A DNA stretch of 64,000 bases from the NCBI GenBank assembly GCA_018667335.1, contig JABIVD010000027.1, positions 124,001 to 188,000 on the forward strand. The letters are read 5' to 3'. A program made the position numbers and the translations under genes. This DNA is from Rhodospirillaceae bacterium. Lineage in GTDB: Bacteria; Pseudomonadota; Alphaproteobacteria; UBA6615. The stretch's first letter is position 1. Every line of letters begins with the position of its first letter. The notes under the pieces are model-generated. The model searched no databases and had not been told where the DNA came from. It was given only the letters and a program-made list of their open reading frames with translations. Positions 1 to 64,000 of the stretch are shown here, in pieces.

Positions 1-138
1 CGAGCCATAGGCGTCCACCTGGATATTCTCCAGCAAGGACGTCGAGGCCCGGCCCGTTCGCAGGCCGGCGAATTCACGCTTTAAAGCGTCTAATGCGCCG
101 TCCATCCGGCGCTTGAGGTCATTTTCATCAGCCGACAC
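1..138 (-). CDS. frr: Ribosome recycling factor, N-terminal part (runs off the left edge)
   Basis: Only the first 46 codons are present. The translation includes [20 protein letters not shown], the conserved N-terminal helix of ribosome recycling factor, which splits post-termination ribosomes together with EF-G. The start is the GTG at 138: the codon directly before it in frame is the TAG stop of pyrH, so no upstream start is possible. A GGGGAGAG Shine-Dalgarno lies inside the end of pyrH. The two genes abut with no gap, as expected for the conserved rpsB-tsf-pyrH-frr row. The family is certain; the remainder lies outside the window. Confidence 0.95.
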
Positions 139-864
139 CTATTTCTCTCCCCTGACTATCGTGAATCGGCCCTCGCCTTCGAGGACGCGCTTCACCTCTC
201 CCGCATTCTGGATCGAAAACACCAAAATCGGAATATTGTTCTCGCGGCACAGCGTGATTGCCGCCGCATCCATGACCTTGAGGTCACGCTGCAAAACTTC
301 GAAATGGGTCAGGCTTTCGAACCGCTCGGCGCTCGGGTCCTTCTCCGGGTCGGCGGCGTAGATCCCATCGACCTTCGTGCCCTTCAGCAGGCAGTCACAG
401 TCCATTTCCGACGCGCGCAACGCCGCGGCCGTATCCGTCGTGAAATAGGGGTTGCCGGTGCCGGCGGCGAATATCACCACCCGGCCCCGTTCCATGTGCC
501 GGACGGCGCGACGGCGAATATAGGGCTCGCACACGGTCGCCATCGGGATGGCCGAGAGAACGCGGGTGGGCACGTCGCATTCTTCGAGAGCGCTTTGCAG
601 GGCCAGGGCGTTCATGACGGTGGCCAGCATGCCCATATAGTCGGCGCTGGCCCGCTCCATCCCCTGTGCGGCCACCGACACACCCCGAAAGATGTTGCCG
701 CCGCCAACAACCAGGCAAAGCTCGACGCCTGTTTTCTGGACTTCCGCGATGTCGCTGGCGATGCGGCTGACCATCTTGGGATCAAGGCCGAATTCGCCGT
801 CTCCCATGAGGACTTCGCCTGAAACTTTCAGGAGAACCCGTTTGAACTCTGATGTGCCTGCCAT
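139..864 (-). CDS. pyrH: UMP kinase (uridylate kinase)
   Basis: 241 aa, the usual length for bacterial UMP kinase, which phosphorylates UMP to UDP in cytosolic pyrimidine synthesis. It belongs to the amino-acid-kinase fold, unrelated to eukaryotic UMP/CMP kinase. Visible motifs are KVSGE (residues 13-17), the phosphate loop GGGNIFRG (54-61), [10 protein letters not shown], and KVDGIY near residue 165. It sits between tsf (32 bp upstream) and frr (abutting), the standard alphaproteobacterial order, and is probably cotranscribed with both. Nothing is missing or unusual. Confidence 0.97.
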
Positions 865-896
865 CGGACTACCGTTCCGTTCGGCCGGTACGCGGT

Positions 897-1817
897 CTAG
901 TTGGCGAGCTTCGCCACCTCTTCCGCGAAGTCGTCTTCCCGGCGTTCAATACCCTCGCCCAACGTAAAGCGGACAAAACCGGCCAATGCGACCGGCGCGC
1001 CGATCTCCTTCGCCGCCGCCTCGACGACCTTCGAGACCTTGGTCTCGCCGTCGATCACGAATGTCTGCTCGTTGAGCACAACTTCTTCGTAGAACTTGCG
1101 CAGGCGCCCTTCCACCATTTTCTCAATGATTTCCTCAGGCTTGCCGGATTCGCGCGCCTGCTCTGCAAGCACTTCACGCTCGCGATCGAGCGCGCCGGCG
1201 TCGACCGATGCGACATCGAGGAACTGGGGCTGCGCAGCTGCCACATGCATCGCCAGCTGACGGCCGAGCTCATCGAGCTTGCCCGCATCGCCGGTCGATT
1301 CGAGGGCTACGAGAACACCGATCTTGCCAAGACCCGGCGCGACCTGATTGTGGACATAGCCGACCACGACGCCGTCGCCGACGGACAGCTTCGCCGAACG
1401 GCGAAATCCGATGTTCTCACCAATCGTGGCGACCAACTCAACAACGGCTTCGTCAACGGACTTGCCGCCGTCAAACGAGGCGGCCTTGAGTGCCGCTTCA
1501 TCATCACCGTGCGCCAGGGCCAACGCGGTCGTCTTGCTGACAAAACCCTGGAAGATTTCGTTGCGGGCAACAAAATCGGTCTCGGAATTAATCTCAACGA
1601 GCGCGCCGGTCTTGCCGTCGACCGCCATGCCGACGAGGCCTTCTGCCGCCGCGCGGCCGGCCTTCTTGGCCGCAGCCGACAGGCCTTTCGTGCGCAACCA
1701 GTCGATGGCGGCTTCCATGTCGCCACCGTTTTCGGTCAGTGCGGTTTTACAATCCATCATGCCCGCGCCGGACTTCTCGCGCAGTTCCTTGACGGCAGCC
1801 GCCGTGATCTCAGCCAT
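897..1817 (-). CDS. tsf: Translation elongation factor Ts
   Basis: 306 aa. EF-Ts is the guanine nucleotide exchange factor that recycles EF-Tu. The N-terminal UBA-like segment (residues 4-45) contains [12 protein letters not shown], and the signature SETDFVARN is at 78-86. Two core subdomains follow to the end, giving the usual length for the family. It lies 58 bp downstream of rpsB and 32 bp upstream of pyrH on the same strand, so an rpsB-tsf-pyrH-frr transcript is likely. The start ATG is followed by the canonical [15 protein letters not shown]. Confidence 0.97.
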
Positions 1818-1875
1818 GCTGACTCTCCACTCGAATATAGCGTTCTAACTAATTAATATTACGACTTAATCCAAC

Positions 1876-2778
1876 CTAAGCGGCAGGCTCCGCAGGCGCT
1901 TCGGCAGCAGCAACAGGAGCCGCCACAGGCTCTGCTGCAGGCTCTGCCACAGGTTCTGCCACAGGTTCTGCCACTGCGGCCGCGACAGGCTCGGCAGGAG
2001 CCGCTGCTGCTTCAGCAGCCGGTGCTTCCACGACCACTTCGGCCGGCGGTGCCTCGGCTTCGCCGATATCGATACCGGCCGCTGCCATATCCTGCTGCAG
2101 ACCATCGATCACCGCACCGGCGAACAGATCGCAGTACAGCTGAATGGCGCGCATCGCATCGTCATTGCCCGGAATGGGCATGTCGATATCGGACGGATCG
2201 GAGTTGGTGTCGCAGACACCGACGACCGGGATGCCAAGCTTCTTGGCTTCCTTGATCGCAATGTCTTCCTTGTTGGTGTCGATCACCACGACCAGGTCCG
2301 GGCGACCGCCCATTTCCTTGATGCCGCCGAGCGCCATCTCCAGCTTGTCGCGCTTGCGCGTCAGCTGGAGGGTTTCCTTCTTGGTGAGGCCAAGAGCGGA
2401 TTCACCGGAAAGCTGCTCTTCGAGCTCACGCAGGGTCTTGATGGACTGGGAAATCGTCGTCCAGTTGGTAAGCATGCCGCCCAACCAACGCTGGTTGACG
2501 TAGTACTGACCGCATTTGCGAGCCGATTCAGCGACGATCTCGCTGGCCGCGCGCTTGGTGCCGACGAACAGCACCCGGCCGCCCTCGGACGCCACGCTGC
2601 GAGCCGCATTCAGCGCCGCATAGAGCATCGGCACCGACTGCTGCAGATCGATGATGTGGATTCCGTTGCGGACGCCGAAAATGAACGGCTCCATCTTCGG
2701 ATTCCAGCGTCGGGTATTGTGACCAAAGTGAACGCCAGCTTCGAGCAGCTGGCGCATCGTGAATGTTGGGACCGCCAT
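1876..2778 (-). CDS. rpsB: 30S ribosomal protein S2 with long Ala/Pro/Glu/Val tail
   Basis: 300 aa. The first about 240 residues match S2 from [20 protein letters not shown] through [12 protein letters not shown]-type segments (here [11 protein letters not shown]) to [20 protein letters not shown], and form the complete small-subunit protein. The last about 60 residues are a low-complexity tail of AEPV-like units not found in the roughly 240-residue E. coli protein. Acidic and Ala-rich S2 tails are known in some alphaproteobacteria. Part of the tail is encoded by 12-bp tandem repeats (separate entry). The start has a strong AAAGGAGAG upstream. First gene of the rpsB-tsf-pyrH-frr row; the promoter should lie in the 205 bp before it. 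Confidence 0.96.
1922..1981 (-). repeat. 12-bp tandem repeat inside the rpsB tail
   Basis: On the plus strand the units read GCCACAGGCTCT, GCTGCAGGCTCT, GCCACAGGTTCT, GCCACAGGTTCT, then a diverged GCCACTGCGGCC. Units 3 and 4 are identical. Twelve bases keep the reading frame, so copy-number change would lengthen or shorten the S2 tail by four residues at a time. Confidence 0.85.
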
Positions 2779-2983
2779 GGGTCTCTCCTTTACCGGTTGT
2801 GCCTCCGCAGACTGCCGCCCCGAGGGGCACCGGATCGACGAGCGGGGATGTCTGTCCGCCTGCCGCAGGTCTGCGTGTGGGATATGTCCCGCAACGGCGG
2901 GATCGGCGCGGTGATACCCGCATGCCGGCCTGATTACAAGGTCTTAATGGATCAATCGGGGCGCAATCGGCCCGCAATACGCC

Positions 2984-3325
2984 CTAGGGCTTCTTGTATT
3001 CGATTTCCAGGGCGATCAGCGGGCTGTCGCTGACCACGGTCACGTTGTGTTCGAACCCGTCGCCCACCTCGTAGAACGTCGCGGCGCCCTTCTTCGAGGC
3101 CATTGTCGACGGCGCATCGCCGCCGCCGCGCTCGATCTGCACGTCGCTGTCGCCGAAATGGTAGCCGACGTAATCGAGATCGTGGTTGTGCCAACCCGAA
3201 CTCTGGCCCTTTTCGATGTGATGAAACGTTATTCGGGTCGTCTCATTATCGATCAGGACCTCGTAGTGGCCGCGCTTGTCTTCGGCCACTTCGATGCGTG
3301 TTTTCTCTTCGAGTTTCCGCGACAT
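2984..3325 (-). CDS. Small single-domain cupin protein, copy 2 of a tandem pair
   Basis: 113 aa, one conserved beta-barrel cupin domain. Motif 1 appears as GQSSGWHNHDLDYVGY (residues about 40-55), with His-x-His as likely metal ligands, and motif 2 as GFEHNVTVV near residue 88. No other domain or signal peptide is visible, so it should be cytosolic. It is clearly paralogous to the cupin encoded 10 bp upstream (3336-3665): both begin MS(R/T)KL.EKT, share a GW-H-HD-DY core and end LEIEYK. The two are probably cotranscribed. Substrate and reaction cannot be told; similar small cupins are often annotated only by fold. Confidence 0.8.
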   Translation of the reverse strand: MSRKLEEKTRIEVAEDKRGHYEVLIDNETTRITFHHIEKGQSSGWHNHDLDYVGYHFGDSDVQIERGGGDAPSTMASKKGAATFYEVGDGFEHNVTVVSDSPLIALEIEYKKP

Positions 3326-3335
3326 TTGTCAGACC

Positions 3336-3665
3336 TCAATATTTGTATTCGATCTCCAGCACCCGGATGTCCACATCGCCCACATTCGTGGCGTTGTGCT
3401 CGACCGGCGCCTTGATCATCACCGCTTTGCCGGGAACATAATCGACATCCCGCATGCTGCCGTCGGCATGATCGAGATGCAGCCGCCCCTCGGACTGCTG
3501 GATCGTCAGATAATCAAAATCATGCAGATGCCAGCCGGTCTGCTGTCCGGGCTTGATGTGCCACAGGGTGACCCGGGTCTTCTCGTCATCGACCAGCGTA
3601 TCAAAATGCCCGACCTCGCGATCGGCGGCCTCGCTGGCGGTTTTTTCCATCAGTTTCGTGGACAT
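3336..3665 (-). CDS. Small single-domain cupin protein, copy 1 of a tandem pair
   Basis: 109 aa when begun at the ATG at 3665, chosen because AGGAGAG lies 5 nt upstream and because the paralogue starts at the same place. A longer frame to 3728 has no ribosome site and an unrelated N-terminus. Cupin motif 1 is GQQTGWHLHDFDYLTI and motif 2 is APVEHNATN, retaining the His ligands. First gene of the two-gene cupin unit between dnaE and rpsB. Function unknown beyond the fold. Confidence 0.8.
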   Translation of the reverse strand: MSTKLMEKTASEAADREVGHFDTLVDDEKTRVTLWHIKPGQQTGWHLHDFDYLTIQQSEGRLHLDHADGSMRDVDYVPGKAVMIKAPVEHNATNVGDVDIRVLEIEYKY

Positions 3666-3749
3666 GCACTCTCTCCTGAAATCTCTGTACGAATTTACAC
3701 CGCAAATATCAGACCGCGTAAAGGGCATTCATGCGTTGGCCGGAGCACG

Positions 3750-6700
3750 CTAGATTTCCTGCACGTCCACGACGCCATGAATGGCGCGCATGGCCCGGTT
3801 CAACTCCGGCGTACACAGATAGCCACCATCGAGGCGGACGATGACGTCCTGCTCGCCATCGGGAATGACGAGCCGGATCCGGCCATTGCCGCGCTTGCCC
3901 TCGCCCGGACGCGCCTCGCGGTCGATCAGGGTCTTCAGCGACCCGATCGACTCCATGCCCTCGACCCAAATCTTGATGGCGACGGGTGCGCTGGCCGCCG
4001 CCGCTGCGAGCTCACGCACGCTCTGGCCGGTCAAACGAAGCTGGCCTTCCTCGAACCGCGCTGCCGTCTGCACCAGCACGGGTTTACCGCTCTCCAGCAA
4101 CTCGCGCGTCGCGGCCAGGACCTCGGCAAACATTGTGATCTCGAATGTCCCCGCGGCGTCGGACAGTTGCACGAACGCGTATCGGCTGCCCCGTTGGGAT
4201 GTGCGTTGCTGCACCGCGATCACCGACCCCGCGAGCACCACATTGGCAGCCCCACCCTGGCGCTCGACGGTCTGTTCGAGCTCGGTGCTGCCGACGACGC
4301 CCAGGCGATCGAGCAGCTTCCCGTAATCGTCCAGCGGATGGGCGGACATGTAGAACCCGACGGCATCAAGCTCGCGCTGCAGCCGGTCCGGCTGGGGCCA
4401 ATCCGCACGGTCGAACGGCTCGGGCGCCGGCAGACCGCCCTCTTCACCGGGATCGCCAAGCAGGCTGAACTGGCCGCTCTCGCGTTCGCGCTGAATGGCT
4501 TGCGCATGCCCGAGAATCTGGTCGATCGAATCAAACGTCCGCGCGCGGTTGCCATCCAGGCTGTCGAACGCGCCCGCCTGAACCAGCTGTTCGAGCTGGC
4601 GGCGGTTCAGAATATGCGCGTCGAGCCGGCTCGCCACCTCGTACGGGCTGTCGAACCGCCCGTTGGCCTCGCGCTCCTGGACGAGATCGCCCATCGCGGC
4701 CTGGCCCACGCCCTTGATGGCAGACAGCGCATAGTGGATGCCGCCAATCGACACCGGTTCATCATCTTCAGCCGCCGCCTGCTGTGTCGCCGCATCCAAA
4801 TTGATGGACGCGACCGTGAAATCAACGCCCGAGAGGTTGACGTCGGGCGGCAGCAGATCGATGTGGTGACGCGCCAGTTCCTGCTTGTAGATCGCCAGCT
4901 TGTCCGTGTTGCCCATGTCCAGCGTCATGGACGCGGCAAAGAACTCGACCGGGTAATTGGCCTTCAAATACGCCGTCTGGTAGGCGATCAGGGCATAGGC
5001 CGCCGCATGGGCCTTGTTGAAGCCGTAGCCGGCGAATTTGGCGATGGTCTCGAAGATGCGAGTGGACGTCGCCTCATCGACCCCGCGCGCCGCAGCACCC
5101 GCGACGAAGGTCTCCTGCTGAGCGTCCATTTCGGACTGGATCTTCTTGCCCATGGCCCGGCGCAACAGGTCGGCGCCACCGAGCGTGTAACCCGCCAATT
5201 CCTGAGCCATCTGCATCACCTGTTCCTGATAGATCGGGATGCCGTAGGTCTCCTTCAGGCATTGCTCCAGATCGTCATGCAGGTAATCGACCTCTTCGGT
5301 GCCGTGCTTTCGCGAGATGTAGCTCGGGATATTGTCCATCGGGCCAGGTCGGTAGAGCGCGACAACGGCGATGATGTCTTCGAACCGGTCGGGTCCCAGC
5401 TTGCGCAGCACGTCGCGCACGCCGGAGGATTCACACTGGAACACGCCCGTCGTGTCGCCGCGCGCCAGCATTTTGAACGTCCCCTCGTCATCCAGCGGCA
5501 AGGTGGCGAGATCGACCTCGACATCCCGGTCGGCCAGCAATTCCACGGCTTTCTGCAGCACATCCAGGGTCTTCAGGCCCAGGAAATCGAACTTCACGAG
5601 GCCCGCCGCCTCGACATACTTCATGCTGAACTGGGTCGACAGGGTCGCGGAGCGCGGATCGCGGAACAGCGGAACGATGTCCGACAACGGCCGGTCGCCG
5701 ATCACAACGCCGGCGGCATGGGTCGACGAGTTGCGATACAGCCCTTCGAGCTTGAGCGCGAGATCGAGCAGATGCGCGACCGCCTCATCCTCTTTGCGCA
5801 TCGCCTTGAGAGCGTCCTCGCTGTCGATGGCCTGCTGCAGGGTCATGGGGTTGGCCGGGTTGTTCGGCACCATCTTGGCGATCCGGTCGACCTGCCCGTA
5901 GGGCATCTCCAGGACCCGGCCGACGTCGCGCACCACGGCGCGCGCCTGCAGCTTGCCGAAGGTGATGATCTGCGCCACCCGGTCATGGCCAAACTTCTGC
6001 TGCACGTAGTGGATGACCTCGTCCCGCCGCTCCTGGCAGAAATCGATGTCAAAGTCAGGCATCGACACGCGTTCCGGGTTCAGGAAGCGCTCGAAGAACA
6101 GACCGAAGCGCAACGGGTCAAGATCCGTGATCGTCAACGACCAGGCCACCGCCGATCCGGCGCCCGAACCGCGGCCCGGCCCGACCGCCACGCCGTTCGC
6201 CTTGGACCATTTGATGAAATCCGAAACGATCAGGAAATAGCCCGGATATCCCATATTAACAATGGTTTCGAGCTCGAACCTTAACCGATCTCTGTACGGT
6301 TTGGCGGCCTCTTCGCGGGCTGCCGCATCCATATCCTCGGTGAACACATGGGCGACCAACCGCGCTTCGAGCCCCGCCTCGGCTTCCGTCGTGAGCTCCT
6401 GCTCCTCTGTCCGCCCTTCCTCCGTCGGATAGGGCGGCAGCATCGGTGCGGTCTCGGTCGGCATAAACGCGCAGCGCCGGGCCACCACGAGCGTGTTTTC
6501 GATCGCTTCGGGCAAATCAGCGAACAAGGCACGCATTTCCGCCGCAGACTTGAAGCGATGCTCCGATGTCACCCGCCGACGCTCCGACTGGGATACATAG
6601 GCGCTTTGCGAGATGCACAGCAGCGCGTCATGGGCCTCATACATGCCCTCGTCCGCGAAAAACGCCTCATTGGTGGCGAGCAGCGGGATGTCGTGTTCGT

Positions 6701-7301
6701 AGGCCAGATCGATGAAGGCCGGCTCCAGCCGATCCTCGATCTCGAGGCCATGACGCTGGAGCTCCATATACAAACGATCCGGAAACAGCGCTTTCAGCTG
6801 CAATAGGGCATCTTTTGCGGCATCCATCTGACCTTCCGCGATCAGGCGCCCCGGAAGACCTGCAACACCGCCCGTCAACGCGATCAGCCCGTCGGTCTCT
6901 CCCTCCAACTCGGCCAGCGTAACCACGGGGTTCCGGTCGTCGGCCATCTCCACATAGGACCGGCTGACAATGCGCAGCAGATTGCGATAACCCGCTTCGG
7001 ACTGGGCCAGAAGCACGATCTGATCATCCGCAGGCGGGCGGTTGCCGCCGCGAAACCCGTTTCGTGATTCATCCGGCTCCGACGCGAGCGCGAACTGGCA
7101 GCCCACGATCGGCTGAATCCCGGCCTTCGCCGCGGCCATCGAGAATTCCAGTGCGCCGAACAGATTGCCCGTATCGGTGATCGCGACCGCCGGCATCTCG
7201 CGCGTGCGGCACAATTCGACGAGCTGGGGTACGCGCAGCGCGCCTTCGGCCAGCGAGAAGGCCGAATGAACGCGGAGATGGACGAAATCAGCGTGTGACA
7301 T
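3750..7301 (-). CDS. dnaE: DNA polymerase III alpha subunit
   Basis: 1183 aa, the replicative polymerase catalytic subunit. Order: PHP domain (about 1-280), palm/thumb/fingers core, helix-hairpin-helix (IKGVGQAAMGDLV region), OB fold (near 1000-1080), C-terminal tau-binding region. The catalytic aspartates are visible: MPDFDID gives D416 and D418, and KFDFLGLKTL gives D572. The PHP domain has lost metal ligands (HLRVHS instead of HLHVHS-type, AITDTGN instead of TDHGN-type). That matches a DnaE that relies on a separate DnaQ proofreader, as in E. coli. It lies downstream of lolCD with a 68-bp gap. The long plus-strand frame over 3276-6284 is its antisense shadow. Confidence 0.97.
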   Translation of the reverse strand: MSHADFVHLRVHSAFSLAEGALRVPQLVELCRTREMPAVAITDTGNLFGALEFSMAAAKAGIQPIVGCQFALASEPDESRNGFRGGNRPPADDQIVLLAQSEAGYRNLLRIVSRSYVEMADDRNPVVTLAELEGETDGLIALTGGVAGLPGRLIAEGQMDAAKDALLQLKALFPDRLYMELQRHGLEIEDRLEPAFIDLAYEHDIPLLATNEAFFADEGMYEAHDALLCISQSAYVSQSERRRVTSEHRFKSAAEMRALFADLPEAIENTLVVARRCAFMPTETAPMLPPYPTEEGRTEEQELTTEAEAGLEARLVAHVFTEDMDAAAREEAAKPYRDRLRFELETIVNMGYPGYFLIVSDFIKWSKANGVAVGPGRGSGAGSAVAWSLTITDLDPLRFGLFFERFLNPERVSMPDFDIDFCQERRDEVIHYVQQKFGHDRVAQIITFGKLQARAVVRDVGRVLEMPYGQVDRIAKMVPNNPANPMTLQQAIDSEDALKAMRKEDEAVAHLLDLALKLEGLYRNSSTHAAGVVIGDRPLSDIVPLFRDPRSATLSTQFSMKYVEAAGLVKFDFLGLKTLDVLQKAVELLADRDVEVDLATLPLDDEGTFKMLARGDTTGVFQCESSGVRDVLRKLGPDRFEDIIAVVALYRPGPMDNIPSYISRKHGTEEVDYLHDDLEQCLKETYGIPIYQEQVMQMAQELAGYTLGGADLLRRAMGKKIQSEMDAQQETFVAGAAARGVDEATSTRIFETIAKFAGYGFNKAHAAAYALIAYQTAYLKANYPVEFFAASMTLDMGNTDKLAIYKQELARHHIDLLPPDVNLSGVDFTVASINLDAATQQAAAEDDEPVSIGGIHYALSAIKGVGQAAMGDLVQEREANGRFDSPYEVASRLDAHILNRRQLEQLVQAGAFDSLDGNRARTFDSIDQILGHAQAIQRERESGQFSLLGDPGEEGGLPAPEPFDRADWPQPDRLQRELDAVGFYMSAHPLDDYGKLLDRLGVVGSTELEQTVERQGGAANVVLAGSVIAVQQRTSQRGSRYAFVQLSDAAGTFEITMFAEVLAATRELLESGKPVLVQTAARFEEGQLRLTGQSVRELAAAAASAPVAIKIWVEGMESIGSLKTLIDREARPGEGKRGNGRIRLVIPDGEQDVIVRLDGGYLCTPELNRAMRAIHGVVDVQEI

Positions 7302-7369
7302 AGCCCGACGACACTAGCGCGATTCGAGGTGCGAACAGCCCCTCCAATCACGTGCATTCCGGGGACAAC

Positions 7370-8050
7370 TCAGGCCGGCTCGACCCGCCCATCGCGCAGT
7401 TGGAGCGTGCGGTCCATCTTGGCCGCCAGTTCCAGATTGTGCGTGGCGATCAGCGCCGCCAGCCGGGCCCCGCGGACCAGCTTGAGCATCTGGTCGAACA
7501 CGCCGCCAGCAGTCTCGGGATCGAGGTTTCCGGTCGGCTCGTCGGCCAACAGGATCGCCGGGGCATTGGCCACGCTGCGGGCGATCGCGATCCGCTGCTG
7601 TTCGCCGCCGCTGAGCTGCCCGGGCCGGTGGGTCGCCCGGTCGCCGAGCCCCATCATCTCCAGCAATTCGCCAGCCCGCACACGTGCCTCGGCACGGCTG
7701 GTGCCCGCGATCATCTGCGGCAGCATGATGTTTTCCAGGGCCGAGAACTCCGGCAACAGATGATGGAACTGATAGACAAACCCCAGGGTTCCGCGCCGCA
7801 GCCGGGTACGATCGGCCTCCGCGAGCCCCGAACATGCCTCGTCGCCAATGATCACTTCTCCGGCGTCGGGGCGTTCCAGCAGGCCCGCGATATGCAGCAA
7901 CGTGGACTTCCCGGCCCCCGAAGGGCCCACGAGCGCGACGATCTCGCCGGGCACCAGCGACATCTGGACATCGCGCAGGACCTCGATGTCCCGCCCACCC
8001 TGATGGAACGTACGCCCGACACCGCGCAATTCGAGGGCCGCATCACTCAT
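7370..8050 (-). CDS. lolD: Lipoprotein-releasing ABC transporter ATPase
   Basis: 226 aa, the length of LolD, the ATPase that powers extraction of lipoproteins from the inner membrane for delivery to LolA. Walker [10 protein letters not shown] is at residues 42-50, followed by Q-loop [15 protein letters not shown], the signature [14 protein letters not shown] and Walker [13 protein letters not shown]. The [10 protein letters not shown]-type segment is typical of LolD rather than MacB. It overlaps the upstream permease gene by 8 nt, so the two are translationally linked. Confidence 0.93.
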
Positions 8051-9287
8051 TGCGCAGCGCCTCCACGGGATCGAGCCGCGAGGCGCGCCAACTGGGATAG
8101 AGCGTCGCCAGGATCGACAGGCCGAGTGCCATGCTAATCACCATGACGACCTCGCCCGTATCGACCTCCGCGGGAAGCTGGCTCAGGAAGTAGATTTCCG
8201 CGGCGAACAGCTCGGTTCCCGTCAAGGCCTCCAGCCAGCGACGGATCACCTCGATGTTCTCAGAGAAGACCAGCCCCAGGATCGCGCCGGCGATCGTACC
8301 AACCACGCCGATGCTGGTGCCGACGATGAAGAACACGCGCATCACCATGCCCCGCGACGCGCCCACGGTGCGCAGGATCGCGATCGCCGAGCCCTTGTCC
8401 TTCACCAGCATGATCAGGCTGGAGATGATGTTGAATGCCGCCACCAGGATGATCAGCGTCAGGATCAGGAACATGACGTTCCGCTCGACCTGCAACGCAT
8501 TGAAAAAGCTGCTGTTTGCCTGCTGCCAATCGAACAAACGATGGTGCGGGTCGATGACCCCGCCGATCGCCCGGCGCTGGGCCTGGAACGTATCGGGATC
8601 CTCGACGAAGACCTCGAGCTGATTGACCGTATCGCCGAGCCGGAAATATTGCTGCGCCGCCGCCAGGGGCATGAAGATAAATGTGCTGTCGAACTCGAAC
8701 ATCCCCACTTCGAACGTCGCGACCACTCGATAGGCCTGCATGCGCGGGACGGTGCCAATCGCCGTCACCGTGCCGCGCGGTGAGACCAACGTGACCTTGT
8801 CGCCGACACGCACCCCCAACGTTCGCGCCAGGCGTGACCCCATCACCACCGTGTCACTGCCGCGGAAATGGCTGAGTGCGCCGAGACGGATATTGTCGGC
8901 AATCGACGGCCGCGCCGCCAGCGCTTCCGGCGTCAGGCCGCGCACCAGCGCACCTGCCGCACGTCCACCGTTGGTCGCAAGGATCTGGCCCTCGACCAGC
9001 GGCGTGACCGAGAGGACACCGTCGACCATGCGCACACGCGCCGCGAGCGGGTCATAATCCGACAGCGTCCCGGTCGAGCTGACGACGGCGATATGGCCGT
9101 TGAGGCCCAGGATGCGATCAAGCAATTCCCCGCGGAACCCGTTCATCACCGACAAAACGATGATCAGGGTCGCGACACCAAGTGCGATGCCCATCAGCGA
9201 GAACCCGGCGATGACCGAGATAAACCCCTCGGCGCGGCGGGCCCGCATGTAGCGCAGGGCAATCATCCATTCGACGGGTGAAAACAT
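8043..9287 (-). CDS. lolC: Lipoprotein-releasing ABC transporter permease (LolC/LolE type)
   Basis: 414 aa. One N-terminal transmembrane helix (about 22-45, [24 protein letters not shown]), a large periplasmic domain (about 46-265), then three C-terminal helices, the FtsX/MacB_PCD architecture of LolC/LolE. Only one permease gene is present, as is usual in alphaproteobacteria, where the transporter is probably a homodimer with two LolD. It lies between proS (75 bp upstream) and lolD (8-nt overlap). LolC versus LolE cannot be separated from the sequence, so the symbol is by convention. Confidence 0.92.
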
Positions 9288-9362
9288 CGCGCTTACCGCC
9301 TGTTGGGATGGGCAGAGTGAGAATCGAGAAAGGCGCGAAGCTGACGTTTGATTGTGGCCACC

Positions 9363-10688
9363 CTATGACGCCGCGCGTGCGGCGATCCAGTCACCCAGCG
9401 CGTCGATCGCCAGTTCGGACTTCTCTCCGTCCGCGCGCTGCTTGACCTCGATCTTGCCGTCCTTGAGGCCGCGTGGGCCCACCGTGAGCTGCCAGGGAAT
9501 CCCGACCAGATCCATATCGGCGAACTTTCCGCCGGCCCGCTCATCGCGATCGTCATAGAGCACCTCGACGCCGGCCGCCCCGAGTTCGGCATAAATCCGC
9601 TCACACGTCGCATCACAATCCGCGTCGCCGACCTTGAGGTTGATCAGCCCCACTTTCCATGGCGCCACGGATTCCGGCCAGATGATGCCGTTGTCGTCGT
9701 GGGACGCCTCGATGATCGCCCCGACCAGCCGCGACACGCCGATGCCGTAGCTGCCCATTTCGAGCGTGATTTTCTGCCCGTCGGGGCCCTGCACCGAAGC
9801 ACCGAGGGGTTCGGAGTATTTGGTGCCGAAATAGAAGATATGCCCGACCTCGATGCCGCGCGCTGTCACCAGCTGATCGTCCGCGACATCGCATTTGGCG
9901 GGATCGTGCATCTCGTCCGTCACCGCATAGTGGGCCGTCCACTTGTCCACCTGGGGCTGCAGGTCGGTTTCATAGTCGAGATCGTCGCCCGGCGCGTCCA
10001 GTTCGAGAAGTGCCTTGTCGCAGAACACCGCGCTCTCACCCGTCTCGGCCAGAATAATGAACTCATGGCTCAGATCGCCGCCGATCGGCCCTGTATCCGC
10101 CGCCATCGGCACGGCCTGGAGCCCCATGCGGGCATAGGTGCGCAAATAGGCGAGGAACATCTTGTTGTAGGAATGAACCGCGCCTTCCTTGTCGAGATCG
10201 AAGGAGTAATTGTCCTTCATCAGGAACTCGCGACCGCGCATGACGCCGAAGCGCGGGCGCACCTCGTCGCGGAACTTCCACTGGATGTTGTAGAGGTTCT
10301 TCGGGAGGTCGCGATAACTCGTCACCTCGTTGGCGACGATATCGGTGATCACTTCTTCCGCCGTCGGGCCATACAGCAATTCGCGGTCATGGCGGTCCGT
10401 GATCCGCAGCATTTCCTTGCCATAGTCCTCGTATCGTCCGGATGCGCGCCACAGCTCGGCCGACTGGATGGTCGGCATCAGGACCTCCTGCGCGCCGGCG
10501 CGGTCCTGCTCCTCGCGCACGATCTGGGAAATCTTCTGCAACACCCTCAGGCCCATCGGCAGCCAGGTGTAGATGCCGGCCGCAGACTGGCGCACCATGC
10601 CCGCACGCAGCATCAAACGATGCGAGACGATTTTCGCCTCGGCGGGGGTTTCCTTCAGGGTCGGCAAAAACAAACGGGTACGCCGCAT
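9363..10688 (-). CDS. proS: Prolyl-tRNA synthetase, short form without editing insertion
   Basis: 441 aa class II synthetase that charges tRNA-Pro. Motif 2 is visible around [21 protein letters not shown] and motif 3 as [16 protein letters not shown], followed by the C-terminal anticodon-binding domain (about 345-441). The E. coli type is about 570 aa with an inserted cis-editing domain between motifs 2 and 3. Here motif 2 leads to motif 3 with no room for that insertion, which is the alphaproteobacterial and mitochondrial form. Such organisms often carry a free-standing Ala-tRNA-Pro deacylase; none is in this window. Located upstream of lolCD on the same strand. Confidence 0.96.
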
Positions 10689-10779
10689 TCACGTTCTCCA
10701 ACAAGCACTTGGCTCTAACAGGGGCTCGGCGCGCGGGAGAGTATGAAAAACCGCGCACGCCTGTCCATGTACATTCGTC

Positions 10780-12162
10780 TTAATCGTCGCCTTCGCCAAG
10801 CACCCAGACATCCACCGAGCCCTCGCGCCCGCGCAGGCTCAATCCCTCATAGGGCGTGACATCGGCCCGCAGCACCGAGAGATCATCGGGTTTGCTATCC
10901 TGCACAGCCCGCATCAGCGCATCACTGACAATCAACCGGCATCCCACGGTCCGCGTACTTTCTTCCAGGCGCGACGCCACATTCACCGTGTCGCCGATGA
11001 CGGCGAACTCAAGCCGACGCTCGCTGCCCACGTCCCCCATGACGATCGGCCCGAAATGGGCCCCGACGGACAACCGCACCACCGGGAAGCCCGCGGCCTC
11101 GCGCCGGCCGTTCCACTCGTCGACAGTCGTCAGCATGGCGCGCGCGCAACGCAACGCGTTCGCGGCGTCTTCCGGGCTGGTGCGCGGGGTCCCGAACGTC
11201 GCCATCACCCCGTCTCCCAGGAACTTGTCCAGGGTGCCCCCATGTTCAAATACGACACCTTCCATCCGGTGGTGGAAGGCGCGCAACATCTCGATCAGTT
11301 GTTCCGGCGTGACCATTTCGGCAAACCGGCTGAATCCCACCAGATCTGCGAAGATCACGCCGGCGTCCTGCGACCGGACGGTTTCCAGGGCGCCATCAAA
11401 TCCCGCCAGTTCATCGACGATATTGGGCGGAAAATAGCGGGCCAGGTTCGAGCGCTCACGTGCCGCCATCACCTGCCGGCGGATCAGGCGCCGGTTGCGG
11501 GCAACCGCTGTCGCCAGCACGGCCGTCGACAGGATCATGACCAGAATTTCAGTCGTGCGCACATCGAGCGAGACGAAGTGCGGATCGAGAAAACGATCGA
11601 GCCGGAGCGCCGGCGTCTCGAAGGTCGGTATTGCAAACAAGGTCTCGGGGAAGCCTGCAATCCAGAACACCCCACCGGCCCAGGCCATGACGCATGCGAG
11701 CCCCGCGAACAACATGGCCCGCGCAGAGTAGCTGCCGAGCAGGAACAATGAGATCAGCAGGTAGTAGTAGTTGAAACTGCCGAAACGGAACGTCGCCTGC
11801 GGCGGCCACAATTCCGCGGTCGGCAAAAGCGGATTGGGCGCCAGGAGAGCAAAGGTGATGATCACCACGTCGAACAGGAAGAAGCCGAACGCGTGGGCAT
11901 CGCTGCGGAACCCACGACGTGACAGCAGGTAGTGTCCATATCCGCTGGCGACGAACAGCGCGATGATCGGAATGTAGAACCACCCGGCGTCACCGAGCAG
12001 AATGATGAGCCATATGGAGATCGCCAGGCTGGCAATTCCGCGAAGATGGGCGGCAAGCCTGAGACCCTGGCGTTCCTGCTCCTGAAACGCGGAACCAAGG
12101 CGCGCATCGAGACGCGCGGTCGCATCGGGCTCAATACGGGGCTCAAAACTCGGATCCGTCAT
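10780..12162 (-). CDS. Membrane-anchored class III adenylate/guanylate cyclase
   Basis: 460 aa. About six hydrophobic helices occupy residues 40-220. A short linker ends with RYFPPNIVDEL and leads to a class III cyclase domain (about 255-420). GVIFADLVGFS and DKFLGDGVMATFG supply the two metal-binding aspartates and the purine-contacting Lys. FAVIGDTVNVASRLEES is the second-half signature. The residues around the purine pocket do not let me decide ATP versus GTP with confidence; ATP is more common in this architecture. The membrane module suggests sensing of a membrane or extracytoplasmic cue. Single gene between proS and the small secreted-protein gene. Confidence 0.88.
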   Translation of the reverse strand: MTDPSFEPRIEPDATARLDARLGSAFQEQERQGLRLAAHLRGIASLAISIWLIILLGDAGWFYIPIIALFVASGYGHYLLSRRGFRSDAHAFGFFLFDVVIITFALLAPNPLLPTAELWPPQATFRFGSFNYYYLLISLFLLGSYSARAMLFAGLACVMAWAGGVFWIAGFPETLFAIPTFETPALRLDRFLDPHFVSLDVRTTEILVMILSTAVLATAVARNRRLIRRQVMAARERSNLARYFPPNIVDELAGFDGALETVRSQDAGVIFADLVGFSRFAEMVTPEQLIEMLRAFHHRMEGVVFEHGGTLDKFLGDGVMATFGTPRTSPEDAANALRCARAMLTTVDEWNGRREAAGFPVVRLSVGAHFGPIVMGDVGSERRLEFAVIGDTVNVASRLEESTRTVGCRLIVSDALMRAVQDSKPDDLSVLRADVTPYEGLSLRGREGSVDVWVLGEGDD

Positions 12163-12237
12163 CTCACCACTCCGGGTTCACACGACCGGGGGTTTACGAC
12201 ATGGCTGTCGGGAAGGAAACCGGAGACCGCCGGTCCG

Positions 12238-12648
12238 CTAGTTGGCGACGCCCACCTGCTGACAGCGTTTTGCGAGCTCATGCTGGGTGCTATCGCCGAT
12301 GGGCTGACCGTTGAAGCTCACGCGGCCGTCACGGGTAATCTGGACCTCGCCCACCGTGGGGCGGGCCAGGAATGGCGTGTTGATACCCAGATTGGTCGCC
12401 AGATCGATCGTCACGGGGATCGAGATCACGTCGGGGACGCTGATTTGCGGCTGGGCGTTCAAATCCGCGGGCGCGACGGCATTGCCGTTCACGTCGACCC
12501 CGGGCCGATAGCTCACGTCTGACGAGGCCACATGGGTCACCAACTGACTGCAGTCCATTTCGCTGATACGGACGGTTGTTTGGGCATGAACCGGCGCAGA
12601 AACAGCCGAAAGCAGGGCAATAGACATGATTATTACTGTATTTCGCAT
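12238..12648 (-). CDS. Small secreted conserved protein of unknown function
   Basis: About 136 aa if begun at the ATG at 12648, which gives a clean signal peptide (MRNTVIIMSIALLSAVSAPVHA, cleavage after AHA-like VHA). A longer frame to 12678 is open and no start has a strong ribosome site, so the start is uncertain. The mature part is about 115 residues with two Cys (MDCSQL and AKRCQQ), which could form a disulfide. It also has SYRPGVDVNGNAVAPADL, a pattern I have seen in unnamed alphaproteobacterial envelope proteins. Likely periplasmic. Divergent from the purine permease. Confidence 0.6.
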   Translation of the reverse strand: MRNTVIIMSIALLSAVSAPVHAQTTVRISEMDCSQLVTHVASSDVSYRPGVDVNGNAVAPADLNAQPQISVPDVISIPVTIDLATNLGINTPFLARPTVGEVQITRDGRVSFNGQPIGDSTQHELAKRCQQVGVAN

Positions 12649-12754
12649 GGTGCACATGTAGCGAACCATTCTTAACAAAGCGGTAACAAACTGGCCGGGA
12701 ATCGGGCTATCGTTTTGGCTGCTAGGGGGGAATCGCCATATTCAATTACGGCGC

Positions 12755-12773
12755 GTGCGCAATAATTGCGCAC
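12755..12773. promoter_or_regulatory. Perfect 19-bp palindrome, candidate operator for the purine permease
   Basis: GTGCGCAATAATTGCGCAC is a perfect 9-1-9 inverted repeat. It lies 52 bp before the permease start and 107 bp before the divergent secreted-protein start. Too AT-rich in the centre and too far from a T-tract to be a terminator. The binding protein is unknown. Confidence 0.55.
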
Positions 12774-12824
12774 ATTCCGCTCTCGCGTGGATAATTCATG
12801 GGGAACCACGGGAGGCTTCATTAA

Positions 12825-14123
12825 ATGTTCGAAAACCTATTCAAGCTGTCAGATCATGGAACGACAGTCCGCATCGAAGTGATGGCGGGCCTGACGACGT
12901 TCCTGACGATGGCCTACATCATTATCGTCAATCCGGACATCATGTCCGCGGCGGGCATGGACAAGGGGGCACTGTTCGTCGCCACCTGTGTCGCGGCTGC
13001 CGTTGGCTGTCTGATCATGGGCCTCTGGGCAAATTACCCAATCGCGCTCGCACCGGGCCTCGGCCTGAACGCCTTCTTCGCCTTCGGCGTTGTCGGCGGC
13101 ATGGGTGTGCCCTGGCAGACCGCGCTGGGGGTGATCTTCCTGTCAGGCGTGTTCTTCCTGATCATCACGATCCTGCCAATCAGGGCCGCGATCATCAACT
13201 CGATACCAAAATCACTGAAAATGTCGATTTCGGCGGGCATCGGCCTGTTCATCGGCGTCATCGCGATGGAGATATCGGGCATCACGGTTGATCACCCGGT
13301 TACGCTCGTCACCCTCGGTGAGGTCGCCTCGCCGCAGGTGCTCCTTGTGGCCATCGGGTTTGTCGGCATCATCGCCCTGGACCGGCTTGCCGTTCCGGGT
13401 GCCATCGTGCTCGGGATTATCGGCACGACCGTCCTGGCCCATATCTTTGGCCTGGGCGGATCGACGGCGCTGGACTTCTCCATCCCGTCGCTCGCACCGA
13501 CCTTCCTGCAGCTGGATATCGCCGGCGCGTTCCAGGTCAGCATGATCTCGGTGATCATCGCCTTCCTGTTCGTCGACATGTTCGATACGGCCGGCACACT
13601 GATTGGTGTGTCACACCGTGCAGGATTGCTCGACGAGGACGGAAAGCTTCCGCGCATGGGCAAGGCGCTGTCCGCCGATAGTATCGCCACCATCACCGGC
13701 TCGCTGGTCGGCAGCTCGACCGTCACCTCGTATATCGAGAGCGCGGCGGGTGTGCGTGAAGGCGGACGAACGGGTCTGACCGCAGTCACGGTTGGCGTCC
13801 TGTTCATTCTGGCGCTGCTTCTGGCGCCGGTCATCGGACTGGTGCCGCGTTTCGCCACGGCCCCCGCACTGCTCTTCGTGGCGGTGCTGATGGTCCGCGG
13901 CCTGACGGAGATCGATTGGGAAGACGTCACGGAATATGCCCCGGCGGTTCTCGCCGCGGTGGTGATGCCTTTCACCTTCTCGATTGCCCACGGCATCGCG
14001 TTCGGCTTCATCGTCTACGCAGCCGGCAAAATTTTGACGGGCCGGATGAGCGAAGCCAGCCCGATTCTCTACATCATGGCGGTGCTGTTCGTGCTGCTCT
14101 ACGGCTTCGGGCTTATCGGCTGA
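12825..14123 (+). CDS. NCS2 family purine permease (AzgA/PbuG/GhxP type)
   Basis: 432 aa, 12-14 hydrophobic helices. Inner-membrane proton symporter, expected to take up hypoxanthine, guanine or adenine. AzgA-group signatures are visible: TTFLTMAYIIIVNP near the N-terminus, LAPGLGLNAFF, FVDMFDTAGTLIG and GSSTVTSYIESAAGV. These separate it from the xanthine/uracil branch. Start ATG has GGGAGG 10 nt upstream. It stands alone, with a palindrome in its upstream region and a strong terminator 24 bp after its stop. The exact purine specificity is not readable from sequence. Confidence 0.9.
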   Translation: MFENLFKLSDHGTTVRIEVMAGLTTFLTMAYIIIVNPDIMSAAGMDKGALFVATCVAAAVGCLIMGLWANYPIALAPGLGLNAFFAFGVVGGMGVPWQTALGVIFLSGVFFLIITILPIRAAIINSIPKSLKMSISAGIGLFIGVIAMEISGITVDHPVTLVTLGEVASPQVLLVAIGFVGIIALDRLAVPGAIVLGIIGTTVLAHIFGLGGSTALDFSIPSLAPTFLQLDIAGAFQVSMISVIIAFLFVDMFDTAGTLIGVSHRAGLLDEDGKLPRMGKALSADSIATITGSLVGSSTVTSYIESAAGVREGGRTGLTAVTVGVLFILALLLAPVIGLVPRFATAPALLFVAVLMVRGLTEIDWEDVTEYAPAVLAAVVMPFTFSIAHGIAFGFIVYAAGKILTGRMSEASPILYIMAVLFVLLYGFGLIG

Positions 14124-14146
14124 CGCCAACTGAAATCGTTAGGAAG

Positions 14147-14176
14147 CGGGCCGGGTTTTCCCGGCCCGTTTTCATT
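14147..14176 (+). terminator. Rho-independent terminator after the purine permease
   Basis: Perfect 9-bp stem CGGGCCGGG / CCCGGCCCG with a TTTT loop, followed by TTTTCATTT. It lies between the permease stop and the convergent tag gene. Confidence 0.9.
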
Positions 14177-14205
14177 TCGGCGTCTGTTTGATCAGGCCTG
14201 TTCGA

Positions 14206-14745
14206 TCAGGATTTTCGCATCCAGGCCGGTCCGGCCGTCGCGATCCGACCGAACACGGGGCAAGCCTCGCCGTGCGCACCGGGCAGATATCCGGTGCTCA
14301 TCAGGAACTCTCCCGTGATCTCGCCGCCCGTGAACTTGAAGGTCTTCTTGAACAGCTTGACCCATTCGTCCTTGGTCAGCGGGTGATGCGCCTTGAGCCA
14401 ACCAGCAAAACCGCCATGGCTTTCGCGCATCTCCAGAATGCAGTTGGCGTTGTGAATGGTGGCATCGACCTTCAACCGGTTCCGGATAATGCTGGCGTCG
14501 GCCAAAAGCCGCGCGCGATCCTTCTCGCCATATCCGGCCACCGTCTCGACGTCGAAGCCCTCAAACGCCGCGACGAAACCCTCGCGTTTCCGCAGGATCG
14601 TCAGCCAGCTCAGGCCTGCCTGATTGATCTCCAGAATCAGACGCTCGAACAGGGCGGATTCATCATCCGTTGGAAATCCATATTCGGTATCATGATAAGG
14701 TCCGTGCCACTCGTGGCCCGGCGCGATATCGCAGTATCCTGACAC
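14206..14745 (-). CDS. tag: DNA-3-methyladenine glycosylase I
   Basis: 179 aa when begun at the GTG at 14745, chosen because GGGAAGGGAA precedes it and family members start at this SGYCDI segment; an ATG at 14796 would add 17 unrelated residues. Tag excises 3-methyladenine in base excision repair. The family's conserved Trp/His/Glu region is visible as WHGPYHDTEYGFP and the core as NQAGLSWLTILRKRE. The C-terminal zinc-ligand region is abbreviated: the protein ends GRIATAGPAWMRKS, lacking the typical HxxxC..C tail of E. coli Tag, so it may be a variant. Starts head to head with chrA with one base between start codons. Confidence 0.87.
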   Translation of the reverse strand: MSGYCDIAPGHEWHGPYHDTEYGFPTDDESALFERLILEINQAGLSWLTILRKREGFVAAFEGFDVETVAGYGEKDRARLLADASIIRNRLKVDATIHNANCILEMRESHGGFAGWLKAHHPLTKDEWVKLFKKTFKFTGGEITGEFLMSTGYLPGAHGEACPVFGRIATAGPAWMRKS

Positions 14746-14746
14746 T

Positions 14747-16000
14747 TTGAAGTTCCCTTCCCCGTTTCGTCCGACAGAGAGAATACCGATTTCCACTCCT
14801 TCGCAACCTGTAGTGCAGCCGGGCCTCGGGAGTATTTTCTGGGCGTTCCTTGTCCTCGGCGCGACCGCGTTCGGCGGGCCCGTCGCTCATTTCGGATATT
14901 TCCGGACCGAGTTTGTCGATCGCCGCGGATGGGTCGACGAGCGCGGCTTCGCCGATCTGGTGTCCCTGTGTCAGTTCCTGCCCGGACCGGCCTCCAGCCA
15001 GACGGGTATCGCCATCGGCATGATCCAGCGCGGCTGGCTGGGTGGCATCGCGGCCTGGCTCGGCTTCACCACACCCGCTGCAATCATCATGATCGGCCTG
15101 GGCTTCGGCCTGTCCTTTGCCGAAACGGCGGCGGGCCAAGGTATCGTCCATGGCCTCAAGCTCGCTGCCGTTGCGGTGGTCGCCAACGCCCTGTGGGGCA
15201 TGGCGCGAAACGCCTGCGGCGACGCGGTCCGCGCAAGCTTTGCGGCGATCGCCTGCGTCATCATCCTGTTCACGGGCGTTGCCTGGTTCCAGCTGCTGGT
15301 CATCGCTGCGGCGGCCATCGCGGGAAGCCTCATCCTGCGCGATGCCCCATTGGACACGTCCGACGGCGCATCCCGATCCGGCAATCGTGCGGTCGGCCTG
15401 CTGTTGCTCGCAGTCTTCCTGCTGCTCCTGCTCGGGCTGCCGGTCCTCGCCGAGACGATGAAATCGGGAAATCTTGATGCGTTTTCCGGATTCTACCGGG
15501 TCGGCGCGCTGGTGTTCGGCGGCGGACATGTGGTGCTGCCCCTGCTGGAGGCCGAGGTCGTGCCCACGGGCTGGACATCCACCGATGCATTCCTCGCCGG
15601 CTATGGTGCTGCCCAGGCGATCCCGGGGCCGATGTTTGCGCTCACGGGGTACCTCGGCAATGTCATCGATCCGGGAAACGGCTACGTCGGTGGCTGGGCC
15701 GGGGGCCTGCTCGCGATTGTGGCCGTGTTCCTCCCGTCCTTCCTGCTGCTCGGTGCGACCCTGCCCTACTGGGACGCCCTGCGGTCGCGCGCCCGGATAC
15801 GCGCAGCGCTCAGCGGCGTGAATGCCGCCGTCGTCGGGCTTCTCCTCGCCGTGCTGTTCACGCCGGTCTGGACATCGAGTGTCCGTGATTCATCCGATTT
15901 CGCGGTCGTGGTGGTCGCCGCGGTGCTGCTCGCCGTGTGGCGGCTGCCGCCGTGGCTCGTGGTGATCCTGGCGGCCGTGGCCGGCTTCTTCGGCGTCTAG
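14747..16000 (+). CDS. chrA: Chromate transporter, two-domain (ChrA)
   Basis: 417 aa. Two homologous CHR domains, the long-chain bidomain form that expels chromate. Domain 1 starts FLVLGATAFGGPVAHFGYFRTEFV and contains LCQFLPGPASSQTGIAIG. Domain 2 contains FYRVGALVFGGGHVVLPLLE and GYGAAQAIPGPMFALTGYLG. About 10-12 membrane segments. The true start is uncertain: the ATG at 14747 lies one base from the divergent tag start and has no Shine-Dalgarno, so translation may begin up to about 25 codons later. Physiological role may be chromate/sulfate handling; it has no companion chrB. Confidence 0.9.
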   Translation: MKFPSPFRPTERIPISTPSQPVVQPGLGSIFWAFLVLGATAFGGPVAHFGYFRTEFVDRRGWVDERGFADLVSLCQFLPGPASSQTGIAIGMIQRGWLGGIAAWLGFTTPAAIIMIGLGFGLSFAETAAGQGIVHGLKLAAVAVVANALWGMARNACGDAVRASFAAIACVIILFTGVAWFQLLVIAAAAIAGSLILRDAPLDTSDGASRSGNRAVGLLLLAVFLLLLLGLPVLAETMKSGNLDAFSGFYRVGALVFGGGHVVLPLLEAEVVPTGWTSTDAFLAGYGAAQAIPGPMFALTGYLGNVIDPGNGYVGGWAGGLLAIVAVFLPSFLLLGATLPYWDALRSRARIRAALSGVNAAVVGLLLAVLFTPVWTSSVRDSSDFAVVVVAAVLLAVWRLPPWLVVILAAVAGFFGV

Positions 16001-16251
16001 AGCCGGTATCGGTCGGAGAGCTCGCGCAGTGAGAGGCCGCTGGTCTCGATGACCCCGTAAACAACGCCGAACAGGACGATGGTGATCCCCGAGGTGATCA
16101 GCAGCTTGCGTACCAGCATCGGCCGTGCGGGCGCGCCCTGGTCATGTCCCTCTTCCGGGTTCTCCGTCCGCCGGACGCCCCAGGGCAGGACCGTGAACAG
16201 GGTCACCCACCAAATAATAATGAACAGGACGACGGCGGTAACGGGATTCAT
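15997..16251 (-). CDS. DUF1467 family small membrane protein
   Basis: 84 aa. Two transmembrane segments (about 6-26 and 50-70) flank a charged loop, RRTENPEEGHDQGA. The N-terminal WWVTLFTVLPWGVR is the hallmark of DUF1467. This family is typically found, as here, next to mce and proS in alphaproteobacteria. Function unknown. Its 3' end overlaps chrA by 4 bp tail to tail. Likely the last gene of the mce unit. Confidence 0.88.
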   Translation of the reverse strand: MNPVTAVVLFIIIWWVTLFTVLPWGVRRTENPEEGHDQGAPARPMLVRKLLITSGITIVLFGVVYGVIETSGLSLRELSDRYRL

Positions 16252-16257
16252 CTCGGT

Positions 16258-16686
16258 TCAGACCTGCTCGAGTTCGACCAGGGTGCCGCAGAAATCCTTC
16301 GGATGCAGGAACAGCACCGGCTTGTCATGTGCGCCCGGCTTTGGCTCACCATCGCCAAGCACCCGCGCGCCCTCGGCCACCAGCCGGTCACGCGCGGCAT
16401 AGATGTCGTCGACTTCGTAGCAGATATGGTGCATGCCGCCCGACGGGTTTTTCTCCAGGAACGGCGCGACGGGTGAGTCCTCACCCAGCGGATGCAGCAG
16501 TTCGATCTTTGTGTTCGGTAGCATCACAAAGACCGTCGTCACCCCATGGAGGGGGAGTTCCACCTGTTCGGAAACAGTGCCGCCGAGCGTGTCCCGATAA
16601 ACTGCGGTTGCTGCCGCCAGATCCGGCACCACAATCGCCACATGGTTCAAACGCCCGATCACTGCCCTCTCCTGCGCGTCATTCAA
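16258..16686 (-). CDS. mce: Methylmalonyl-CoA epimerase
   Basis: 142 aa, vicinal-oxygen-chelate fold with two beta-alpha-beta-beta-beta modules. The enzyme interconverts (2R)- and (2S)-methylmalonyl-CoA in propionate catabolism. Metal ligands are visible in LNHVAIVVPDL (His), GGMHHICYEVDD (His) and GTLVELEQV (Glu). ENPSGGMHHICYEV is characteristic of the epimerase rather than general glyoxalases. It follows RNase J by 9 bp on the same strand, an arrangement conserved in alphaproteobacteria. The mutase itself is not in the window. Confidence 0.92.
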   Translation of the reverse strand: MNDAQERAVIGRLNHVAIVVPDLAAATAVYRDTLGGTVSEQVELPLHGVTTVFVMLPNTKIELLHPLGEDSPVAPFLEKNPSGGMHHICYEVDDIYAARDRLVAEGARVLGDGEPKPGAHDKPVLFLHPKDFCGTLVELEQV

Positions 16687-16695
16687 GCCACCCGA

Positions 16696-18360
16696 TCAAT
16701 CGTCCAGGCGGACCAAGTGTACCTCGGTCGAGGGGTTCTTGCCGCGTCGCGCACGAAAACTTTTGCGCACGGCTCGGCGCAGACGTTCGATCAGCGCGTC
16801 GTCATCGCGGCGCTCGTTCCCCTTGGCCGACGATAGTGCTTCCAGGACGTCGTCGATCACGTCATCCATCAGGTCGAAATCTTCATCCGTGTCGCCTGCC
16901 AGCCCCTGGGCCGAAAGCTGCGGATCGGTGACCACGCGCCCTTTGCGGTCGAGGACGATGGTCAGCGTCGCCGACCCGTTCCACAGCATGTGGTTGCGTT
17001 CGCGTAAATTGGAATCGTCGAGGCGGATCAAATCCCGCCCATCGACCGCAAGCCGCCCGGCCTGGACCTGGCCGACGATTTCCGGACCATCGGCATGCAG
17101 GCGCAGAACGTCACCATTCTCGATAATTTGCACATGAGGCGTCTGGCACTCGGTGGCGAGCTCGGCATGGGCGCGAAGATGGTGCGCCTCGCCATGCACC
17201 GGCACCGCGATCGTCGGGCGGATCCACTGATACATCTGGCGCAATTCGCCGCGTGCGGGATGGCCCGAGACATGGACGAAATGGTCCTTCTCCGTGATCA
17301 CCTGCACCCCCATCGCCGTCAGCTGGTTCTGCAGGCGCCCGATGGACACTTCGTTGCCCGGGATGATGCGCGAGGAAAAGATTATCGTGTCGCCGTCATC
17401 CAGGGTGATGTTCGGATGATCGTCGCGCGCAATGCGTGACAGGGCCGCCCGAGGCTCCCCCTGGCTGCCGGTGCAGATCAGCGCCACCTTGTCCCGCGGC
17501 AGCTGCATCGCCTCATCTTCGCGTACGAACGGCGGCAGGTCGCGCAGATAGCCCGTGGCCCGCGCCGCTTCGGTCATCCGCCAGAGCGAACGTCCGACCA
17601 GGCCGACCGCGCGCCCATGGGCGTGCGCCACCTCGGCAACGGTCTGCACCCGCGCGATGTTGCTGGCGAAACAGGCGAATGCGACGCGATCGGTGAAACC
17701 CCCGATGAGTTCCTGCAGGCTGTCGCGCACATCGGCCTCGGAGCCGGCCTCGCCCTCGACCGTGGCGTTGGTCGAATCCCCGATCATCGCCAGCACGCCG
17801 GCGTCACCGACGGCGCGCAAGGCGGCTTCGTTGGTCGTTTCACCCACGAGCGGATCGGGGTCGAGCTTCCAGTCACCGGTGTGGAAAACAGTACCGGCGC
17901 CGGTTTTGATGATGACGCTGTTCGGCTCGGGGATGGAATGGGTCATGGTTACGAGCGTGATATCGAACGGACCGATCGACGCGTCACCGTTCAGGGGAAT
18001 TTCCTTGAGCGGTACCTTGCCCGCGAGGCCCGCCTCCTCGAGCTTGCGCCGCAGCACCGCCAGGGTGAACGGCGTCGCGTAGACCGGGCAACGCAGCCGC
18101 GTCCAGAGATGCGCCACGGCGCCCACATGGTCCTCATGGGCGTGCGTAATCAACATTCCCGCCAACTTGTCGCGCCGTTGTTCGATGAAGGCCGGATCGG
18201 CCGTCATCACGTCGACGCCGGGATAGGACGGGTCGCCGAAGGTGACGCCACAATCGACGACCATCCACGCACCGTCATGGCCGTAGGCGTTGAAATTCAT
18301 ACCGATCTCACCCGTGCCACCAAGGGGCACGAAGAGGACTTCGTCGGAACCGGGTATCAT
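16696..18360 (-). CDS. rnj: Ribonuclease J
   Basis: 554 aa beta-CASP metallo-beta-lactamase nuclease with 5'-3' exonuclease and endonuclease activity on RNA. HAHEDH at residues 73-78 is the zinc motif. TMTHSIPEPNSVIIKTGAGTVFHTGDWKLD supplies further ligands, and HVSGHPARGELRQMYQWIRP with PVHGEAHHL are the C-terminal beta-CASP motifs. The C-terminal domain ends basic and charged. Alphaproteobacteria commonly have RNase J alongside RNase E. Located between coaX (23 bp upstream) and mce. It should act in mRNA decay and rRNA 5' maturation. Confidence 0.94.
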   Translation of the reverse strand: MIPGSDEVLFVPLGGTGEIGMNFNAYGHDGAWMVVDCGVTFGDPSYPGVDVMTADPAFIEQRRDKLAGMLITHAHEDHVGAVAHLWTRLRCPVYATPFTLAVLRRKLEEAGLAGKVPLKEIPLNGDASIGPFDITLVTMTHSIPEPNSVIIKTGAGTVFHTGDWKLDPDPLVGETTNEAALRAVGDAGVLAMIGDSTNATVEGEAGSEADVRDSLQELIGGFTDRVAFACFASNIARVQTVAEVAHAHGRAVGLVGRSLWRMTEAARATGYLRDLPPFVREDEAMQLPRDKVALICTGSQGEPRAALSRIARDDHPNITLDDGDTIIFSSRIIPGNEVSIGRLQNQLTAMGVQVITEKDHFVHVSGHPARGELRQMYQWIRPTIAVPVHGEAHHLRAHAELATECQTPHVQIIENGDVLRLHADGPEIVGQVQAGRLAVDGRDLIRLDDSNLRERNHMLWNGSATLTIVLDRKGRVVTDPQLSAQGLAGDTDEDFDLMDDVIDDVLEALSSAKGNERRDDDALIERLRRAVRKSFRARRGKNPSTEVHLVRLDD

Positions 18361-18383
18361 GGATATCCTTTGAGGAACCGTTT

Positions 18384-19157
18384 TCAGGCGATTCCGTTGC
18401 GGCGGGCGATCTCGCGCAGGCCGGTCAGGGTCAAATCGGGCTCGGTCGCGTCGATCGCGTCAATGACGTCCGCGAACAACGGCGCGAGCCCGCCGGTGGC
18501 GACCACGGTCACCGGCTTTCCATATTCATCTGCAATACGCGGGATCATGCCCTCGATCATCGAGACATAACCCCAGAAAATTCCCGACTGCATGGCCGGC
18601 ACCGTCGCCCCGCCGATTACCTTCTCAGGTTTCTCGATGTTGACGCGCGGCAGGAGCGCCCCCGCCATATACAGGGCCTCCACAGACAGGTTGATACCAG
18701 GCGCAATCACGCCGCCACACCAGTTTCCCTTGTCGTCGACCAGGTCGAACGTCGTGCCGGTCCCGAAATCGAGAACGATCAGGTGTCCCGGGTGCAGCAA
18801 ATGGGCGCCGACCGCTGTCACCAGCCGGTCCGCGCCGACCTGTTCCGGCCGCTCGACCAGAATCTCGATGCCGAGATCCACGATGGAATCCCGAATGACC
18901 AGGGGTGTGACCCCGAAGTGGGACTCCAACAACGAATCCAGGTTCCGACGCGTTCCCGGCACCACGGTGGTGACAATCGCATTTTCGATGTCGCCGACCT
19001 GCAGTCCGCGCAGAGACATGAGCTGGGTCAGCCAGACCGCATACTCGTCGGATGTCCGTCGCGGGTCCGTGGCGATTCGCCACTGTCCGCGCTGGGTATC
19101 CCCATCAAAAACCGCAAAGACGGTGTTGGTATTGCCGCAATCGACCGCAAGCAACAT
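18384..19157 (-). CDS. coaX: Type III pantothenate kinase
   Basis: 257 aa. ASKHA-fold kinase that makes 4'-phosphopantothenate, the first step from pantothenate to CoA. The N-terminal phosphate motif LAVDCGNTNTVFAVFDG and the conserved GADRLVTAVGAHLLHPGHLIVLDFGTGTTFD segment identify type III rather than type I CoaA. GGVIAPGINLSVEALYMAGALLP is also typical. It starts on the last base of the birA stop (TGATG overlap), so the two are coupled. Confidence 0.95.
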   Translation of the reverse strand: MLLAVDCGNTNTVFAVFDGDTQRGQWRIATDPRRTSDEYAVWLTQLMSLRGLQVGDIENAIVTTVVPGTRRNLDSLLESHFGVTPLVIRDSIVDLGIEILVERPEQVGADRLVTAVGAHLLHPGHLIVLDFGTGTTFDLVDDKGNWCGGVIAPGINLSVEALYMAGALLPRVNIEKPEKVIGGATVPAMQSGIFWGYVSMIEGMIPRIADEYGKPVTVVATGGLAPLFADVIDAIDATEPDLTLTGLREIARRNGIA

Positions 19158-19930
19158 CAGTTGGCTCCTGCCCCATTCTCTCGGGAGACCGTGCTTACCG
19201 GGAAAACGTCACCCACCGCAATATGTTCGGTGCCAACTGCGGTCTCCAGCATCAGGTTTCCGCTGTCGTCGATGCCCGAGAACGTGCCCGCCTTCGTGCC
19301 GTCAGGCAGCTTCACCGTCAGTTGCGTATCGAGCGCCAGCGCCAACCCAGACCAGATCGCCCGGATTGGCCCAAATCCGTCCCGCTCCCAGATGGCGAGC
19401 AATTCTACCAGGTTCGGCAGGAAACCCTCGAGCAGCGCTTCCACCGAAATATCGTGCCCCGCGGCGCGCAAACAGGTGGCACCGGTCACGTCTGGTTGGC
19501 TCTCGACATTCACACCGATGCCGGCGACCACCCAATCCAGGTTGCCGTCGGCACGCGCCGCGCTTTCCAGCAGAATGCCCGAGATTTTCTCACCGCCGAG
19601 CAAAAGATCATTGGGCCACTTCAGATCGACATCGGCACCGGCAACGTCCCGGATCGTGCGGGCCATCGCAGCACCCACCGCGAATCCGATCTGCGGCGCG
19701 CTCGCGATGGCACAGTTCGGGCGGAGCAGGACGGAGATGTAAAGGTTGCCGCGGGGCGAATTCCAGCTTCTGCCATGTCGCCCGCGCCCGGCGGTCTGTT
19801 CCCGCGCCCACACGATTGTCAGGCTCGGTGCGCCATCAGCTGCCAGTGCCTTGGCATCCTCACTGGTGCTGCCGACACTGTCTCGCGCAATCAATTGGCA
19901 ACCCGGCGGCACGCCCGGCTGTCCGGTCAT
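19157..19930 (-). CDS. birA: Biotin--[acetyl-CoA-carboxylase] ligase
   Basis: 257 aa. Transfers biotin to the lysine of biotin carboxyl carrier proteins. The biotinyl-AMP loop is seen as EQTAGRGRHGRSWNSPRGNLY, with KWPNDLLLGGEKISGILLE as the second conserved block. A C-terminal SH3-like domain spans about 205-250. The N-terminal helix-turn-helix of E. coli BirA is missing, so this is a monofunctional ligase that cannot repress a biotin operon itself. Positioned 2 bp downstream of nuoN, which is a common alphaproteobacterial arrangement. Confidence 0.94.
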   Translation of the reverse strand: MTGQPGVPPGCQLIARDSVGSTSEDAKALAADGAPSLTIVWAREQTAGRGRHGRSWNSPRGNLYISVLLRPNCAIASAPQIGFAVGAAMARTIRDVAGADVDLKWPNDLLLGGEKISGILLESAARADGNLDWVVAGIGVNVESQPDVTGATCLRAAGHDISVEALLEGFLPNLVELLAIWERDGFGPIRAIWSGLALALDTQLTVKLPDGTKAGTFSGIDDSGNLMLETAVGTEHIAVGDVFPVSTVSRENGAGAN

Positions 19931-19932
19931 GT

Positions 19933-21372
19933 TCAGAACAGGACTGCCGCCGCCGCCTCGGCCCCATCCAGGACCGGCGCCAGACCGATGAAGAAGAACA
20001 TGGTGATAAGGCCGGTGACGGTCACGATCACGGTAATTTCGCGGCCCGGCGCGCGATCGAACGCTTCGGCAGGCTCATCGAAATACATCAGCTTGACGAT
20101 CCGCAGGTAGTAGTAGGCACCCACGACGCTCGTCAGCAGGCCGACGACCGTGAGCACGTAGAGGCCCGCCTCGATCGCCGCCAGGAAGACATAGAACTTG
20201 GCGAAGAAGCCCGCGAGAGGGGGAATTCCGGCCATCGAGAACATGAACACAGCAAGTGCGGCCGCCAGATACGGGTTGGTCTTGCTGAGGCCCGCCAGCT
20301 GGTCAATGTCCTCGACCATCCGGCCTTGCCGGCGCATCGCCAGGATGCAGGCGAAGGTCCCGATATTCATGAACACATAGATGGTCAGGTACAGCAGGAT
20401 GCCCTGGACACCCGTCTCGTTCCCTGCCGCCAGGCCGACAAGTACGAAGCCCATATGGCCGATCGAACTGTAGGCCATCAGGCGCTTGATGTTGGTCTGC
20501 ACGATGGCCGCAAAGGAGCCCAGAATCATCGATGCCAGCGAGATGAACCAGATCACCTGCTGCCACTCCGCAACCAGGTCTCCGAACGGCTCGAGCATGA
20601 CGCGCACGAACAGGGCCATGGCCGCGATCTTCGGTGCGACCGCGAAGAAGGCCGTGACCGGTGTCGGCGCGCCCTCATACACATCCGGCGTCCACATATG
20701 GAACGGCACGGCTGAAACCTTGAAGGCGAGCCCGGCGGCGATAAAGACCAGACCGACGATCACACCCACCGGCGCGTCGCTGTCGGTTGCGAATGCCGCC
20801 GCCAGACCGTCGAAACTGGTGGTGCCGGCAAACCCGTAAATCAGGGACATGCCGTAAAGCAGGATTCCCGAGCTCAACGCGCCGAGGACGAAATATTTGA
20901 GGCCGGCCTCCGACGAGCGCAGATTGTCACGCCGGATGGCGGCCACGACGTACAGCGCGAGACTTTGCAGCTCGAGGCCCACGTAGAGCGACAGCAGGTC
21001 GTTGGCCGACACCATCATCATCATGCCGAGTACGGCAAAGACGATGAGGATCGGGTATTCGAACTGCTTGATGTCCTCGCGCATGTTGTAGGGCTGCGCC
21101 AAAATCAATGCGAGTGCGGCACCCGCGATCAGCAGCACCTTGGCAAAGACGGCAAACGCATCGACGACGAACTGGCCGTTGAAAGCCGTGGTTTTGCCCG
21201 CCGGTCCGGCAAGCACCAGAAGCGCGGCAACCACCAACACGAGCACGCCTGCCCAGGTCACGAAGCGGGTCGCCCCCTCGCCCCGGAAGGCCCCGTACAT
21301 CAGCATCACCATGGCGGCGACCGCCATGAACAACTCAGGCCAGATGGCAGATATATCGACGGCAATATTCAT
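19933..21372 (-). CDS. nuoN: NADH-quinone oxidoreductase subunit N
   Basis: 479 aa, about 14 transmembrane helices. Antiporter-like proton-pumping subunit of the complex I membrane arm. The proton_antipo_M core contains [22 protein letters not shown] and [14 protein letters not shown], carrying the conserved channel Lys and His. 17 bp after nuoM; last nuo gene, followed by birA after 2 bp. Confidence 0.97.
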
Positions 21373-21389
21373 ATTCTGCGCCCTTCCGC

Positions 21390-22904
21390 CTACCGGCCCG
21401 CAAGGTTGAGCGGATCAACCGAGGACAGGGCCGTCTGATAATTTGCCAGGAGGTTCGAGACACTCGCGTCGAACACGCTCAGGAATGGATCTGGCCAGAT
21501 GCCCATCCACAGAACCAGTGCGACCAGCGGTGCGAATATCGCGATCTCGCGGGGCTCAAGGTCCAGAATCTTCTTGAGATATTCCTTCTCAAGCTTGCCG
21601 AAAATCACCCTGCGGTAGAGATAGAGCATGTAGGCCGCACCCAGGATCACGCCGGTCGCGGCGAAGAAAGCCACCCAGGTGTTGTCCTGGAAAACGCCCA
21701 GCAGGATGAGGAACTCTCCAACGAAACCACTGGTGCCCGGCAGCCCGATCGACCCCAGCATGAACACCATGAAGACAAAGGCGAATTTCGGCATTCGTTC
21801 GACCAGCCCGCCATAGTGGGCGATCTCGCGGCTGTGTTCACGGTCGTAGACGACGCCAACACACAGGAACAGTGCGGCCGAAAGGATGCCATGGCTCAGC
21901 ATCTGGAAGATCGCACCGTCGATCCCCTGTTGGGTCGCGGTGAAGATGCCGATGGTCACGAAGCCCATATGCGCAACAGACGAGTAGGCAATCAGCTTCT
22001 TCATGTCTTCCTGCGCCAGGGCCACCAGCGAGGTGTAGATGATCGCAATCACCGACAGGGTGTAGATCAGCGGCACGAACTGTTCCGAGGCGAGCGGCAG
22101 GATGGGCAGGGAGAAACGCAGGAAACCGTAGCCACCCATCTTCAGCAACACGCCGGCGAGGATGACCGAGCCCGCGGTAGGTGCTTCCACATGAGCATCG
22201 GGCAGCCAGGTGTGCACCGGCCACATCGGCATCTTGACGGCGAAGGACGCGAAGAAGGCGAGCCACAACCAGGTCTGGAGCTCCGCCGGGACACTGAATG
22301 CCATCAATGTCGGGATGTCCGTGGTGCCGGCTTCGAAATACAGCGCCAGGAGCGCGGCCAGCAGCAGGACCGAGCCGGCCAGCGTGTAGAGGAAGAACTT
22401 GAACGCCGAGTAGACCCGGCGCGGCCCACCCCAGACACCGATGATGATGAACATCGGGATCAGGACCGCTTCGAAGAAAATATAGAAGATCAGGAAATCG
22501 AGCGCGACGAAGGTGCCGATCATGAACGTCTCGAGCACGAGAAACGCGATCATGTATTCCTTCACGCGAACCGTGATGGCCTTCCAGGAAGCCAGCACGC
22601 AAATCGGCGTCAGGAACGTCGAGAGGATCACGAAGAACAGCGAAATCCCGTCGATTCCCATGTGATAGGAGATATTAAAGGCGGGCAGCCATGCCACCTT
22701 CTCGACGAACTGGAAGTCCGACGTGGTCGGATCGAAGTTCAACCACAGCAGCAGGCTGATCACGAAGGTCGCGAGCGAGGTCCACAGCGCACCCCAGCGG
22801 GCGTTGCGAGCGACCTGCTCCTCGGTGCCGCGGGCGGCCAGGATGAACAACACGCCGACGAGCGGCAGGAAGGTCACGAGCGACAGAATTGGGAATGAGT
22901 CCAT
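21390..22904 (-). CDS. nuoM: NADH-quinone oxidoreductase subunit M
   Basis: 504 aa, about 14 transmembrane helices. Antiporter-like subunit of complex [21 protein letters not shown] and [16 protein letters not shown] are the channel motifs, with conserved Glu in the helix around [15 protein letters not shown]. Lies 12 bp after nuoL and 17 bp before nuoN. Confidence 0.97.
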
Positions 22905-22916
22905 GTGCCGCCCCCC

Positions 22917-24842
22917 TTACCCGAAGAATCCGAAGAGGAACCAGCTGGCGAGCAGCACCAGGCCGATCAGCATCGCGAAGGCGTAGTGATACACGAAGCC
23001 GGATTGCATGCGGCTGGCCCGCCCGGCGATATCCTTGGCTGCAGCAGCGATGCCGTCGGGACCGACACCGTCAATCACGGCGCCGTCGCCTGATTTCCAG
23101 AGGCCACGGCCCAGAACGAAGGACGGGCGGACGAAGATCCGGTCATAGAGCTCATCGAAGAACCACTTGTTGAAGACGAAGCTGTGGATCGGGCGCACCA
23201 TTGCGACAAATTTCGCCGGCCAGCCGGGCTTGGCGATGTACATCACCCAGGCCAGAACGATGCCGACGGCGCCGACGACGATCGGCAGGAACTTGACCCA
23301 TTTGGGCACGTGATGGGCTTCCTCGATGATGTTGTGGGTCATCAGGATGGAAGACCGCCAGAATTCGTCGAGATGATGGCCGACGAAATAGTCCGCCGCC
23401 AGCCAGCCCGAGAAGATTGCGCCCAGCGCCAGAACCACCAGCGGCAGGATCATCACCGGCGGTGATTCATGCGCATGGTCGAATGTGTGGTCGTCGGCGC
23501 GGGTCCGGCCGTGGAAGGTCAGGAACAACAGGCGCCAGGAATAGAACGCGGTCATCAGGGCCGCGGCGATGCCGGCCCAGAAGGCATACAGCCCCATGCC
23601 CGTGTGCGCGGCGAAGGCGGATTCAAGAATGACGTCTTTCGACCAGAAGCCGGCGAAGAACGGGACTCCCGCCAGCGCCAGGCTGCCAATCCACATCAGC
23701 GAGGCCGTGACCTTCATCTTGGAGAACAGCCCGCCCATCTTGCGCATGTCCTGCTCGTCATCCATCCCGTGGATCACGCTGCCCGCCCCCAGGAACAGGA
23801 GCGCCTTGAAAAAGGCGTGGGTCATCAGATGGAAGATGGCGGCCGGATAGGCGCCCACCCCGACGGCGAAGAACATGTAGCCCAGCTGGGAACAGGTCGA
23901 ATAGGCGATGACCCGTTTGATATCGAACTGGGTCAGGCCGATCGTCGCGGCGAAGAAGGCCGTGGATCCACCGATAAAGACGATGAAAGTCAGCGCTATC
24001 GGCGCGAATTCAAACATCGGCGACAGGCGCACGACCATGAACACGCCCGCCGTCACCATCGTCGCGGCATGGATCAGGGCCGACACCGGCGTCGGGCCCT
24101 CCATCGCGTCCGGCAGCCATGTGTGCAGGCCGATCTGGGCCGACTTGCCCATCGCGCCGATGAACAGCAGGAAGCAGAGCGTGGTGACGATATCCAGTTC
24201 CATCGAAAGGAAGCTGAAGGTCCGGCCTGCCACTTCCGGCACGGCGGCGAAGACCGTATCGAAATCCAGCGTCCCGAAGGCGAAGAAGACGCCGAAGATG
24301 CCGAGCATGAAGCCGAAATCACCGACCCGATTGACCACGAAGGCCTTGATAGCGGCCGCATTGGCCGACGGCCGGCCGGACCAGAAGCCGATCAGCAGAT
24401 AGGACATCAATCCGACGCCCTCCCAGCCGAAGAACATCTGGACGAAATTGTCTGCCGTCACCAGCGCCAGCATGAAGAAGGTGAACAGGCTGAGATAGGC
24501 CATGAACCGCGGCTTGTGCGGATCATGGGACATGTAGCCGACGGAATAGACATGGACCATCGACGACACGACGTTGACCACGAACATCATCACGGCCGTG
24601 AGCGTGTCGACGCGCAGGGCCCAGCTGAGCTCAAGCGTTCCGGAATCGATCCAGGTGAACAGCTCGATCGTGCGTTCGTTGCCCTGAATACCGACATGCC
24701 AGAGCAGGTAGCTCGACAGGATTGCGGCTATGAGCATCGGAATGACGGTGACCAGTTGCGCGGCACGGTCGCCCATCCGGACACCGAAAATACCGGCGAT
24801 AAGTCCGCCCGCGAGCGGTAAGAAGACAGCGAGTTCGATCAT
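22917..24842 (-). CDS. nuoL: NADH-quinone oxidoreductase subunit L
   Basis: 641 aa, the largest antiporter-like subunit of complex I, at the distal end of the membrane arm. The N-terminal Proton_antipo_N segment is followed by the channel motifs GKSAQIGLHTWLPDAMEGPTP and RVIAYSTCSQLGYMFF. The long C-terminal part (about 500-641) corresponds to the lateral amphipathic helix and its anchor. 7 bp after nuoK. Confidence 0.97.
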   Translation of the reverse strand: MIELAVFLPLAGGLIAGIFGVRMGDRAAQLVTVIPMLIAAILSSYLLWHVGIQGNERTIELFTWIDSGTLELSWALRVDTLTAVMMFVVNVVSSMVHVYSVGYMSHDPHKPRFMAYLSLFTFFMLALVTADNFVQMFFGWEGVGLMSYLLIGFWSGRPSANAAAIKAFVVNRVGDFGFMLGIFGVFFAFGTLDFDTVFAAVPEVAGRTFSFLSMELDIVTTLCFLLFIGAMGKSAQIGLHTWLPDAMEGPTPVSALIHAATMVTAGVFMVVRLSPMFEFAPIALTFIVFIGGSTAFFAATIGLTQFDIKRVIAYSTCSQLGYMFFAVGVGAYPAAIFHLMTHAFFKALLFLGAGSVIHGMDDEQDMRKMGGLFSKMKVTASLMWIGSLALAGVPFFAGFWSKDVILESAFAAHTGMGLYAFWAGIAAALMTAFYSWRLLFLTFHGRTRADDHTFDHAHESPPVMILPLVVLALGAIFSGWLAADYFVGHHLDEFWRSSILMTHNIIEEAHHVPKWVKFLPIVVGAVGIVLAWVMYIAKPGWPAKFVAMVRPIHSFVFNKWFFDELYDRIFVRPSFVLGRGLWKSGDGAVIDGVGPDGIAAAAKDIAGRASRMQSGFVYHYAFAMLIGLVLLASWFLFGFFG

Positions 24843-24849
24843 ACTCCGA

Positions 24850-25161
24850 TCAACCCTTCATCATGTTGATGTCTTCGACCGCGATCGATCCGCGGTTGCG
24901 GAAATAGACGACAAGAATGGCCAGGCCGATCGCAGCTTCCGCCGCGGCGACCGTGAGAATAAACATCGCGAAAACCTGGCCCACCAGATCTCCCAGATGG
25001 GCGGAAAAGGCGACGAAGTTGATGTTCACCGCGAGCAGCATCAGCTCGATCGACATCATGATGATGATGACGTTCTTCCGGTTCAGGAAAATGCCGAAAA
25101 TACCCAACGTGAACAGGATCGCCCCGACCGTCAGGTAGTGCGAAAGACCGATCTCAAGCAT
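24850..25161 (-). CDS. nuoK: NADH-quinone oxidoreductase subunit K
   Basis: 103 aa, three transmembrane helices. It carries the two membrane-buried Glu of the proton path, in [10 protein letters not shown] and [12 protein letters not shown]. Its ATG shares a base with the nuoJ stop region (1-bp overlap at 25161), so the two are coupled. Homologue of mitochondrial ND4L. Confidence 0.97.
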
Positions 25162-25775
25162 CAGACGCCGCTCCCCGTCGTGACATCTCTCACTTCGATC
25201 ACATCTTCGGGCCGACGCGAGACCTGGTCGGCGATCTTTTGACGCCGCACACCGGGACGGTGCCGCAATGTCAGGACGATCGCGCCGATCATGGCGATCA
25301 GCAGAATCAGGCCGGACGCCTGGAACAGGTAGATGTAGTCCGTATAGATAATCCGCCCGAGCGCATGGGTGTTGGTCACCTGATCAGGCGGCAATATGGG
25401 CGCAGTCAGGGCTTGGCCGACATCCGGTGCGACAATCCAGGTTCCGAAGATCAGGATCAGTTCCGCGGCCAGGATCAACCCGATCAGCGCACCAATCGGC
25501 AGATACTGGAGGAAGCCTTCACGCAATTCGGCGAAGTTGATGTCGAGCATCATGACGACGAACAGGAACAGCACCGCGACCGCGCCGACATAGACCACGA
25601 CCAGGATCATCGCCAGGAACTCCGCCCCGATCAGGACAAACAGGCCCGCCGCGTTGAAGAAGGCGAGGATCAGGAACAGGACCGAGTGGACCGGGTTGCG
25701 GGCGGATATCACCATCACGCCAGACGCCACGGCGAGCGCGGCGAAGAGATAAAATGCGAGTGCTTGAATAACCAA
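25161..25775 (-). CDS. nuoJ: NADH-quinone oxidoreductase subunit J
   Basis: 204 aa, five transmembrane helices, homologous to ND6. The conserved [20 protein letters not shown] helix is visible at about 57-77. It contains the pi-bulge region that takes part in coupling quinone reduction to proton pumping. The C-terminal tail (about 165-204) is charged and cytoplasmic. 15 bp after nuoI. Confidence 0.96.
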
Positions 25776-25790
25776 AGCTTCGTCCCCCGC

Positions 25791-26279
25791 CTACCGGTAC
25801 GGCGCGTCGGCGGCAAGTGCCGTCGCGAGCTCGGATTCCCACCGATCGCCATTCACCAGAAGCTTTTCCTTGTCGTACATCAGCTCCTCACGGGTCTCGG
25901 TCGCAAATTCGAAATTCGGGCCTTCGACGATGGCATCCACCGGGCAGGCTTCCTGACAGAAGCCGCAATAGATGCATTTCGTCATGTCGATGTCGTAGCG
26001 GGTGGTGCGACGCGATCCGTCGTCGCGCGGTTCCGCTTCGATCGTGATCGCCTGGGCCGGGCAGATCGCCTCGCACAACTTGCAGGCGATGCAGCGCTCC
26101 TCGCCGTTCGGATAGCGGCGCAGCGCATGTTCGCCACGGAAACGCGGGCTGATCGGGCCCTTTTCGTACGGGTAGTTGATCGTGACCTTCGGCTTGAAGA
26201 AATACTTCAAGGTCAGCCACATGCCGGCGACGATCTCCAACAGGAGCAGCGAACGGGCGGTACGGTCGAGCATTGCCAT
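25791..26279 (-). CDS. nuoI: NADH-quinone oxidoreductase subunit I (two 4Fe-4S)
   Basis: 162 aa ferredoxin-like subunit carrying clusters N6a and N6b. The two ligand motifs are [12 protein letters not shown] and [12 protein letters not shown], both complete. The N-terminal amphipathic helix includes [18 protein letters not shown]. 19 bp after nuoH. Confidence 0.97.
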
Positions 26280-26298
26280 ATCGTTCCTCCTCCGGTTC

Positions 26299-27318
26299 CT
26301 AGTTCACGATGCCGGGGTACCAGTCGAACACGACAATCGCGCCGGCTGTCACCACAACCCAAAGCAGCGAGGCCGGCAGGAACACCTTCCAGCCCAGACG
26401 CATGAGTTGGTCATATCGGTATCGCGGCAGCGTGGCGCGGACCCACAGGAACACGAACAGCATGGCCGAGACCTTGAGGGCGAACCAGACGATGCCCGGA
26501 ACCCAGTTCAGGATTGCGATGTCGAGCGGCGGCAACCAGCCGCCGAGAAACAGGATGACCGTCATCCCGCTCATCATCACCATGTTCGCGTATTCCCCGA
26601 GGAAGAACAGCGCGAACGCCATCGCCGAATATTCCACGTTGTAGCCGGTCACGAGTTCGGCTTCGGCCTCCGGCAGATCGAACGGTGCGCGATTGGTCTC
26701 GGCCAGTGCCGAGATGACAAACACGATGAACATCGGGAACAGCGGAATGAAGAACCAGACATCCTGCTGCGCCAGAACGATATCGCTGAGGTTCAGCGAA
26801 CCCACGGCCAGCAGCACCGTGATGATCACAAAACCGATCGAGACTTCGTAGGAGACCATCTGCGCAGCCGAGCGCAACGCACCCAGGAACGGGTATTTCG
26901 AGTTCGACGCCCAGCCGGCCATGATGATGCCGTAGACACCCAGCGAGCTGATCGCGAACAGATACAGAATGCCGACATTGATGTCGGACAACACCCAGCC
27001 GTCCGCGACCGGGATAACCGCCCAGCCGATCATCGCCAGGACAAAGGTCAGCATCGGCGCAATCAGGAAGACCACCCGGTTCGCACCCGTCGGGATGATC
27101 AATTCCTTGGTCATCAGCTTGAGCGCGTCGGCAAAGGGCTGCAGCAGGCCAAACGGCCCCACCACATTGGGTCCCATGCGCAATTGCATAAACCCGATCA
27201 CCTTGCGCTCGGCATAGGTCAGATAAGCGACCACGATGAGCAACGGCACAACGATGAACAGAATCTGGATGACGATCCAGAGTGTCGGCCAGGCGTATGA
27301 CCACCAGAACTCAACCAT
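26299..27318 (-). CDS. nuoH: NADH-quinone oxidoreductase subunit H
   Basis: 339 aa from the ATG at 27318, eight transmembrane helices, homologous to ND1. It forms the quinone entry site: [23 protein letters not shown] and [17 protein letters not shown] are the family signatures. The start at 27318 is preferred over 27357 because GAGAGG precedes it and the overlap with nuoG shrinks to 8 nt. The longer form adds 13 residues that only translate nuoG sequence. Confidence 0.95.
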
Positions 27319-29377
27319 CCGTGCCGGTCCTCTCGCCGTTGCCACTGACAAATTCACGCGTGCATTCGGCCATTGTCTCCGAAGCCCGGCTGATTGCGTC
27401 GGTCATGTAATAGTTGCCGATGGGGCTCTCGAACGCAGCGGCGTCCATGTCTCCGGCGGTTCCGAAGGCGTCCCACGATGCCGGGGCAACCTGATCGACC
27501 TGCTCGAAAACCGGGTTCGCTGCGGCGAGTGCCGCGCGGACATCGCCGAGCGTCACATAATCCAGGTTCGCGCCGATCACGCCGGACAGCGCACGAATAA
27601 TCGTCCAGTCCTCACGTGCCTCACCCGGCGGCTGAACCGCCTGACGGGCCAGCTGCACCCGCCCTTCGGTGTTCACATAAGTGCCGTTCTTCTCGGTGTA
27701 GGCAGCACCCGGCAGGATCACGTCGGCGCGGTGCGCACCGGCATCGCCATGATGCCCCTGATAGACGACGAAAGCATCGCCCAGCGCAGCCGTGTCGATT
27801 TCGTCGGCACCCAGCAGATAGACAAGTTCGATGTCCCCGGCGCCGGCGCCGGCGATGATGCCGGCCACGTCGCGGCCATCCACACCCGGCACGAAGCCCA
27901 GATCGAGCCCGCCAACGCGCGCAGCCGCCGTGTGCAGAACGTTGAAGCCGTTCCAGTCGTCACGAACGATATTGCAATTGTCCGCCAGTGCGCGCGCCGC
28001 AGCTAAAACCGCATCACCATCGGCACGGGCCAACGCCCCCATGCCCACGATCACGACGGGGCGCTCGGCATTCTTGAGAGTTTCTGCGAACGGATGGGTG
28101 CCGTCTGCGATGGCTTTCAGTGTGTCAGGTCCCGCACCAAGATTCTCGCACGGATAGGTCAGGTCGATCTGCGGGCCGACCGCCGCGATCGTCGCACCGC
28201 CCTGGAGCCAGGCCTTACGCAGCCGGGTGTTCACCAATGGTGCTTCCCAACGCGGGTTGGTCCCGATCAGCAGAACCGCATCCGCCGTCTCGAGACCGGC
28301 AATCGAGCTGTTCATCAGATAGGCCGCGCGCGGTCCTGCCGGGAGCTTCGCCCCGTCCTGTCGGCAATCCATGTTCGGCGAACCGACAGAGTCCATTAAG
28401 CTCTTGAGAGCAAACATGGATTCGGCGTCACACAGGTCGCCCGCAACCGCTGCAATGCGCGAACCATCGAGGCCCTTCATCTTGTCAGCGATCGCCGCGA
28501 AGGCTTCGTCCCAGCTTGCCTCGGCAAGTTTCCCGTCCTTGCGAACATACGGCCGGTCGAGGCGTTGCCGGGAAAGTGCGTCGCATGCGTAGCGCGACTT
28601 GTCGGCAAGCCATTCCTCGTTCACGTCCTCATGGAGACGCGGCAGGATGCGCAGCACTTCGGTCTGTCGGGCGTCGACCCGGATCGAAGCCCCGACCGCG
28701 TCGAGCACATCGATGGATTCGGTCTTCGACAATTCCCAGGGACGCGAGACAAACGCATAGGGCTTGGACGTCAGCGCGCCGACCGGACAGAGATCTATGA
28801 CGTTCGCGCTCAACTCGGAATCGAGTGATTTCTCGAGATAGGTCGTGATCTCGGCATGCTCGCCGCGACCCAGGAGGCCGAGCTCCGGCACACCGGCAAT
28901 CTCTGTCGCAAAGCGCACGCAGCGGGTGCAGTGGATGCAGCGGGTCATGATCGTCTTGACCAGCGGCCCCATATGCTTGTCCTTGACCGCCCGCTTGTGC
29001 TCCTCGAAGCGTGAGCCGTCGCGGCCATAGGCCATGGCCTGATCCTGCAAATCGCATTCGCCACCCTGATCGCAGATCGGGCAATCCAGCGGATGGTTGA
29101 TGAGCAGGAACTCCATCACCCCGTTGCGGGCCTTCTTGACCATCTCGCTGTCGGTCTTGATCTCCATGCCGTCCGCGACCGGCAGCGCACAGGAGGCGGC
29201 CGGCTTGGGCGGTCCGGGCGAGACTTCGACCAGGCACATGCGGCAATTTCCGGCGACCGACAGACGCTCGTGATAACAAAAGCGTGGGATCTCCACGCCC
29301 GCCATCTCGCAAGCCTGCAGCGCGGTGACGCCTGCGGGGACTTCGATCTCGACGCCGTCGATAGTTACTGTAGGCAT
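27311..29377 (-). CDS. nuoG: NADH-quinone oxidoreductase subunit G
   Basis: 688 aa peripheral-arm subunit. The N-terminal 2Fe-2S domain has ligands C34, C45, C48 and C63. It is followed by the His-Cys3 4Fe-4S site ([17 protein letters not shown]) and the CIHCTRC...CP site. The rest is a molybdopterin-oxidoreductase-like domain without cofactor function, shorter than the E. coli subunit of about 900 aa and similar to the mitochondrial 75-kDa form. No extra N7 cluster motif is evident. 11 bp after nuoF. Confidence 0.96.
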
Positions 29378-29388
29378 CTATTCGTCCC

Positions 29389-30689
<1,301 letters not shown>

Positions 30690-30690
<1 letters not shown>

Positions 30691-31274
30691 CACGCACTCT
30701 CCCCGGCGCCGGTCAATGTCGCCCGCTCGCCTGTCGGCTCTGATCCCGCGCGTCCCGCCTGGGACCCGGGCTTCGGTGTCTCGCCGCGCTTGAGCGCCTC
30801 GAGGACGGCCTTGAAACTGTCGGCGGTCAGATCCTCGTAATATTCGTCGTTGATCTGGACCATCGGCGCATTGCAACAGGCGCCAAGGCATTCGACTTCG
30901 ACCACCGTGAACGTGCCGTCGTCGCTGGTCTCGCCCAGGCCACAACCGGTGACGTCCTTCGCCACGGCGCGGAGATCGTCCGACCCGCGCAGCCAGCACG
31001 GCGTCGTGCGGCAGAGCTGCACAAAATTCTTGCCGACCGGTTCCAGGTTGAACATCGAATAGAAGCTGGCGACTTCCAGGACCCGGATATTCGGCATGTC
31101 GAGATAGGTCGCGACATATTCCAGCGCCTCGGTCGGCAACCAGCCGCCGGCCTGCCGCTGGGCCAGGTCGAGCAGCGGGATCACCGCGCTCTGCTGCCGG
31201 CCTTCGGGGTAGCGCGCCACGATCGTCTCGGCACGCGCGCGGTAGGTCTCGTCAAATGCAAAGGCGTCGCTCAT
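30690..31274 (-). CDS. nuoE: NADH-quinone oxidoreductase subunit E (2Fe-2S)
   Basis: 194 aa from the ATG at 31274, which overlaps the nuoD stop by 4 nt. Thioredoxin-like 2Fe-2S subunit carrying N1a: CRTTPC and CLGACC give the CxxxxC and CxxxC ligands. The family usually ends shortly after DLT..; here a Pro/Gly/Ser-rich tail of about 30 residues follows (from [12 protein letters not shown]), a modest C-terminal extension. The frame continues upstream to 31688 as a meaningless extension inside nuoD. Confidence 0.96.
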
Positions 31275-32449
31275 CGGTCGACCTCTCCGAACACGATATC
31301 GAGGCTGCCGATCACCGCCGGCACATCGGCCAGCATGTGCCCCTTGGTGAGGGCCTCGACGGCCTGCATGAAGGCAAATCCCGGCGCACGGATCTTGCAG
31401 CGATATGGTTTGTTGCTGCCGTCGGCCACGAGATAGACGCCGAACTCGCCCTTGGGCGCCTCGACGGCCGTGTAGGTCTCGCCCGCCGGCACATGATAGC
31501 CCTCGGTATAGAGCTTGAAGTGATGGATCAGCGCTTCCATCGAATGCTTCATCTCGCCGCGGCGCGGCGGGGTGAGCTTGTGGTTCTGGGTCATGACGGG
31601 GCCATCGGGCATCTCGTCGAGACACTGCTTGATGATCCGCAGGCTCTGGCGCATTTCCTCGACCCGCACGAGATAGCGTGCGTAGCAATCGCCGGTCTTG
31701 CCAACGGGCACATCGAAATCCATCCGATCATAGACGTCATAGGGCTGCGACTTGCGCAGATCCCAGGCCACGCCGCTGGCGCGCAGGGTCGGGCCGGACA
31801 TGCCCCAATCCATCGCCTCCTCGGCCGAGAACACGCCGATATCGACGGTCCGCTGCTTGAAGATGCGGTTGTCGGTGAGCAGGCTTTCCATGTCTGCAAG
31901 GAACTTCGGAAAACTCTCGCAGAACGCATAGATGTCCTCGGCGAGACCCGCCGGCATATCCTGATGCACGCCGCCCGGGCGGAAATACGCCGCGTGCAGC
32001 CGCGCGCCCGAGACCCGCTCGTAGAATTCCATCATCCGCTCGCGTTCCTCGAACCCCCAAAGAAGCGGCGTCATGGCTCCGACATCGAGCGCATAGGTCG
32101 TCAGGTTCATGATGTGGTTGAGGATGCGGGTGATCTCGGAGAACAGAACCCGGATGTACTGGCCGCGCTCGGGCACTTCGATGCCGAGCAGCTTCTCGAC
32201 GGCCAGTGCGTAAGTGTGCTCCTGACACATCGGCGAGACGTAATCGAGCCGATCGAAATACGGCACGGCCTGCAGGTAGGTCTTGTACTCGATCAGCTTC
32301 TCGGTGCCCCGGTGGAGCAGCCCGATATGGGGGTCGGCACGCTCGACGACCTCGCCGTCCATTTCGAGGACGAGGCGCAGAACACCATGGGCCGCGGGAT
32401 GCTGCGGCCCGAAGTTGAGGGTCATATTCTTGATCGCGACTTCGGACAT
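31271..32449 (-). CDS. nuoD: NADH-quinone oxidoreductase subunit D
   Basis: 392 aa, 49-kDa-type subunit that lines the quinone site with NuoB. N-terminal [25 protein letters not shown] carries the conserved His near the quinone. [14 protein letters not shown] and the C-terminal VFGEVDR are family landmarks. Stop and start overlap with nuoC (1 nt) and nuoE (4 nt). NuoC and NuoD are separate here, unlike the fused E. coli protein. Confidence 0.97.
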
Positions 32450-33078
32450 CAGGTGCTCTCGGCCCCCTCTTCCTCATCCGTGTTCGCCTTCTCGTCACCG
32501 GGGAGAATCTCGTTCATGCCCTCCCAGGGACTGAGGAAATCGAAGCTGCGGAAATCCTGGGTCAGCTTGACCGGGTCATAGACGACGCGCTTCTGCGTCT
32601 CGTCGTAACGCACCTCGACCCGCCCGGTCAGCGGAAAATCCTTGCGCATCGGATGGCCCTCGAACCCGTAGTCTGTGAGGAGGCGCCGCAGGTCGGGATG
32701 GTCGGCGAAGTAGATGCCATACATGTCCCAGGTCTCGCGCTCACACCATCCGGCGGCACTGTAGACGCCCGTCGCTGTCGGCACCGGCTCATCCTCGCCG
32801 ACACTCAGCTTCACCCGCACGCGCTGGTTCTGGCTCATCGACAGCAGCGTGTAGACGACATCGAAGCGCGCCTCGCGCTCGGGATAGTCCGCACCGCACA
32901 GATCGATCAGCACCTTGAACAGGCAAGTGCTGTCGTCGCGCAGGAAGGTCAGCACGCGGGTGATCGACGCCGGACGCACCGTGACCATCAGTTCGCCGAC
33001 GGCGACCTCCGTGCCGATCACATCCTGCGGCAGCGCAGCGGCAATATAATCGCCGAGATCTTTGAGTGCTTCGTCCAT
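32449..33078 (-). CDS. nuoC: NADH-quinone oxidoreductase subunit C
   Basis: 209 aa from the ATG at 33078, homologous to the 30-kDa subunit. [38 protein letters not shown] is the family signature region near the C-terminus. The tail is acidic ([13 protein letters not shown]). The open frame to 33279 would add 67 Cys/Arg-rich residues unrelated to NuoC and is rejected. 34 bp after nuoB. Confidence 0.96.
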
Positions 33079-33112
33079 ACCGGTGTCCGTAATACCTTGC
33101 TCGAAGCCCGAT

Positions 33113-33661
33113 CTAGCGCGCGATGGTTCCGGTGCGCCGGATCTTCCGCTGCAACTGCATGATGCCGTAAAGCAGCGCCTCTGCCGTTGGCGGGCAGCCG
33201 GGCACGTAGATGTCGACGGGAACGATCCGGTCGCATCCGCGCACGACCGAATAGGAATAGTGATAATAGCCCCCGCCATTGGCGCAGGAGCCCATGGAAA
33301 TCACCCAGCGCGGCTCGGGCATCTGGTCGTAGACCTTGCGCAGCGCCGGCGCCATCTTGTTGGTCAGCGTGCCGGCGACGATCATCACATCCGACTGGCG
33401 CGGGCTCGGCCGAAACAGGAATCCGAACCGGTCCATGTCATAACGCGACGCGGCGGTGTGCATCATCTCGACGGCGCAACAAGCGAGACCGAAGGTCATC
33501 GGCCACAGCGAGCCCGTGCGGGCCCAGTTAACCAGCTTGTCCGCATTGGCGAGCACGAAGCCCTTGTCTGCCAATTCGGATGAGACCGCCTGGATCGCCG
33601 CGTCCTGATCGGGACCGGGCTGGAAGACCGCTTCGGCGGGGTCACGAACGGTTATTCCCAT
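33113..33661 (-). CDS. nuoB: NADH-quinone oxidoreductase subunit B (cluster N2)
   Basis: 182 aa from the ATG at 33661, chosen because AAGGAG sits 8 nt upstream; the ATG at 33682 lacks one. PSST-type subunit holding the terminal 4Fe-4S cluster N2. Ligands are the tandem Cys of [12 protein letters not shown], the Cys of [10 protein letters not shown] and that of [13 protein letters not shown]. Overlaps the nuoA end by 10 nt. Confidence 0.97.
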
Positions 33662-34023
33662 TCGAGCGCTCCTTTGCGCCATTCGTAAACAAAACCGACT
33701 GTCAGGATTCCCAGGAACACGATCATCGACCAGAAGCCGAAGACACCGATATCCGAGAGCGTGATGGCCCAGGGGAAGAGAAACGCGACCTCGAGGTCGA
33801 AGATGATGAACAGGATCGCCACCAGATAGAACCGCACATCGAACTTCATGCGCGCGTCATCGAAGGCATCGAAGCCGCACTCATAGGCAGAGTTCTTCTC
33901 CGGATCCGGCTTGCGCGCGCCGACCACCACGGATGCCATGACCATCAGTCCCGAAAGGCCGACGGCCAGGCCGAGAAAGATCAAAATCGGCAGGTATTCG
34001 AGGAGGAGTTCTTCCATCGACAA
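33652..34023 (-). CDS. nuoA: NADH-quinone oxidoreductase subunit A
   Basis: 123 aa, three transmembrane helices, homologous to ND3. The loop after helix 1 holds [34 protein letters not shown], with the Cys that is solvent-exposed in the deactive state in mitochondria. First gene of the 14-gene nuo operon. The promoter should be in the about 200 bp between it and the tRNA-Asp terminator. Start may be the first ATG or the second one two codons later. Confidence 0.96.
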
Positions 34024-34225
34024 CGCCTTGGTATTGGCCTCCGTGACCGCGCATCACCCGATCCTCATCGAACCGGAATCGCACGTCCGAAAACCCCGGA
34101 TCAAGCGGGCTCAGGCTTACACCAGCGCGCACGCCGGTGCAAGACTGCGGGCGGCCCGGCGAGGCAATGTGGCGCACGTCTTTTCGCTTGTTTGAAATGA
34201 CCCGGCCTGACATGCGATTCGAACG

Positions 34226-34250
34226 CAAAACAGGACCCGTTAGGGTCCTG
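34226..34250 (-). terminator. Rho-independent terminator after tRNA-Asp
   Basis: Read on the minus strand: stem AGGACCC, loop TAAC, stem GGGTCCT, then GTTTTG. It lies 28 bp beyond the tRNA-Asp 3' end and separates the tRNA transcript from the nuo operon. Confidence 0.85.
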
Positions 34251-34277
34251 ATGGCATATCTTCCGAATTGGGCTTAG

Positions 34278-34354
<77 letters not shown>

Positions 34355-34420
34355 AAGCCGAGAGCGGATGTACTGCTGCCCCCCACTGATGTCAAGCGAA
34401 CGACACGCAATTCCGCACAC

Positions 34421-35365
34421 TCAGACAGAAAGACCCGCGCGCAGAGCCTCGGCTGCATGGATCTGGGCAGCCCGTCCATCGTCGACCAGAGGCGCAAACG
34501 AATAGAAACCGTGCATCATTCCCGGATAATCCCGATGGTCGACAGACACGCCCGCCGCGGCCAGCGCCGCGGCAAGTGCCACGCCCTCATCATGCAGGAT
34601 ATCGCACTCCGCGGTGATCACCGTCGCCGACGGGAGGTTCGAAAAATCACCCGCCCGCAGCGGCGCGGCGCGCCAATTCTCGCGATCTTCGGGGCCGTTC
34701 AGATAATGATCGCGGAACCAGCCCATCCCGGCCGCAGTCAGAATCCCCGCCCCTTCCGCATAAGTTTCGTAGGACGGCGTGTCGAAGGCGTAGTCCGCCA
34801 CAGGATAAATCAGCAGCTGGTGGCGCAACGCCGGGCCGCCGGCCTCGCGCGCCATCATCGCCACGACCGCGGCGAGGTTGCCGCCCGCACTGTCGCCGGC
34901 CACGGCAATCCGGTCCGGGTCCACCGCGAGCTGGCGGGTGTTCTCCGCAACCCATTTGGTGGCGGCGTAGCAATCTTCGGGGGCAGCGGGGAACTTGTGC
35001 TCCGGGCCCATGCGGTAATCGACGGACACCACCAGGTAGCCCGTGTCGGCGCACATGTTGCGCGCCACCAGATCGTGGGAGTTCAGGCTGCCGATCACAT
35101 GCCCGCCGCCATGGAAGAACATGATCACCGGCGCCAGCTCGGTCTGCTGCACCTCCGGCCAATAGAACCGCAGGGCCAGATTGCCGCCGGGCCCGTCGAT
35201 CACGGTATCCGCGACCATGCGCACCACGGTGCGATCCTTGTCACGCTCGCGCGACATCTCTTCCATCTGTGTGCGCGCCTCTTCGGGCGTGAGCTCGTGG
35301 GTCGGGCGAACCCCGGCGGCAGCGGCGCGTTCGATCAGCGCAACAATCTGTGGGTGAAGAGGCAT
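34421..35365 (-). CDS. Alpha/beta hydrolase, hormone-sensitive-lipase family
   Basis: 314 aa from the ATG at 35365, which has AGGAGAC 5 nt upstream; the frame extends to 35521 without a ribosome site. Family IV esterase/lipase: oxyanion motif FFHGGGHVIGS, nucleophile GDSAGGN, acid in ECDILHDEG, and His in YPGMMHGFYSF. The N-terminal about 45 residues form the usual helical cap start. No signal peptide, so cytosolic. Natural substrate unknown; short-chain esters are typical. Stands alone between tRNA-Asp and a divergent monooxygenase gene. Confidence 0.88.
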   Translation of the reverse strand: MPLHPQIVALIERAAAAGVRPTHELTPEEARTQMEEMSRERDKDRTVVRMVADTVIDGPGGNLALRFYWPEVQQTELAPVIMFFHGGGHVIGSLNSHDLVARNMCADTGYLVVSVDYRMGPEHKFPAAPEDCYAATKWVAENTRQLAVDPDRIAVAGDSAGGNLAAVVAMMAREAGGPALRHQLLIYPVADYAFDTPSYETYAEGAGILTAAGMGWFRDHYLNGPEDRENWRAAPLRAGDFSNLPSATVITAECDILHDEGVALAAALAAAGVSVDHRDYPGMMHGFYSFAPLVDDGRAAQIHAAEALRAGLSV

Positions 35366-35605
35366 GTACGTCTCCTGACGCAGGGTCATATCGATACGTG
35401 GACGGGCGGAAGGTAGAGCAAAATTCGCACGGCCGTTCAAGCAGACGCGAAGGTAGACGCCTTGGCAGATGACTTGGCGGACGGCATCAACCGCAGTAGT
35501 TTTCATTGAGCAAAAATACAAACCGCTTCGATTTTGCTGCAGGCATGCGTCCTCTCATGATCGCCGCGAACCATTTAAGAACTGCTGCCAGACAGGAACC
35601 GCGCC

Positions 35606-36844
35606 ATGCCCGCCCCCAAAGTCATCGTCCAGTTGTATCCGGTCTTTCCCGCCGAGGATGAACATGACCGCCGTGCCAAAGCGCCGATCGGCCGTGACTC
35701 GGAGCTCTACAACAAGATCGTCCATGAGTGGACGGACATCCTCAAGGCGGCCGATGAAATGGGTGTCTGGGGCATGTCCACGATCGAGCATCATCTGCAT
35801 TCAGAGGGTTACGAGGTCGGCCCGAACCCAGGCGTGCTGAACGCCCACTGGGCCGCCCACACCAAGAACATCAATGTCGGCGCCTTCGGCTATGTGATGG
35901 CCACCCATGACCCGATCCGCGTGGCCGAAGAGACCGCGATCATCGATCACCTGACGAACGGCAAATATTTTGTCGGCTTCGCGCGCGGCTACCAGTCCCG
36001 CTGGACCAACATCCTGGGCCAGGGCAGCGATGCGGTGGCCACCGTATCGGACGGCAGCGCCAACGATTTGAAGAACCGCGAGATCTTCGAAGAGCGCGTC
36101 GAGATGGTGCTCGATTGCTGGACCAAGGATTCGGTCGAGCTCAACGGCAAGTTCTATCAGGCCCCCTACCCCCACGACACGGGCATCGCCAACTATGAAG
36201 GCTATGAGATCGCCCGCGAGGCCGGGGCCGAGGGCGAGATCGACGACGATGGCGTGCTGCGCCGCATCTCGGTCGTGCCCAGCCCCTACCAGAAACCACA
36301 TCCGCCGGTCTTCTGCGCCGTGGCGCGCTCACGTGCGACGATTGAGTTCGCCGCCAAGCATGGGTTTCGGCCGAGCTACTTCAACCCGACCGACGGTGTC
36401 GTCGACCTCGCCGGCGTCTATGTGGAAGAGGCCGCCAAACATGGCCGCCAGGTCCAGTTCGGGCAGATGCAGAACATCGTGCGCCACACCCGGATCGGGA
36501 AATCCGCCGCCGACTTCGATCGCAAGCTGCGGGCCTACGACCTCGACATCTTCAAGAATTTCTACTCGGTGTTCGGGAACCACAATGTGGACCCGGTCAA
36601 CCATGACGCCGAGGCGGCTTTCCGCGCCATCAAGGAGCACAAGTTCATCCTCGGTGGCACCGTCGACGACGCCATCGCCGACTGGCAGGAGATCTACGCG
36701 CGTATCCCGTGCGAATACATCACGCTGATCTGGCACTGGGCCCAGCAGCCGAAGGACGAGTTGCTCGAAGAGATACAGCTGTTCATGGAGAAGGTCGTGC
36801 CGGAACTCGAGACACCCGACTTCGACGCCATCGCCGCAGAGTAA
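35606..36844 (+). CDS. Luciferase-like (LLM class) flavin-dependent monooxygenase
   Basis: 412 aa, bacterial-luciferase TIM-barrel fold using reduced FMN supplied by a separate reductase. Visible family features are GMSTIEHHLHSEGYEVGPNPGVL near the N-terminus, GYVMATHDPIRVAEETAIIDHLTNGKYFVGFARGYQ (the conserved flavin/substrate region) and EIFEERVEMVLDCWT. The start ATG has AGGAA upstream. 240 bp divergent from the esterase gene. The substrate is unknown; relatives act on alkanesulfonates, long alkanes or aromatic amines, but nothing here decides. Confidence 0.87.
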   Translation: MPAPKVIVQLYPVFPAEDEHDRRAKAPIGRDSELYNKIVHEWTDILKAADEMGVWGMSTIEHHLHSEGYEVGPNPGVLNAHWAAHTKNINVGAFGYVMATHDPIRVAEETAIIDHLTNGKYFVGFARGYQSRWTNILGQGSDAVATVSDGSANDLKNREIFEERVEMVLDCWTKDSVELNGKFYQAPYPHDTGIANYEGYEIAREAGAEGEIDDDGVLRRISVVPSPYQKPHPPVFCAVARSRATIEFAAKHGFRPSYFNPTDGVVDLAGVYVEEAAKHGRQVQFGQMQNIVRHTRIGKSAADFDRKLRAYDLDIFKNFYSVFGNHNVDPVNHDAEAAFRAIKEHKFILGGTVDDAIADWQEIYARIPCEYITLIWHWAQQPKDELLEEIQLFMEKVVPELETPDFDAIAAE

Positions 36845-37026
36845 CCGCTGCAGAGTAGCCACCGCGCGACCCGGCATACACGCTCGGCGCTTTTCGACCG
36901 ACGTTGACCGCGCTATACCTGCGCGCCGCAAGCCCACCGGAAATTTCGGGCGGACCGAAGTGGCAGGACAAAGTACGGCGATGATCTTGCGGCACGGCAA
37001 GCATCGCCATTCGAGGGAGAGAGACG

Positions 37027-37707
37027 TTGGCAGACGGTTCGGATTTTGAGCTGCGCGGCATGAGCAGTTCCCAGATATGGGAGCACGAAAACGCCTTTTA
37101 TTGGTTCAGCGAACCGGGGCGGATCGCCAAGCTGCTGGCCCAGTATGAAATCTACAAGAAGATCGTCGACCTGCCCGGAGACGTGTTCGAATTCGGCGTC
37201 TACAAGGCCGCCTCGATCATAAGGCTGGCGAGCTTCCGCGCACTGCTGGAAAACGAGGTTTCACGCGCCATCTATGGCTTCGATGCGTTCGGCAAATTTC
37301 CGGAAGACGGCCTGTCGCTGAAGGGCGACAATGAGTTCGTTTCCCGCTTCGAAGGGAACGGCGGCTACGGCCTCACGCTGGAAGAAACCGAGGATGTCCT
37401 TCGCCGGAAGGGGTACGGCAATATAAATTTCGTCAAAGGTGACGTCTTTTCGACAGTCCCGAAATTCCTCGAAGAACATCCGAGCGTCAGGATATCCATG
37501 CTTCACCTGGATATGGACGTGAAGGAACCCACCGAGTTCGTTCTGTCAGCGCTGTTCGATCGGGTGGTCCCCGGCGGCGTGATCATGATCGACGACTACA
37601 CCGCGGTGGAGGGCGCAACGAGTGTCGTGGATGATTTCGTCGAACGCACGGGATTGCCGCTCAGAAAATTGCCGTACTACAGCGTCCCCGCCTACATTCT
37701 GAAGTGA
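37027..37707 (+). CDS. TylF/MycF-like class I methyltransferase
   Basis: 226 aa from a TTG at 37027 preceded by GAGGGAGAG; an in-frame ATG at 37060 is the alternative. SAM motif region DLPGDVFEFGVYKAASII (about 44-61). LHLDMDVKEPTEFVLSALFDRVVPGGVIMIDDY supplies the acidic metal-binding residues typical of the macrocin O-methyltransferase (TylF) group, which methylates sugar hydroxyls. Here it could act on a surface glycan, but no glycosyltransferase is nearby. Convergent with the sulfotransferase gene 19 bp away. A 182-bp gap precedes it in which I see no gene. Confidence 0.72.
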   Translation: MADGSDFELRGMSSSQIWEHENAFYWFSEPGRIAKLLAQYEIYKKIVDLPGDVFEFGVYKAASIIRLASFRALLENEVSRAIYGFDAFGKFPEDGLSLKGDNEFVSRFEGNGGYGLTLEETEDVLRRKGYGNINFVKGDVFSTVPKFLEEHPSVRISMLHLDMDVKEPTEFVLSALFDRVVPGGVIMIDDYTAVEGATSVVDDFVERTGLPLRKLPYYSVPAYILK

Positions 37708-37726
37708 CGACATTTGGCGCCCAAAA

Positions 37727-38653
37727 TCACGCCACGGTGTAACCAAGCTTGGAGACATCGTATCCGGTGATTGCGGAAATGGTTGCATTGTTCTCACCAT
37801 ATCCCCGACGAAATTCCTCCAGATAGTCCTTCTCATGCTGGCTTTGTTTCAGCATCTTCGGGAAAAAAGCATCGAACGATGTGATGCGCTTGACCGTCCT
37901 GTAGGCGAACCTGTCGGTGTCGGTCTCTCCCCCGGTCAAACCCGACAGCAACAGCAAAATCTTGTTTAAATTTCTTCTGAGCAGAACCGCTTCAGAGTTC
38001 AGGCTTCTCTTGATCGTTTTCGCACGATCATCCTCTGTGTACTCGAACTCGAATGGCATCCTGCTGAAAAACCATTCGGGATCATGCCGAAGAGTCTCGA
38101 AGGGAATGGGAAACACATTCACCGAGCCGAACCGCTCCTGAAGCTTTCGAATGAGCGGCACATACTGGATGAGATCGAGTGTTTTTCTGGTCTCGGGTGC
38201 CGCGATGTATTCGACCAGAGATCGCGTCTCATGCCTCTTGACCCGTTCCTGGTGCCAGGAACGGACCCAGCTGCCCTGTTCCCTGACCAGAATCAGAATC
38301 TTGATCGGGACGTCGAGCGCCGCAATACGATCGATGATCTCTTCGCTGTCGGAGAGGGTAACGGGGCGAGGATACCGGGTCCTTAGGCAATCGCCGGGCA
38401 TCACAAAATGTTCCGCGCTGATGAGGTAACGCTTGTTGTCCCGAAAAGCCCTGTCGCGGAATGCGTCAAGTATCCGTTGGCGATCAGATTCGCCGTCCGC
38501 CCAATGCAGCAGAGACAGCGCCCGATAGAGTTCCGACGTTTTGGTTGAGCGTTCAAGCTCGATGCCCGGCACGTGTGGGAACACCAACCGCTGCAGAAAT
38601 GTCGACGCGCATTTGGGAAAGCCCACATGGACGATCAACTCAGGGGTCGACAT
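37727..38653 (-). CDS. Sulfotransferase-like protein
   Basis: 308 aa. The N-terminal VHVGFPKCASTFLQRLVFP matches the 5'-phosphosulfate loop of PAPS-dependent sulfotransferases. LVREQGSWVRSWHQERVKRH matches the 3'-phosphate binding strand/helix (Arg...Ser). These motifs support a cytosolic carbohydrate-type sulfotransferase with unknown acceptor. Base composition is visibly more AT-rich than the nuo or lon genes, suggesting later acquisition. It has no neighbours in an operon but is convergent with a sugar-type methyltransferase, so both could decorate a glycan or lipid. Confidence 0.72.
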   Translation of the reverse strand: MSTPELIVHVGFPKCASTFLQRLVFPHVPGIELERSTKTSELYRALSLLHWADGESDRQRILDAFRDRAFRDNKRYLISAEHFVMPGDCLRTRYPRPVTLSDSEEIIDRIAALDVPIKILILVREQGSWVRSWHQERVKRHETRSLVEYIAAPETRKTLDLIQYVPLIRKLQERFGSVNVFPIPFETLRHDPEWFFSRMPFEFEYTEDDRAKTIKRSLNSEAVLLRRNLNKILLLLSGLTGGETDTDRFAYRTVKRITSFDAFFPKMLKQSQHEKDYLEEFRRGYGENNATISAITGYDVSKLGYTVA

Positions 38654-38716
38654 TCACTTCTTCTCATCAGACATCTTCATTCCCCTATGCCCTCGCCCTG
38701 CACTGACCGGGACCAG

Positions 38717-39910
38717 TCAGGCCGCGCGCGACGTTCTGGCCCCGCGCACCTTCGGCTTCAGGTCGTCACGGCAGAATGCGTGCAGGAAGCATGTCCGCTC
38801 GCCGACCTCGAGTATCTTCTGGGCCGTATCATCGTCCGCGTCCGTCTCCAGATAGACATGGGTCTCCACCGGCTGGGCGACGGCCGCCTTTCCGGTACCG
38901 CCCGACGCACCACCCAGGGAGAAATGCGTGTCCTGAATGATCGAATAACCGGTCAAAGGCAGCTTCGCCATTTTCGAGAAACGCCCCATCTGGGTCATGA
39001 AGCACAGACCGATGCCGGCCGAGATCAGCGATGCCGCATCCGGCGCGCGGCCGTCTTCGGATGACAGGAACTCCCAGCTCGGCGCCTCGGGGCCATACTG
39101 TTCCTTCATGATCAGCTTCACGCCGTCCGCACGCAGCACGCAACTCGTGTGCATGTGCAAGTTGGTGATGTCGCCGCGCTCCGCGTCAGTCGCGGTCCGT
39201 GTCTTGGTGAAAGCCTCATACGCCGGTCCTTCCTCGACCATGAACCGAACGAGATCCGACACCGCCGGGCTATCGGCGGCGCGTTCGAGATTCGGAAAAT
39301 TGTCGCCCGGGTTCGCGAACGGCTCCATGTCCAGCGGTGTCACCGCCGTCGGGGTCAGCACTTCACCATTGTGGACGAGGGTAAAGAGGCTCGGATGTTC
39401 GCCTCGCGCCAAGCCATTCAGCGGTGCTGCGGCAATCGCTTCATAAAGCAGTGTCTGCAGGGTCGCGTCATCGCAATCCGCCTCGCAATTCACCGTCAGT
39501 TCGGGTGGCAACGCGCCGCTGCTCATCGTGCCTTTGCGGAAATCGCCTTCGCGGTAGTACCTGTTCTCAAGCACGAGCTCGAGATCACGAAGTTCGATCT
39601 GGCGCTGCTCAGCGAGGGCCACGACTTCATTCATGTAGGACGCGATCATCCCGGCGCTGAGATAGGTCAGCGGGTTCGGGGCCTTGTTGTGTCCGCCCAG
39701 ATGCGCGCCCTCGTCACAGGCGAAGCGCCAGGCCGTGCCCGTGGCGGCATTCACGACGAGCGCCTCCTTCTGCATGCCACCCAGCGAGCGGACCCATGTG
39801 CGCAGCGACTGGCCGTGCGGGTTCTGCGGCGTGGGGAAACCGGCCTCCGCAGCATTGCCTGCGATGTAGTAGAGGGGCTCGCCTATTTCCTCGAGAGGTG
39901 TTTTGCTCAT
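38717..39910 (-). CDS. Double OsmC-like protein with a degenerate first domain
   Basis: 397 aa, two OsmC-type halves. The C-terminal half (about 205-385) contains both thiol positions of the OsmC/Ohr fold: Cys in ISAGIGLCFMTQM and Cys in VGERTCFLHAFC. The N-terminal half (about 45-185) has the same pattern, NPLTYLSAGMIASYM then LYEAIAAAPLNGL. It lacks Cys at both places, so it is probably structural or substrate-binding. Single-domain OsmC proteins are about 140 aa homodimers; here the dimer seems to be made within one chain. Peroxide reduction is a fair guess, not proven. Lone gene, ribosome site AAAGGGCAG-like. Confidence 0.72.
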   Translation of the reverse strand: MSKTPLEEIGEPLYYIAGNAAEAGFPTPQNPHGQSLRTWVRSLGGMQKEALVVNAATGTAWRFACDEGAHLGGHNKAPNPLTYLSAGMIASYMNEVVALAEQRQIELRDLELVLENRYYREGDFRKGTMSSGALPPELTVNCEADCDDATLQTLLYEAIAAAPLNGLARGEHPSLFTLVHNGEVLTPTAVTPLDMEPFANPGDNFPNLERAADSPAVSDLVRFMVEEGPAYEAFTKTRTATDAERGDITNLHMHTSCVLRADGVKLIMKEQYGPEAPSWEFLSSEDGRAPDAASLISAGIGLCFMTQMGRFSKMAKLPLTGYSIIQDTHFSLGGASGGTGKAAVAQPVETHVYLETDADDDTAQKILEVGERTCFLHAFCRDDLKPKVRGARTSRAA

Positions 39911-40045
39911 GTTTCTGCCCTTTATCCCGGATTGACCTGTATTCGCAATTTATGCGTTCAGCGCTCACTACTTACCCGTGCTTAGGCTCAAAGCAAAAGT
40001 CCAAAAAAAATTATGTAACTTTCAGCGGCTGCGCACCACATCTCA

Positions 40046-42241
40046 TCAATTGCCAAGCGCCGTGTTGACTGCCTGTGCAAGGTCGTCCCGCCCAAATGGC
40101 TTGGTCAAAATTTTGCTGTCGGATCTCAGAAGACTGTCGCGATTGGATACTTCCTCGGGATAACCCGACATGAAGATGATCTTGATCCCCGGATGTTGTT
40201 CACGCACCGCATCCGCAAATTGCGGGCCGCTGGTTCCACCGGGCAAAATGACATCGGAAAGAATAAGGCGAGGCCGCGCGCCCGAGGCCAGCACCCTGCT
40301 CGCGCCTTCGGCGTCGGCTGCTTCGATGGTCGTGTAACCCAGTCCCTCCAGTATGCGCACCGTCAGCCCGCGCACATCCGCATCATCTTCGAGCACCAGA
40401 ATTGTTCCGCCATTGCCGGTCGCGACATCACGCAATTCTGCAGGGGCCGCCGGCCGGGTTGCAACCGCCGCAACCGGCAGACGGATTTTTACGGTCGTAC
40501 CGCGACCCGCCTCGCTCTCGATACTTGCGTCACCGCCCGATTGATGTGCGAAGCCGTACACCATCGACAATCCCAGCCCGCTTCCTTCGCCCACATCCTT
40601 GGTGGTGAAGAATGGTTCGAATGCCTGTTCGCGGACCGAGTTCGACATTCCCTGTCCCGTGTCCGAAACCGCCAGGACCACATATTCGCCTTTGTCCATA
40701 TCGAACTCCGGCTTGAAATCGCCGACATCCAGCGAAACGTTCGAACACGCGATCGTCAGTGTGCCGCCTTGGGGCATCGCATCGCGGGCGTTGATCGACA
40801 GGTTCAACAACGCGTTCTCCAGCTGACCCGGATCCGCCACTACCGATGCAATATCGTCCGCGATGTGCGTCTCGACCTTGATCGCCTCTCCCAATGTCCG
40901 CGCCAGAAGCTCGGTCAGCTCCGCGACGTGATGCGAAAGGTCAATCGTCTCGGGCCGCAAAGGCTGACGCCGCGAGTAGGAGAGCAACCGTTGGGTCAGA
41001 TCACTGCCCCGTTTGGTGGCGCGCAGGATGGTCCGAAGCGGAGCATTTTCCGGTTCCAGGTCATCGCCCAGCAACTCTGCATTGCCCTGAATGACGGCGA
41101 GAAGATTGTTGAAATCATGCGCGATGCCACCGGTCAGTTGCCCGACAGACTTAAGCTTTTCCGCCTGAGCCAGGCGTTCCTCGCTGTCCCGCAGCTGCTC
41201 CTCGGCCTGCTTGTATTCCGTGACGTCCGAAGCTGTACCGCGGTAGCCAAGAAACTCTCCTTCGTCTCCGAATATCGGCGTGCCACTGGAACGAATCCAA
41301 CACTCCCCGACCTGACCGTCGCCCCGGCGCAGATACTCAAAATTCCGAAACGGTCGGCGCGCCTCCAGATCGTCGACATGCTCTTCCCATGATTTATCGC
41401 CCGCTGCGTCAGCGGCAAGCTCGGTGCGCGATTGCCCCATAAACCATGCAGGCGGTATCCCCATGATCCGTTCGACAGAGTCGCTGATAAAAGTGATCCG
41501 GAGACCGGAATCGATTTCCCAGAGCCAGTCAGCAGAAGCCTCCGCAAAACTTTTAAACCGTTCGCGGCTGACCTCCAGCGCGTCTTCGATGGTGACTTGC
41601 TCTGATATGTTTTGGATCACCACGAGCGTCGATGGCTTATCGTCAAACACAATGTCGCGTGCATGCCCCTCGGACCAGAAGAACGACCCGTCGAGCCGCG
41701 CCCTCCTGAGACGGAGAGAGCCTGTGAGAATCTGCTGACTACCGCGATTCCGCCGTTTTTCAAGGACCTCCGCTCGCCCGCCCTGATCCACCAGCTCCAA
41801 CGGATCCATGCCCAGCATCTCGCGTTCGGATGCGGCACCGAACATCTCCACCGCCGCCGGGTTTGCGTAAACGACCGCACCCGCACTATGGACGATGATC
41901 CCCGTAGGCACGCTCTCGGTCACCAGACGATAGTTCTCCTGCGCCTCGTGCAGGTTTGTTTCGGCGTGGCTACGTCGTTTATTTTCGGCGCGCAGATCGG
42001 ATGCAACGAGGTTTTCTGACTCCAGCCTCTCGATCAACCTGGCACGGCTGCTGGCGATCAAAATGCCGATACAGGTCGTGACAACAAATCCAACCAGAAA
42101 TCCCGGTGCAACCGCGATTGGCGTGACATTCTCGAAACCGAAGTTCCGCCCCATGACGACATACGCCAACCCGCTGAGCAGCAAGCCGCCGGCCACGCCG
42201 AGGATCACGTATCGGGCATATTTTATCACGGCATCAAACAT
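40046..42241 (-). CDS. Membrane-bound PAS hybrid histidine kinase with receiver domain
   Basis: 731 aa. Two transmembrane helices (about 10-32 and 42-63) are followed by a coiled coil and two PAS domains (about 103-215 and 228-345). Then come HisKA with H375 in GGIAHDFNNLL, HATPase_c (NALLNLSINARDAM, DTGQGM, GEGSGLGLSMVYGF), and a C-terminal receiver with phospho-acceptor D663 in LILSDVILPGG. The layout resembles CckA-like kinases, but no cognate regulator or phosphotransferase is encoded nearby, so partner and signal are unknown. On the minus strand the stop is followed after about 35 nt by a run of eight T without a good hairpin. Confidence 0.88.
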   Translation of the reverse strand: MFDAVIKYARYVILGVAGGLLLSGLAYVVMGRNFGFENVTPIAVAPGFLVGFVVTTCIGILIASSRARLIERLESENLVASDLRAENKRRSHAETNLHEAQENYRLVTESVPTGIIVHSAGAVVYANPAAVEMFGAASEREMLGMDPLELVDQGGRAEVLEKRRNRGSQQILTGSLRLRRARLDGSFFWSEGHARDIVFDDKPSTLVVIQNISEQVTIEDALEVSRERFKSFAEASADWLWEIDSGLRITFISDSVERIMGIPPAWFMGQSRTELAADAAGDKSWEEHVDDLEARRPFRNFEYLRRGDGQVGECWIRSSGTPIFGDEGEFLGYRGTASDVTEYKQAEEQLRDSEERLAQAEKLKSVGQLTGGIAHDFNNLLAVIQGNAELLGDDLEPENAPLRTILRATKRGSDLTQRLLSYSRRQPLRPETIDLSHHVAELTELLARTLGEAIKVETHIADDIASVVADPGQLENALLNLSINARDAMPQGGTLTIACSNVSLDVGDFKPEFDMDKGEYVVLAVSDTGQGMSNSVREQAFEPFFTTKDVGEGSGLGLSMVYGFAHQSGGDASIESEAGRGTTVKIRLPVAAVATRPAAPAELRDVATGNGGTILVLEDDADVRGLTVRILEGLGYTTIEAADAEGASRVLASGARPRLILSDVILPGGTSGPQFADAVREQHPGIKIIFMSGYPEEVSNRDSLLRSDSKILTKPFGRDDLAQAVNTALGN

Positions 42242-42403
42242 TCAACGTAACGACAGAAAATAGGATCGCTTCTTCTTGCACCAATTGCGCGGGAAGCCGT
42301 CTACAGAGAGCCAGAACTCCGACAACTATTATACTTGGTAAAGATTGCACAATACTTAGCGCTGGCGCGCAGCGGAAAGCAGGATCACTCGGGAAACCTG
42401 CGT

Positions 42404-43165
42404 TTACAGCATCACCGTGCCGCCATCGACCATGATCGTCTGCCCGGTCACGAACCGGCTCGCATCCGACGCGAGATAGATGATCGTGCCCGTCATGTCG
42501 GTCGGCTCGAGATTGCTCTTCAGGCTCTGGCCCTGGGCAATCGCGTCGAGCATGCCGTCGCGCTTCTCGCCCATAAACTCATCTGTCCCCTCGGTCAGCA
42601 CCGCGCTCGGTGCGACGGCGTTGACCCGGATCCAGTCGCGGCCGAGTTCGCGTGCGAGCGACCGTGTCATGCCGATGACGGCGGCCTTCGACGTCGCGTA
42701 ATCCACTCCATAGGCCATACCGTATTTGGCCGCGAGCGACGAGATGTTCACGATCGACCCACCGCCCGCCTCCCGCATGGCCGGGACGCATGCCTTGCAG
42801 CATTGCCAGATTCCCTTGACGTTTACGGCCATGACTCGGTCCCATTGATCATCCGGCAGCTTGTCGAAGCGACCGCCCGAGATATCGCCGTAAAGCGCCG
42901 CATTGTTGACCAGCACATCGATGCGTCCGAACGCCGCCAGCGCGGCATCCGCCATCACCGAACAGCTGTCCATGTCGACCACATCGAGGGGGAGACCAAT
43001 GATCTTTCCGCCCGCGCCTTCAACCGCAGCGACCGTCTCGGCGGTGTCGCGGATATCGGCAGCCACCACCGCGGCACCTTCGCCGGCAAGCGCCTCGCAA
43101 TAGGCGCGGCCAAGCCCTCTGCCACCGCCGGTGACGACCGCCACCTTTCCGTCGAGTTGTCCCAT
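42404..43165 (-). CDS. Short-chain dehydrogenase/reductase (SDR)
   Basis: 253 aa from the ATG at 43165, with AAAAGGAG upstream; the frame to 43240 adds 25 residues overlapping the preceding gene. Classical SDR: TGGGRGLGRA (NAD(P) loop), NNAALYG, catalytic Ser in NISSLAAKYG, and YATSK (Tyr/Lys). The C-terminal MVDGGTVML fits the FabG-like group. 16 bp downstream of an MDR reductase gene, probably one transcript. Substrate unknown. Confidence 0.87.
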   Translation of the reverse strand: MGQLDGKVAVVTGGGRGLGRAYCEALAGEGAAVVAADIRDTAETVAAVEGAGGKIIGLPLDVVDMDSCSVMADAALAAFGRIDVLVNNAALYGDISGGRFDKLPDDQWDRVMAVNVKGIWQCCKACVPAMREAGGGSIVNISSLAAKYGMAYGVDYATSKAAVIGMTRSLARELGRDWIRVNAVAPSAVLTEGTDEFMGEKRDGMLDAIAQGQSLKSNLEPTDMTGTIIYLASDASRFVTGQTIMVDGGTVML

Positions 43166-43181
43166 CGGTGTCGCTCCTTTT

Positions 43182-44243
43182 CTATTCGCCCAGATCGGCG
43201 TTGACCGTGATTCCGATCTTGCCCATTTGTCCACCCCCATCCAGCTTTTTCAAAGCCTCCGGCACGTCTTCCAGCGCATACACACTGTCGAAATGCGGCG
43301 CGAACAGCTTGCGTTCGGCGGCATCGATCAACGTCCGGAACTCCTCGAAATTGCCGATCGTCACGCCGATGATCTGCAGCTGTCGAATGAATACCCGCTG
43401 CAGGTCGGCCTTCGGATTGGCCCCCGACGTGGCGCCGCACACGACGATGCGCCCGCCACCCACCGCGGCACGCATCGAGGTTTCCCAGGTCGCCTCGCCG
43501 ACATTCTCGATGACAACATCAACCCCGCGCTTGTTCGTCGCCGCGCGCACAGCCTCCAGAACGTCGTCATCACGATAATTCACCAGCACGTCGGCGCCAT
43601 ATTCCCCCGCCACCGCCAGTTTTTCGTCGGATGAGGACGTCACGATGACCCGTGCATTGCGCATTTTGCAGAACTGCAAAGCGGCCAGTGACGCGCCGCC
43701 GCCGACCCCGTGAATCAAAACCGTATCTTCCTGGCTGACCTGCCCGGCCGTGGTAACCATGCGCCAGGCCGTCAGGTAGGCGGTGGGCAGCACCGCGGCG
43801 TCGCGAAAACTCAGATCGTCGGAGATAGGAAAGGCACAGGCTGCCGGGACCACAATATAGTCGGCGAAGGTGCCGTCGAAATTCTCGCCAGGTACCGCGC
43901 GTTGAAACGACAACATCTGGTCGCCACGGCGGCTGAACTCATCGTCGCCGAACTTCGCGGGATAGATGACGACCCGCTCCCCGGGCTTGCGGTGCGAGAC
44001 GCCGTGCCCGACGGCATCGATGACGCCCGCACCGTCGACACCCATGATCAACGGCAACTCATGGCGAAAGCCGCTGCCGTCGTTGGCCATGTAGAGATCC
44101 ACGCGGTTGATCCCTGCGGTGGCGACCCTGATCCGAACGTCCCCGGCGCCGAAATTGGGCTTGGGGCGCTCTCCCACGACGACCGATGAGAGGCCATCAT
44201 GTCCGTCCAGATAGACGGCCCGCATATTGTCCGCCTTGGACAT
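43182..44243 (-). CDS. Zinc-independent medium-chain reductase (quinone oxidoreductase-like)
   Basis: 353 aa MDR superfamily. Catalytic N-terminal GroES-like domain (MGVDGAGVIDAVG), then Rossmann fold with HGVGGGASLAALQFCKMRNARVIVTSSS. The Cys cluster of the structural zinc and the catalytic zinc ligands are absent, so NADPH:quinone or enoyl reductase activity is more likely than alcohol oxidation. Cotranscribed with the SDR downstream. 27 bp separates its start from tRNA-Val. Confidence 0.85.
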   Translation of the reverse strand: MSKADNMRAVYLDGHDGLSSVVVGERPKPNFGAGDVRIRVATAGINRVDLYMANDGSGFRHELPLIMGVDGAGVIDAVGHGVSHRKPGERVVIYPAKFGDDEFSRRGDQMLSFQRAVPGENFDGTFADYIVVPAACAFPISDDLSFRDAAVLPTAYLTAWRMVTTAGQVSQEDTVLIHGVGGGASLAALQFCKMRNARVIVTSSSDEKLAVAGEYGADVLVNYRDDDVLEAVRAATNKRGVDVVIENVGEATWETSMRAAVGGGRIVVCGATSGANPKADLQRVFIRQLQIIGVTIGNFEEFRTLIDAAERKLFAPHFDSVYALEDVPEALKKLDGGGQMGKIGITVNADLGE

Positions 44244-44269
44244 CGCAGTTCTCCGGTCGACGAAAGACG

Positions 44270-44345
44270 TGGTGGGCGGTGACGGGATCGAACCGCCGAC
44301 CCCCTCGGTGTAAACGAGGTGCTCTGCCAGCTGAGCTAACCGCCC
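44270..44345 (-). tRNA. tRNA-Val (anticodon TAC)
   Basis: 76 nt including encoded CCA. Acceptor GGGCGGT pairs with ACCGCCC. The anticodon stem CCTCG/CGAGG holds loop TTTACAC, and the T arm has GGTTCGATCCC. It lies between hupB and the MDR gene, on the same strand. Confidence 0.97.
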
Positions 44346-44427
44346 GATATCGAGGTTCTATCCCAATTTCCGTATGGCGGGCCAGCCCCGCAAACGACCG
44401 GGCAGAAACACGCCAATCCAAAATGCA

Positions 44428-44460
44428 GCGGGCCGGCCGCAGAAACTACGGCCGGCCCGC
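44428..44460 (-). terminator. Long GC stem-loop after hupB, probable terminator
   Basis: Perfect 12-bp stem GCGGGCCGGCCG / CGGCCGGCCCGC with a 9-nt loop, starting 24 bp beyond the hupB stop. The minus-strand sequence after it is CTGCATTTTGG, so the T-tract is short; a weaker intrinsic or processing element. Confidence 0.7.
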
Positions 44461-44483
44461 GCAAAACGCGAAAACGCTTCAGT

Positions 44484-44756
44484 TTAGTTTACAGCGTCCT
44501 TGAGAGCCTTGCCCGCTTTGAACTTGGGCTGCTTCGAGGCCGGGATCTGAATGGACGCACCCGTCTGCGGGTTGCGACCGGTCGTGGCCTTGCGCTGGGC
44601 AACCGAGAAGGTGCCAAAACCTACGAGACGGATTTCATTTCCGCCCTGCAATGCACCTGTAATGTTGTCGAGCACACTGTCGACAGCCTTGCCGGCGTCA
44701 GCCTTGGAAAGACCGGATGATTCAGCAACGGATGAGATGAGATCGTTTTTGTTCAC
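44484..44756 (-). CDS. hupB: DNA-binding protein HU
   Basis: 90 aa, the standard HU length. Nucleoid-associated histone-like protein. N-terminal MNKNDLISSVAESSGLSKADAG, and the DNA-arm region GRNPQTGASIQIPASKQPKFKAGKALKDAVN with the Pro that intercalates into DNA. Located downstream of lon, the order seen widely in proteobacteria, with a 175-bp gap that should hold its own promoter. Confidence 0.96.
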   Translation of the reverse strand: MNKNDLISSVAESSGLSKADAGKAVDSVLDNITGALQGGNEIRLVGFGTFSVAQRKATTGRNPQTGASIQIPASKQPKFKAGKALKDAVN

Positions 44757-44931
44757 AGTTGACCCCCTTATGGGTTGGTTCAGTGGATCGAAGTCTGGGG
44801 CGGGAAGTCCGACTCCAAACAGTCCAGGGAGTCTAGAAGCCTGGATTCCGAGCCGTCAATCGAAACGGCCCGGAATTCCGGGGTTTTTTGCGAAAATTGT
44901 ACTCCGACTCGGCACTAATTTCACGTCAAGC

Positions 44932-47346
44932 CTAATGACGCACCACTCCGGAGGTATCGGAATCGTCATCTTTGGCCGAAACGGAGGCCGACTCGTGCGC
45001 CGATTCGTCCCACTCAATGGGCACCAATGGCCGGCTCATGGCATGTTCCAGAACCTCGTCAACGGTGGCTGCCGGGATGATTTCCATCCCGTTCTTGACG
45101 TTGTCCGGGATGTCCGCGAGATCCTTCTCATTGTCCTTCGGGATGATCACGGTCTTCACCCCACCGCGGAGTGCGGCGAGCAGCTTCTCCTTGAGACCAC
45201 CAATTGGCAGCACCCGGCCACGCAGCGTGATCTCGCCCGTCATGGCGACATCCTTGCGGATCGGGTTTTGGGTCAGCACGGAGACCATCGACGTGATCAT
45301 CGCAACGCCGGCGGACGGGCCGTCCTTGGGAACGGCCCCTTCAGGCACGTGAATATGAATGTCGCGCCGCTCGAACAACGGCGGTTCAATGCCGAATTCT
45401 GCCGCGCGCGAGCGAACATAGGCGTTGGCGGCCTGTACAGACTCCTGCATCACATCGCCGAGTTTGCCGGTGATGGTGATTTTACCCTTGCCCGGCACCA
45501 GAAGTGCTTCGACCGTCAGCAATTCACCGCCGACTTCGGTCCAGGCCAGGCCCGTGACCACGCCGACCAGATCGTCGGCCTCGGTCTCACCGAAGCGGAA
45601 CTTGCGAATGCCCGCATATTTGTCGAGATTCTTGACCGTCACCTTGATGGACGTGACGTCCTTCTCGACGGCGATCTCCTTGACCGCCTTGCGCGCCAGG
45701 TTGGCAATCTCGCGTTCGAGACTGCGGACCCCGGCCTCACGCGTGTAGTAGCGGATGAGATCGCGCAATCCTGAGTCCGTAATCGACCATTCCTTGTCCT
45801 TGAGGCCGTTCTCGGAGATCTGCTTGGCGATCAGATGGCGCTTGGCGATCTCGATCTTCTCGTCTTCCGTGTAGCCCGGAATACGAATGACCTCCATCCG
45901 GTCCATCAGCGGCCCCGGCATGCGCATGGTGTTGGCCGTGCAAACGAACATCACGTCCGACAGGTCATAATCGACCTCCAGATAATGGTCCTGGAAGGTG
46001 TGGTTCTGCTCCGGATCCAGCACTTCAAGAAGGGCCGAAGACGGGTCACCGCGCCAATCGGCGCCCAGCTTGTCGATCTCATCGAGCAGGAAGAGCGGGT
46101 TTGATGTGCCCGCCTTCTTCATGCCCTGAATCACCTTGCCCGGCATCGAGCCGATATACGTACGCCGGTGACCACGGACCTCAGCCTCGTCGCGCACGCC
46201 GCCCAGGGACATGCGCACGAATTTACGCCCGGTCGCTCGGGCGACGGACTTTCCTAGCGACGTTTTGCCCACGCCCGGAGGCCCGACCAGGCACAGGATC
46301 GGCCCCTTGATCTTCGACATGCGCTGCTGCACGGCGAGATATTCGAGGATACGTTCCTTGACCTTGTCGAGGCCGTAATGGTCCTCATCGAGAACGGCAT
46401 GGGCCGCCATGATGTCCTTCTTCACCCGCGAACGTTTCTTCCACGGGATCGCCAGGATCCAGTCGAGATAGTTGCGCACGACGGTCGCTTCGGCCGACAT
46501 CGGGCTCATATTGCGAAGCTTCTTCAGCTCCTGGCCGACCTTCTCTTCCGCTTCCTTCGTCAGGCGCGTTTTCTTGATCCGGTCTTCGAGCTCCTGGAGT
46601 TCGTCGCGGCCATCTTCCGCCTCACCGAGCTCCTTCTGGATCGCCTTGAGCTGCTCGTTCAAATAATACTCGCGCTGCGTCTTCTCCATCTGGCGTTTGA
46701 CGCGGCTGCGGATTCGTTTCTCGACCTGAAGAACGCCGATCTCGCCTTCCATGAAGCTGTAGATTTTCTCCAACCGCTTCTGGATCGTGTCGGCTTCAAG
46801 CAGCTCCTGCTTCTCGGGAATCTTGAGCGACAGGTGTGACGCGATGGTGTCGGCCAGCTTGCTCGGCTCCTCGATCTGATTGATCGACACGAGCACCTCG
46901 GGCGGCACTTTGCGGTTCAGCTTGATGTATTGCTCGAACTGCGTGACGACCGAACGCCCGAGCGCCTCGGTCTCGCTGTCGTCTTCCCCGGCGTCGACAT
47001 GCACTTCCGCGACGGCCTGGAAGAAATCCGCATTCTCGGTGAACTCAACGACAGACGCCCGCTCGCTGCCCTCAACCAGGACCTTGACCGTACCGTCAGG
47101 CAACTTGAGCAGCTGCAGGATCGTACCCACGGTCCCGACCGTATAGAGATCCTCCGGAGACGGATCGTCTTCACCTGCATCCTTCTGCGTCACGAGAAGG
47201 ATTTGCTTGTCGTCCTTCATCACATCTTCGAGCGCCCGCACCGATTTCTCGCGCCCAACAAACAGGGGAACGATCATGTGCGGAAACACGACGATGTCGC
47301 GCAACGGCAAGACCGGGAACAACGTACCTTTGGAAATATCTGTCAT
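44932..47346 (-). CDS. lon: Lon ATP-dependent protease
   Basis: 804 aa from the ATG at 47346, at [22 protein letters not shown]; the ATG at 47388 would add 14 residues with no homology. Cytosolic protease degrading misfolded and regulatory proteins (in alphaproteobacteria including CcrM and DnaA). N-terminal LON substrate domain (about 12-210), coiled coil, AAA+ with [13 protein letters not shown] and arginine finger, and the proteolytic domain with catalytic Ser678 in [11 protein letters not shown] and Lys in [15 protein letters not shown]-terminal tail acidic (DDDSDTSG). It has its own upstream region of about 230 bp after clpX. Confidence 0.97.
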
Positions 47347-47450
47347 GTCACATTCCGAGTTCGCAATATTGGTTTCCAGATTAACCAAGAAACCTTGCGC
47401 AGGGGTTTACGGAGGACGTTAGGGAACGCCGATTTGGCGAGTCGCGCCAT

Positions 47451-47466
47451 GACCAATTATTTGGTC
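47451..47466. promoter_or_regulatory. Inverted repeat in the lon upstream region
   Basis: GACCAATTATTTGGTC: arms GACCAA and TTGGTC separated by four bases, near-perfect dyad. About 105 bp before the lon start and about 110 bp after the clpX stop. Position and form suggest a regulator site; no matching consensus is known to me. Confidence 0.4.
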
Positions 47467-47578
47467 TATCGCGCCCCGACAATCAAGTGGGTGGAACAAG
47501 TTGTGAACATCGGCGCACTACGGCCGACGCATAAAAAATGAGCTGAATGGCCGGGCCCGACAGCCCGTTCATACCGGA

Positions 47579-48844
47579 TCAGGCGCTGTTGCCCAGATCC
47601 TCACGCTTGTCTGCGTAGATGTGCAGCGGGAGGGCATTGCCTTCGACGACTTCGCCGTTGATCACCACCTCTTCGACGCCATCCATACCCGGAAGCTCAA
47701 ACATCGTGTCGAGCAGGATATTCTCCATGATGGACCGCAGACCGCGCGCGCCGGTCTTCCGGGCGATTGCCTTCTTCGAAATGGCCAGCAGCGAATCCTC
47801 GGCGAACGACAGCTCGACCCCCTCCATTTCGAACAGGCGCTGATACTGCTTGATCAACGCGTTCTTCGGCTGGGTCAAAATCTGGACCAGGGCGTCCTCA
47901 TCGAGGTCACCCAGCGTGGCGAGGACCGGCAGGCGACCCACGAATTCGGGGATAAGGCCGAATTTCAGAAGATCCTCGGGCTCAACCTCACTGAGAAGTT
48001 CCCCGGTCTGCCTGTCATCAATGCTCTGCACGTCGGCGCCGAAGCCGATCGCTGTGTCTTTTCCGCGGCTGGCGATGATCCGTTCCAGGCCGGCGAACGC
48101 GCCACCGACGATGAACAGGATGTTGGTTGTGTCGACCTGCAGGAATTCCTGCTGCGGATGCTTGCGCCCGCCCTGCGGCGGCACAGATGCAACCGTGCCT
48201 TCCATGATCTTCAGGAGCGCCTGCTGCACGCCCTCGCCCGAGACATCGCGGGTGATCGACGGATTGTCCGACTTGCGGCTGATCTTGTCGACTTCATCGA
48301 TATAGACGATGCCGCGCTGCGCCCGCTCGACGTTGTAGTCGGCCGACTGGAGCAGCTTCAGAATGATGTTCTCGACATCCTCACCGACATAGCCCGCTTC
48401 CGTGAGCGTCGTTGCGTCCGCCATGGTGAAGGGCACATCGAGGATCCGCGCCAGCGTCTGCGCCAGCAGCGTCTTGCCGCAGCCCGTCGGGCCAATCAGC
48501 AGGATATTCGACTTGGCGATCTCAACCTCGTTGCCCTTGGGGCCGCCGCTGAGACGCTTGTAATGGTTGTGGACCGCAACGGAGAGCACGCGCTTGGCCC
48601 GGCTCTGCCCAATCACATAGTCATCCAGGACTTCGCAAATCTCTTTCGGAGTCGGCACGCCGTCGCGCGACTTCACGAGTGTCGATTTGTGCTCTTCGCG
48701 GATGATGTCCATGCACAATTCGACGCATTCATCGCAGATGAAGACCGTCGGTCCCGCAATCAGCTTGCGGACTTCGTGCTGACTCTTTCCGCAGAACGAG
48801 CAGTACAGAGTGTTCTTCGTATCGCCGTTACCGGACTTGCTCAT
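47579..48844 (-). CDS. clpX: ClpX, ATPase subunit of ClpXP protease
   Basis: 421 aa AAA+ unfoldase that feeds ssrA-tagged and other substrates to ClpP. The N-terminal C4 zinc domain has ligands C15, C18 and the pair in [10 protein letters not shown]. Walker [14 protein letters not shown], Walker [11 protein letters not shown], pore-loop region [10 protein letters not shown], and IGF-like ClpP-docking loop GFGADVQ. 150 bp downstream of clpP on the same strand, the usual tig-clpP-clpX-lon order. Confidence 0.97.
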
Positions 48845-48994
48845 ACCAATTTGGTCCCGTGCTGGGGCGTGGTCTCCGGCAGAACTCTCTGCCGACGCGA
48901 ATCACTAACAGAAGCAATTGAACAATAGCTAACCGTCAGCAATCAATAATTAGTTAAACGAGCGGACCGACAACGCACAAGCTTTCCCGTCGAT

Positions 48995-49633
48995 CTAATC
49001 GCTTTCTTTTTCTTCGTCGTCATCGGCGCGCTTCGACACGACCTCATCGATTAAGCCGAATTTCTGGGCTTCGTCGGAGGTATAGAAACGATCGCGCTCA
49101 AGCGCCTCGCCGATCTTCTCGACCGGCTGCCCGGTGTGTTCGGCGTAAATTTCGTTCAACCGCTGACGGATTTTCAGGATTTCCTGGGCGTGAATTTCGA
49201 TGTCCGTCGCCTGGCCCTGGAAGCCGCCGGAGGGCTGATGCACCATGATGCGTGCATTCGGCAGCGCATATCGCTTGCCCTTGGCACCGCCCGCCAGCAA
49301 CAGCGAGCCCATCGAGGCCGCCTGGCCGACGCAAAGCGTCGCCACATCCGGGCGGATGTACTGCATGGTGTCGTAGATCGACAGGCCCGACGTCACGATG
49401 CCGCCCGGCGAGTTGATGTAGAAGCTGATGTCCTTGTTCGGATTTTCCGCCTCCAGGAACAGCAGCTGCGCGCAAATCACGCTCGCAACCTCGTCCCCGA
49501 CGGGACCGGTCAGGAAAATAATGCGTTCCTTCAGCAGCCGGGAATAGATGTCATAGGCGCGCTCGCCGCGGTTCGTCTGCTCGACAACCATCGGCACAAG
49601 CGAGTTCATCCGCGGTGCTTCATAATTCGCCAT
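48995..49633 (-). CDS. clpP: ClpP proteolytic subunit
   Basis: 212 aa serine protease forming the 14-mer barrel. Catalytic Ser107 in GQAASMGS and His132 in MVHQPSGG; the Asp lies near residue 181 ([13 protein letters not shown]). The N-terminal [23 protein letters not shown] is canonical, with a short propeptide. 90 bp downstream of tig. Confidence 0.97.
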
Positions 49634-49723
49634 GATGTTGAGTTACTCCGTACTCGGGCCAGACTGGCAGTTTCTACAAAATAGGTTACGAACAGGTTTC
49701 CGCAAGAGGCAGCACCGACAGGA

Positions 49724-51232
49724 CTAGGACTTCGCCGCCGTCTCGCCGTCCTTCTTCTTACTTTTCGGAGCGGCCTTCTTCTTGGCCGGCTTCTTTTCGT
49801 CCGCAGCGTCAGCCTTCTTTGCAGCAGGCTTCTTCGTGGCCGCCTTCTTGGCTGCCGGTTTTTTCTTGGCGGGTGTCTTTTTCGCCTTGTCCGACTTGGC
49901 ATCGGCCGCTTCGGCTTCGGCCTCCGCGTTGAGCTCTTCCGGCGTCAGTTCACGCTCGGTGACCTTCGCCATTTCGATGATGAAGTCGACGACCTTGTCC
50001 TCGAAGATCGGCGCCTGCAGCGACGCGCTGGCCTGTGGATTATCCCGATAGAACTCGATGACCTGCTGTTCCTGACCGGGCAGCCCGCGGGCCTGTTCCA
50101 TGATCGCGCGGTTGACCTCTTCCTGGGTCACCGTCAGGCCGTTCTGCTCGCCGATATGCGACAGCAACAGGCCCAGTCGCACGCGCCGGTTTGCAATGTC
50201 CTGATATTGCGGACGCAGCTCGTCGTCGGACTTACCCTTGTCCTCATCGTCGAGCTGATCTTCTTCCTTCGCCTTTTCAACCTGGGACCAGATCTGGTTG
50301 AACTCGTCTTCGGCCATCCGCGGCGGGACTTCGAAATCATGCGCATCGGAGAGCTTGTCGAGCAGGTCACGCTTGGTGCGTTCGCGGGTCAACCGGCCAT
50401 ATTCCTGGCCGAGCTGGTCGCTGATCGCGTCCTTGAGCGCCGCCAGGTTCTCGAGCCCGAGATTCTCGGCAAATGCGTCATCGACCGTCACCTCGACGGC
50501 CTCGTGGATCTCCTGCACGGTGCAATCGAAGACGGCATTCTTGCCGGCCAGATCGTCGACCGTGTAGTCCGCCGGGAACGCAACCTTCACCGTGAGTGGC
50601 TTGCCGGCTTCAACACCCACCAGCTGGTCTTCGAAACCGGGGATGAACTGGTCGGACCCGAGCTCGAGCCGGATGCCCGTGCCTTGGCCGCCTTCGAACG
50701 GCACATCGTCGATCTTGCCAACGAAGTCGATGATGACGACATCGCCCTTTGCCGTGGGACGGGCCTTCTCGATGGCCTTGGTCTCGCGGTTCTGCTGGGC
50801 GATCCGGTCGATCGCATCTTTGATCTCGTCATCGGTGGGCTTCACCTTGACCCGATCCAGTTCGATCGCTGCGAGGTCAACGGTCTCGATATCCGGCAGG
50901 ATTTCGACCGAAAGATCATATTCCAGGTCCTTGCCCTCGTCGAAGGAAACCACTTCGATCTTGGGCTGGCCCGCCGGGCGTAAACCGCGCTCGCTGAGCA
51001 CTTCCTGGGACGATTCCTGGACGGCCGCTTCGAGCACCTCGCCCATGACGGAACCGCCGTAGCGTTGTTTGAGGATCTTGAGCGGCGCCTTGCCGGGCCG
51101 GAACCCGGGGATGCTCACATCGCGCCCCACTTCGGTCAGGCGTGTCTCGACGCGCTGCTGAATATCATTCGCTGCGATCGTGATCTTGAAATCACGCAGC
51201 AAGCCTTCGGTATTTGTTTCGACAACGTCCAT
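49724..51232 (-). CDS. tig: Trigger factor with lysine/alanine-rich C-terminal tail
   Basis: 502 aa from the ATG at 51232 (MDVVETNTEGLLRDFKITI). The in-frame ATG at 51319 is rejected because its 29 extra residues fall in the region before tRNA-Leu and lack homology. Ribosome-docking domain with PGFRPGKAPLKILKQRYG, FKBP-like isomerase domain (about 160-245), and helical chaperone arms to about 430. The final about 57 residues carry 23 lysines in KKPAAKK-type units, resembling histone H1 tails; E. coli trigger factor (432 aa) has none. The tail could increase affinity for rRNA or nascent chains, which is inference. First gene of tig-clpP-clpX-lon. Confidence 0.95.
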   Translation of the reverse strand: MDVVETNTEGLLRDFKITIAANDIQQRVETRLTEVGRDVSIPGFRPGKAPLKILKQRYGGSVMGEVLEAAVQESSQEVLSERGLRPAGQPKIEVVSFDEGKDLEYDLSVEILPDIETVDLAAIELDRVKVKPTDDEIKDAIDRIAQQNRETKAIEKARPTAKGDVVIIDFVGKIDDVPFEGGQGTGIRLELGSDQFIPGFEDQLVGVEAGKPLTVKVAFPADYTVDDLAGKNAVFDCTVQEIHEAVEVTVDDAFAENLGLENLAALKDAISDQLGQEYGRLTRERTKRDLLDKLSDAHDFEVPPRMAEDEFNQIWSQVEKAKEEDQLDDEDKGKSDDELRPQYQDIANRRVRLGLLLSHIGEQNGLTVTQEEVNRAIMEQARGLPGQEQQVIEFYRDNPQASASLQAPIFEDKVVDFIIEMAKVTERELTPEELNAEAEAEAADAKSDKAKKTPAKKKPAAKKAATKKPAAKKADAADEKKPAKKKAAPKSKKKDGETAAKS

Positions 51233-51343
51233 GACCAGGTCCGATTTCCTGCTTTCTTGTGTTTCCAATCCCGCTGGCCTTCTCGGACCACCGGTTTGCG
51301 GCAGATAACCGCATCTCAATACGCTTCAACGCGCCTGTGCAAG

Positions 51344-51430
51344 TGGTGCGGGCGAAGGGACTTGAACCCCCACGACTTTTCAGTCACCAGGACCTAAACC
51401 TGGCGCGTCTACCAGTTCCGCCACGCCCGC
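51344..51430 (-). tRNA. tRNA-Leu (anticodon TAG)
   Basis: 87 nt including encoded CCA, with a long variable arm (class II). Acceptor GCGGGCG pairs with CGCCCGC. The anticodon stem CCAGG/CCTGG holds loop TTTAGGT, and the T arm has GGTTCAAGTCCC. Lies just upstream of tig on the same strand. Confidence 0.97.
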
Positions 51431-51558
51431 GCACGCGCTTGGTGTAGCTTCAGGCTCGCACGTTACGCGCTTTCGAGCGGCAAACCGCCCGAACGGCGGA
51501 TGTCCTATACCATCGCACGAGCCGAGTAAACGCCCGACGAAACGGATCGGCCGGGGGA

Positions 51559-53133
51559 TCAGAACGTGGTGTTCGGCACCCCCTCCAGCCCGAGGTCTGC
51601 ATAAAGTGATTTCAGGACCTGGGGCAGGCAGTCGGCGATGTCGTCCGCGATCAATCCCGGCCCAAACCGCTCTGCCGCCGCGCCATGCATCCAGACTCCG
51701 GCGCAAGACGCCGAAAAGCCCGGCATTCCCTGGGCCAGCAGCCCCAGAATAAGCCCGGCCAGCACGTCGCCGCTGCCGGCGGTCGCTAGCGTCGGCGGGG
51801 CGTTGTCGTTGATGGCCGCGCGACCATCCGGTGCGGCAATGACCGTATCGGCGCCCTTGAGGACCACCACCGCCCCGGACAGGGCGGCGGCGGCACGTGC
51901 CCGGCCAAGCCGGTCCATAGTATCGGCGCCCCCACCAACGTCAGTATGCCCCTCACCCGAAGTCTTGCCGAAGAGCCGGTCAAATTCTCCCGCATGCGGC
52001 GTCAACACGGTATCCGCCGCGCGGCCGCGTACGCGCTCAAACAACGCCTCAGGATTGTCGGCAAAGACCGAAATGCCGTCCGCGTCGATGACACAGGCGT
52101 GCGCGCCGTCGAGTGCCGCCAGAACATTTGCGCGCGTACCAGAGGTCACGCCATTGCCCGGACCGACGAGCACGGCACGCACCCGCGGGTCCGACACGGC
52201 GGCGGCGAAGGCCGCGGTGTCTATGGTATCGCGCACCATGATGGAGGGCCGCCCCGACCGGTAGATGGCGACCGCTTCAGGCGGGCTCGCGATCGAGACC
52301 AACCCGGCGCCCGACCGCAACGCCGCATAGGCCGCCAACTGTGCCGCGCCCGTCAGCTCCCCGCCGCCCGCAACGATCGCATGACCGCGGCCATATTTGT
52401 GCCCTTCGGCATCCGGGCGCGGGAAATCCGACGCCCAGAACATCGGTACGTTCCGCGACTGAGTCGGGTGGATATCCTCAAGGACCTCGTCCGAAATACC
52501 GATGTCCGCGACACGCACTTGCGCACACAGGCCGCGTCCGGGAAACAGCAGATGCCCGGGCTTGTGGCGGAAAAACGTGACCGTCAGGTCAGCCTTCGGC
52601 GCGGCGCCCAGGACGGCACCGGAATCGCCGTGAACCCCGCTGGGGACATCGATCGCCAGACAGGGTTTTGCATAGTCGTTGATCTCGTTGATGATCTTGA
52701 GCGCCACGCCTTCAATCGGTCGGGTCAACCCGGCCCCGAACAGCCCATCGACCACCACATCGGACCAACGCACCCATTCCGGCGACAGCGCATCCACTTC
52801 CCCATCGCATTCCTTGACCCATCTTGCGGCGTTGACCGCAGCATCGCCGGCGAGATCATCGATCTCCCCGAGCAGGCCCAGCGCCACGTCGCGGCCGCGT
52901 TCCGTCAGCAGGCGGGCGGCAACAAACCCGTCGCCACCATTGTTGCCCGGACCACACAGCACGAGAACATGCCCGCGTGGCCATCTCGCATCCAAGGCAT
53001 CGGCAATCGCCGCGCCGGCGCGTTCCATCAATTCGAGACTGGAGACACCGTGATCCACCGCCGCCGCATCCGCGCGGTACATCTGCGCGACGGTCAGCAG
53101 TTCCGTCGCGTCATGGGACCAGCGTGTCGTCAT
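51559..53133 (-). CDS. nnr: Bifunctional NAD(P)H-hydrate repair enzyme
   Basis: 524 aa fusion. The N-terminal YjeF_N epimerase domain (about 1-215) has LCGPGNNGGDGFVAARLL, DGLFGAGLTRPI and AIDVPSGVHGD. The C-terminal ADP/ATP-dependent dehydratase domain (about 235-500) is ribokinase-like, with VGPGNGVTSG, VLTPHAGEFDRLFG, VVLKGADTVIAAPDG and the catalytic ATAGSGDVLAGLILGLLAQG. Repairs damaged NADH and NADPH hydrates. In alphaproteobacteria this gene usually lies beside glnB-glnA; here about 3.8 kb of other genes intervenes. Confidence 0.94.
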   Translation of the reverse strand: MTTRWSHDATELLTVAQMYRADAAAVDHGVSSLELMERAGAAIADALDARWPRGHVLVLCGPGNNGGDGFVAARLLTERGRDVALGLLGEIDDLAGDAAVNAARWVKECDGEVDALSPEWVRWSDVVVDGLFGAGLTRPIEGVALKIINEINDYAKPCLAIDVPSGVHGDSGAVLGAAPKADLTVTFFRHKPGHLLFPGRGLCAQVRVADIGISDEVLEDIHPTQSRNVPMFWASDFPRPDAEGHKYGRGHAIVAGGGELTGAAQLAAYAALRSGAGLVSIASPPEAVAIYRSGRPSIMVRDTIDTAAFAAAVSDPRVRAVLVGPGNGVTSGTRANVLAALDGAHACVIDADGISVFADNPEALFERVRGRAADTVLTPHAGEFDRLFGKTSGEGHTDVGGGADTMDRLGRARAAAALSGAVVVLKGADTVIAAPDGRAAINDNAPPTLATAGSGDVLAGLILGLLAQGMPGFSASCAGVWMHGAAAERFGPGLIADDIADCLPQVLKSLYADLGLEGVPNTTF

Positions 53134-53227
53134 TATTCGGATACTCCTTCACGATCCGACACAAGCCTAGCAGCACCGGACGCAATCCGGTTGCGTCATG
53201 TCAGTCGCGAAATCCATGCGGGGAGAA

Positions 53228-53305
53228 TGGGGTGGCTGAGGGGTCTTGAACCCCCGACCTCCTGGACCACAACCAGGCGCTCTAACCAACTGAGCTACAG
53301 CCACC
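53228..53305 (-). tRNA. tRNA-His (anticodon GTG)
   Basis: 78 nt with encoded CCA and an encoded G at -1 that pairs with C73, the bacterial His identity element. Acceptor GTGGCTG pairs with CAGCCAC. The anticodon stem CCTGG/CCAGG holds loop TTGTGGT, and the T arm has GGTTCAAGACC. Confidence 0.96.
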
Positions 53306-53398
53306 ACAAGCGGGCGTTTGTGTAATCGCCGGACTGGATCGCGTCAAGCAAACCCGTCAACCCGATGCAATCTTCTTTTGCCACCCGTTTGAAGGCAA

Positions 53399-54247
53399 CT
53401 ATCTCGGGTAGGCGGCAAACTCGACCAACCCGACATTCCCGCCATTGCTTGCGACCACGTCGAGGCGCAGTCGCTTCGCCTGCAGATCCACCTCGAAGCG
53501 ATGGGGTTTGGCGGCGTCGGGCAGCTTGAACGGGCCGGCCGTCTGGCCGCTGTCGGCGGTCACGGTGAACTCGAAAATCTGGGCGGTGTTGTTGCTCATC
53601 GACCGGGTCCAGACCTCGATCGCACCCACGTCGCTCGACTTTGCAAACTCGATCTCGATGAAGCCCTTGTCGCCGTCGCCGTTGGTCGACCATTCGGTGG
53701 CGCGGCTTCCGTCGATGGCGCTGTTCGCGCCCCAGCTCGCATCATTGGCGCCGCCGCCGAAGTTGCTCGAGACCGCGGTGACGCGCGCGCCCGCATCGAG
53801 AGAAGCGAGGTTCAACGCCGCGTTGGCATCGCGCTTCGGCGTGTGGAATGTCTGCACCTTGCTGACATACAGCGTGCCGTCGACGGCGGTCCCCTGCACC
53901 CGATAGAAATAGGTCGTGTCCGGCTTCAGCCCGGTGATGGCCGGATGGTGATCGGTGTGGGCCCCGCCGTTCATGTCCTGGTCGACGGTGACCTGGCCGA
54001 AGGCAGCGGTCTCGCCATAGACCATCGAACAGGCCAGCGGCACCGAGGACACGAACCGCAATATTCCGTCAAGACTGGTCAGGTCCTCGATCCGCGGCGG
54101 GCCGTTGGTGAACACGTCATCGATCGGGCGCACCTTCAGGGCGGCGTCCGAGATCGTGTCGGCCTCGGCGGGTCCCGTGACGAAAGGCGGCGCGACGTAG
54201 AGCGAGACGGCGATTGCCGTGGCGGCGAAGATGCGGAGCGGGTTCAT
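53399..54247 (-). CDS. Secreted protein with fibronectin/phosphatase-N-like and discoidin (F5/8 C) domains
   Basis: 282 aa from the ATG at 54247. Signal peptide (about 1-30, ending GPAEA), then an Ig-like segment (about 48-140) containing ITGLKPDTTYFYRVQG, typical of fibronectin III or purple-acid-phosphatase N domains. A C-terminal F5/8-type C domain (about 150-282) follows, with GGGANDASWGANSAIDGSRATEWSTNGDGDKGFIEIEF. Such domains bind carbohydrate or lipid surfaces. No phosphatase catalytic domain follows, so this is a binding protein rather than an enzyme. Probably periplasmic or extracellular. It is unrelated to its neighbours and may have been inserted next to the tRNA-His gene. Confidence 0.75.
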   Translation of the reverse strand: MNPLRIFAATAIAVSLYVAPPFVTGPAEADTISDAALKVRPIDDVFTNGPPRIEDLTSLDGILRFVSSVPLACSMVYGETAAFGQVTVDQDMNGGAHTDHHPAITGLKPDTTYFYRVQGTAVDGTLYVSKVQTFHTPKRDANAALNLASLDAGARVTAVSSNFGGGANDASWGANSAIDGSRATEWSTNGDGDKGFIEIEFAKSSDVGAIEVWTRSMSNNTAQIFEFTVTADSGQTAGPFKLPDAAKPHRFEVDLQAKRLRLDVVASNGGNVGLVEFAAYPR

Positions 54248-54362
54248 GGTCACCTCTTGGACTGGATGGCGACCAGAATATTAGACGTTCAATATATAAT
54301 AGCCACAACCGGCATCGTTCCTCACCGATTTTTGAACAGCGCCCGCAAAGATAAACACGCTG

Positions 54363-55433
54363 TCAAAGCTGCTCGGCGAGCCAGTCCACCATGCCCGTGC
54401 GGACCTCGAAGGCGCGGTTGTGGCAGCAATGGACGCCATCCTCGACCATCCACAATTCTCCGTTGCCGGGCAGCGCGGCGGCAATACGCTCCGCCTGGGC
54501 CGCCTTGAAGATCGCGTCGTGCCGGCCGTGCACGACGAGCACCGGTGAGCTGACATCGCCGATGCAGTCATCCAGCGTGGCGTCGTGCACCCGGGCCAAC
54601 GCACCCGCCTCATCTTCTGCGCCGGTCGCCCACACGAAACCGGCGCGGATCAGCGGCGGCATGGTCGGCCAGTCGCTCAAATCCCAAGCCCCGCCGAACA
54701 CCACCGTGGCCTTGATCCGCGGATCCACGGCCGCGGCCTTGACCACATAGATGCCGCCCAGGCTCCGGCCGATCGTGCCGATCCGGGACCCATCGACTTC
54801 CGGCCGCGCGGCCATCGCCTCGAATGCTGACGAGATGCACGCCTCATAGTCAGGGCCGAGCAGCAATCCGGGATGCGCCTCCCCCTGCCCCGGTCCGTCG
54901 AATGCGAGAACGGCAAGGCCGCGCGCCACGGCAATATCCATGACGGTCGCGAAATCTTCCTTGGTGGAATCGAGCCCTGGCACCAGCAATATGCCCGGCA
55001 CCGGTCCGTCGCGGTCTGCGGGCACCCGCAAATACGCAGGCAGCACGGTGTCAGCAAACGGAATATCAAGACGCTCTGCCGGCGGCGACATCAGCGGTGC
55101 CGCCATCGCAAACGCGTCCGTCTTGCGCACCTGCAGTTCCGTCTTCAACGCAGGCAGGTGAAACGCGACGACCTGGGCGAAGTGAAAACAGATTGCCGCC
55201 CGCACGAATGCGGCGGCGGCACTCAGTCCATGACCCCGCGCCTGCCGGTCGGTACCGACTGCGAGATAGCCATCGCCGATCTCGGACCAGGCGACAGGCC
55301 ATTCGTCCCAGGTCGCGGCGCGATTGCGCACGGCCAGTGCATCATTGGGGTCGCCACCATCGGCGACCAGGCGCGGAATCCAGTATTTCAGGACCTCTTC
55401 ATCGTCGAGCGGACGTGATTGATCGTCGGACAT
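54363..55433 (-). CDS. Alpha/beta hydrolase, FrsA/dienelactone-type with helical N-terminal domain
   Basis: 356 aa from the ATG at 55433, with AGGTGG upstream; the open frame to 55586 is Cys/Ser-rich and rejected. A helical N-terminal domain (about 1-95) is followed by an alpha/beta hydrolase core with nucleophile GRSLGG, Asp in VHGRHDAIF and His in DGVHCCHN. Two-domain hydrolases of this shape include FrsA and 2,6-dihydroxypseudooxynicotine hydrolase, which cleaves C-C bonds. Substrate unknown. Divergent from the aminotransferase gene. Confidence 0.78.
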   Translation of the reverse strand: MSDDQSRPLDDEEVLKYWIPRLVADGGDPNDALAVRNRAATWDEWPVAWSEIGDGYLAVGTDRQARGHGLSAAAAFVRAAICFHFAQVVAFHLPALKTELQVRKTDAFAMAAPLMSPPAERLDIPFADTVLPAYLRVPADRDGPVPGILLVPGLDSTKEDFATVMDIAVARGLAVLAFDGPGQGEAHPGLLLGPDYEACISSAFEAMAARPEVDGSRIGTIGRSLGGIYVVKAAAVDPRIKATVVFGGAWDLSDWPTMPPLIRAGFVWATGAEDEAGALARVHDATLDDCIGDVSSPVLVVHGRHDAIFKAAQAERIAAALPGNGELWMVEDGVHCCHNRAFEVRTGMVDWLAEQL

Positions 55434-55573
55434 GCCACCTACCCCCGTTTTTTTTGCCTGTATCAAGGCTGGATGTTTGCAGGTCCGGGCGCCGCAGGAA
55501 AGCTTTTGCCCTGCAAATCTCCGACCGCCTATAGTGCGCGCCGTTTCATGAGACGAAGAATGAGAGATCGGGC

Positions 55574-56752
55574 ATGACAGGCGCAAAGCTGCAAACGGCG
55601 GAGAATCTCAGCCGGCTTGGAACGGAATCCGCGTTCGAGGTTCTGGCCCGGGCCGAAGCGCTCAAGGCCGAGGGTCACGACGTCATCAATCTGGGCATCG
55701 GACAGCCGGACTTCAGCACGCCGGAACATATCGTCGAGGCCGCCGTGAAGGCGCTGCGCGACGGGCATCATGGCTACACGCCGGCACCCGGTATCCTGCC
55801 GCTGCGCGAAGCCGTGGCGGCAGATATTCTCCGTTTGCGCGGCGTCGAAGTCGACCCGAACAACATCGTCTGCGTGCCCGGCGGCAAGGTCACCATGTTC
55901 TTCGCCATCATGATGTTCGGCGAGGCCGGTGCCGAGATCATGTATCCGAACCCCGGTTTCCCGATCTATGAATCCGCGATCAACTATTCCGGTGCCAAGG
56001 CCGTCCCGATACCGTTGCTTGAAGAGAACGACTTCTCGTTCGATGCCGACGAGGTCCTGTCTCTCATCACACCGGCGACCCGGATGATTATCATCAACAC
56101 GCCCGCCAACCCGACTGGCGGCGCCGTGCCCAAGGCGGAGATGGACAAGCTCGCCGCGGGCCTCGAGAAACACCCCCATGTGGCGATTCTCTCCGACGAG
56201 ATCTACGGCCAGATGACCTATGACGGGCACGAGCATGTCAGCCTCCTGTCGTATGAGCATCTGCGCGACAGGTTGATCCTGCTCGACGGCTGGTCAAAGA
56301 CCTACGCCATGACCGGCTGGCGGCTGGGCTACGCCCTGTGGCCGGAAAGCCTGGTCGACGCCGCCACACGGCTGGCGATCAACTGCCATTCCTGCGTCAA
56401 CGCCGGAACCCAGTTTGCCGGCATCGCGGCGCTGGAAGGCCCGCAGGATTCGGTGCACGAGATGGTGCGCGCCTTCGACGAACGCCGGCATGTGATCGTC
56501 GAGGAGCTGAACGCCATCAAAGGATTCTCGTGCCGGACCCCGATGGGGGCATTCTATGCGTTTCCCAACATCTCGGGCACGGGCCAGTCGGCGCGCGAGG
56601 TGCAGGACAAGCTGTTGAGCGACGCCTATGTCGCCACGGTGGCCGGCACCAGCTTCGGCCATCTGGGCGAGAATTACGTCCGGTTTTCCTATGCGAATTC
56701 GGTGGAGAATATCCAGGCAGCGCTGGAGCGCGTGCGCGAGATCTACAACTAG
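55574..56752 (+). CDS. PLP-dependent class I/II aminotransferase
   Basis: 392 aa fold-type I aminotransferase. Schiff-base Lys242 in DGWSKTYAMTGWRLGY, conserved GIGQPDFSTPEHIV, NPANPTGGAVPK, and C-terminal Arg in YVRFSYANS. It belongs to the aspartate/aromatic Ib group. Sequence does not tell the amino-acid specificity. The start ATG has GAGAG upstream. It is followed after 200 bp by glnB on the same strand, separated by a sigma-54-like promoter. Confidence 0.88.
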   Translation: MTGAKLQTAENLSRLGTESAFEVLARAEALKAEGHDVINLGIGQPDFSTPEHIVEAAVKALRDGHHGYTPAPGILPLREAVAADILRLRGVEVDPNNIVCVPGGKVTMFFAIMMFGEAGAEIMYPNPGFPIYESAINYSGAKAVPIPLLEENDFSFDADEVLSLITPATRMIIINTPANPTGGAVPKAEMDKLAAGLEKHPHVAILSDEIYGQMTYDGHEHVSLLSYEHLRDRLILLDGWSKTYAMTGWRLGYALWPESLVDAATRLAINCHSCVNAGTQFAGIAALEGPQDSVHEMVRAFDERRHVIVEELNAIKGFSCRTPMGAFYAFPNISGTGQSAREVQDKLLSDAYVATVAGTSFGHLGENYVRFSYANSVENIQAALERVREIYN

Positions 56753-56863
56753 CTGATTAAATTATAGGCAATCTGCTTGTTTTTCGAGCATTTTGGCCGC
56801 AGCTGAAAGTGGCGCCGAATGGATTATCCCTTTACTTTCAGTCAATTGCATAAGAACGCCAAG

Positions 56864-57291
<428 letters not shown>

Positions 57292-57361
57292 CGGTTTTGA
57301 AGTCGAGTAAATGTTCGATCACATATCAAAGATTTTTCCGAAAGACAGGGGAGCCTAAACA

Positions 57362-58771
57362 ATGTCCGACATCAAAACCGTACTGGACATGATGCAAGAG
57401 AACGACGTCGAGTTTGTGGATTTTCGGTTTACCGATCCGCGCGGCAAGTGGCAGCACACCGCGCAGCACGTCTCGACCGTCGATGAAGACATGCTGACCG
57501 ACGGCATCATGTTCGACGGGTCGTCGATCGCCGGCTGGAAGGCCATCAACGAATCCGACATGACCTTGCGTCCGGACCTGAGCTCCGCCGTGATGGATCC
57601 GTTCACGGCCCAGCCGCAGCTGATCCTGTTCTGTGACGTGCTCGAGCCGTCCACCGGTGAGCTCTATTCGCGCGATCCGCGCGGCACGGCTCGCATGGCG
57701 TTGGCCTACATGGAATCGACAGGCGTCGCCGACACGGCATTCTTCGGCCCCGAGGCCGAATTCTTCGTGTTCGACGATGTGCGCTTCGAGACCTCGATGA
57801 ACCGCAGCTTCTATGAAGTCGACAGCGACGAAGGTCCGTACAATTCGGCGGCGGATTTCCCCGAAGGCAACATGGGCCATCGTCCGGGCATCAAGGGCGG
57901 CTACTTCCCCGTCGCACCGGTCGATTCGATGACCGACATTCGCGCGGAAATGGTGACCACGGCCCTCGAAATGGGCATCGCCATGGAAAAGCATCACCAC
58001 GAGGTTGCCCCCAGCCAGCATGAGCTCGGACAAAAGTTCGACACCCTGCTGCGCACGGCCGACCAGATGCAGATCTACAAATATGTCGTGCACAATGTTG
58101 CCCACCAGTATGGCAAGACGGCGACCTTCATGCCGAAGCCCATCGCCGGCGACAACGGCTCGGGCATGCATGTGCATCAGTCGCTCTGGAAAGACGACAA
58201 GCCGATGTTCGCCGGATCGGGCTATGCCGATCTGTCGGAAAATTGCCTCTACTACATCGGCGGCATCATCAAGCACGCCAAGGCGCTGAACGCGTTCACC
58301 AACCCGACCACGAACAGCTACAAGCGTCTCGTGCCCGGGTTCGAGGCACCCGTTCTGCTCGCCTATTCTTCGCGCAACCGTTCGGCGTCCTGCCGCATCC
58401 CCTACACGGCAAGCCCGAAGGCCAAGCGTGTCGAGGTCCGGTTCCCCGATGCGACGGCGAACCCGTATCTCGCCTACTCGGCCCTGCTGATGGCCGGACT
58501 GGACGGCATCGAGAACAAGATCCATCCGGGCGACCCGATGGACAAGGATCTCTACGACCTGCCGGCCGAGGAGCTCGAGGGCGTGCCGACCGTGTGCGCG
58601 TCCCTGAGCGAGGCTCTGGAATCCCTGAGCGCCGATCGCGATTTCCTGAAGAAGGGCGATGTGTTCACCGATGATCAGATCGATTCCTACATCGCGCTCA
58701 AGCAGGAAGAGGTCACACGCTTCCTGCAGGCACCGCATCCGGTCGAGTTCGAGATGTACTACTCGGCCTAA
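57362..58771 (+). CDS. glnA: Glutamine synthetase type I
   Basis: 469 aa dodecameric enzyme making glutamine from glutamate and ammonia with ATP. Visible motifs are [29 protein letters not shown], the ATP-binding [12 protein letters not shown] region, and the adenylylation site Tyr398 in MDKDLYDLP, so GlnE-type control is expected. Ribosome site GGGGAG. Cotranscribed with glnB; ends at a strong terminator. Confidence 0.97.
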
Positions 58772-58797
58772 GCAAAACAGCCGAAGTCCAAACGACG

Positions 58798-58829
58798 AAG
58801 GCCCCGCCATCCGGCGGGGCCTTTTTCTT
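58798..58829 (+). terminator. Rho-independent terminator after glnA
   Basis: Perfect stem GGCCCCGCC / GGCGGGGCC with ATCC loop, extended by AA-TT, then TTTTTCTT. Lies 26 bp beyond the glnA stop and 30 bp before the convergent DUF427 gene's stop. Confidence 0.95.
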
Positions 58830-58858
58830 GCATGATCGGCCTGTCTGTGGCCGACCGG

Positions 58859-59650
58859 TCAGGACCACTTGGTCTTGGGCTTTTCCTGTTCGACGCCATC
58901 GACGAAGACCGCGTCCACCTGCTCGTTGAAGAAGCAGAGATAGTCCTTGATGCCCGCGCTCTCATGCACCGGGTCGCGATAGAACCAGACGATGTCTTCG
59001 AAGGTCTTCGCGCCGACCTGGACGTGATGGTAGCTGGCCGTGCCTTTGTACGGGCAGTTTGTCTCTGTCTCGGACGGACGCAATTCGGCGATCACGTCGT
59101 CACGCGGAATGTAGTAGCGGGTCGGCAAGCCGGTCTCGAACAGGAACCGCGCCCGCGTCGTCTCGGCCACCGTGATACCGCCCAGCTCGATGCGCACGGG
59201 GCGCGAGCTGTCCAGAATGTCTACCCGCACCTTCGGACTGCGGGCGTGGACGAAGACCTCTTCGTCCTCCTCGTGCCAGGCATCCATCTTTTTCCAGTAG
59301 AAGGCCAGGTAGTCCTTGAGCCCGGCTGCCTCGTCGAACGGCTGCTCATAGCTCCACACGGCGTTCTCGGCCGTCTGTCCGCCCGCGTTCACCGTGAAGT
59401 AACTGGCGTCGCCCTTGAACGGGCAATGGGTCGAATGATCGGTCCCCGTCAGCAGGTCCATCGCCACGTCATCCCGCGGGAAGTAATAGACCGGCACATG
59501 GCCACGCTCATAAACGATCAGGCCGTCGGTCGTATCGACGATCGTTTTGCCACCGAAGGCAACGCGGATGCGCTTCGGGCTTCGCTCGAAATTCACAAAA
59601 TGCTCCGGCATATCTTTGTAACCCGGTGCCGGGCCTGCAGTTTCGGTCAC
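58859..59650 (-). CDS. Double DUF427 protein
   Basis: 263 aa made of two DUF427 domains, about 25-125 and 145-245. Each contains the domain's pattern: RVAFGGKTIVDTT...YYFPRDDV...CPFKGDASYFTV...WSYEQP, repeated as RIELGGITVAETT...YYIPRDDV...CPYKGTASYHHV...WFYRDP. Many members have one domain. Function unknown; the fold is a small beta-rich barrel. Start is the GTG at 59650 with GGAGG 7 nt upstream; it overlaps the TAG of a gene remnant (TAGTG), a trace of an older coupled pair. Confidence 0.88.
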   Translation of the reverse strand: MTETAGPAPGYKDMPEHFVNFERSPKRIRVAFGGKTIVDTTDGLIVYERGHVPVYYFPRDDVAMDLLTGTDHSTHCPFKGDASYFTVNAGGQTAENAVWSYEQPFDEAAGLKDYLAFYWKKMDAWHEEDEEVFVHARSPKVRVDILDSSRPVRIELGGITVAETTRARFLFETGLPTRYYIPRDDVIAELRPSETETNCPYKGTASYHHVQVGAKTFEDIVWFYRDPVHESAGIKDYLCFFNEQVDAVFVDGVEQEKPKTKWS

Positions 59651-59811
59651 TATCGTCCTCCATTCGCTTGGCGTGGAATTCTCACCGCCAGATCAACATT
59701 AACTGCCACATCACCGACCCCATACACCTGGTCGTTCGTGCGCGGTCGGACTAGCCAAGTCCTTGTCGCCAGTATGCCTCCCGACAGGGAACGGGTGAAG
59801 GGTTGCCGATG
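59650..59811 (-). pseudogene. Decayed 3' fragment of a paralogue of the 60399-60812 secreted-protein gene
   Basis: Read on the minus strand from 59811 the frame gives QPFTRSLSG, then VRPRTND, VYGVGD, VDLA and RQANGGR, ending TAG at 59650. The intact gene at 60399-60812 ends QPFTRSLSG, VRLRAND, VHGVGG, VDLA, RQADGGRS. By hand I count 31 of 51 identical residues with no gaps. There is no start codon, signal peptide or N-terminal half. The nucleotide match is strong around CCAGATC and CCGACCCCAT and fades upstream of 59811. Interpreted as the leftover 3' end of a duplicated gene. Confidence 0.75.
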
Positions 59812-60004
59812 ACAGGAGACCCGCAGACCGCGCCGGCAATTATCATGGCGATGCCCAGTTGCGAATGCGAACGCCTCACAATCTCATAAGCTTTTGATAA
59901 ATAGCCCTAATTTGAACAATTAGCTGGTGCATTTGAAAGACGACCGATACATTTCCGGTTGAGATATATCCCCGGCTATCGCCAGCCAAACAGGAGTAGA
60001 TGAC
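59812..60004. other. AT-richer spacer before the Cys-repeat peptide gene
   Basis: No coding gene seen. Noticeably more AT-rich than its surroundings from about 59880. A weak sigma-70-like pair, TTGATA and CAATTA with 17-bp spacing, begins near 59894. A Shine-Dalgarno AGGAG lies at 59992-59996. Presumably carries the promoter for the plus-strand peptide gene. Confidence 0.45.
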
Positions 60005-60301
60005 ATGTCTATTGAAACCGTTGTCCTGATGGACCTCCAAGATGAAGCACTCGATGCGCCGACCCAGGTAGCCTCATCTTGCGCGAAATGTTTCGTTTGC
60101 GTCTGCGTCGGAATTCACGACGAAACTCTGGAAGGACCGGCCCAGGAAGCCTCGACTTCCGCTCCGCGTATCGATTGCGTCGAACTCAGCGACGAAGCGC
60201 TCGATTCACCGTCACAGCTAGCCTCATCTTGCGCGCGCTGTTTCGTTTGCGTCTGCGTGGGCATCGGCGACGAGACACTCGAAGCACCGGCAGCCCGCTA
60301 G
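60005..60301 (+). CDS. Repetitive Cys-rich peptide, candidate multi-core RiPP precursor
   Basis: 98 aa, start ATG with AGGAG 8 nt upstream. After MSIETVVLMDLQ come four head-to-tail units: residues 13-38, 39-62, 63-88 and 89-98. Units 1 and 3 read DEALD-x-P, then ASSCA(K/R)CFVCVCVGI, and agree at 21 of 26 positions. Unit 2 keeps DETLEGPAQEAS but has lost the Cys block; unit 4 is only DETLEAPAAR. Thus each possible core has spacing CxxCxxCxC right after ASS, and each is preceded by an acidic D-E-A-L-D helix-like segment. VELSDEALD recalls heterocyclase recognition elements in some RiPP leaders (from memory). The same Cys spacing with an aromatic residue after the second Cys occurs in the methanobactin core (CGSCYPCSC). 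It could instead be a small metal-binding protein. No signal peptide. No YcaO, DUF692, radical-SAM, LanM or transporter gene is in the window. Codon use looks less GC-biased than neighbours. Confidence 0.72.
   Translation: MSIETVVLMDLQDEALDAPTQVASSCAKCFVCVCVGIHDETLEGPAQEASTSAPRIDCVELSDEALDSPSQLASSCARCFVCVCVGIGDETLEAPAAR
60041..60298 (+). repeat. Four tandem units within the Cys-rich peptide gene
   Basis: Units at 60041-60118, 60119-60190, 60191-60268 and 60269-60298. Units 1 and 3 share exact stretches GCCTCATCTTGCGCG and TGTTTCGTTTGCGTCTGCGT. Units 2 and 4 keep only the GACGA-xA-x-CT-GA start. The A-B-A-B similarity suggests that a two-unit block of about 150 bp was duplicated. Confidence 0.85.
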
Positions 60302-60330
60302 TCGCGGTTGCGATCAGTTAAGAGCGCGAA

Positions 60331-60358
60331 CGGGCCGGAGGATGTCTCCTCCGGCCCG
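60331..60358. terminator. Stem-loop between convergent genes
   Basis: Perfect 12-bp stem CGGGCCGGAGGA / TCCTCCGGCCCG with loop TGTC, 29 bp after the peptide gene stop and 40 bp beyond the minus-strand gene end. No T-tract on either strand, so it may act as a bidirectional or Rho-assisted terminator or as a 3' stabiliser. Confidence 0.6.
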
Positions 60359-60398
60359 TGACCGTGCGCATAGAAAGAGGGTTGGGCCTGCGGATCGC

Positions 60399-60812
60399 TC
60401 ACGACCGTCCGCCATCCGCCTGGCGCGATTTGCCCGTCGCCAGATCGACAATCAACTCTACCCCGCCGACCCCATGCACCTTGTCATTCGCGCGCAACCG
60501 GACCTCCTTGGTGCCAGCCGGCAATTTGACCCCGGACAAGGACCTGGTAAACGGCTGCTCGTTGACATGGGGATGGGCCAGGACCCGGGTCGCCAGCACC
60601 TTTCCGTCTAGACTCAACACTTCCCAGCGGTTGGCGTAGTGCTCCCAGCCTTCATCGGCATGGCGCACCGTCACACTGAAGCTGTAGGTGCTGCCGGTGC
60701 GCAGCGCGACGGCGGTCACGTCCGCCTCGCCCGCCATGGCCGTGCCACTGACCGTCGCAAACCCGAGGGTCGCGCCGACAAGCATCGCTGTGATTCCTAT
60801 TCTCCGCATCAT
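60399..60812 (-). CDS. Secreted conserved protein of unknown function
   Basis: 137 aa from the ATG at 60812, whose ATGA overlaps the thioesterase stop; the next codon is also ATG (60809). The frame to 60929 lies inside the thioesterase gene and is rejected. Signal peptide about 1-27 (ends GTAMA). The mature part is one beta-rich domain with VTVRHADEGWEHYANRWEVL and LAHPHVNEQPFTRSLSGV, a pattern I recognise from unnamed proteobacterial periplasmic proteins. The His of HADEGWEH and HPH could bind metal, which is speculation. A degenerate copy of its 3' end lies 590 bp downstream. Confidence 0.7.
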   Translation of the reverse strand: MMRRIGITAMLVGATLGFATVSGTAMAGEADVTAVALRTGSTYSFSVTVRHADEGWEHYANRWEVLSLDGKVLATRVLAHPHVNEQPFTRSLSGVKLPAGTKEVRLRANDKVHGVGGVELIVDLATGKSRQADGGRS

Positions 60813-61255
60813 GCGCTCATGGTCTCCTGTTCGATCTCGCGTGGTTTTCCGTCCGGTCCTATTGCCACATAGGTGAACACGCCTTCGGTCACTTTTTCGC
60901 GCACGAAACTGTCCCGGCGCAGCGTCCACACCTCGATCAGGAAGGTCATCGACGTCCGGCCGACCTTTTCGAGGTCGGCGTAACAGGACACGACATCGCC
61001 CACCTGGACTGGTTTCTTGAAGATCATGGATTCGACCGCGATGGTGACCGTGCGGCCGCCCGAATGGCTGCGCGCCGCGATTCCCCCGGCGATATCCATC
61101 TGTGACAGCAGCCAGCCGCCGAAAATATCTCCGTTCGGGTTGGTGTCGGCCGGCATCGCTGCGGCCTGAATGAACAATTCACCCCGCGGCTTTTCGCCGG
61201 GGTTTTCGCCGGAAGCGTCGCCGGATTCTTTGCTATCTGCGTTCTTCATTGTCAC
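60809..61255 (-). CDS. Acyl-CoA thioesterase, YciA type
   Basis: 148 aa hot-dog-fold thioesterase. MPADTNPNGDIFGGWLLSQMDIAGGIAA is the YciA signature with the catalytic Asp, followed by RTVTIAVESMIFKKPVQVGDVV. An N-terminal charged leader of about 25 residues (KESGDASGENPGEKPRGE) precedes it. Hydrolyses short to medium acyl-CoA. The second ATG (61249) is an alternative start. Overlaps the secreted-protein gene by 4 nt; divergent from parE. Confidence 0.9.
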   Translation of the reverse strand: MTMKNADSKESGDASGENPGEKPRGELFIQAAAMPADTNPNGDIFGGWLLSQMDIAGGIAARSHSGGRTVTIAVESMIFKKPVQVGDVVSCYADLEKVGRTSMTFLIEVWTLRRDSFVREKVTEGVFTYVAIGPDGKPREIEQETMSA

Positions 61256-61371
61256 CTCACCCGCGAATCATCACATATTGCGCACGGTCGTCACCATCCC
61301 GGAATTGGTATTGAACTCCGGCGGTGAGTGCCGCACGACCCAAATTAGGCTTACTTTGAACCGAGGCCACC

Positions 61372-63390
61372 GTGGCACGCGCGAAACGCAAAACCGAAGA
61401 CCCAGGATTGTTCGACGAGGCCCCGTCGGGCGGCGGCGACTATACGGCTCAGGACATCGAGGTCCTCGAGGGGCTGGAGCCCGTACGCCGGCGTCCGGGC
61501 ATGTATATCGGAGGCACCGACGAACGCGCCCTGCATCACCTGGCCGCGGAAGTCCTCGATAACTCCATGGACGAGGCCGTCGCCGGCCATGCCGACCGGA
61601 TCGAGATGCACTTGAATGCGGACCGTTCGCTGGCAATCACCGACAATGGCCGCGGCATCCCGATCGATCCGCACCCGAAATTCAAAGGCAAGTCGGCACT
61701 CGAAGTGATCCTGACGACCCTGCATTCGGGCGGCAAATTCGACGGCAAGGTGTACCAGACATCCGGCGGCCTGCACGGCGTCGGCCTGAGTGTGGTCAAC
61801 GCGCTCGCCTCTCACCTGCGTGTCGAGGTGGCCCGCGACAAGGAGCTCTGGGCCCAGGAATATTCGCAAGGCATGCCAACCGGGAAGCTGAAGAAGATGA
61901 AGGCGGTGCAGAACCGTCGCGGCACGACCGTGACCTTCCTGCCCGACCCGGAGATCTTCGGCGAGAAGGCTGCATTCGAGGCCCAGCGCCTCTACGACAT
62001 GGCCAAGTCGAAGGCGTATCTGTTCCGCGGCGTTGAAATCCGCTGGTCGTGCGACAGCGAGATCGCGGCTGCCGACGACGTCCCCGAGGCGGAGACCTTC
62101 CAGTTTGCCGATGGCATCCTCGATTACCTGCGCACCACCCTGGGTGAGCGCCCGCTGGTAGGGGCCGACATCTTCGCCGGACGCACCGACCTGAACGGTT
62201 CGAGCGGACGCATCGAGTGGGCCGTGTGCTGGCCGGCCGATGCCGAGGGCTTCGTCAGCTCCTACTGCAACACGGTCCCGACCCCCGAGGGCGGCAGCCA
62301 TGTCGCCGGCATCCGCGGCGCGCTTACCCGCTCCCTGAAGGGCTATGGCGAGCTAACCAACAACCGCAAGGCGAGCCAGCTCACCTCCGACGACATCGCG
62401 GACGGCGCGGCGATCGTGCTGTCGCTGTTCATCTCCGAGCCGCAATTCCAGGGCCAGACCAAGGAAAAGCTCTCGATGCCCGAGGCGGCGCGGATCGTCG
62501 AGGCGCAGATCAAGGATCATTTCGATCATCACCTGTCCAACGACCGGCAGAACGCGGACGCGCTACTGGAATGGGCGATCGAGCGCGCCGAGGAACGCAA
62601 GCGGCGGCGCGAAGACCGCGCGCTTAAACGCAAGACGGCCGGGCGCAAATCCCGCCTGCCCGGCAAGCTCGCCGACTGCACGCTCAGCAGCGCGGAAGGC
62701 ACGGAAATCTTCCTCGTCGAGGGCGACAGTGCGGGCGGTTCGGCCAAGCAGGCGCGCAAACGCGCAACCCAGGCCATTCTGCCGTTGCGCGGCAAGATCC
62801 TGAACGTCGCCAGCGCATCGGCCGACAAGCTGCGTGGCAACCAGGAACTGGCCGATCTGACCCTGGCGCTCGGCTGCGGGTCAGGCACGACCTTCGATCT
62901 GTCCAAGCTGCGTTATGAACGCGTCGTCATCATGACCGACGCGGACGTCGACGGCGCCCACATCGCGGCGCTGCTCATGACGTTCTTCTATCGCGAGATG
63001 CCGGAGCTCGTGACCAAGGGGCATCTTTTCCTCGCGGTGCCGCCGCTCTACCGCCTCGCCAAGGGTGGCGACGTGGTCTACGCGCTGGACGATGCGGACC
63101 GGGAGCGCCTGATGGCCGAGCATTTCTCGGGCGGAGGCAAGATCGAGATCAGCCGGTTCAAGGGCCTGGGTGAGATGCCACCGGCCCAGCTGCGCGACAC
63201 GACGATGGATCCCGAGAAACGCCAGATGATCCAGGTCGCCCTGCCGAGCGCGACCGACGCCGACAAATCCCGGGCGCGCGACGCCAAGGCCACCGCGCAG
63301 CTGGTCGAGCAACTGATGGGCCGCAAGGCGGAGCTTCGGTTCCAGTTCATCCAGAAAAACGCCAAGTTTGTGGGCGAACTGGACGTCTAG
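61372..63390 (+). CDS. parE: DNA topoisomerase IV subunit B
   Basis: 672 aa, ParE size and shorter than E. coli GyrB at 804 aa. ATPase GHKL domain: [14 protein letters not shown] (catalytic Glu and Mg Asn), ITDNGRGIP, and [15 protein letters not shown] (lid). TOPRIM domain: [13 protein letters not shown] and [15 protein letters not shown], with acidic metal ligands. Decatenates daughter chromosomes together with ParC, which is not in this window. GTG start with GAGG upstream. 116 bp divergent from the thioesterase gene. Confidence 0.94.
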
Positions 63391-63545
63391 GCGCCTACGC
63401 GCAGCTGCTCACGCAGATGTGCCTGACCACAATTTGGTCGGAATTCGATCCGACACTACATATATCAGTGGCTCACGCCGCGTTTGCCGCTTGCCCGGCA
63501 GCAACGAATCCGTCTCGGCTCAATCTCAGCCCCGGAGTTTCGACG

Positions 63546-64000
63546 ATGCCCAGCAAGCCCCGTTTCAACGCAAAAGCCCCCCTGAGCGCCGTCGCCCTGG
63601 CGGCGCTCACCGCCTGCACGGGCGTGACCGTGTCCCTGGTGGATCATGCCAACCAGTATGACCCCCAGCAGGCCTCGGCAGCCGGCGGCGGCGACCGCCA
63701 GATGCAGGTCGTCGTGATCGGAAATCCCTTCGATATGCCCCAGTCCGCACTGGAAAAGGCCGTGATCGACGCCATGCAGTCGAGCGCGTTCGGCGTTCCC
63801 ATAAACTTCGCCATCAACCCCGAAAATCCGGATCCCAGCCGGCCGTACAGGGTCGTGTTCGCCTTTAATCCCGAGGGTATTCGCGATCCCGGCAAGCTTT
63901 GCGAATCCACCGACGGCCTGAAAACCGCCGCCGTGGCGGACGGCAAGGTGACCCTGATGGGCGCGTTCTGTTCGACGGATTCCTATCTGAGCCACGGTAT
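63546..64000 (+). CDS. Putative lipoprotein, N-terminal part (runs off the right edge)
   Basis: 151 codons visible, beginning at an ATG with no strong ribosome site. The N-terminus has a signal segment and a lipobox-like LTAC, so Cys24 would be lipidated in the envelope. The mature part contains MQVVVIGNPFDMPQSALEKAVIDAM and YRVVFAFNPEG, a pattern I recognise from uncharacterised alphaproteobacterial lipoproteins. Two further Cys (KLCEST and GAFCST) could pair. The 155 bp before it shows no gene. Confidence 0.7.
   Translation, partial: MPSKPRFNAKAPLSAVALAALTACTGVTVSLVDHANQYDPQQASAAGGGDRQMQVVVIGNPFDMPQSALEKAVIDAMQSSAFGVPINFAINPENPDPSRPYRVVFAFNPEGIRDPGKLCESTDGLKTAAVADGKVTLMGAFCSTDSYLSHG

What the first reader, a model, noticed from the sequence alone, without database searches (positions are those of the whole stretch)
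59650..60812. Cys-repeat gene sits inside a duplication scar: intact gene on one side, its decayed 3' end on the other
The fragment at 59650-59811 matches the last about 51 residues of the secreted protein at 60402-60566 (31 of 51 identical by hand, same strand, no gaps). Between the copies lies about 590 bp holding the opposite-strand peptide gene and an AT-rich spacer. The remnant's TAG overlaps the GTG of the DUF427 gene (TAGTG), so the older order was probably thioesterase, secreted protein, DUF427. The peptide gene then arrived between duplicated gene ends. The divergence means it is not recent.
Basis: partly seen in the sequence, partly recalled or inferred. Interest (0 to 1): 0.7.

Follow-up and report, generated by a model that had tools for sequence, protein, structure and literature searches.

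The report
Orphan modified-peptide gene beside duplication scar
A small Cys-rich gene that looks like the raw material for a family of enzyme-modified peptides was inserted long ago between two bacterial genes, duplicating their junction on both sides, and it survives in a genome where we find none of the enzymes that should process it.

Summary
Observation confirmed. The 59653-59811 fragment matches the 3' end of the secreted-protein gene (30 of 51 residues; E 7e-10 when scanning the genome). The scar is larger than described: a 184-bp block (60384-60567 and 59631-59814, 69.9% identical, E 6e-15) carries both the secreted gene's 3' end and the first bases of the DUF427 gene, and flanks a 569-bp insert. 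Ten relatives keep the two genes adjacent with no peptide gene, including two of the same genus. The fragment has drifted about equally from the intact copy and from the nearest relative, so the scar is about as old as that species split.

The inserted gene is the more interesting part. It belongs to a family of multi-core precursors, unmatched by any Pfam or NCBIfam model, in which every Cys-rich core is preceded by its own (L/V)xDEALD element. The two relatives with such precursors (G011, G022) also have a TOMM-type cyclodehydratase (YcaO) and a peptide exporter; one precursor has 16 units. The window genome has no YcaO, no such exporter and no partner DUF697 gene, so this is an orphan precursor, yet its frame, nine Cys and internal repeat (dN/dS 0.24) are intact. 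Modification and product are inferred, not shown.

The parts
58859..59650 (-). DUF427 (PF04248) gene, GTG start; intact, downstream half of the old row
   Evidence: Pfam E 2e-68; 90% identical to G005 and G006
59631..59814 (-). Copy A of the duplicated block: decayed 3' end of the secreted-protein gene plus the 5' end of the living DUF427 gene
   Evidence: blastn 69.9% to 60384-60567, E 6e-15; 30/51 residues
59653..59811 (-). Secreted-protein remnant (53 codons, TAG stop overlapping the DUF427 GTG)
   Evidence: hit at E 7.2e-10
59815..60383 (.). Inserted cassette between the two block copies (569 bp), absent from all relatives
59822..60004 (.). AT-rich spacer (GC down to 0.45 in 150-base windows, about 0.6 around), upstream of both the peptide gene (+) and copy A/DUF427 (-)
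   Evidence: composition profile
60005..60301 (+). Orphan multi-core precursor gene, 98 aa, 9 Cys: four (L/I)xDE(A/T)L(D/E) elements, two near-identical cores SSCA(K/R)CFVCVCVGI, one degenerate core, terminal element without core
   Evidence: profile built without it: 64.0 bits, E 2e-18, best of 2000 shuffles 9.8 bits; hits in G022 and G011
60330..60359 (.). Near-perfect inverted repeat just after the peptide gene (possible terminator; no T run)
   Evidence: self-blastn; terminator scan negative
60384..60567 (-). Copy B of the duplicated block: living 3' end of the secreted-protein gene plus DUF427 stub
60384..60402 (-). Dead 5' stub of DUF427 (GTGAGCGATCCGCAGGCCC) after the intact secreted gene
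   Evidence: aligns with the DUF427 start of copy A and of relatives
60399..60812 (-). Intact secreted-protein gene, 137 aa, no family assigned
   Evidence: 86% to G005, 79% to G006
60809..61255 (-). Thioesterase (4HBT) gene, upstream gene of the old row
   Evidence: Pfam E 7e-20

Best explanation
A 569-bp cassette with a multi-core RiPP precursor gene was inserted at the secreted-protein/DUF427 junction, in a single event that copied about 184 bp of the junction to both sides (like filling in a widely staggered break, a template switch during repair, or a single crossover with a circle carrying that junction). Both genes survived: the secreted gene kept its 3' end in copy B, DUF427 kept its start in copy A, and the spare halves decayed. 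The peptide is a precursor of the TOMM kind. Each (L/V)xDEALD element is the likely docking site for a cyclodehydratase (fused leader-binding + YcaO) that would turn Cys in the following core into thiazolines, after which the cores would be cut out and exported. In relatives the enzymes are present; in this genome they are not, so here the gene is an orphan. Shown: scar, insertion, family membership, gene linkage in relatives, absence of enzymes from the assembly. Inferred: docking, heterocycles, cutting, export, and the repair mechanism.
For: Block pair E 6e-15 containing both gene ends. Empty site in 10 relatives; insert DNA found only once, in G000. Membership: a profile built without the window's units gives 64 bits against a best shuffle of 9.8. 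G011 precursors lie beside TIGR03882/TIGR03604 cyclodehydratase parts, a TIGR01194 exporter and DUF697 genes; G022 has an 11-unit and a 16-unit precursor with DUF697 genes, and its YcaO and exporter lie together on another contig. G011 also carries two orphan precursors on another contig, at 0.41 and 0.98 Mb, so lone precursors occur elsewhere in the family. No YcaO, exporter or DUF697 relative in G000.
Against: No enzyme to act on the peptide is found in this genome, so a precursor role here and now is unproven. G000 is 96% complete in 62 contigs, so enzymes could be missing from the assembly. G022's YcaO and precursors are on separate contigs, and G011's YcaO is broken by frameshifts, so an intact linked cluster of exactly this family was not seen. 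The DEALD docking role rests on pattern. The single-event origin of the scar is a parsimony argument.
Confidence: 0.75

Rival explanations
1. The junction was first duplicated in tandem (secreted gene + DUF427), later trimmed by deletion, and the peptide cassette arrived separately in the leftover DNA.
For: Gives the same final layout; the two copies are old and diverged.
Against: Needs duplication, deletion and insertion, all placed between the copies; no relative shows a tandem intermediate.
Confidence: 0.2
2. Copy A came with the cassette from a sister lineage: homologous single-crossover integration of foreign DNA that already carried this junction.
For: Copy A is no closer to copy B than to G005 (66.7% each); the tree puts it with G005 at 83% support; it shares only 3 of 15 states derived in copy B.
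Against: Only 168 sites and a long, fast branch for copy A; 18 sites side with B and 18 with G005. The DUF427 divergence from G005 is like that of its neighbours.
Confidence: 0.25
3. The peptide gene is a dead relic, kept open by chance after the enzymes were lost or never came along.
For: No YcaO, exporter or DUF697 partner in the genome; the middle core is degenerate and the gene is absent from all other members of the genus searched.
Against: Frame, start and all nine Cys intact. Under neutral drift of 0.35 per site, simulation gives 9% for an open frame and about 0.1% for keeping all Cys. Internal repeats show dN/dS 0.24, interval 0.07-0.67, though that constraint may predate the insertion.
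Confidence: 0.35
4. The peptide is an unmodified Cys-rich protein (metal binding or similar), and the resemblance to TOMM precursors reflects ancestry only.
For: No modifying enzymes found; closely spaced Cys (CxxCxxCxC) in the cores.
Against: No metal-binding family hit; the repeated DEALD elements, conserved in all family members, have no obvious role in metal binding.
Confidence: 0.15
5. The enzymes are encoded in this organism but missing from the draft assembly, and the peptide is an ordinary, if distant, precursor.
For: Assembly of 62 contigs, 96% complete; G011 shows that precursors can lie far from the enzymes.
Against: YcaO, exporter and DUF697 all absent together, and absent from six other genomes of the genus.
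Confidence: 0.12

Closest known systems
Thiazole/oxazole-modified microcins (TOMMs; fused leader-binding/YcaO cyclodehydratase, TIGR03882 + TIGR03604)
   Same: Relatives of the peptide sit beside, or share a genome with, exactly these enzymes and an exporter; the cores are Cys-rich.
   Different: Each core has its own recognition-like element, up to 16 per protein; the window copy has no enzyme in its genome.
Cyanobactin precursors (LSEEAL-type recognition sequence, several cores per precursor; from memory)
   Same: Several cores per precursor, an acidic L..(D/E)EAL element. Weak Pfam hit to DUF5837 (E 0.018, below cut-off), a family that I recall as holding cyanobactin precursors but could not verify.
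   Different: Recognition element repeated for every core; cyanobactin proteases neither found nor sought; no family match at threshold.
[quoted passage not shown] PMC4603692)
   Same: Cys-rich repeats; precursor genes away from the modifying enzymes.
   Different: No sequence relation seen; there a cognate enzyme exists in the same genome, here none was found.

Membership tests
Multi-core DEALD precursor family of G011/G022 | Repeated units (L/V)xDE(A/T)L(D/E)xP..xA..C followed by a Cys-rich core | tested here: met
   64.0 bits with a profile that excludes the window; shuffles at most 9.8
TOMM biosynthetic system | Cognate YcaO cyclodehydratase in the same genome | tested here: not met
   No YcaO candidate in G000; found in G011 and G022
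TOMM biosynthetic system | Azole/azoline heterocycles installed on the peptide | not testable with these tools
   Needs mass spectrometry
TOMM biosynthetic system | Exporter of the family's type (TIGR01194) in the genome | tested here: not met
   No match to the G011 exporter at E 1e-20 in G000
Cyanobactin-like precursors / DUF5837 | Match to the family model above the curated score | tested here: not met
   15.7 bits against a cut-off of 25
Insertion with duplicated flanks | Direct repeat of neighbouring gene ends flanking an insert absent from relatives | tested here: met

The most novel reading that the evidence does not exclude
The orphan precursor has been kept by selection in a lineage without its enzymes, either doing a new job as an unmodified Cys-rich peptide or being processed by an unrelated, unrecognised enzyme; and the family spreads as single-gene cassettes that duplicate the target junction on insertion.
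Probability: 0.2. Interest if true: 0.7.

Novelty: new variant of a known kind. Interest (0 to 1): 0.45.

Why it matters
It links a small scar to a family of peptide precursors that no Pfam or NCBIfam model matched, with one recognition-like element per core and up to 16 different units in one protein. Such a layout would suit peptide-library engineering if the element really works core by core. The orphan copy offers a roughly dated case of a precursor gene outliving, or arriving without, its enzymes.

Tried and rejected
Recent duplication of the secreted gene: rejected by 30% divergence and the pattern of shared states. Ordinary transposon with short target repeats: no transposase-sized frame within the insert, and the repeat is 184 bp. 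Carriage on plasmids or viruses: no match to the window peptide or the G022 precursor in plasmids, none to the peptide in viral contigs. Wider spread of the family: the unit profile finds only G000, G011 and G022 among 24 genomes of the order, and nothing new in evenly drawn sets of 385 class and 398 phylum genomes. A profile alignment as scan query failed for lack of a conserved stretch. Whether the other G011 orphans were inserted the same way: no flanking block repeat at L075, a possible short one at L074. Searches of open papers for this architecture gave nothing that matched.

Full report
The duplication is real. The fragment at 59653-59811 matches residues 84-136 of the secreted protein at 60402-60812 on the same strand (E 7.2e-10 in the own genome; 30 of 51 identical). 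At DNA level the match is longer: 59631-59814 against 60384-60567, 184 bases, 69.9%, E 6e-15, far above shuffles. The extra length matters. After the intact secreted gene the sequence goes on as GTGAGCGATCCGCAGGCCC, which aligns with the start of the living DUF427 gene and with the DUF427 starts of relatives. So the duplicated piece is the junction of two genes, and each gene kept its living part on the far side of the insert.

Relatives give the empty site. In G005 and G006 (same genus) and in G011, G012 and G020 (same family) the row thioesterase-secreted protein-DUF427 is uninterrupted. In G013, G014, G018, G022 and G023 the secreted gene and DUF427 are also neighbours, within about 40 bases. 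The inserted DNA is found in none of 23 other genomes searched, nor a second time in the own genome.

Age. Copy A is 66.7% identical to copy B and 66.7% to G005, while copy B and G005 are 81.7% identical. Of 15 sites where copy B changed, copy A shares 3; overall 18 informative sites side with B and 18 with G005. Copy A differs from B at all three codon positions (65, 78 and 55% identical), as expected if one copy drifts freely and the other only at silent sites. The synonymous distance between G000 and G005 over the five genes is 0.52-0.80. The scar is therefore roughly as old as the split of the two species (inference from one short fragment). A tree groups copy A with G005 at 83%, so import of copy A together with the cassette from a sister lineage is not excluded; the data are too few to decide. 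Both copies have GTGA where most relatives have ATGA, which points the other way.

The inserted gene. The 98-residue peptide (60005-60301, +) consists of four (L/I)xDE(A/T)L(D/E) elements, two near-identical cores SSCA(K/R)CFVCVCVGI, one degenerate core and a last element without core. Genome searches found relatives only in G011 and G022. A profile built from their units alone scores the window peptide at 64.0 bits, E 2e-18, against 9.8 for the best of 2000 shuffles. G022 has precursors with 11 and 16 units (the longer one is cut by the contig end); each unit is a DEALD-like element followed by a core, most with two to five Cys. G011 has shorter ones.

What the family works like. In G011 two precursors lie next to the parts of a cyclodehydratase: leader-binding domain TIGR03882 (E 2e-22) and YcaO/SagD domain TIGR03604 (E 1e-60, below its curated score because the gene is split), with a cyclic-peptide exporter (TIGR01194, E 7e-91), a putative Band-7-like membrane protein (judged by eye only) and DUF697 genes. 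The G011 cyclodehydratase frame is interrupted, by decay or by assembly error. In G022 a YcaO piece and the same exporter share a contig; the precursors and DUF697 genes are on another. Further afield, G257 has a different multi-core protein with a repeated xISDEDLSAAS element beside a SagB dehydrogenase and a YcaO gene, and G402 has two small Cys peptides with LGDEALD/LADEALD beside a fused cyclodehydratase and a TIGR01194 exporter. These two are similar in motif only; their profile scores are not significant, so they are leads. Together they suggest that the (L/V)xDE(A/D)L element is the docking site of this type of enzyme. That is inference.

The window genome is different: no YcaO candidate at all, no match to the exporter at E 1e-20, no relative of the DUF697 proteins at E 1e-5. 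G000 is 96% complete. The peptide gene is thus an orphan, as are two precursors of G011 that lie far from its cluster (C2 at 0.41 and 0.98 Mb), but there the enzymes exist, at least in pieces. Is the window gene alive? For: frame and nine Cys intact; dN/dS between its two repeats 0.24 (0.07-0.67); simulated neutral drift of 0.35 per site leaves the frame open in 9% and all Cys in about 0.1% of runs. Against: no enzyme, a degenerate core, no homologue in six other genomes of the genus. Selection may have acted before the insertion, and the age rests on one short fragment, so a relic stays possible.

Verdict. The cassette is an orphan member of a multi-core TOMM-type precursor family that we found described nowhere in the libraries and open papers searched. 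The scar alone is ordinary genome evolution; the precursor family and its orphan give the finding moderate interest.

Noticed in passing
L031 1-1296 and 3598-4524 (G022): Two very large multi-core Cys-rich precursors, 16 and 11 units, with two DUF697 genes and a GNAT gene between them; no Pfam or NCBIfam model recognises the precursors.
   Followed up: partly
L074 4565-4618 (G011): Next to a G011 orphan precursor (4784-5056, -) lies a 54-nt copy of the 3' end of the neighbouring Sel1-repeat-like gene (3711-3764), 76%, E 4e-5: perhaps a second scar of the same kind, perhaps the tail of a lost paralogue.
   Followed up: partly
L074 about 4511-4547 (G011): A 37-nt element dispersed in more than ten copies over the G011 genome and in relatives.
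   Followed up: no
L116 5610-6218 (G257): Another multi-core precursor with its own element per core (xISDEDLSAAS) beside SagB and YcaO genes.
   Followed up: partly
L077 125-8396 (G008): A row of about ten precursor-like genes with a long shared leader (ARAWSDPDFKAQLLNDP...LSDEDLQNLAGGK) in front of a large gene with a YcaO match.
   Followed up: no
L033 about 3215-3235 (G005): At the empty site of G005 the first 15 bases of DUF427 are present twice in tandem (ATGAGTAAAACTGCC ATGAGTAAAACCGCA): another small duplication at the same junction.
   Followed up: no

Follow-up and report, generated by a model that had tools for sequence, protein, structure and literature searches.

A 98-amino-acid protein encoded in the window, by which we mean the whole 64,000-nucleotide stretch of Rhodospirillaceae DNA analyzed here, is built of tandem repeats with Cys-rich blocks, and raises the question of whether it is a precursor of modified peptides and, if so, which enzymes would act on it.

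Repeat architecture of the encoded protein

We translated the open reading frame at positions 60005–60301 on the + strand (P0001, 98 aa, MSIETVVLMDLQDEALDAPTQVASSCAKCFVCVCVGIHDETLEGPAQEASTSAPRIDCVELSDEALDSPSQLASSCARCFVCVCVGIGDETLEAPAAR*) and confirmed the layout described in the initial annotation: four tandem units, nine Cys residues (positions 26, 29, 32, 34, 58, 76, 79, 82 and 84) and two near-identical CxxCxxCxC blocks, which hold 8 of the 9 Cys, the remaining one standing singly. Units 1 and 3 follow the pattern LxDEALDxPxQxASSCA[K/R]CFVCVCVG, and units 2 and 4 share I[H/G]DETLExPA. A Shine-Dalgarno-like AGGAG closely precedes the start, the complementary frame is broken by stops, and a 13-bp perfect hairpin lies 3' of the gene (60330–60359, + strand; fold z -5.4), which resembles a terminator without a T tract.

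The units were divided into recognition stretches and predicted cores, all on the + strand, with core boundaries modeled on the relatives described below, in which cores finish in Cys before [x][VI]xDE. Recognition stretch 1 (LQDEALDAPTQVAS, 60035–60076) contains the L(X)4L motif LQDEAL, the role of which was assigned according to PMC12455567, and is followed by predicted core 1 (SCAKCFVCVC, 60077–60106), whose ends were likewise taken from relatives. Recognition stretch 2 (IHDETLEGPAQEAS, 60113–60154), delimited by repeat alignment and the profile, precedes predicted core 2 (TSAPRIDC, 60155–60178), the terminal Cys of which abuts VELSDEALD. Unit 2 had been regarded as carrying a decayed core; the last residue of STSAPRIDC is a Cys that immediately precedes the following recognition motif, as in the cores of relatives, and the unit can equally be read as holding a different core. 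Recognition stretch 3 (LSDEALDSPSQLAS, 60185–60226; L(X)4L motif LSDEAL) leads into core 3 (SCARCFVCVC, 60227–60256), predicted from the translation and the comparison of modules, and the protein closes with a terminal, core-less recognition stretch identified by repeat comparison (IGDETLEAPAAR, 60263–60298). One precursor of a related genome (G011) also finishes in a core-less repeat, ending AAR.

When modules 1+2 of P0001 were compared with modules 3+4, dN/dS was 0.32 (0.24 for the DEALD parts alone), many differences in the recognition parts were silent, and the 30-base core DNA of units 1 and 3 differed at just three bases. The dN/dS between modules indicates that the protein has been under constraint, although this constraint may predate the insertion of the gene described below.

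P0001 exhibited no significant match in Pfam, NCBIfam or solved structures. A weak match to Pfam DUF5837, which we take to be a cyanobactin-like precursor family, was located in recognition stretch 3, below threshold (15.7 bits versus a cut-off of 25), and the match to NCBIfam NF038168 (phazolicin family) was insignificant (E 0.81; 9.8 bits versus 33). A literature text search retrieved no paper on DUF5837 or the RSI sequence.

Relatives and their cyclodehydratase clusters

Using P0001 alone as the tblastn query, we obtained matches in two genomes, G022 (2e-7) and G011 (3e-5), both of which encode multi-unit precursors. The repeat profile was present in 3 of the 24 genomes of the taxonomic family, namely these two and the window's own, and matched no additional genome among a 385-genome sample of the class. 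The window's genome has one family gene, G022 has one precursor of 308 aa with 11 units and another of at least 431 aa with 16, and G011 has several, spread over more than one contig. Because the search alignment had included the window, a leave-out HMM was constructed with 36 repeat units, all taken from G011 and G022; the window scored 9.7e-12 against this model, compared with 0.0054 for the best of 2000 same-residue shuffles. No relative was confirmed when genome contigs were scanned with P0001 as the sole query, no plasmid matched P0001 or the G022 precursor, no phage matched the G022 precursor, and no orthologue of P0001 was found in congeners. Judged by these profile matches, P0001 belongs, as a diverged member, to a precursor family that Pfam and NCBIfam do not match.

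The G011 and G022 homologues comprise 3–16 units, each consisting of a [V/I/L]xDEALD recognition stretch and a short Cys-rich core. Their cores contain 34% Cys and under 5% Ser plus Thr, and nearly always finish in Cys shortly ahead of the next recognition stretch; across the family, the number and spacing of core Cys vary strongly, whereas the DEALD stretch is constant. A divergent precursor type (MTINLTELRDEPLGK...), which has two recognition stretches and finishes in a Cys-rich segment, was also observed in G011 (L042, 1492–1734).

A YcaO gene lies about 2 kb from precursors in G011, and a partial YcaO gene lies at a contig end in G022, whose precursor and YcaO contigs are both short (C15, 9 kb; C458, 13 kb). 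YcaO and leader-binding domains were both found in G011, and YcaO in G022; the models over cut-off in the relatives' loci were TIGR03882, TIGR03604 and TIGR01194. This cyclodehydratase type was confined to G011 and G022 among the 24 family genomes, so that both enzyme-bearing genomes fall within the three precursor-bearing ones (chance 3/276, ignoring the relatedness of G011 and G022, which belong to one genus); the closeness of enzyme gene and precursors in G011 strengthens this association. By homology to precursors adjoining a TOMM cyclodehydratase, P0001 belongs to an azol(in)e (TOMM) precursor family, and the earlier proposal that recognition segments alternate with Cys-rich cores in a multi-core thiazole-type precursor finds support in these homologues near an enzyme of the TruD/LynD type.

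Neighbors in the relatives' clusters included the TIGR01194 exporter, a membrane protein of the Band_7 type and small DUF697-like proteins, for which an immunity or export role is possible. The DUF697-like small membrane proteins alternate with precursors in loci L012 and L013. At L013 (6209–10710, G011), the YcaO gene, the Band_7 gene and one precursor gene are all frameshifted, through assembly error or decay.

A contig scan with the YcaO alignment returned three loci. An intact 768-aa cyclodehydratase is encoded in L054; its YcaO part is 88% identical to the G011 enzyme, and it matched TruD (1.1e-123) and LynD (2.5e-121) over its full length, with MusD at 3.8e-110. On the same contig are genes for a SagB dehydrogenase that bears a ThcOx domain and for a cyclic-peptide exporter, and no precursor was recognized there. 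No subtilisin protease of the PatA/PatG type was recognized in the 14-kb L054, and none was visible in L013 or L017, these loci being the extent of the search. The L054 contig is placed in a Verrucomicrobia assembly bin, yet is about 88–90% like the alphaproteobacterial G011 cluster, which points to misbinning or transfer; an AurF-like diiron protein is encoded near its SagB gene. A PxPxP tail is usual for azoline-forming YcaO proteins; the YcaO C-termini in L013, L017 and L054 finish NP[IV]SF[FY]V.

The YcaO loci of two other family genomes were rejected as the partner system, as they represent either an NHLP-type TOMM cluster or a thioamidation-type YcaO (G008 C58, G014 C216). The NHLP-type cluster (L021, 2125–11756, G008) has a row of NHLP precursors (TIGR03793), a fused cyclodehydratase and a SagB dehydrogenase. 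The thioamidation-type YcaO genes lie at L022 (8090–10164, G008) and L023 (69–2644, G014); a TfuA-related gene, tested as such, adjoins the former, and a similar neighbor was seen in G014.

Insertion site and absent partners

The P0001 insertion is absent from two congeners, G005 and G006, which lack the segment corresponding to positions 59651–60398 and in which the genes on either side share a 4-nt overlap at this empty site, compared with a distance of about 750 bp in the window. Two parts make up the insert: a 168-bp decayed duplicate of the neighboring minus-strand gene's 3' end (gene, 60399–60833; copy, 59651–59818, - strand), which marks the inserted segment, and about 580 bp containing the precursor gene. 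The decayed copy is 67–70% identical to intact copies, and therefore either the insertion dates back some time or the material came from a foreign source.

The initial annotation placed the maturation enzymes elsewhere in the genome. The assembly (62 contigs, 96% completeness) does not bear this out: YcaO was absent from it even at E 10, no leader-binding domain exceeded the cut-off, and neither a cognate exporter nor a DUF697 partner was found. The TruD/LynD-type fused cyclodehydratase was found in the relatives' pathway, and neither it nor any YcaO with a leader-binding partner was found in the genome of P0001 itself. The lack of an enzyme is one half of what had been thought to count against the precursor reading; the other half, homologues in unrelated contexts, is not what we observed. 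Consequently, either the enzyme that matures P0001 is encoded on an element that escaped assembly or binning, or P0001 is an orphaned gene.

Two accounts of its present state refine the precursor reading. The gene may be a relic, which arrived as a stand-alone cassette or lost its enzymes and is now functionless; that enzyme, exporter and DUF697 partner are all missing from a 96%-complete assembly agrees with this, as does an insertion that two congeners lack and that adjoins a decayed gene fragment. However, the open frame is intact, the ribosome-binding site and 3' hairpin are present, the core DNA of units 1 and 3 is nearly identical, and the low dN/dS between modules speaks against loss of function insofar as it does not predate the insertion. 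We regard the relic account as a serious possibility that falls below even. Alternatively, the enzymes may exist in the species on an island or plasmid that was not assembled or binned. The 62 contigs leave room for such an element, precursors and YcaO in G022 also occur on short contigs, the partners absent here form one cluster in G011 such that a single gap would account for all of them, and the coding sequence is constrained; nevertheless, nothing positive was found for it, and the loss of one cluster from an assembly of this completeness is a minority event. This account, too, we consider quite possible, at somewhat under an even chance.

The alternative that P0001 is a metal-binding Cys-rich protein (metallothionein, zinc-ribbon or methanobactin-like) draws on its CxxC spacing and nine Cys, and some Cys spacing is shared with the methanobactin precursor. 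No homology to that precursor and no significant match to such families in Pfam, NCBIfam or solved structures was found, though, and the relatives occur with a TruD/LynD-type YcaO enzyme; moreover, variable cores beside a fixed DEALD stretch are the reverse of metal-site conservation. The methanobactin and metallothionein readings, the former raised in the initial annotation, were accordingly dropped, and a metal-binding role appears very unlikely. A chance repeat with no protein product, suggested by the missing orthologue in the genus, is refuted by the homologues in other genomes, together with synonymous-biased divergence and start and stop signals, and is extremely improbable.

Docking motif, known systems and proposed maturation

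The preferred reading, that of a modified-peptide precursor, can be compared with characterized systems. The strand to which the recognition domain of LynD binds in PatE is formed by the L(X)4L motif, and a related system tolerates Leu-to-Val or Phe changes in the motif (PMC12455567). L(X)4L was found in 7/7 N-terminal units of the family, that of the window included, all in the form LxDExL. In P0001, this cyanobactin leader motif (RSI) occurs as LQDEAL in the N-terminal unit and LSDEAL in unit 3. Position 1 of the motif, which was not set by the search pattern, is V, L, I or M in 44/44 units; position 6 belonged to the search pattern and is therefore not independent evidence.

Several further features are shared with the cyanobactin system of PatE/TruE and TruD, LynD and MusD, including the full-length match of the relatives' intact cyclodehydratase to TruD/LynD, the SagB/ThcOx-type dehydrogenase and several short cores that end in Cys and are each flanked by recognition sequences; the order of cores and stretches resembles that of cyanobactins, in which recognition sequences flank the cores (PMC4663559). 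However, the family is found in Alphaproteobacteria, the docking motif is repeated ahead of each core rather than present as a single RSI, up to 16 cores occur compared with 1–4 in PMC4663559, precursors are scattered over the genome, the DUF5837 score is sub-threshold, and no A or G protease was seen near the relatives' clusters. Because P0001 scores below the cut-off of the precursor model and the proteases were not seen, we do not file P0001 as a cyanobactin; it is a cyanobactin-like TOMM variant with repeated docking strands, present here as an orphan gene.

Other known systems resemble the family in some respects and differ in others. NHLP/Nif11 TOMM precursors, heterocycloanthracins and prochlorosins likewise have precursors away from the enzyme and variable cores behind a conserved leader, whereas the leader in this family is a short DEALD stretch with several cores per polypeptide. 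The multi-core microviridin precursor AMdnA also has several cores in one polypeptide, but depends on ATP-grasp ester and amide chemistry with no YcaO (PMC5934393). The phazolicin family is similar in being an alphaproteobacterial azole peptide, with the insignificant NF038168 match given above. A thiopeptide reading was dropped, since the cores have no second distal Ser, which is required for a thiopeptide pyridine.

Taken together, P0001 is probably a diverged multi-core azol(in)e RiPP precursor that acts like a cyanobactin precursor, and occurs as a stand-alone inserted copy with no partner in the assembly. The sequences themselves show that P0001 belongs to the family, how its repeats are arranged, and that family members lie together with the cyclodehydratase. 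Azoline formation from Cys is the best-supported chemistry, because of the docking motif and the Cys-rich, Ser/Thr-poor, Cys-ending cores; from these and the relatives' clusters we infer heterocycle formation, cleavage sites and a product as follows. The recognition domain of a TruD/LynD-type cyclodehydratase would dock on the LxDEAL strand ahead of each core, and the enzyme would turn core Cys into thiazolines, which a SagB/ThcOx-type dehydrogenase may oxidize to thiazoles. Cleavage between units would follow, and the product would be removed by a cyclic-peptide-type ABC exporter. Action in trans is plausible in the family, because G011 bears precursors on other contigs. In an alphaproteobacterial TruD/LynD-type system with a docking strand repeated before every core, a single polypeptide carrying as many as 16 units and scattered trans-acting precursors might yield a library of Cys-rich azole peptides, with single genes traveling as cassettes into enzyme-free genomes, a proposal to which we give nearly an even chance.

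If this reading is correct, the family offers natural precursors of 3 to 16 cores in which every core follows a docking strand of its own; with these it could be tested directly whether an enzyme of the LynD type acts on one unit at a time, and what effect core order and number have. The orphan P0001 also prompts the question of whether precursor genes can spread independently of the enzymes that process them. Cyanobactin-type thiazole chemistry would then extend to a group of uncultured Alphaproteobacteria.
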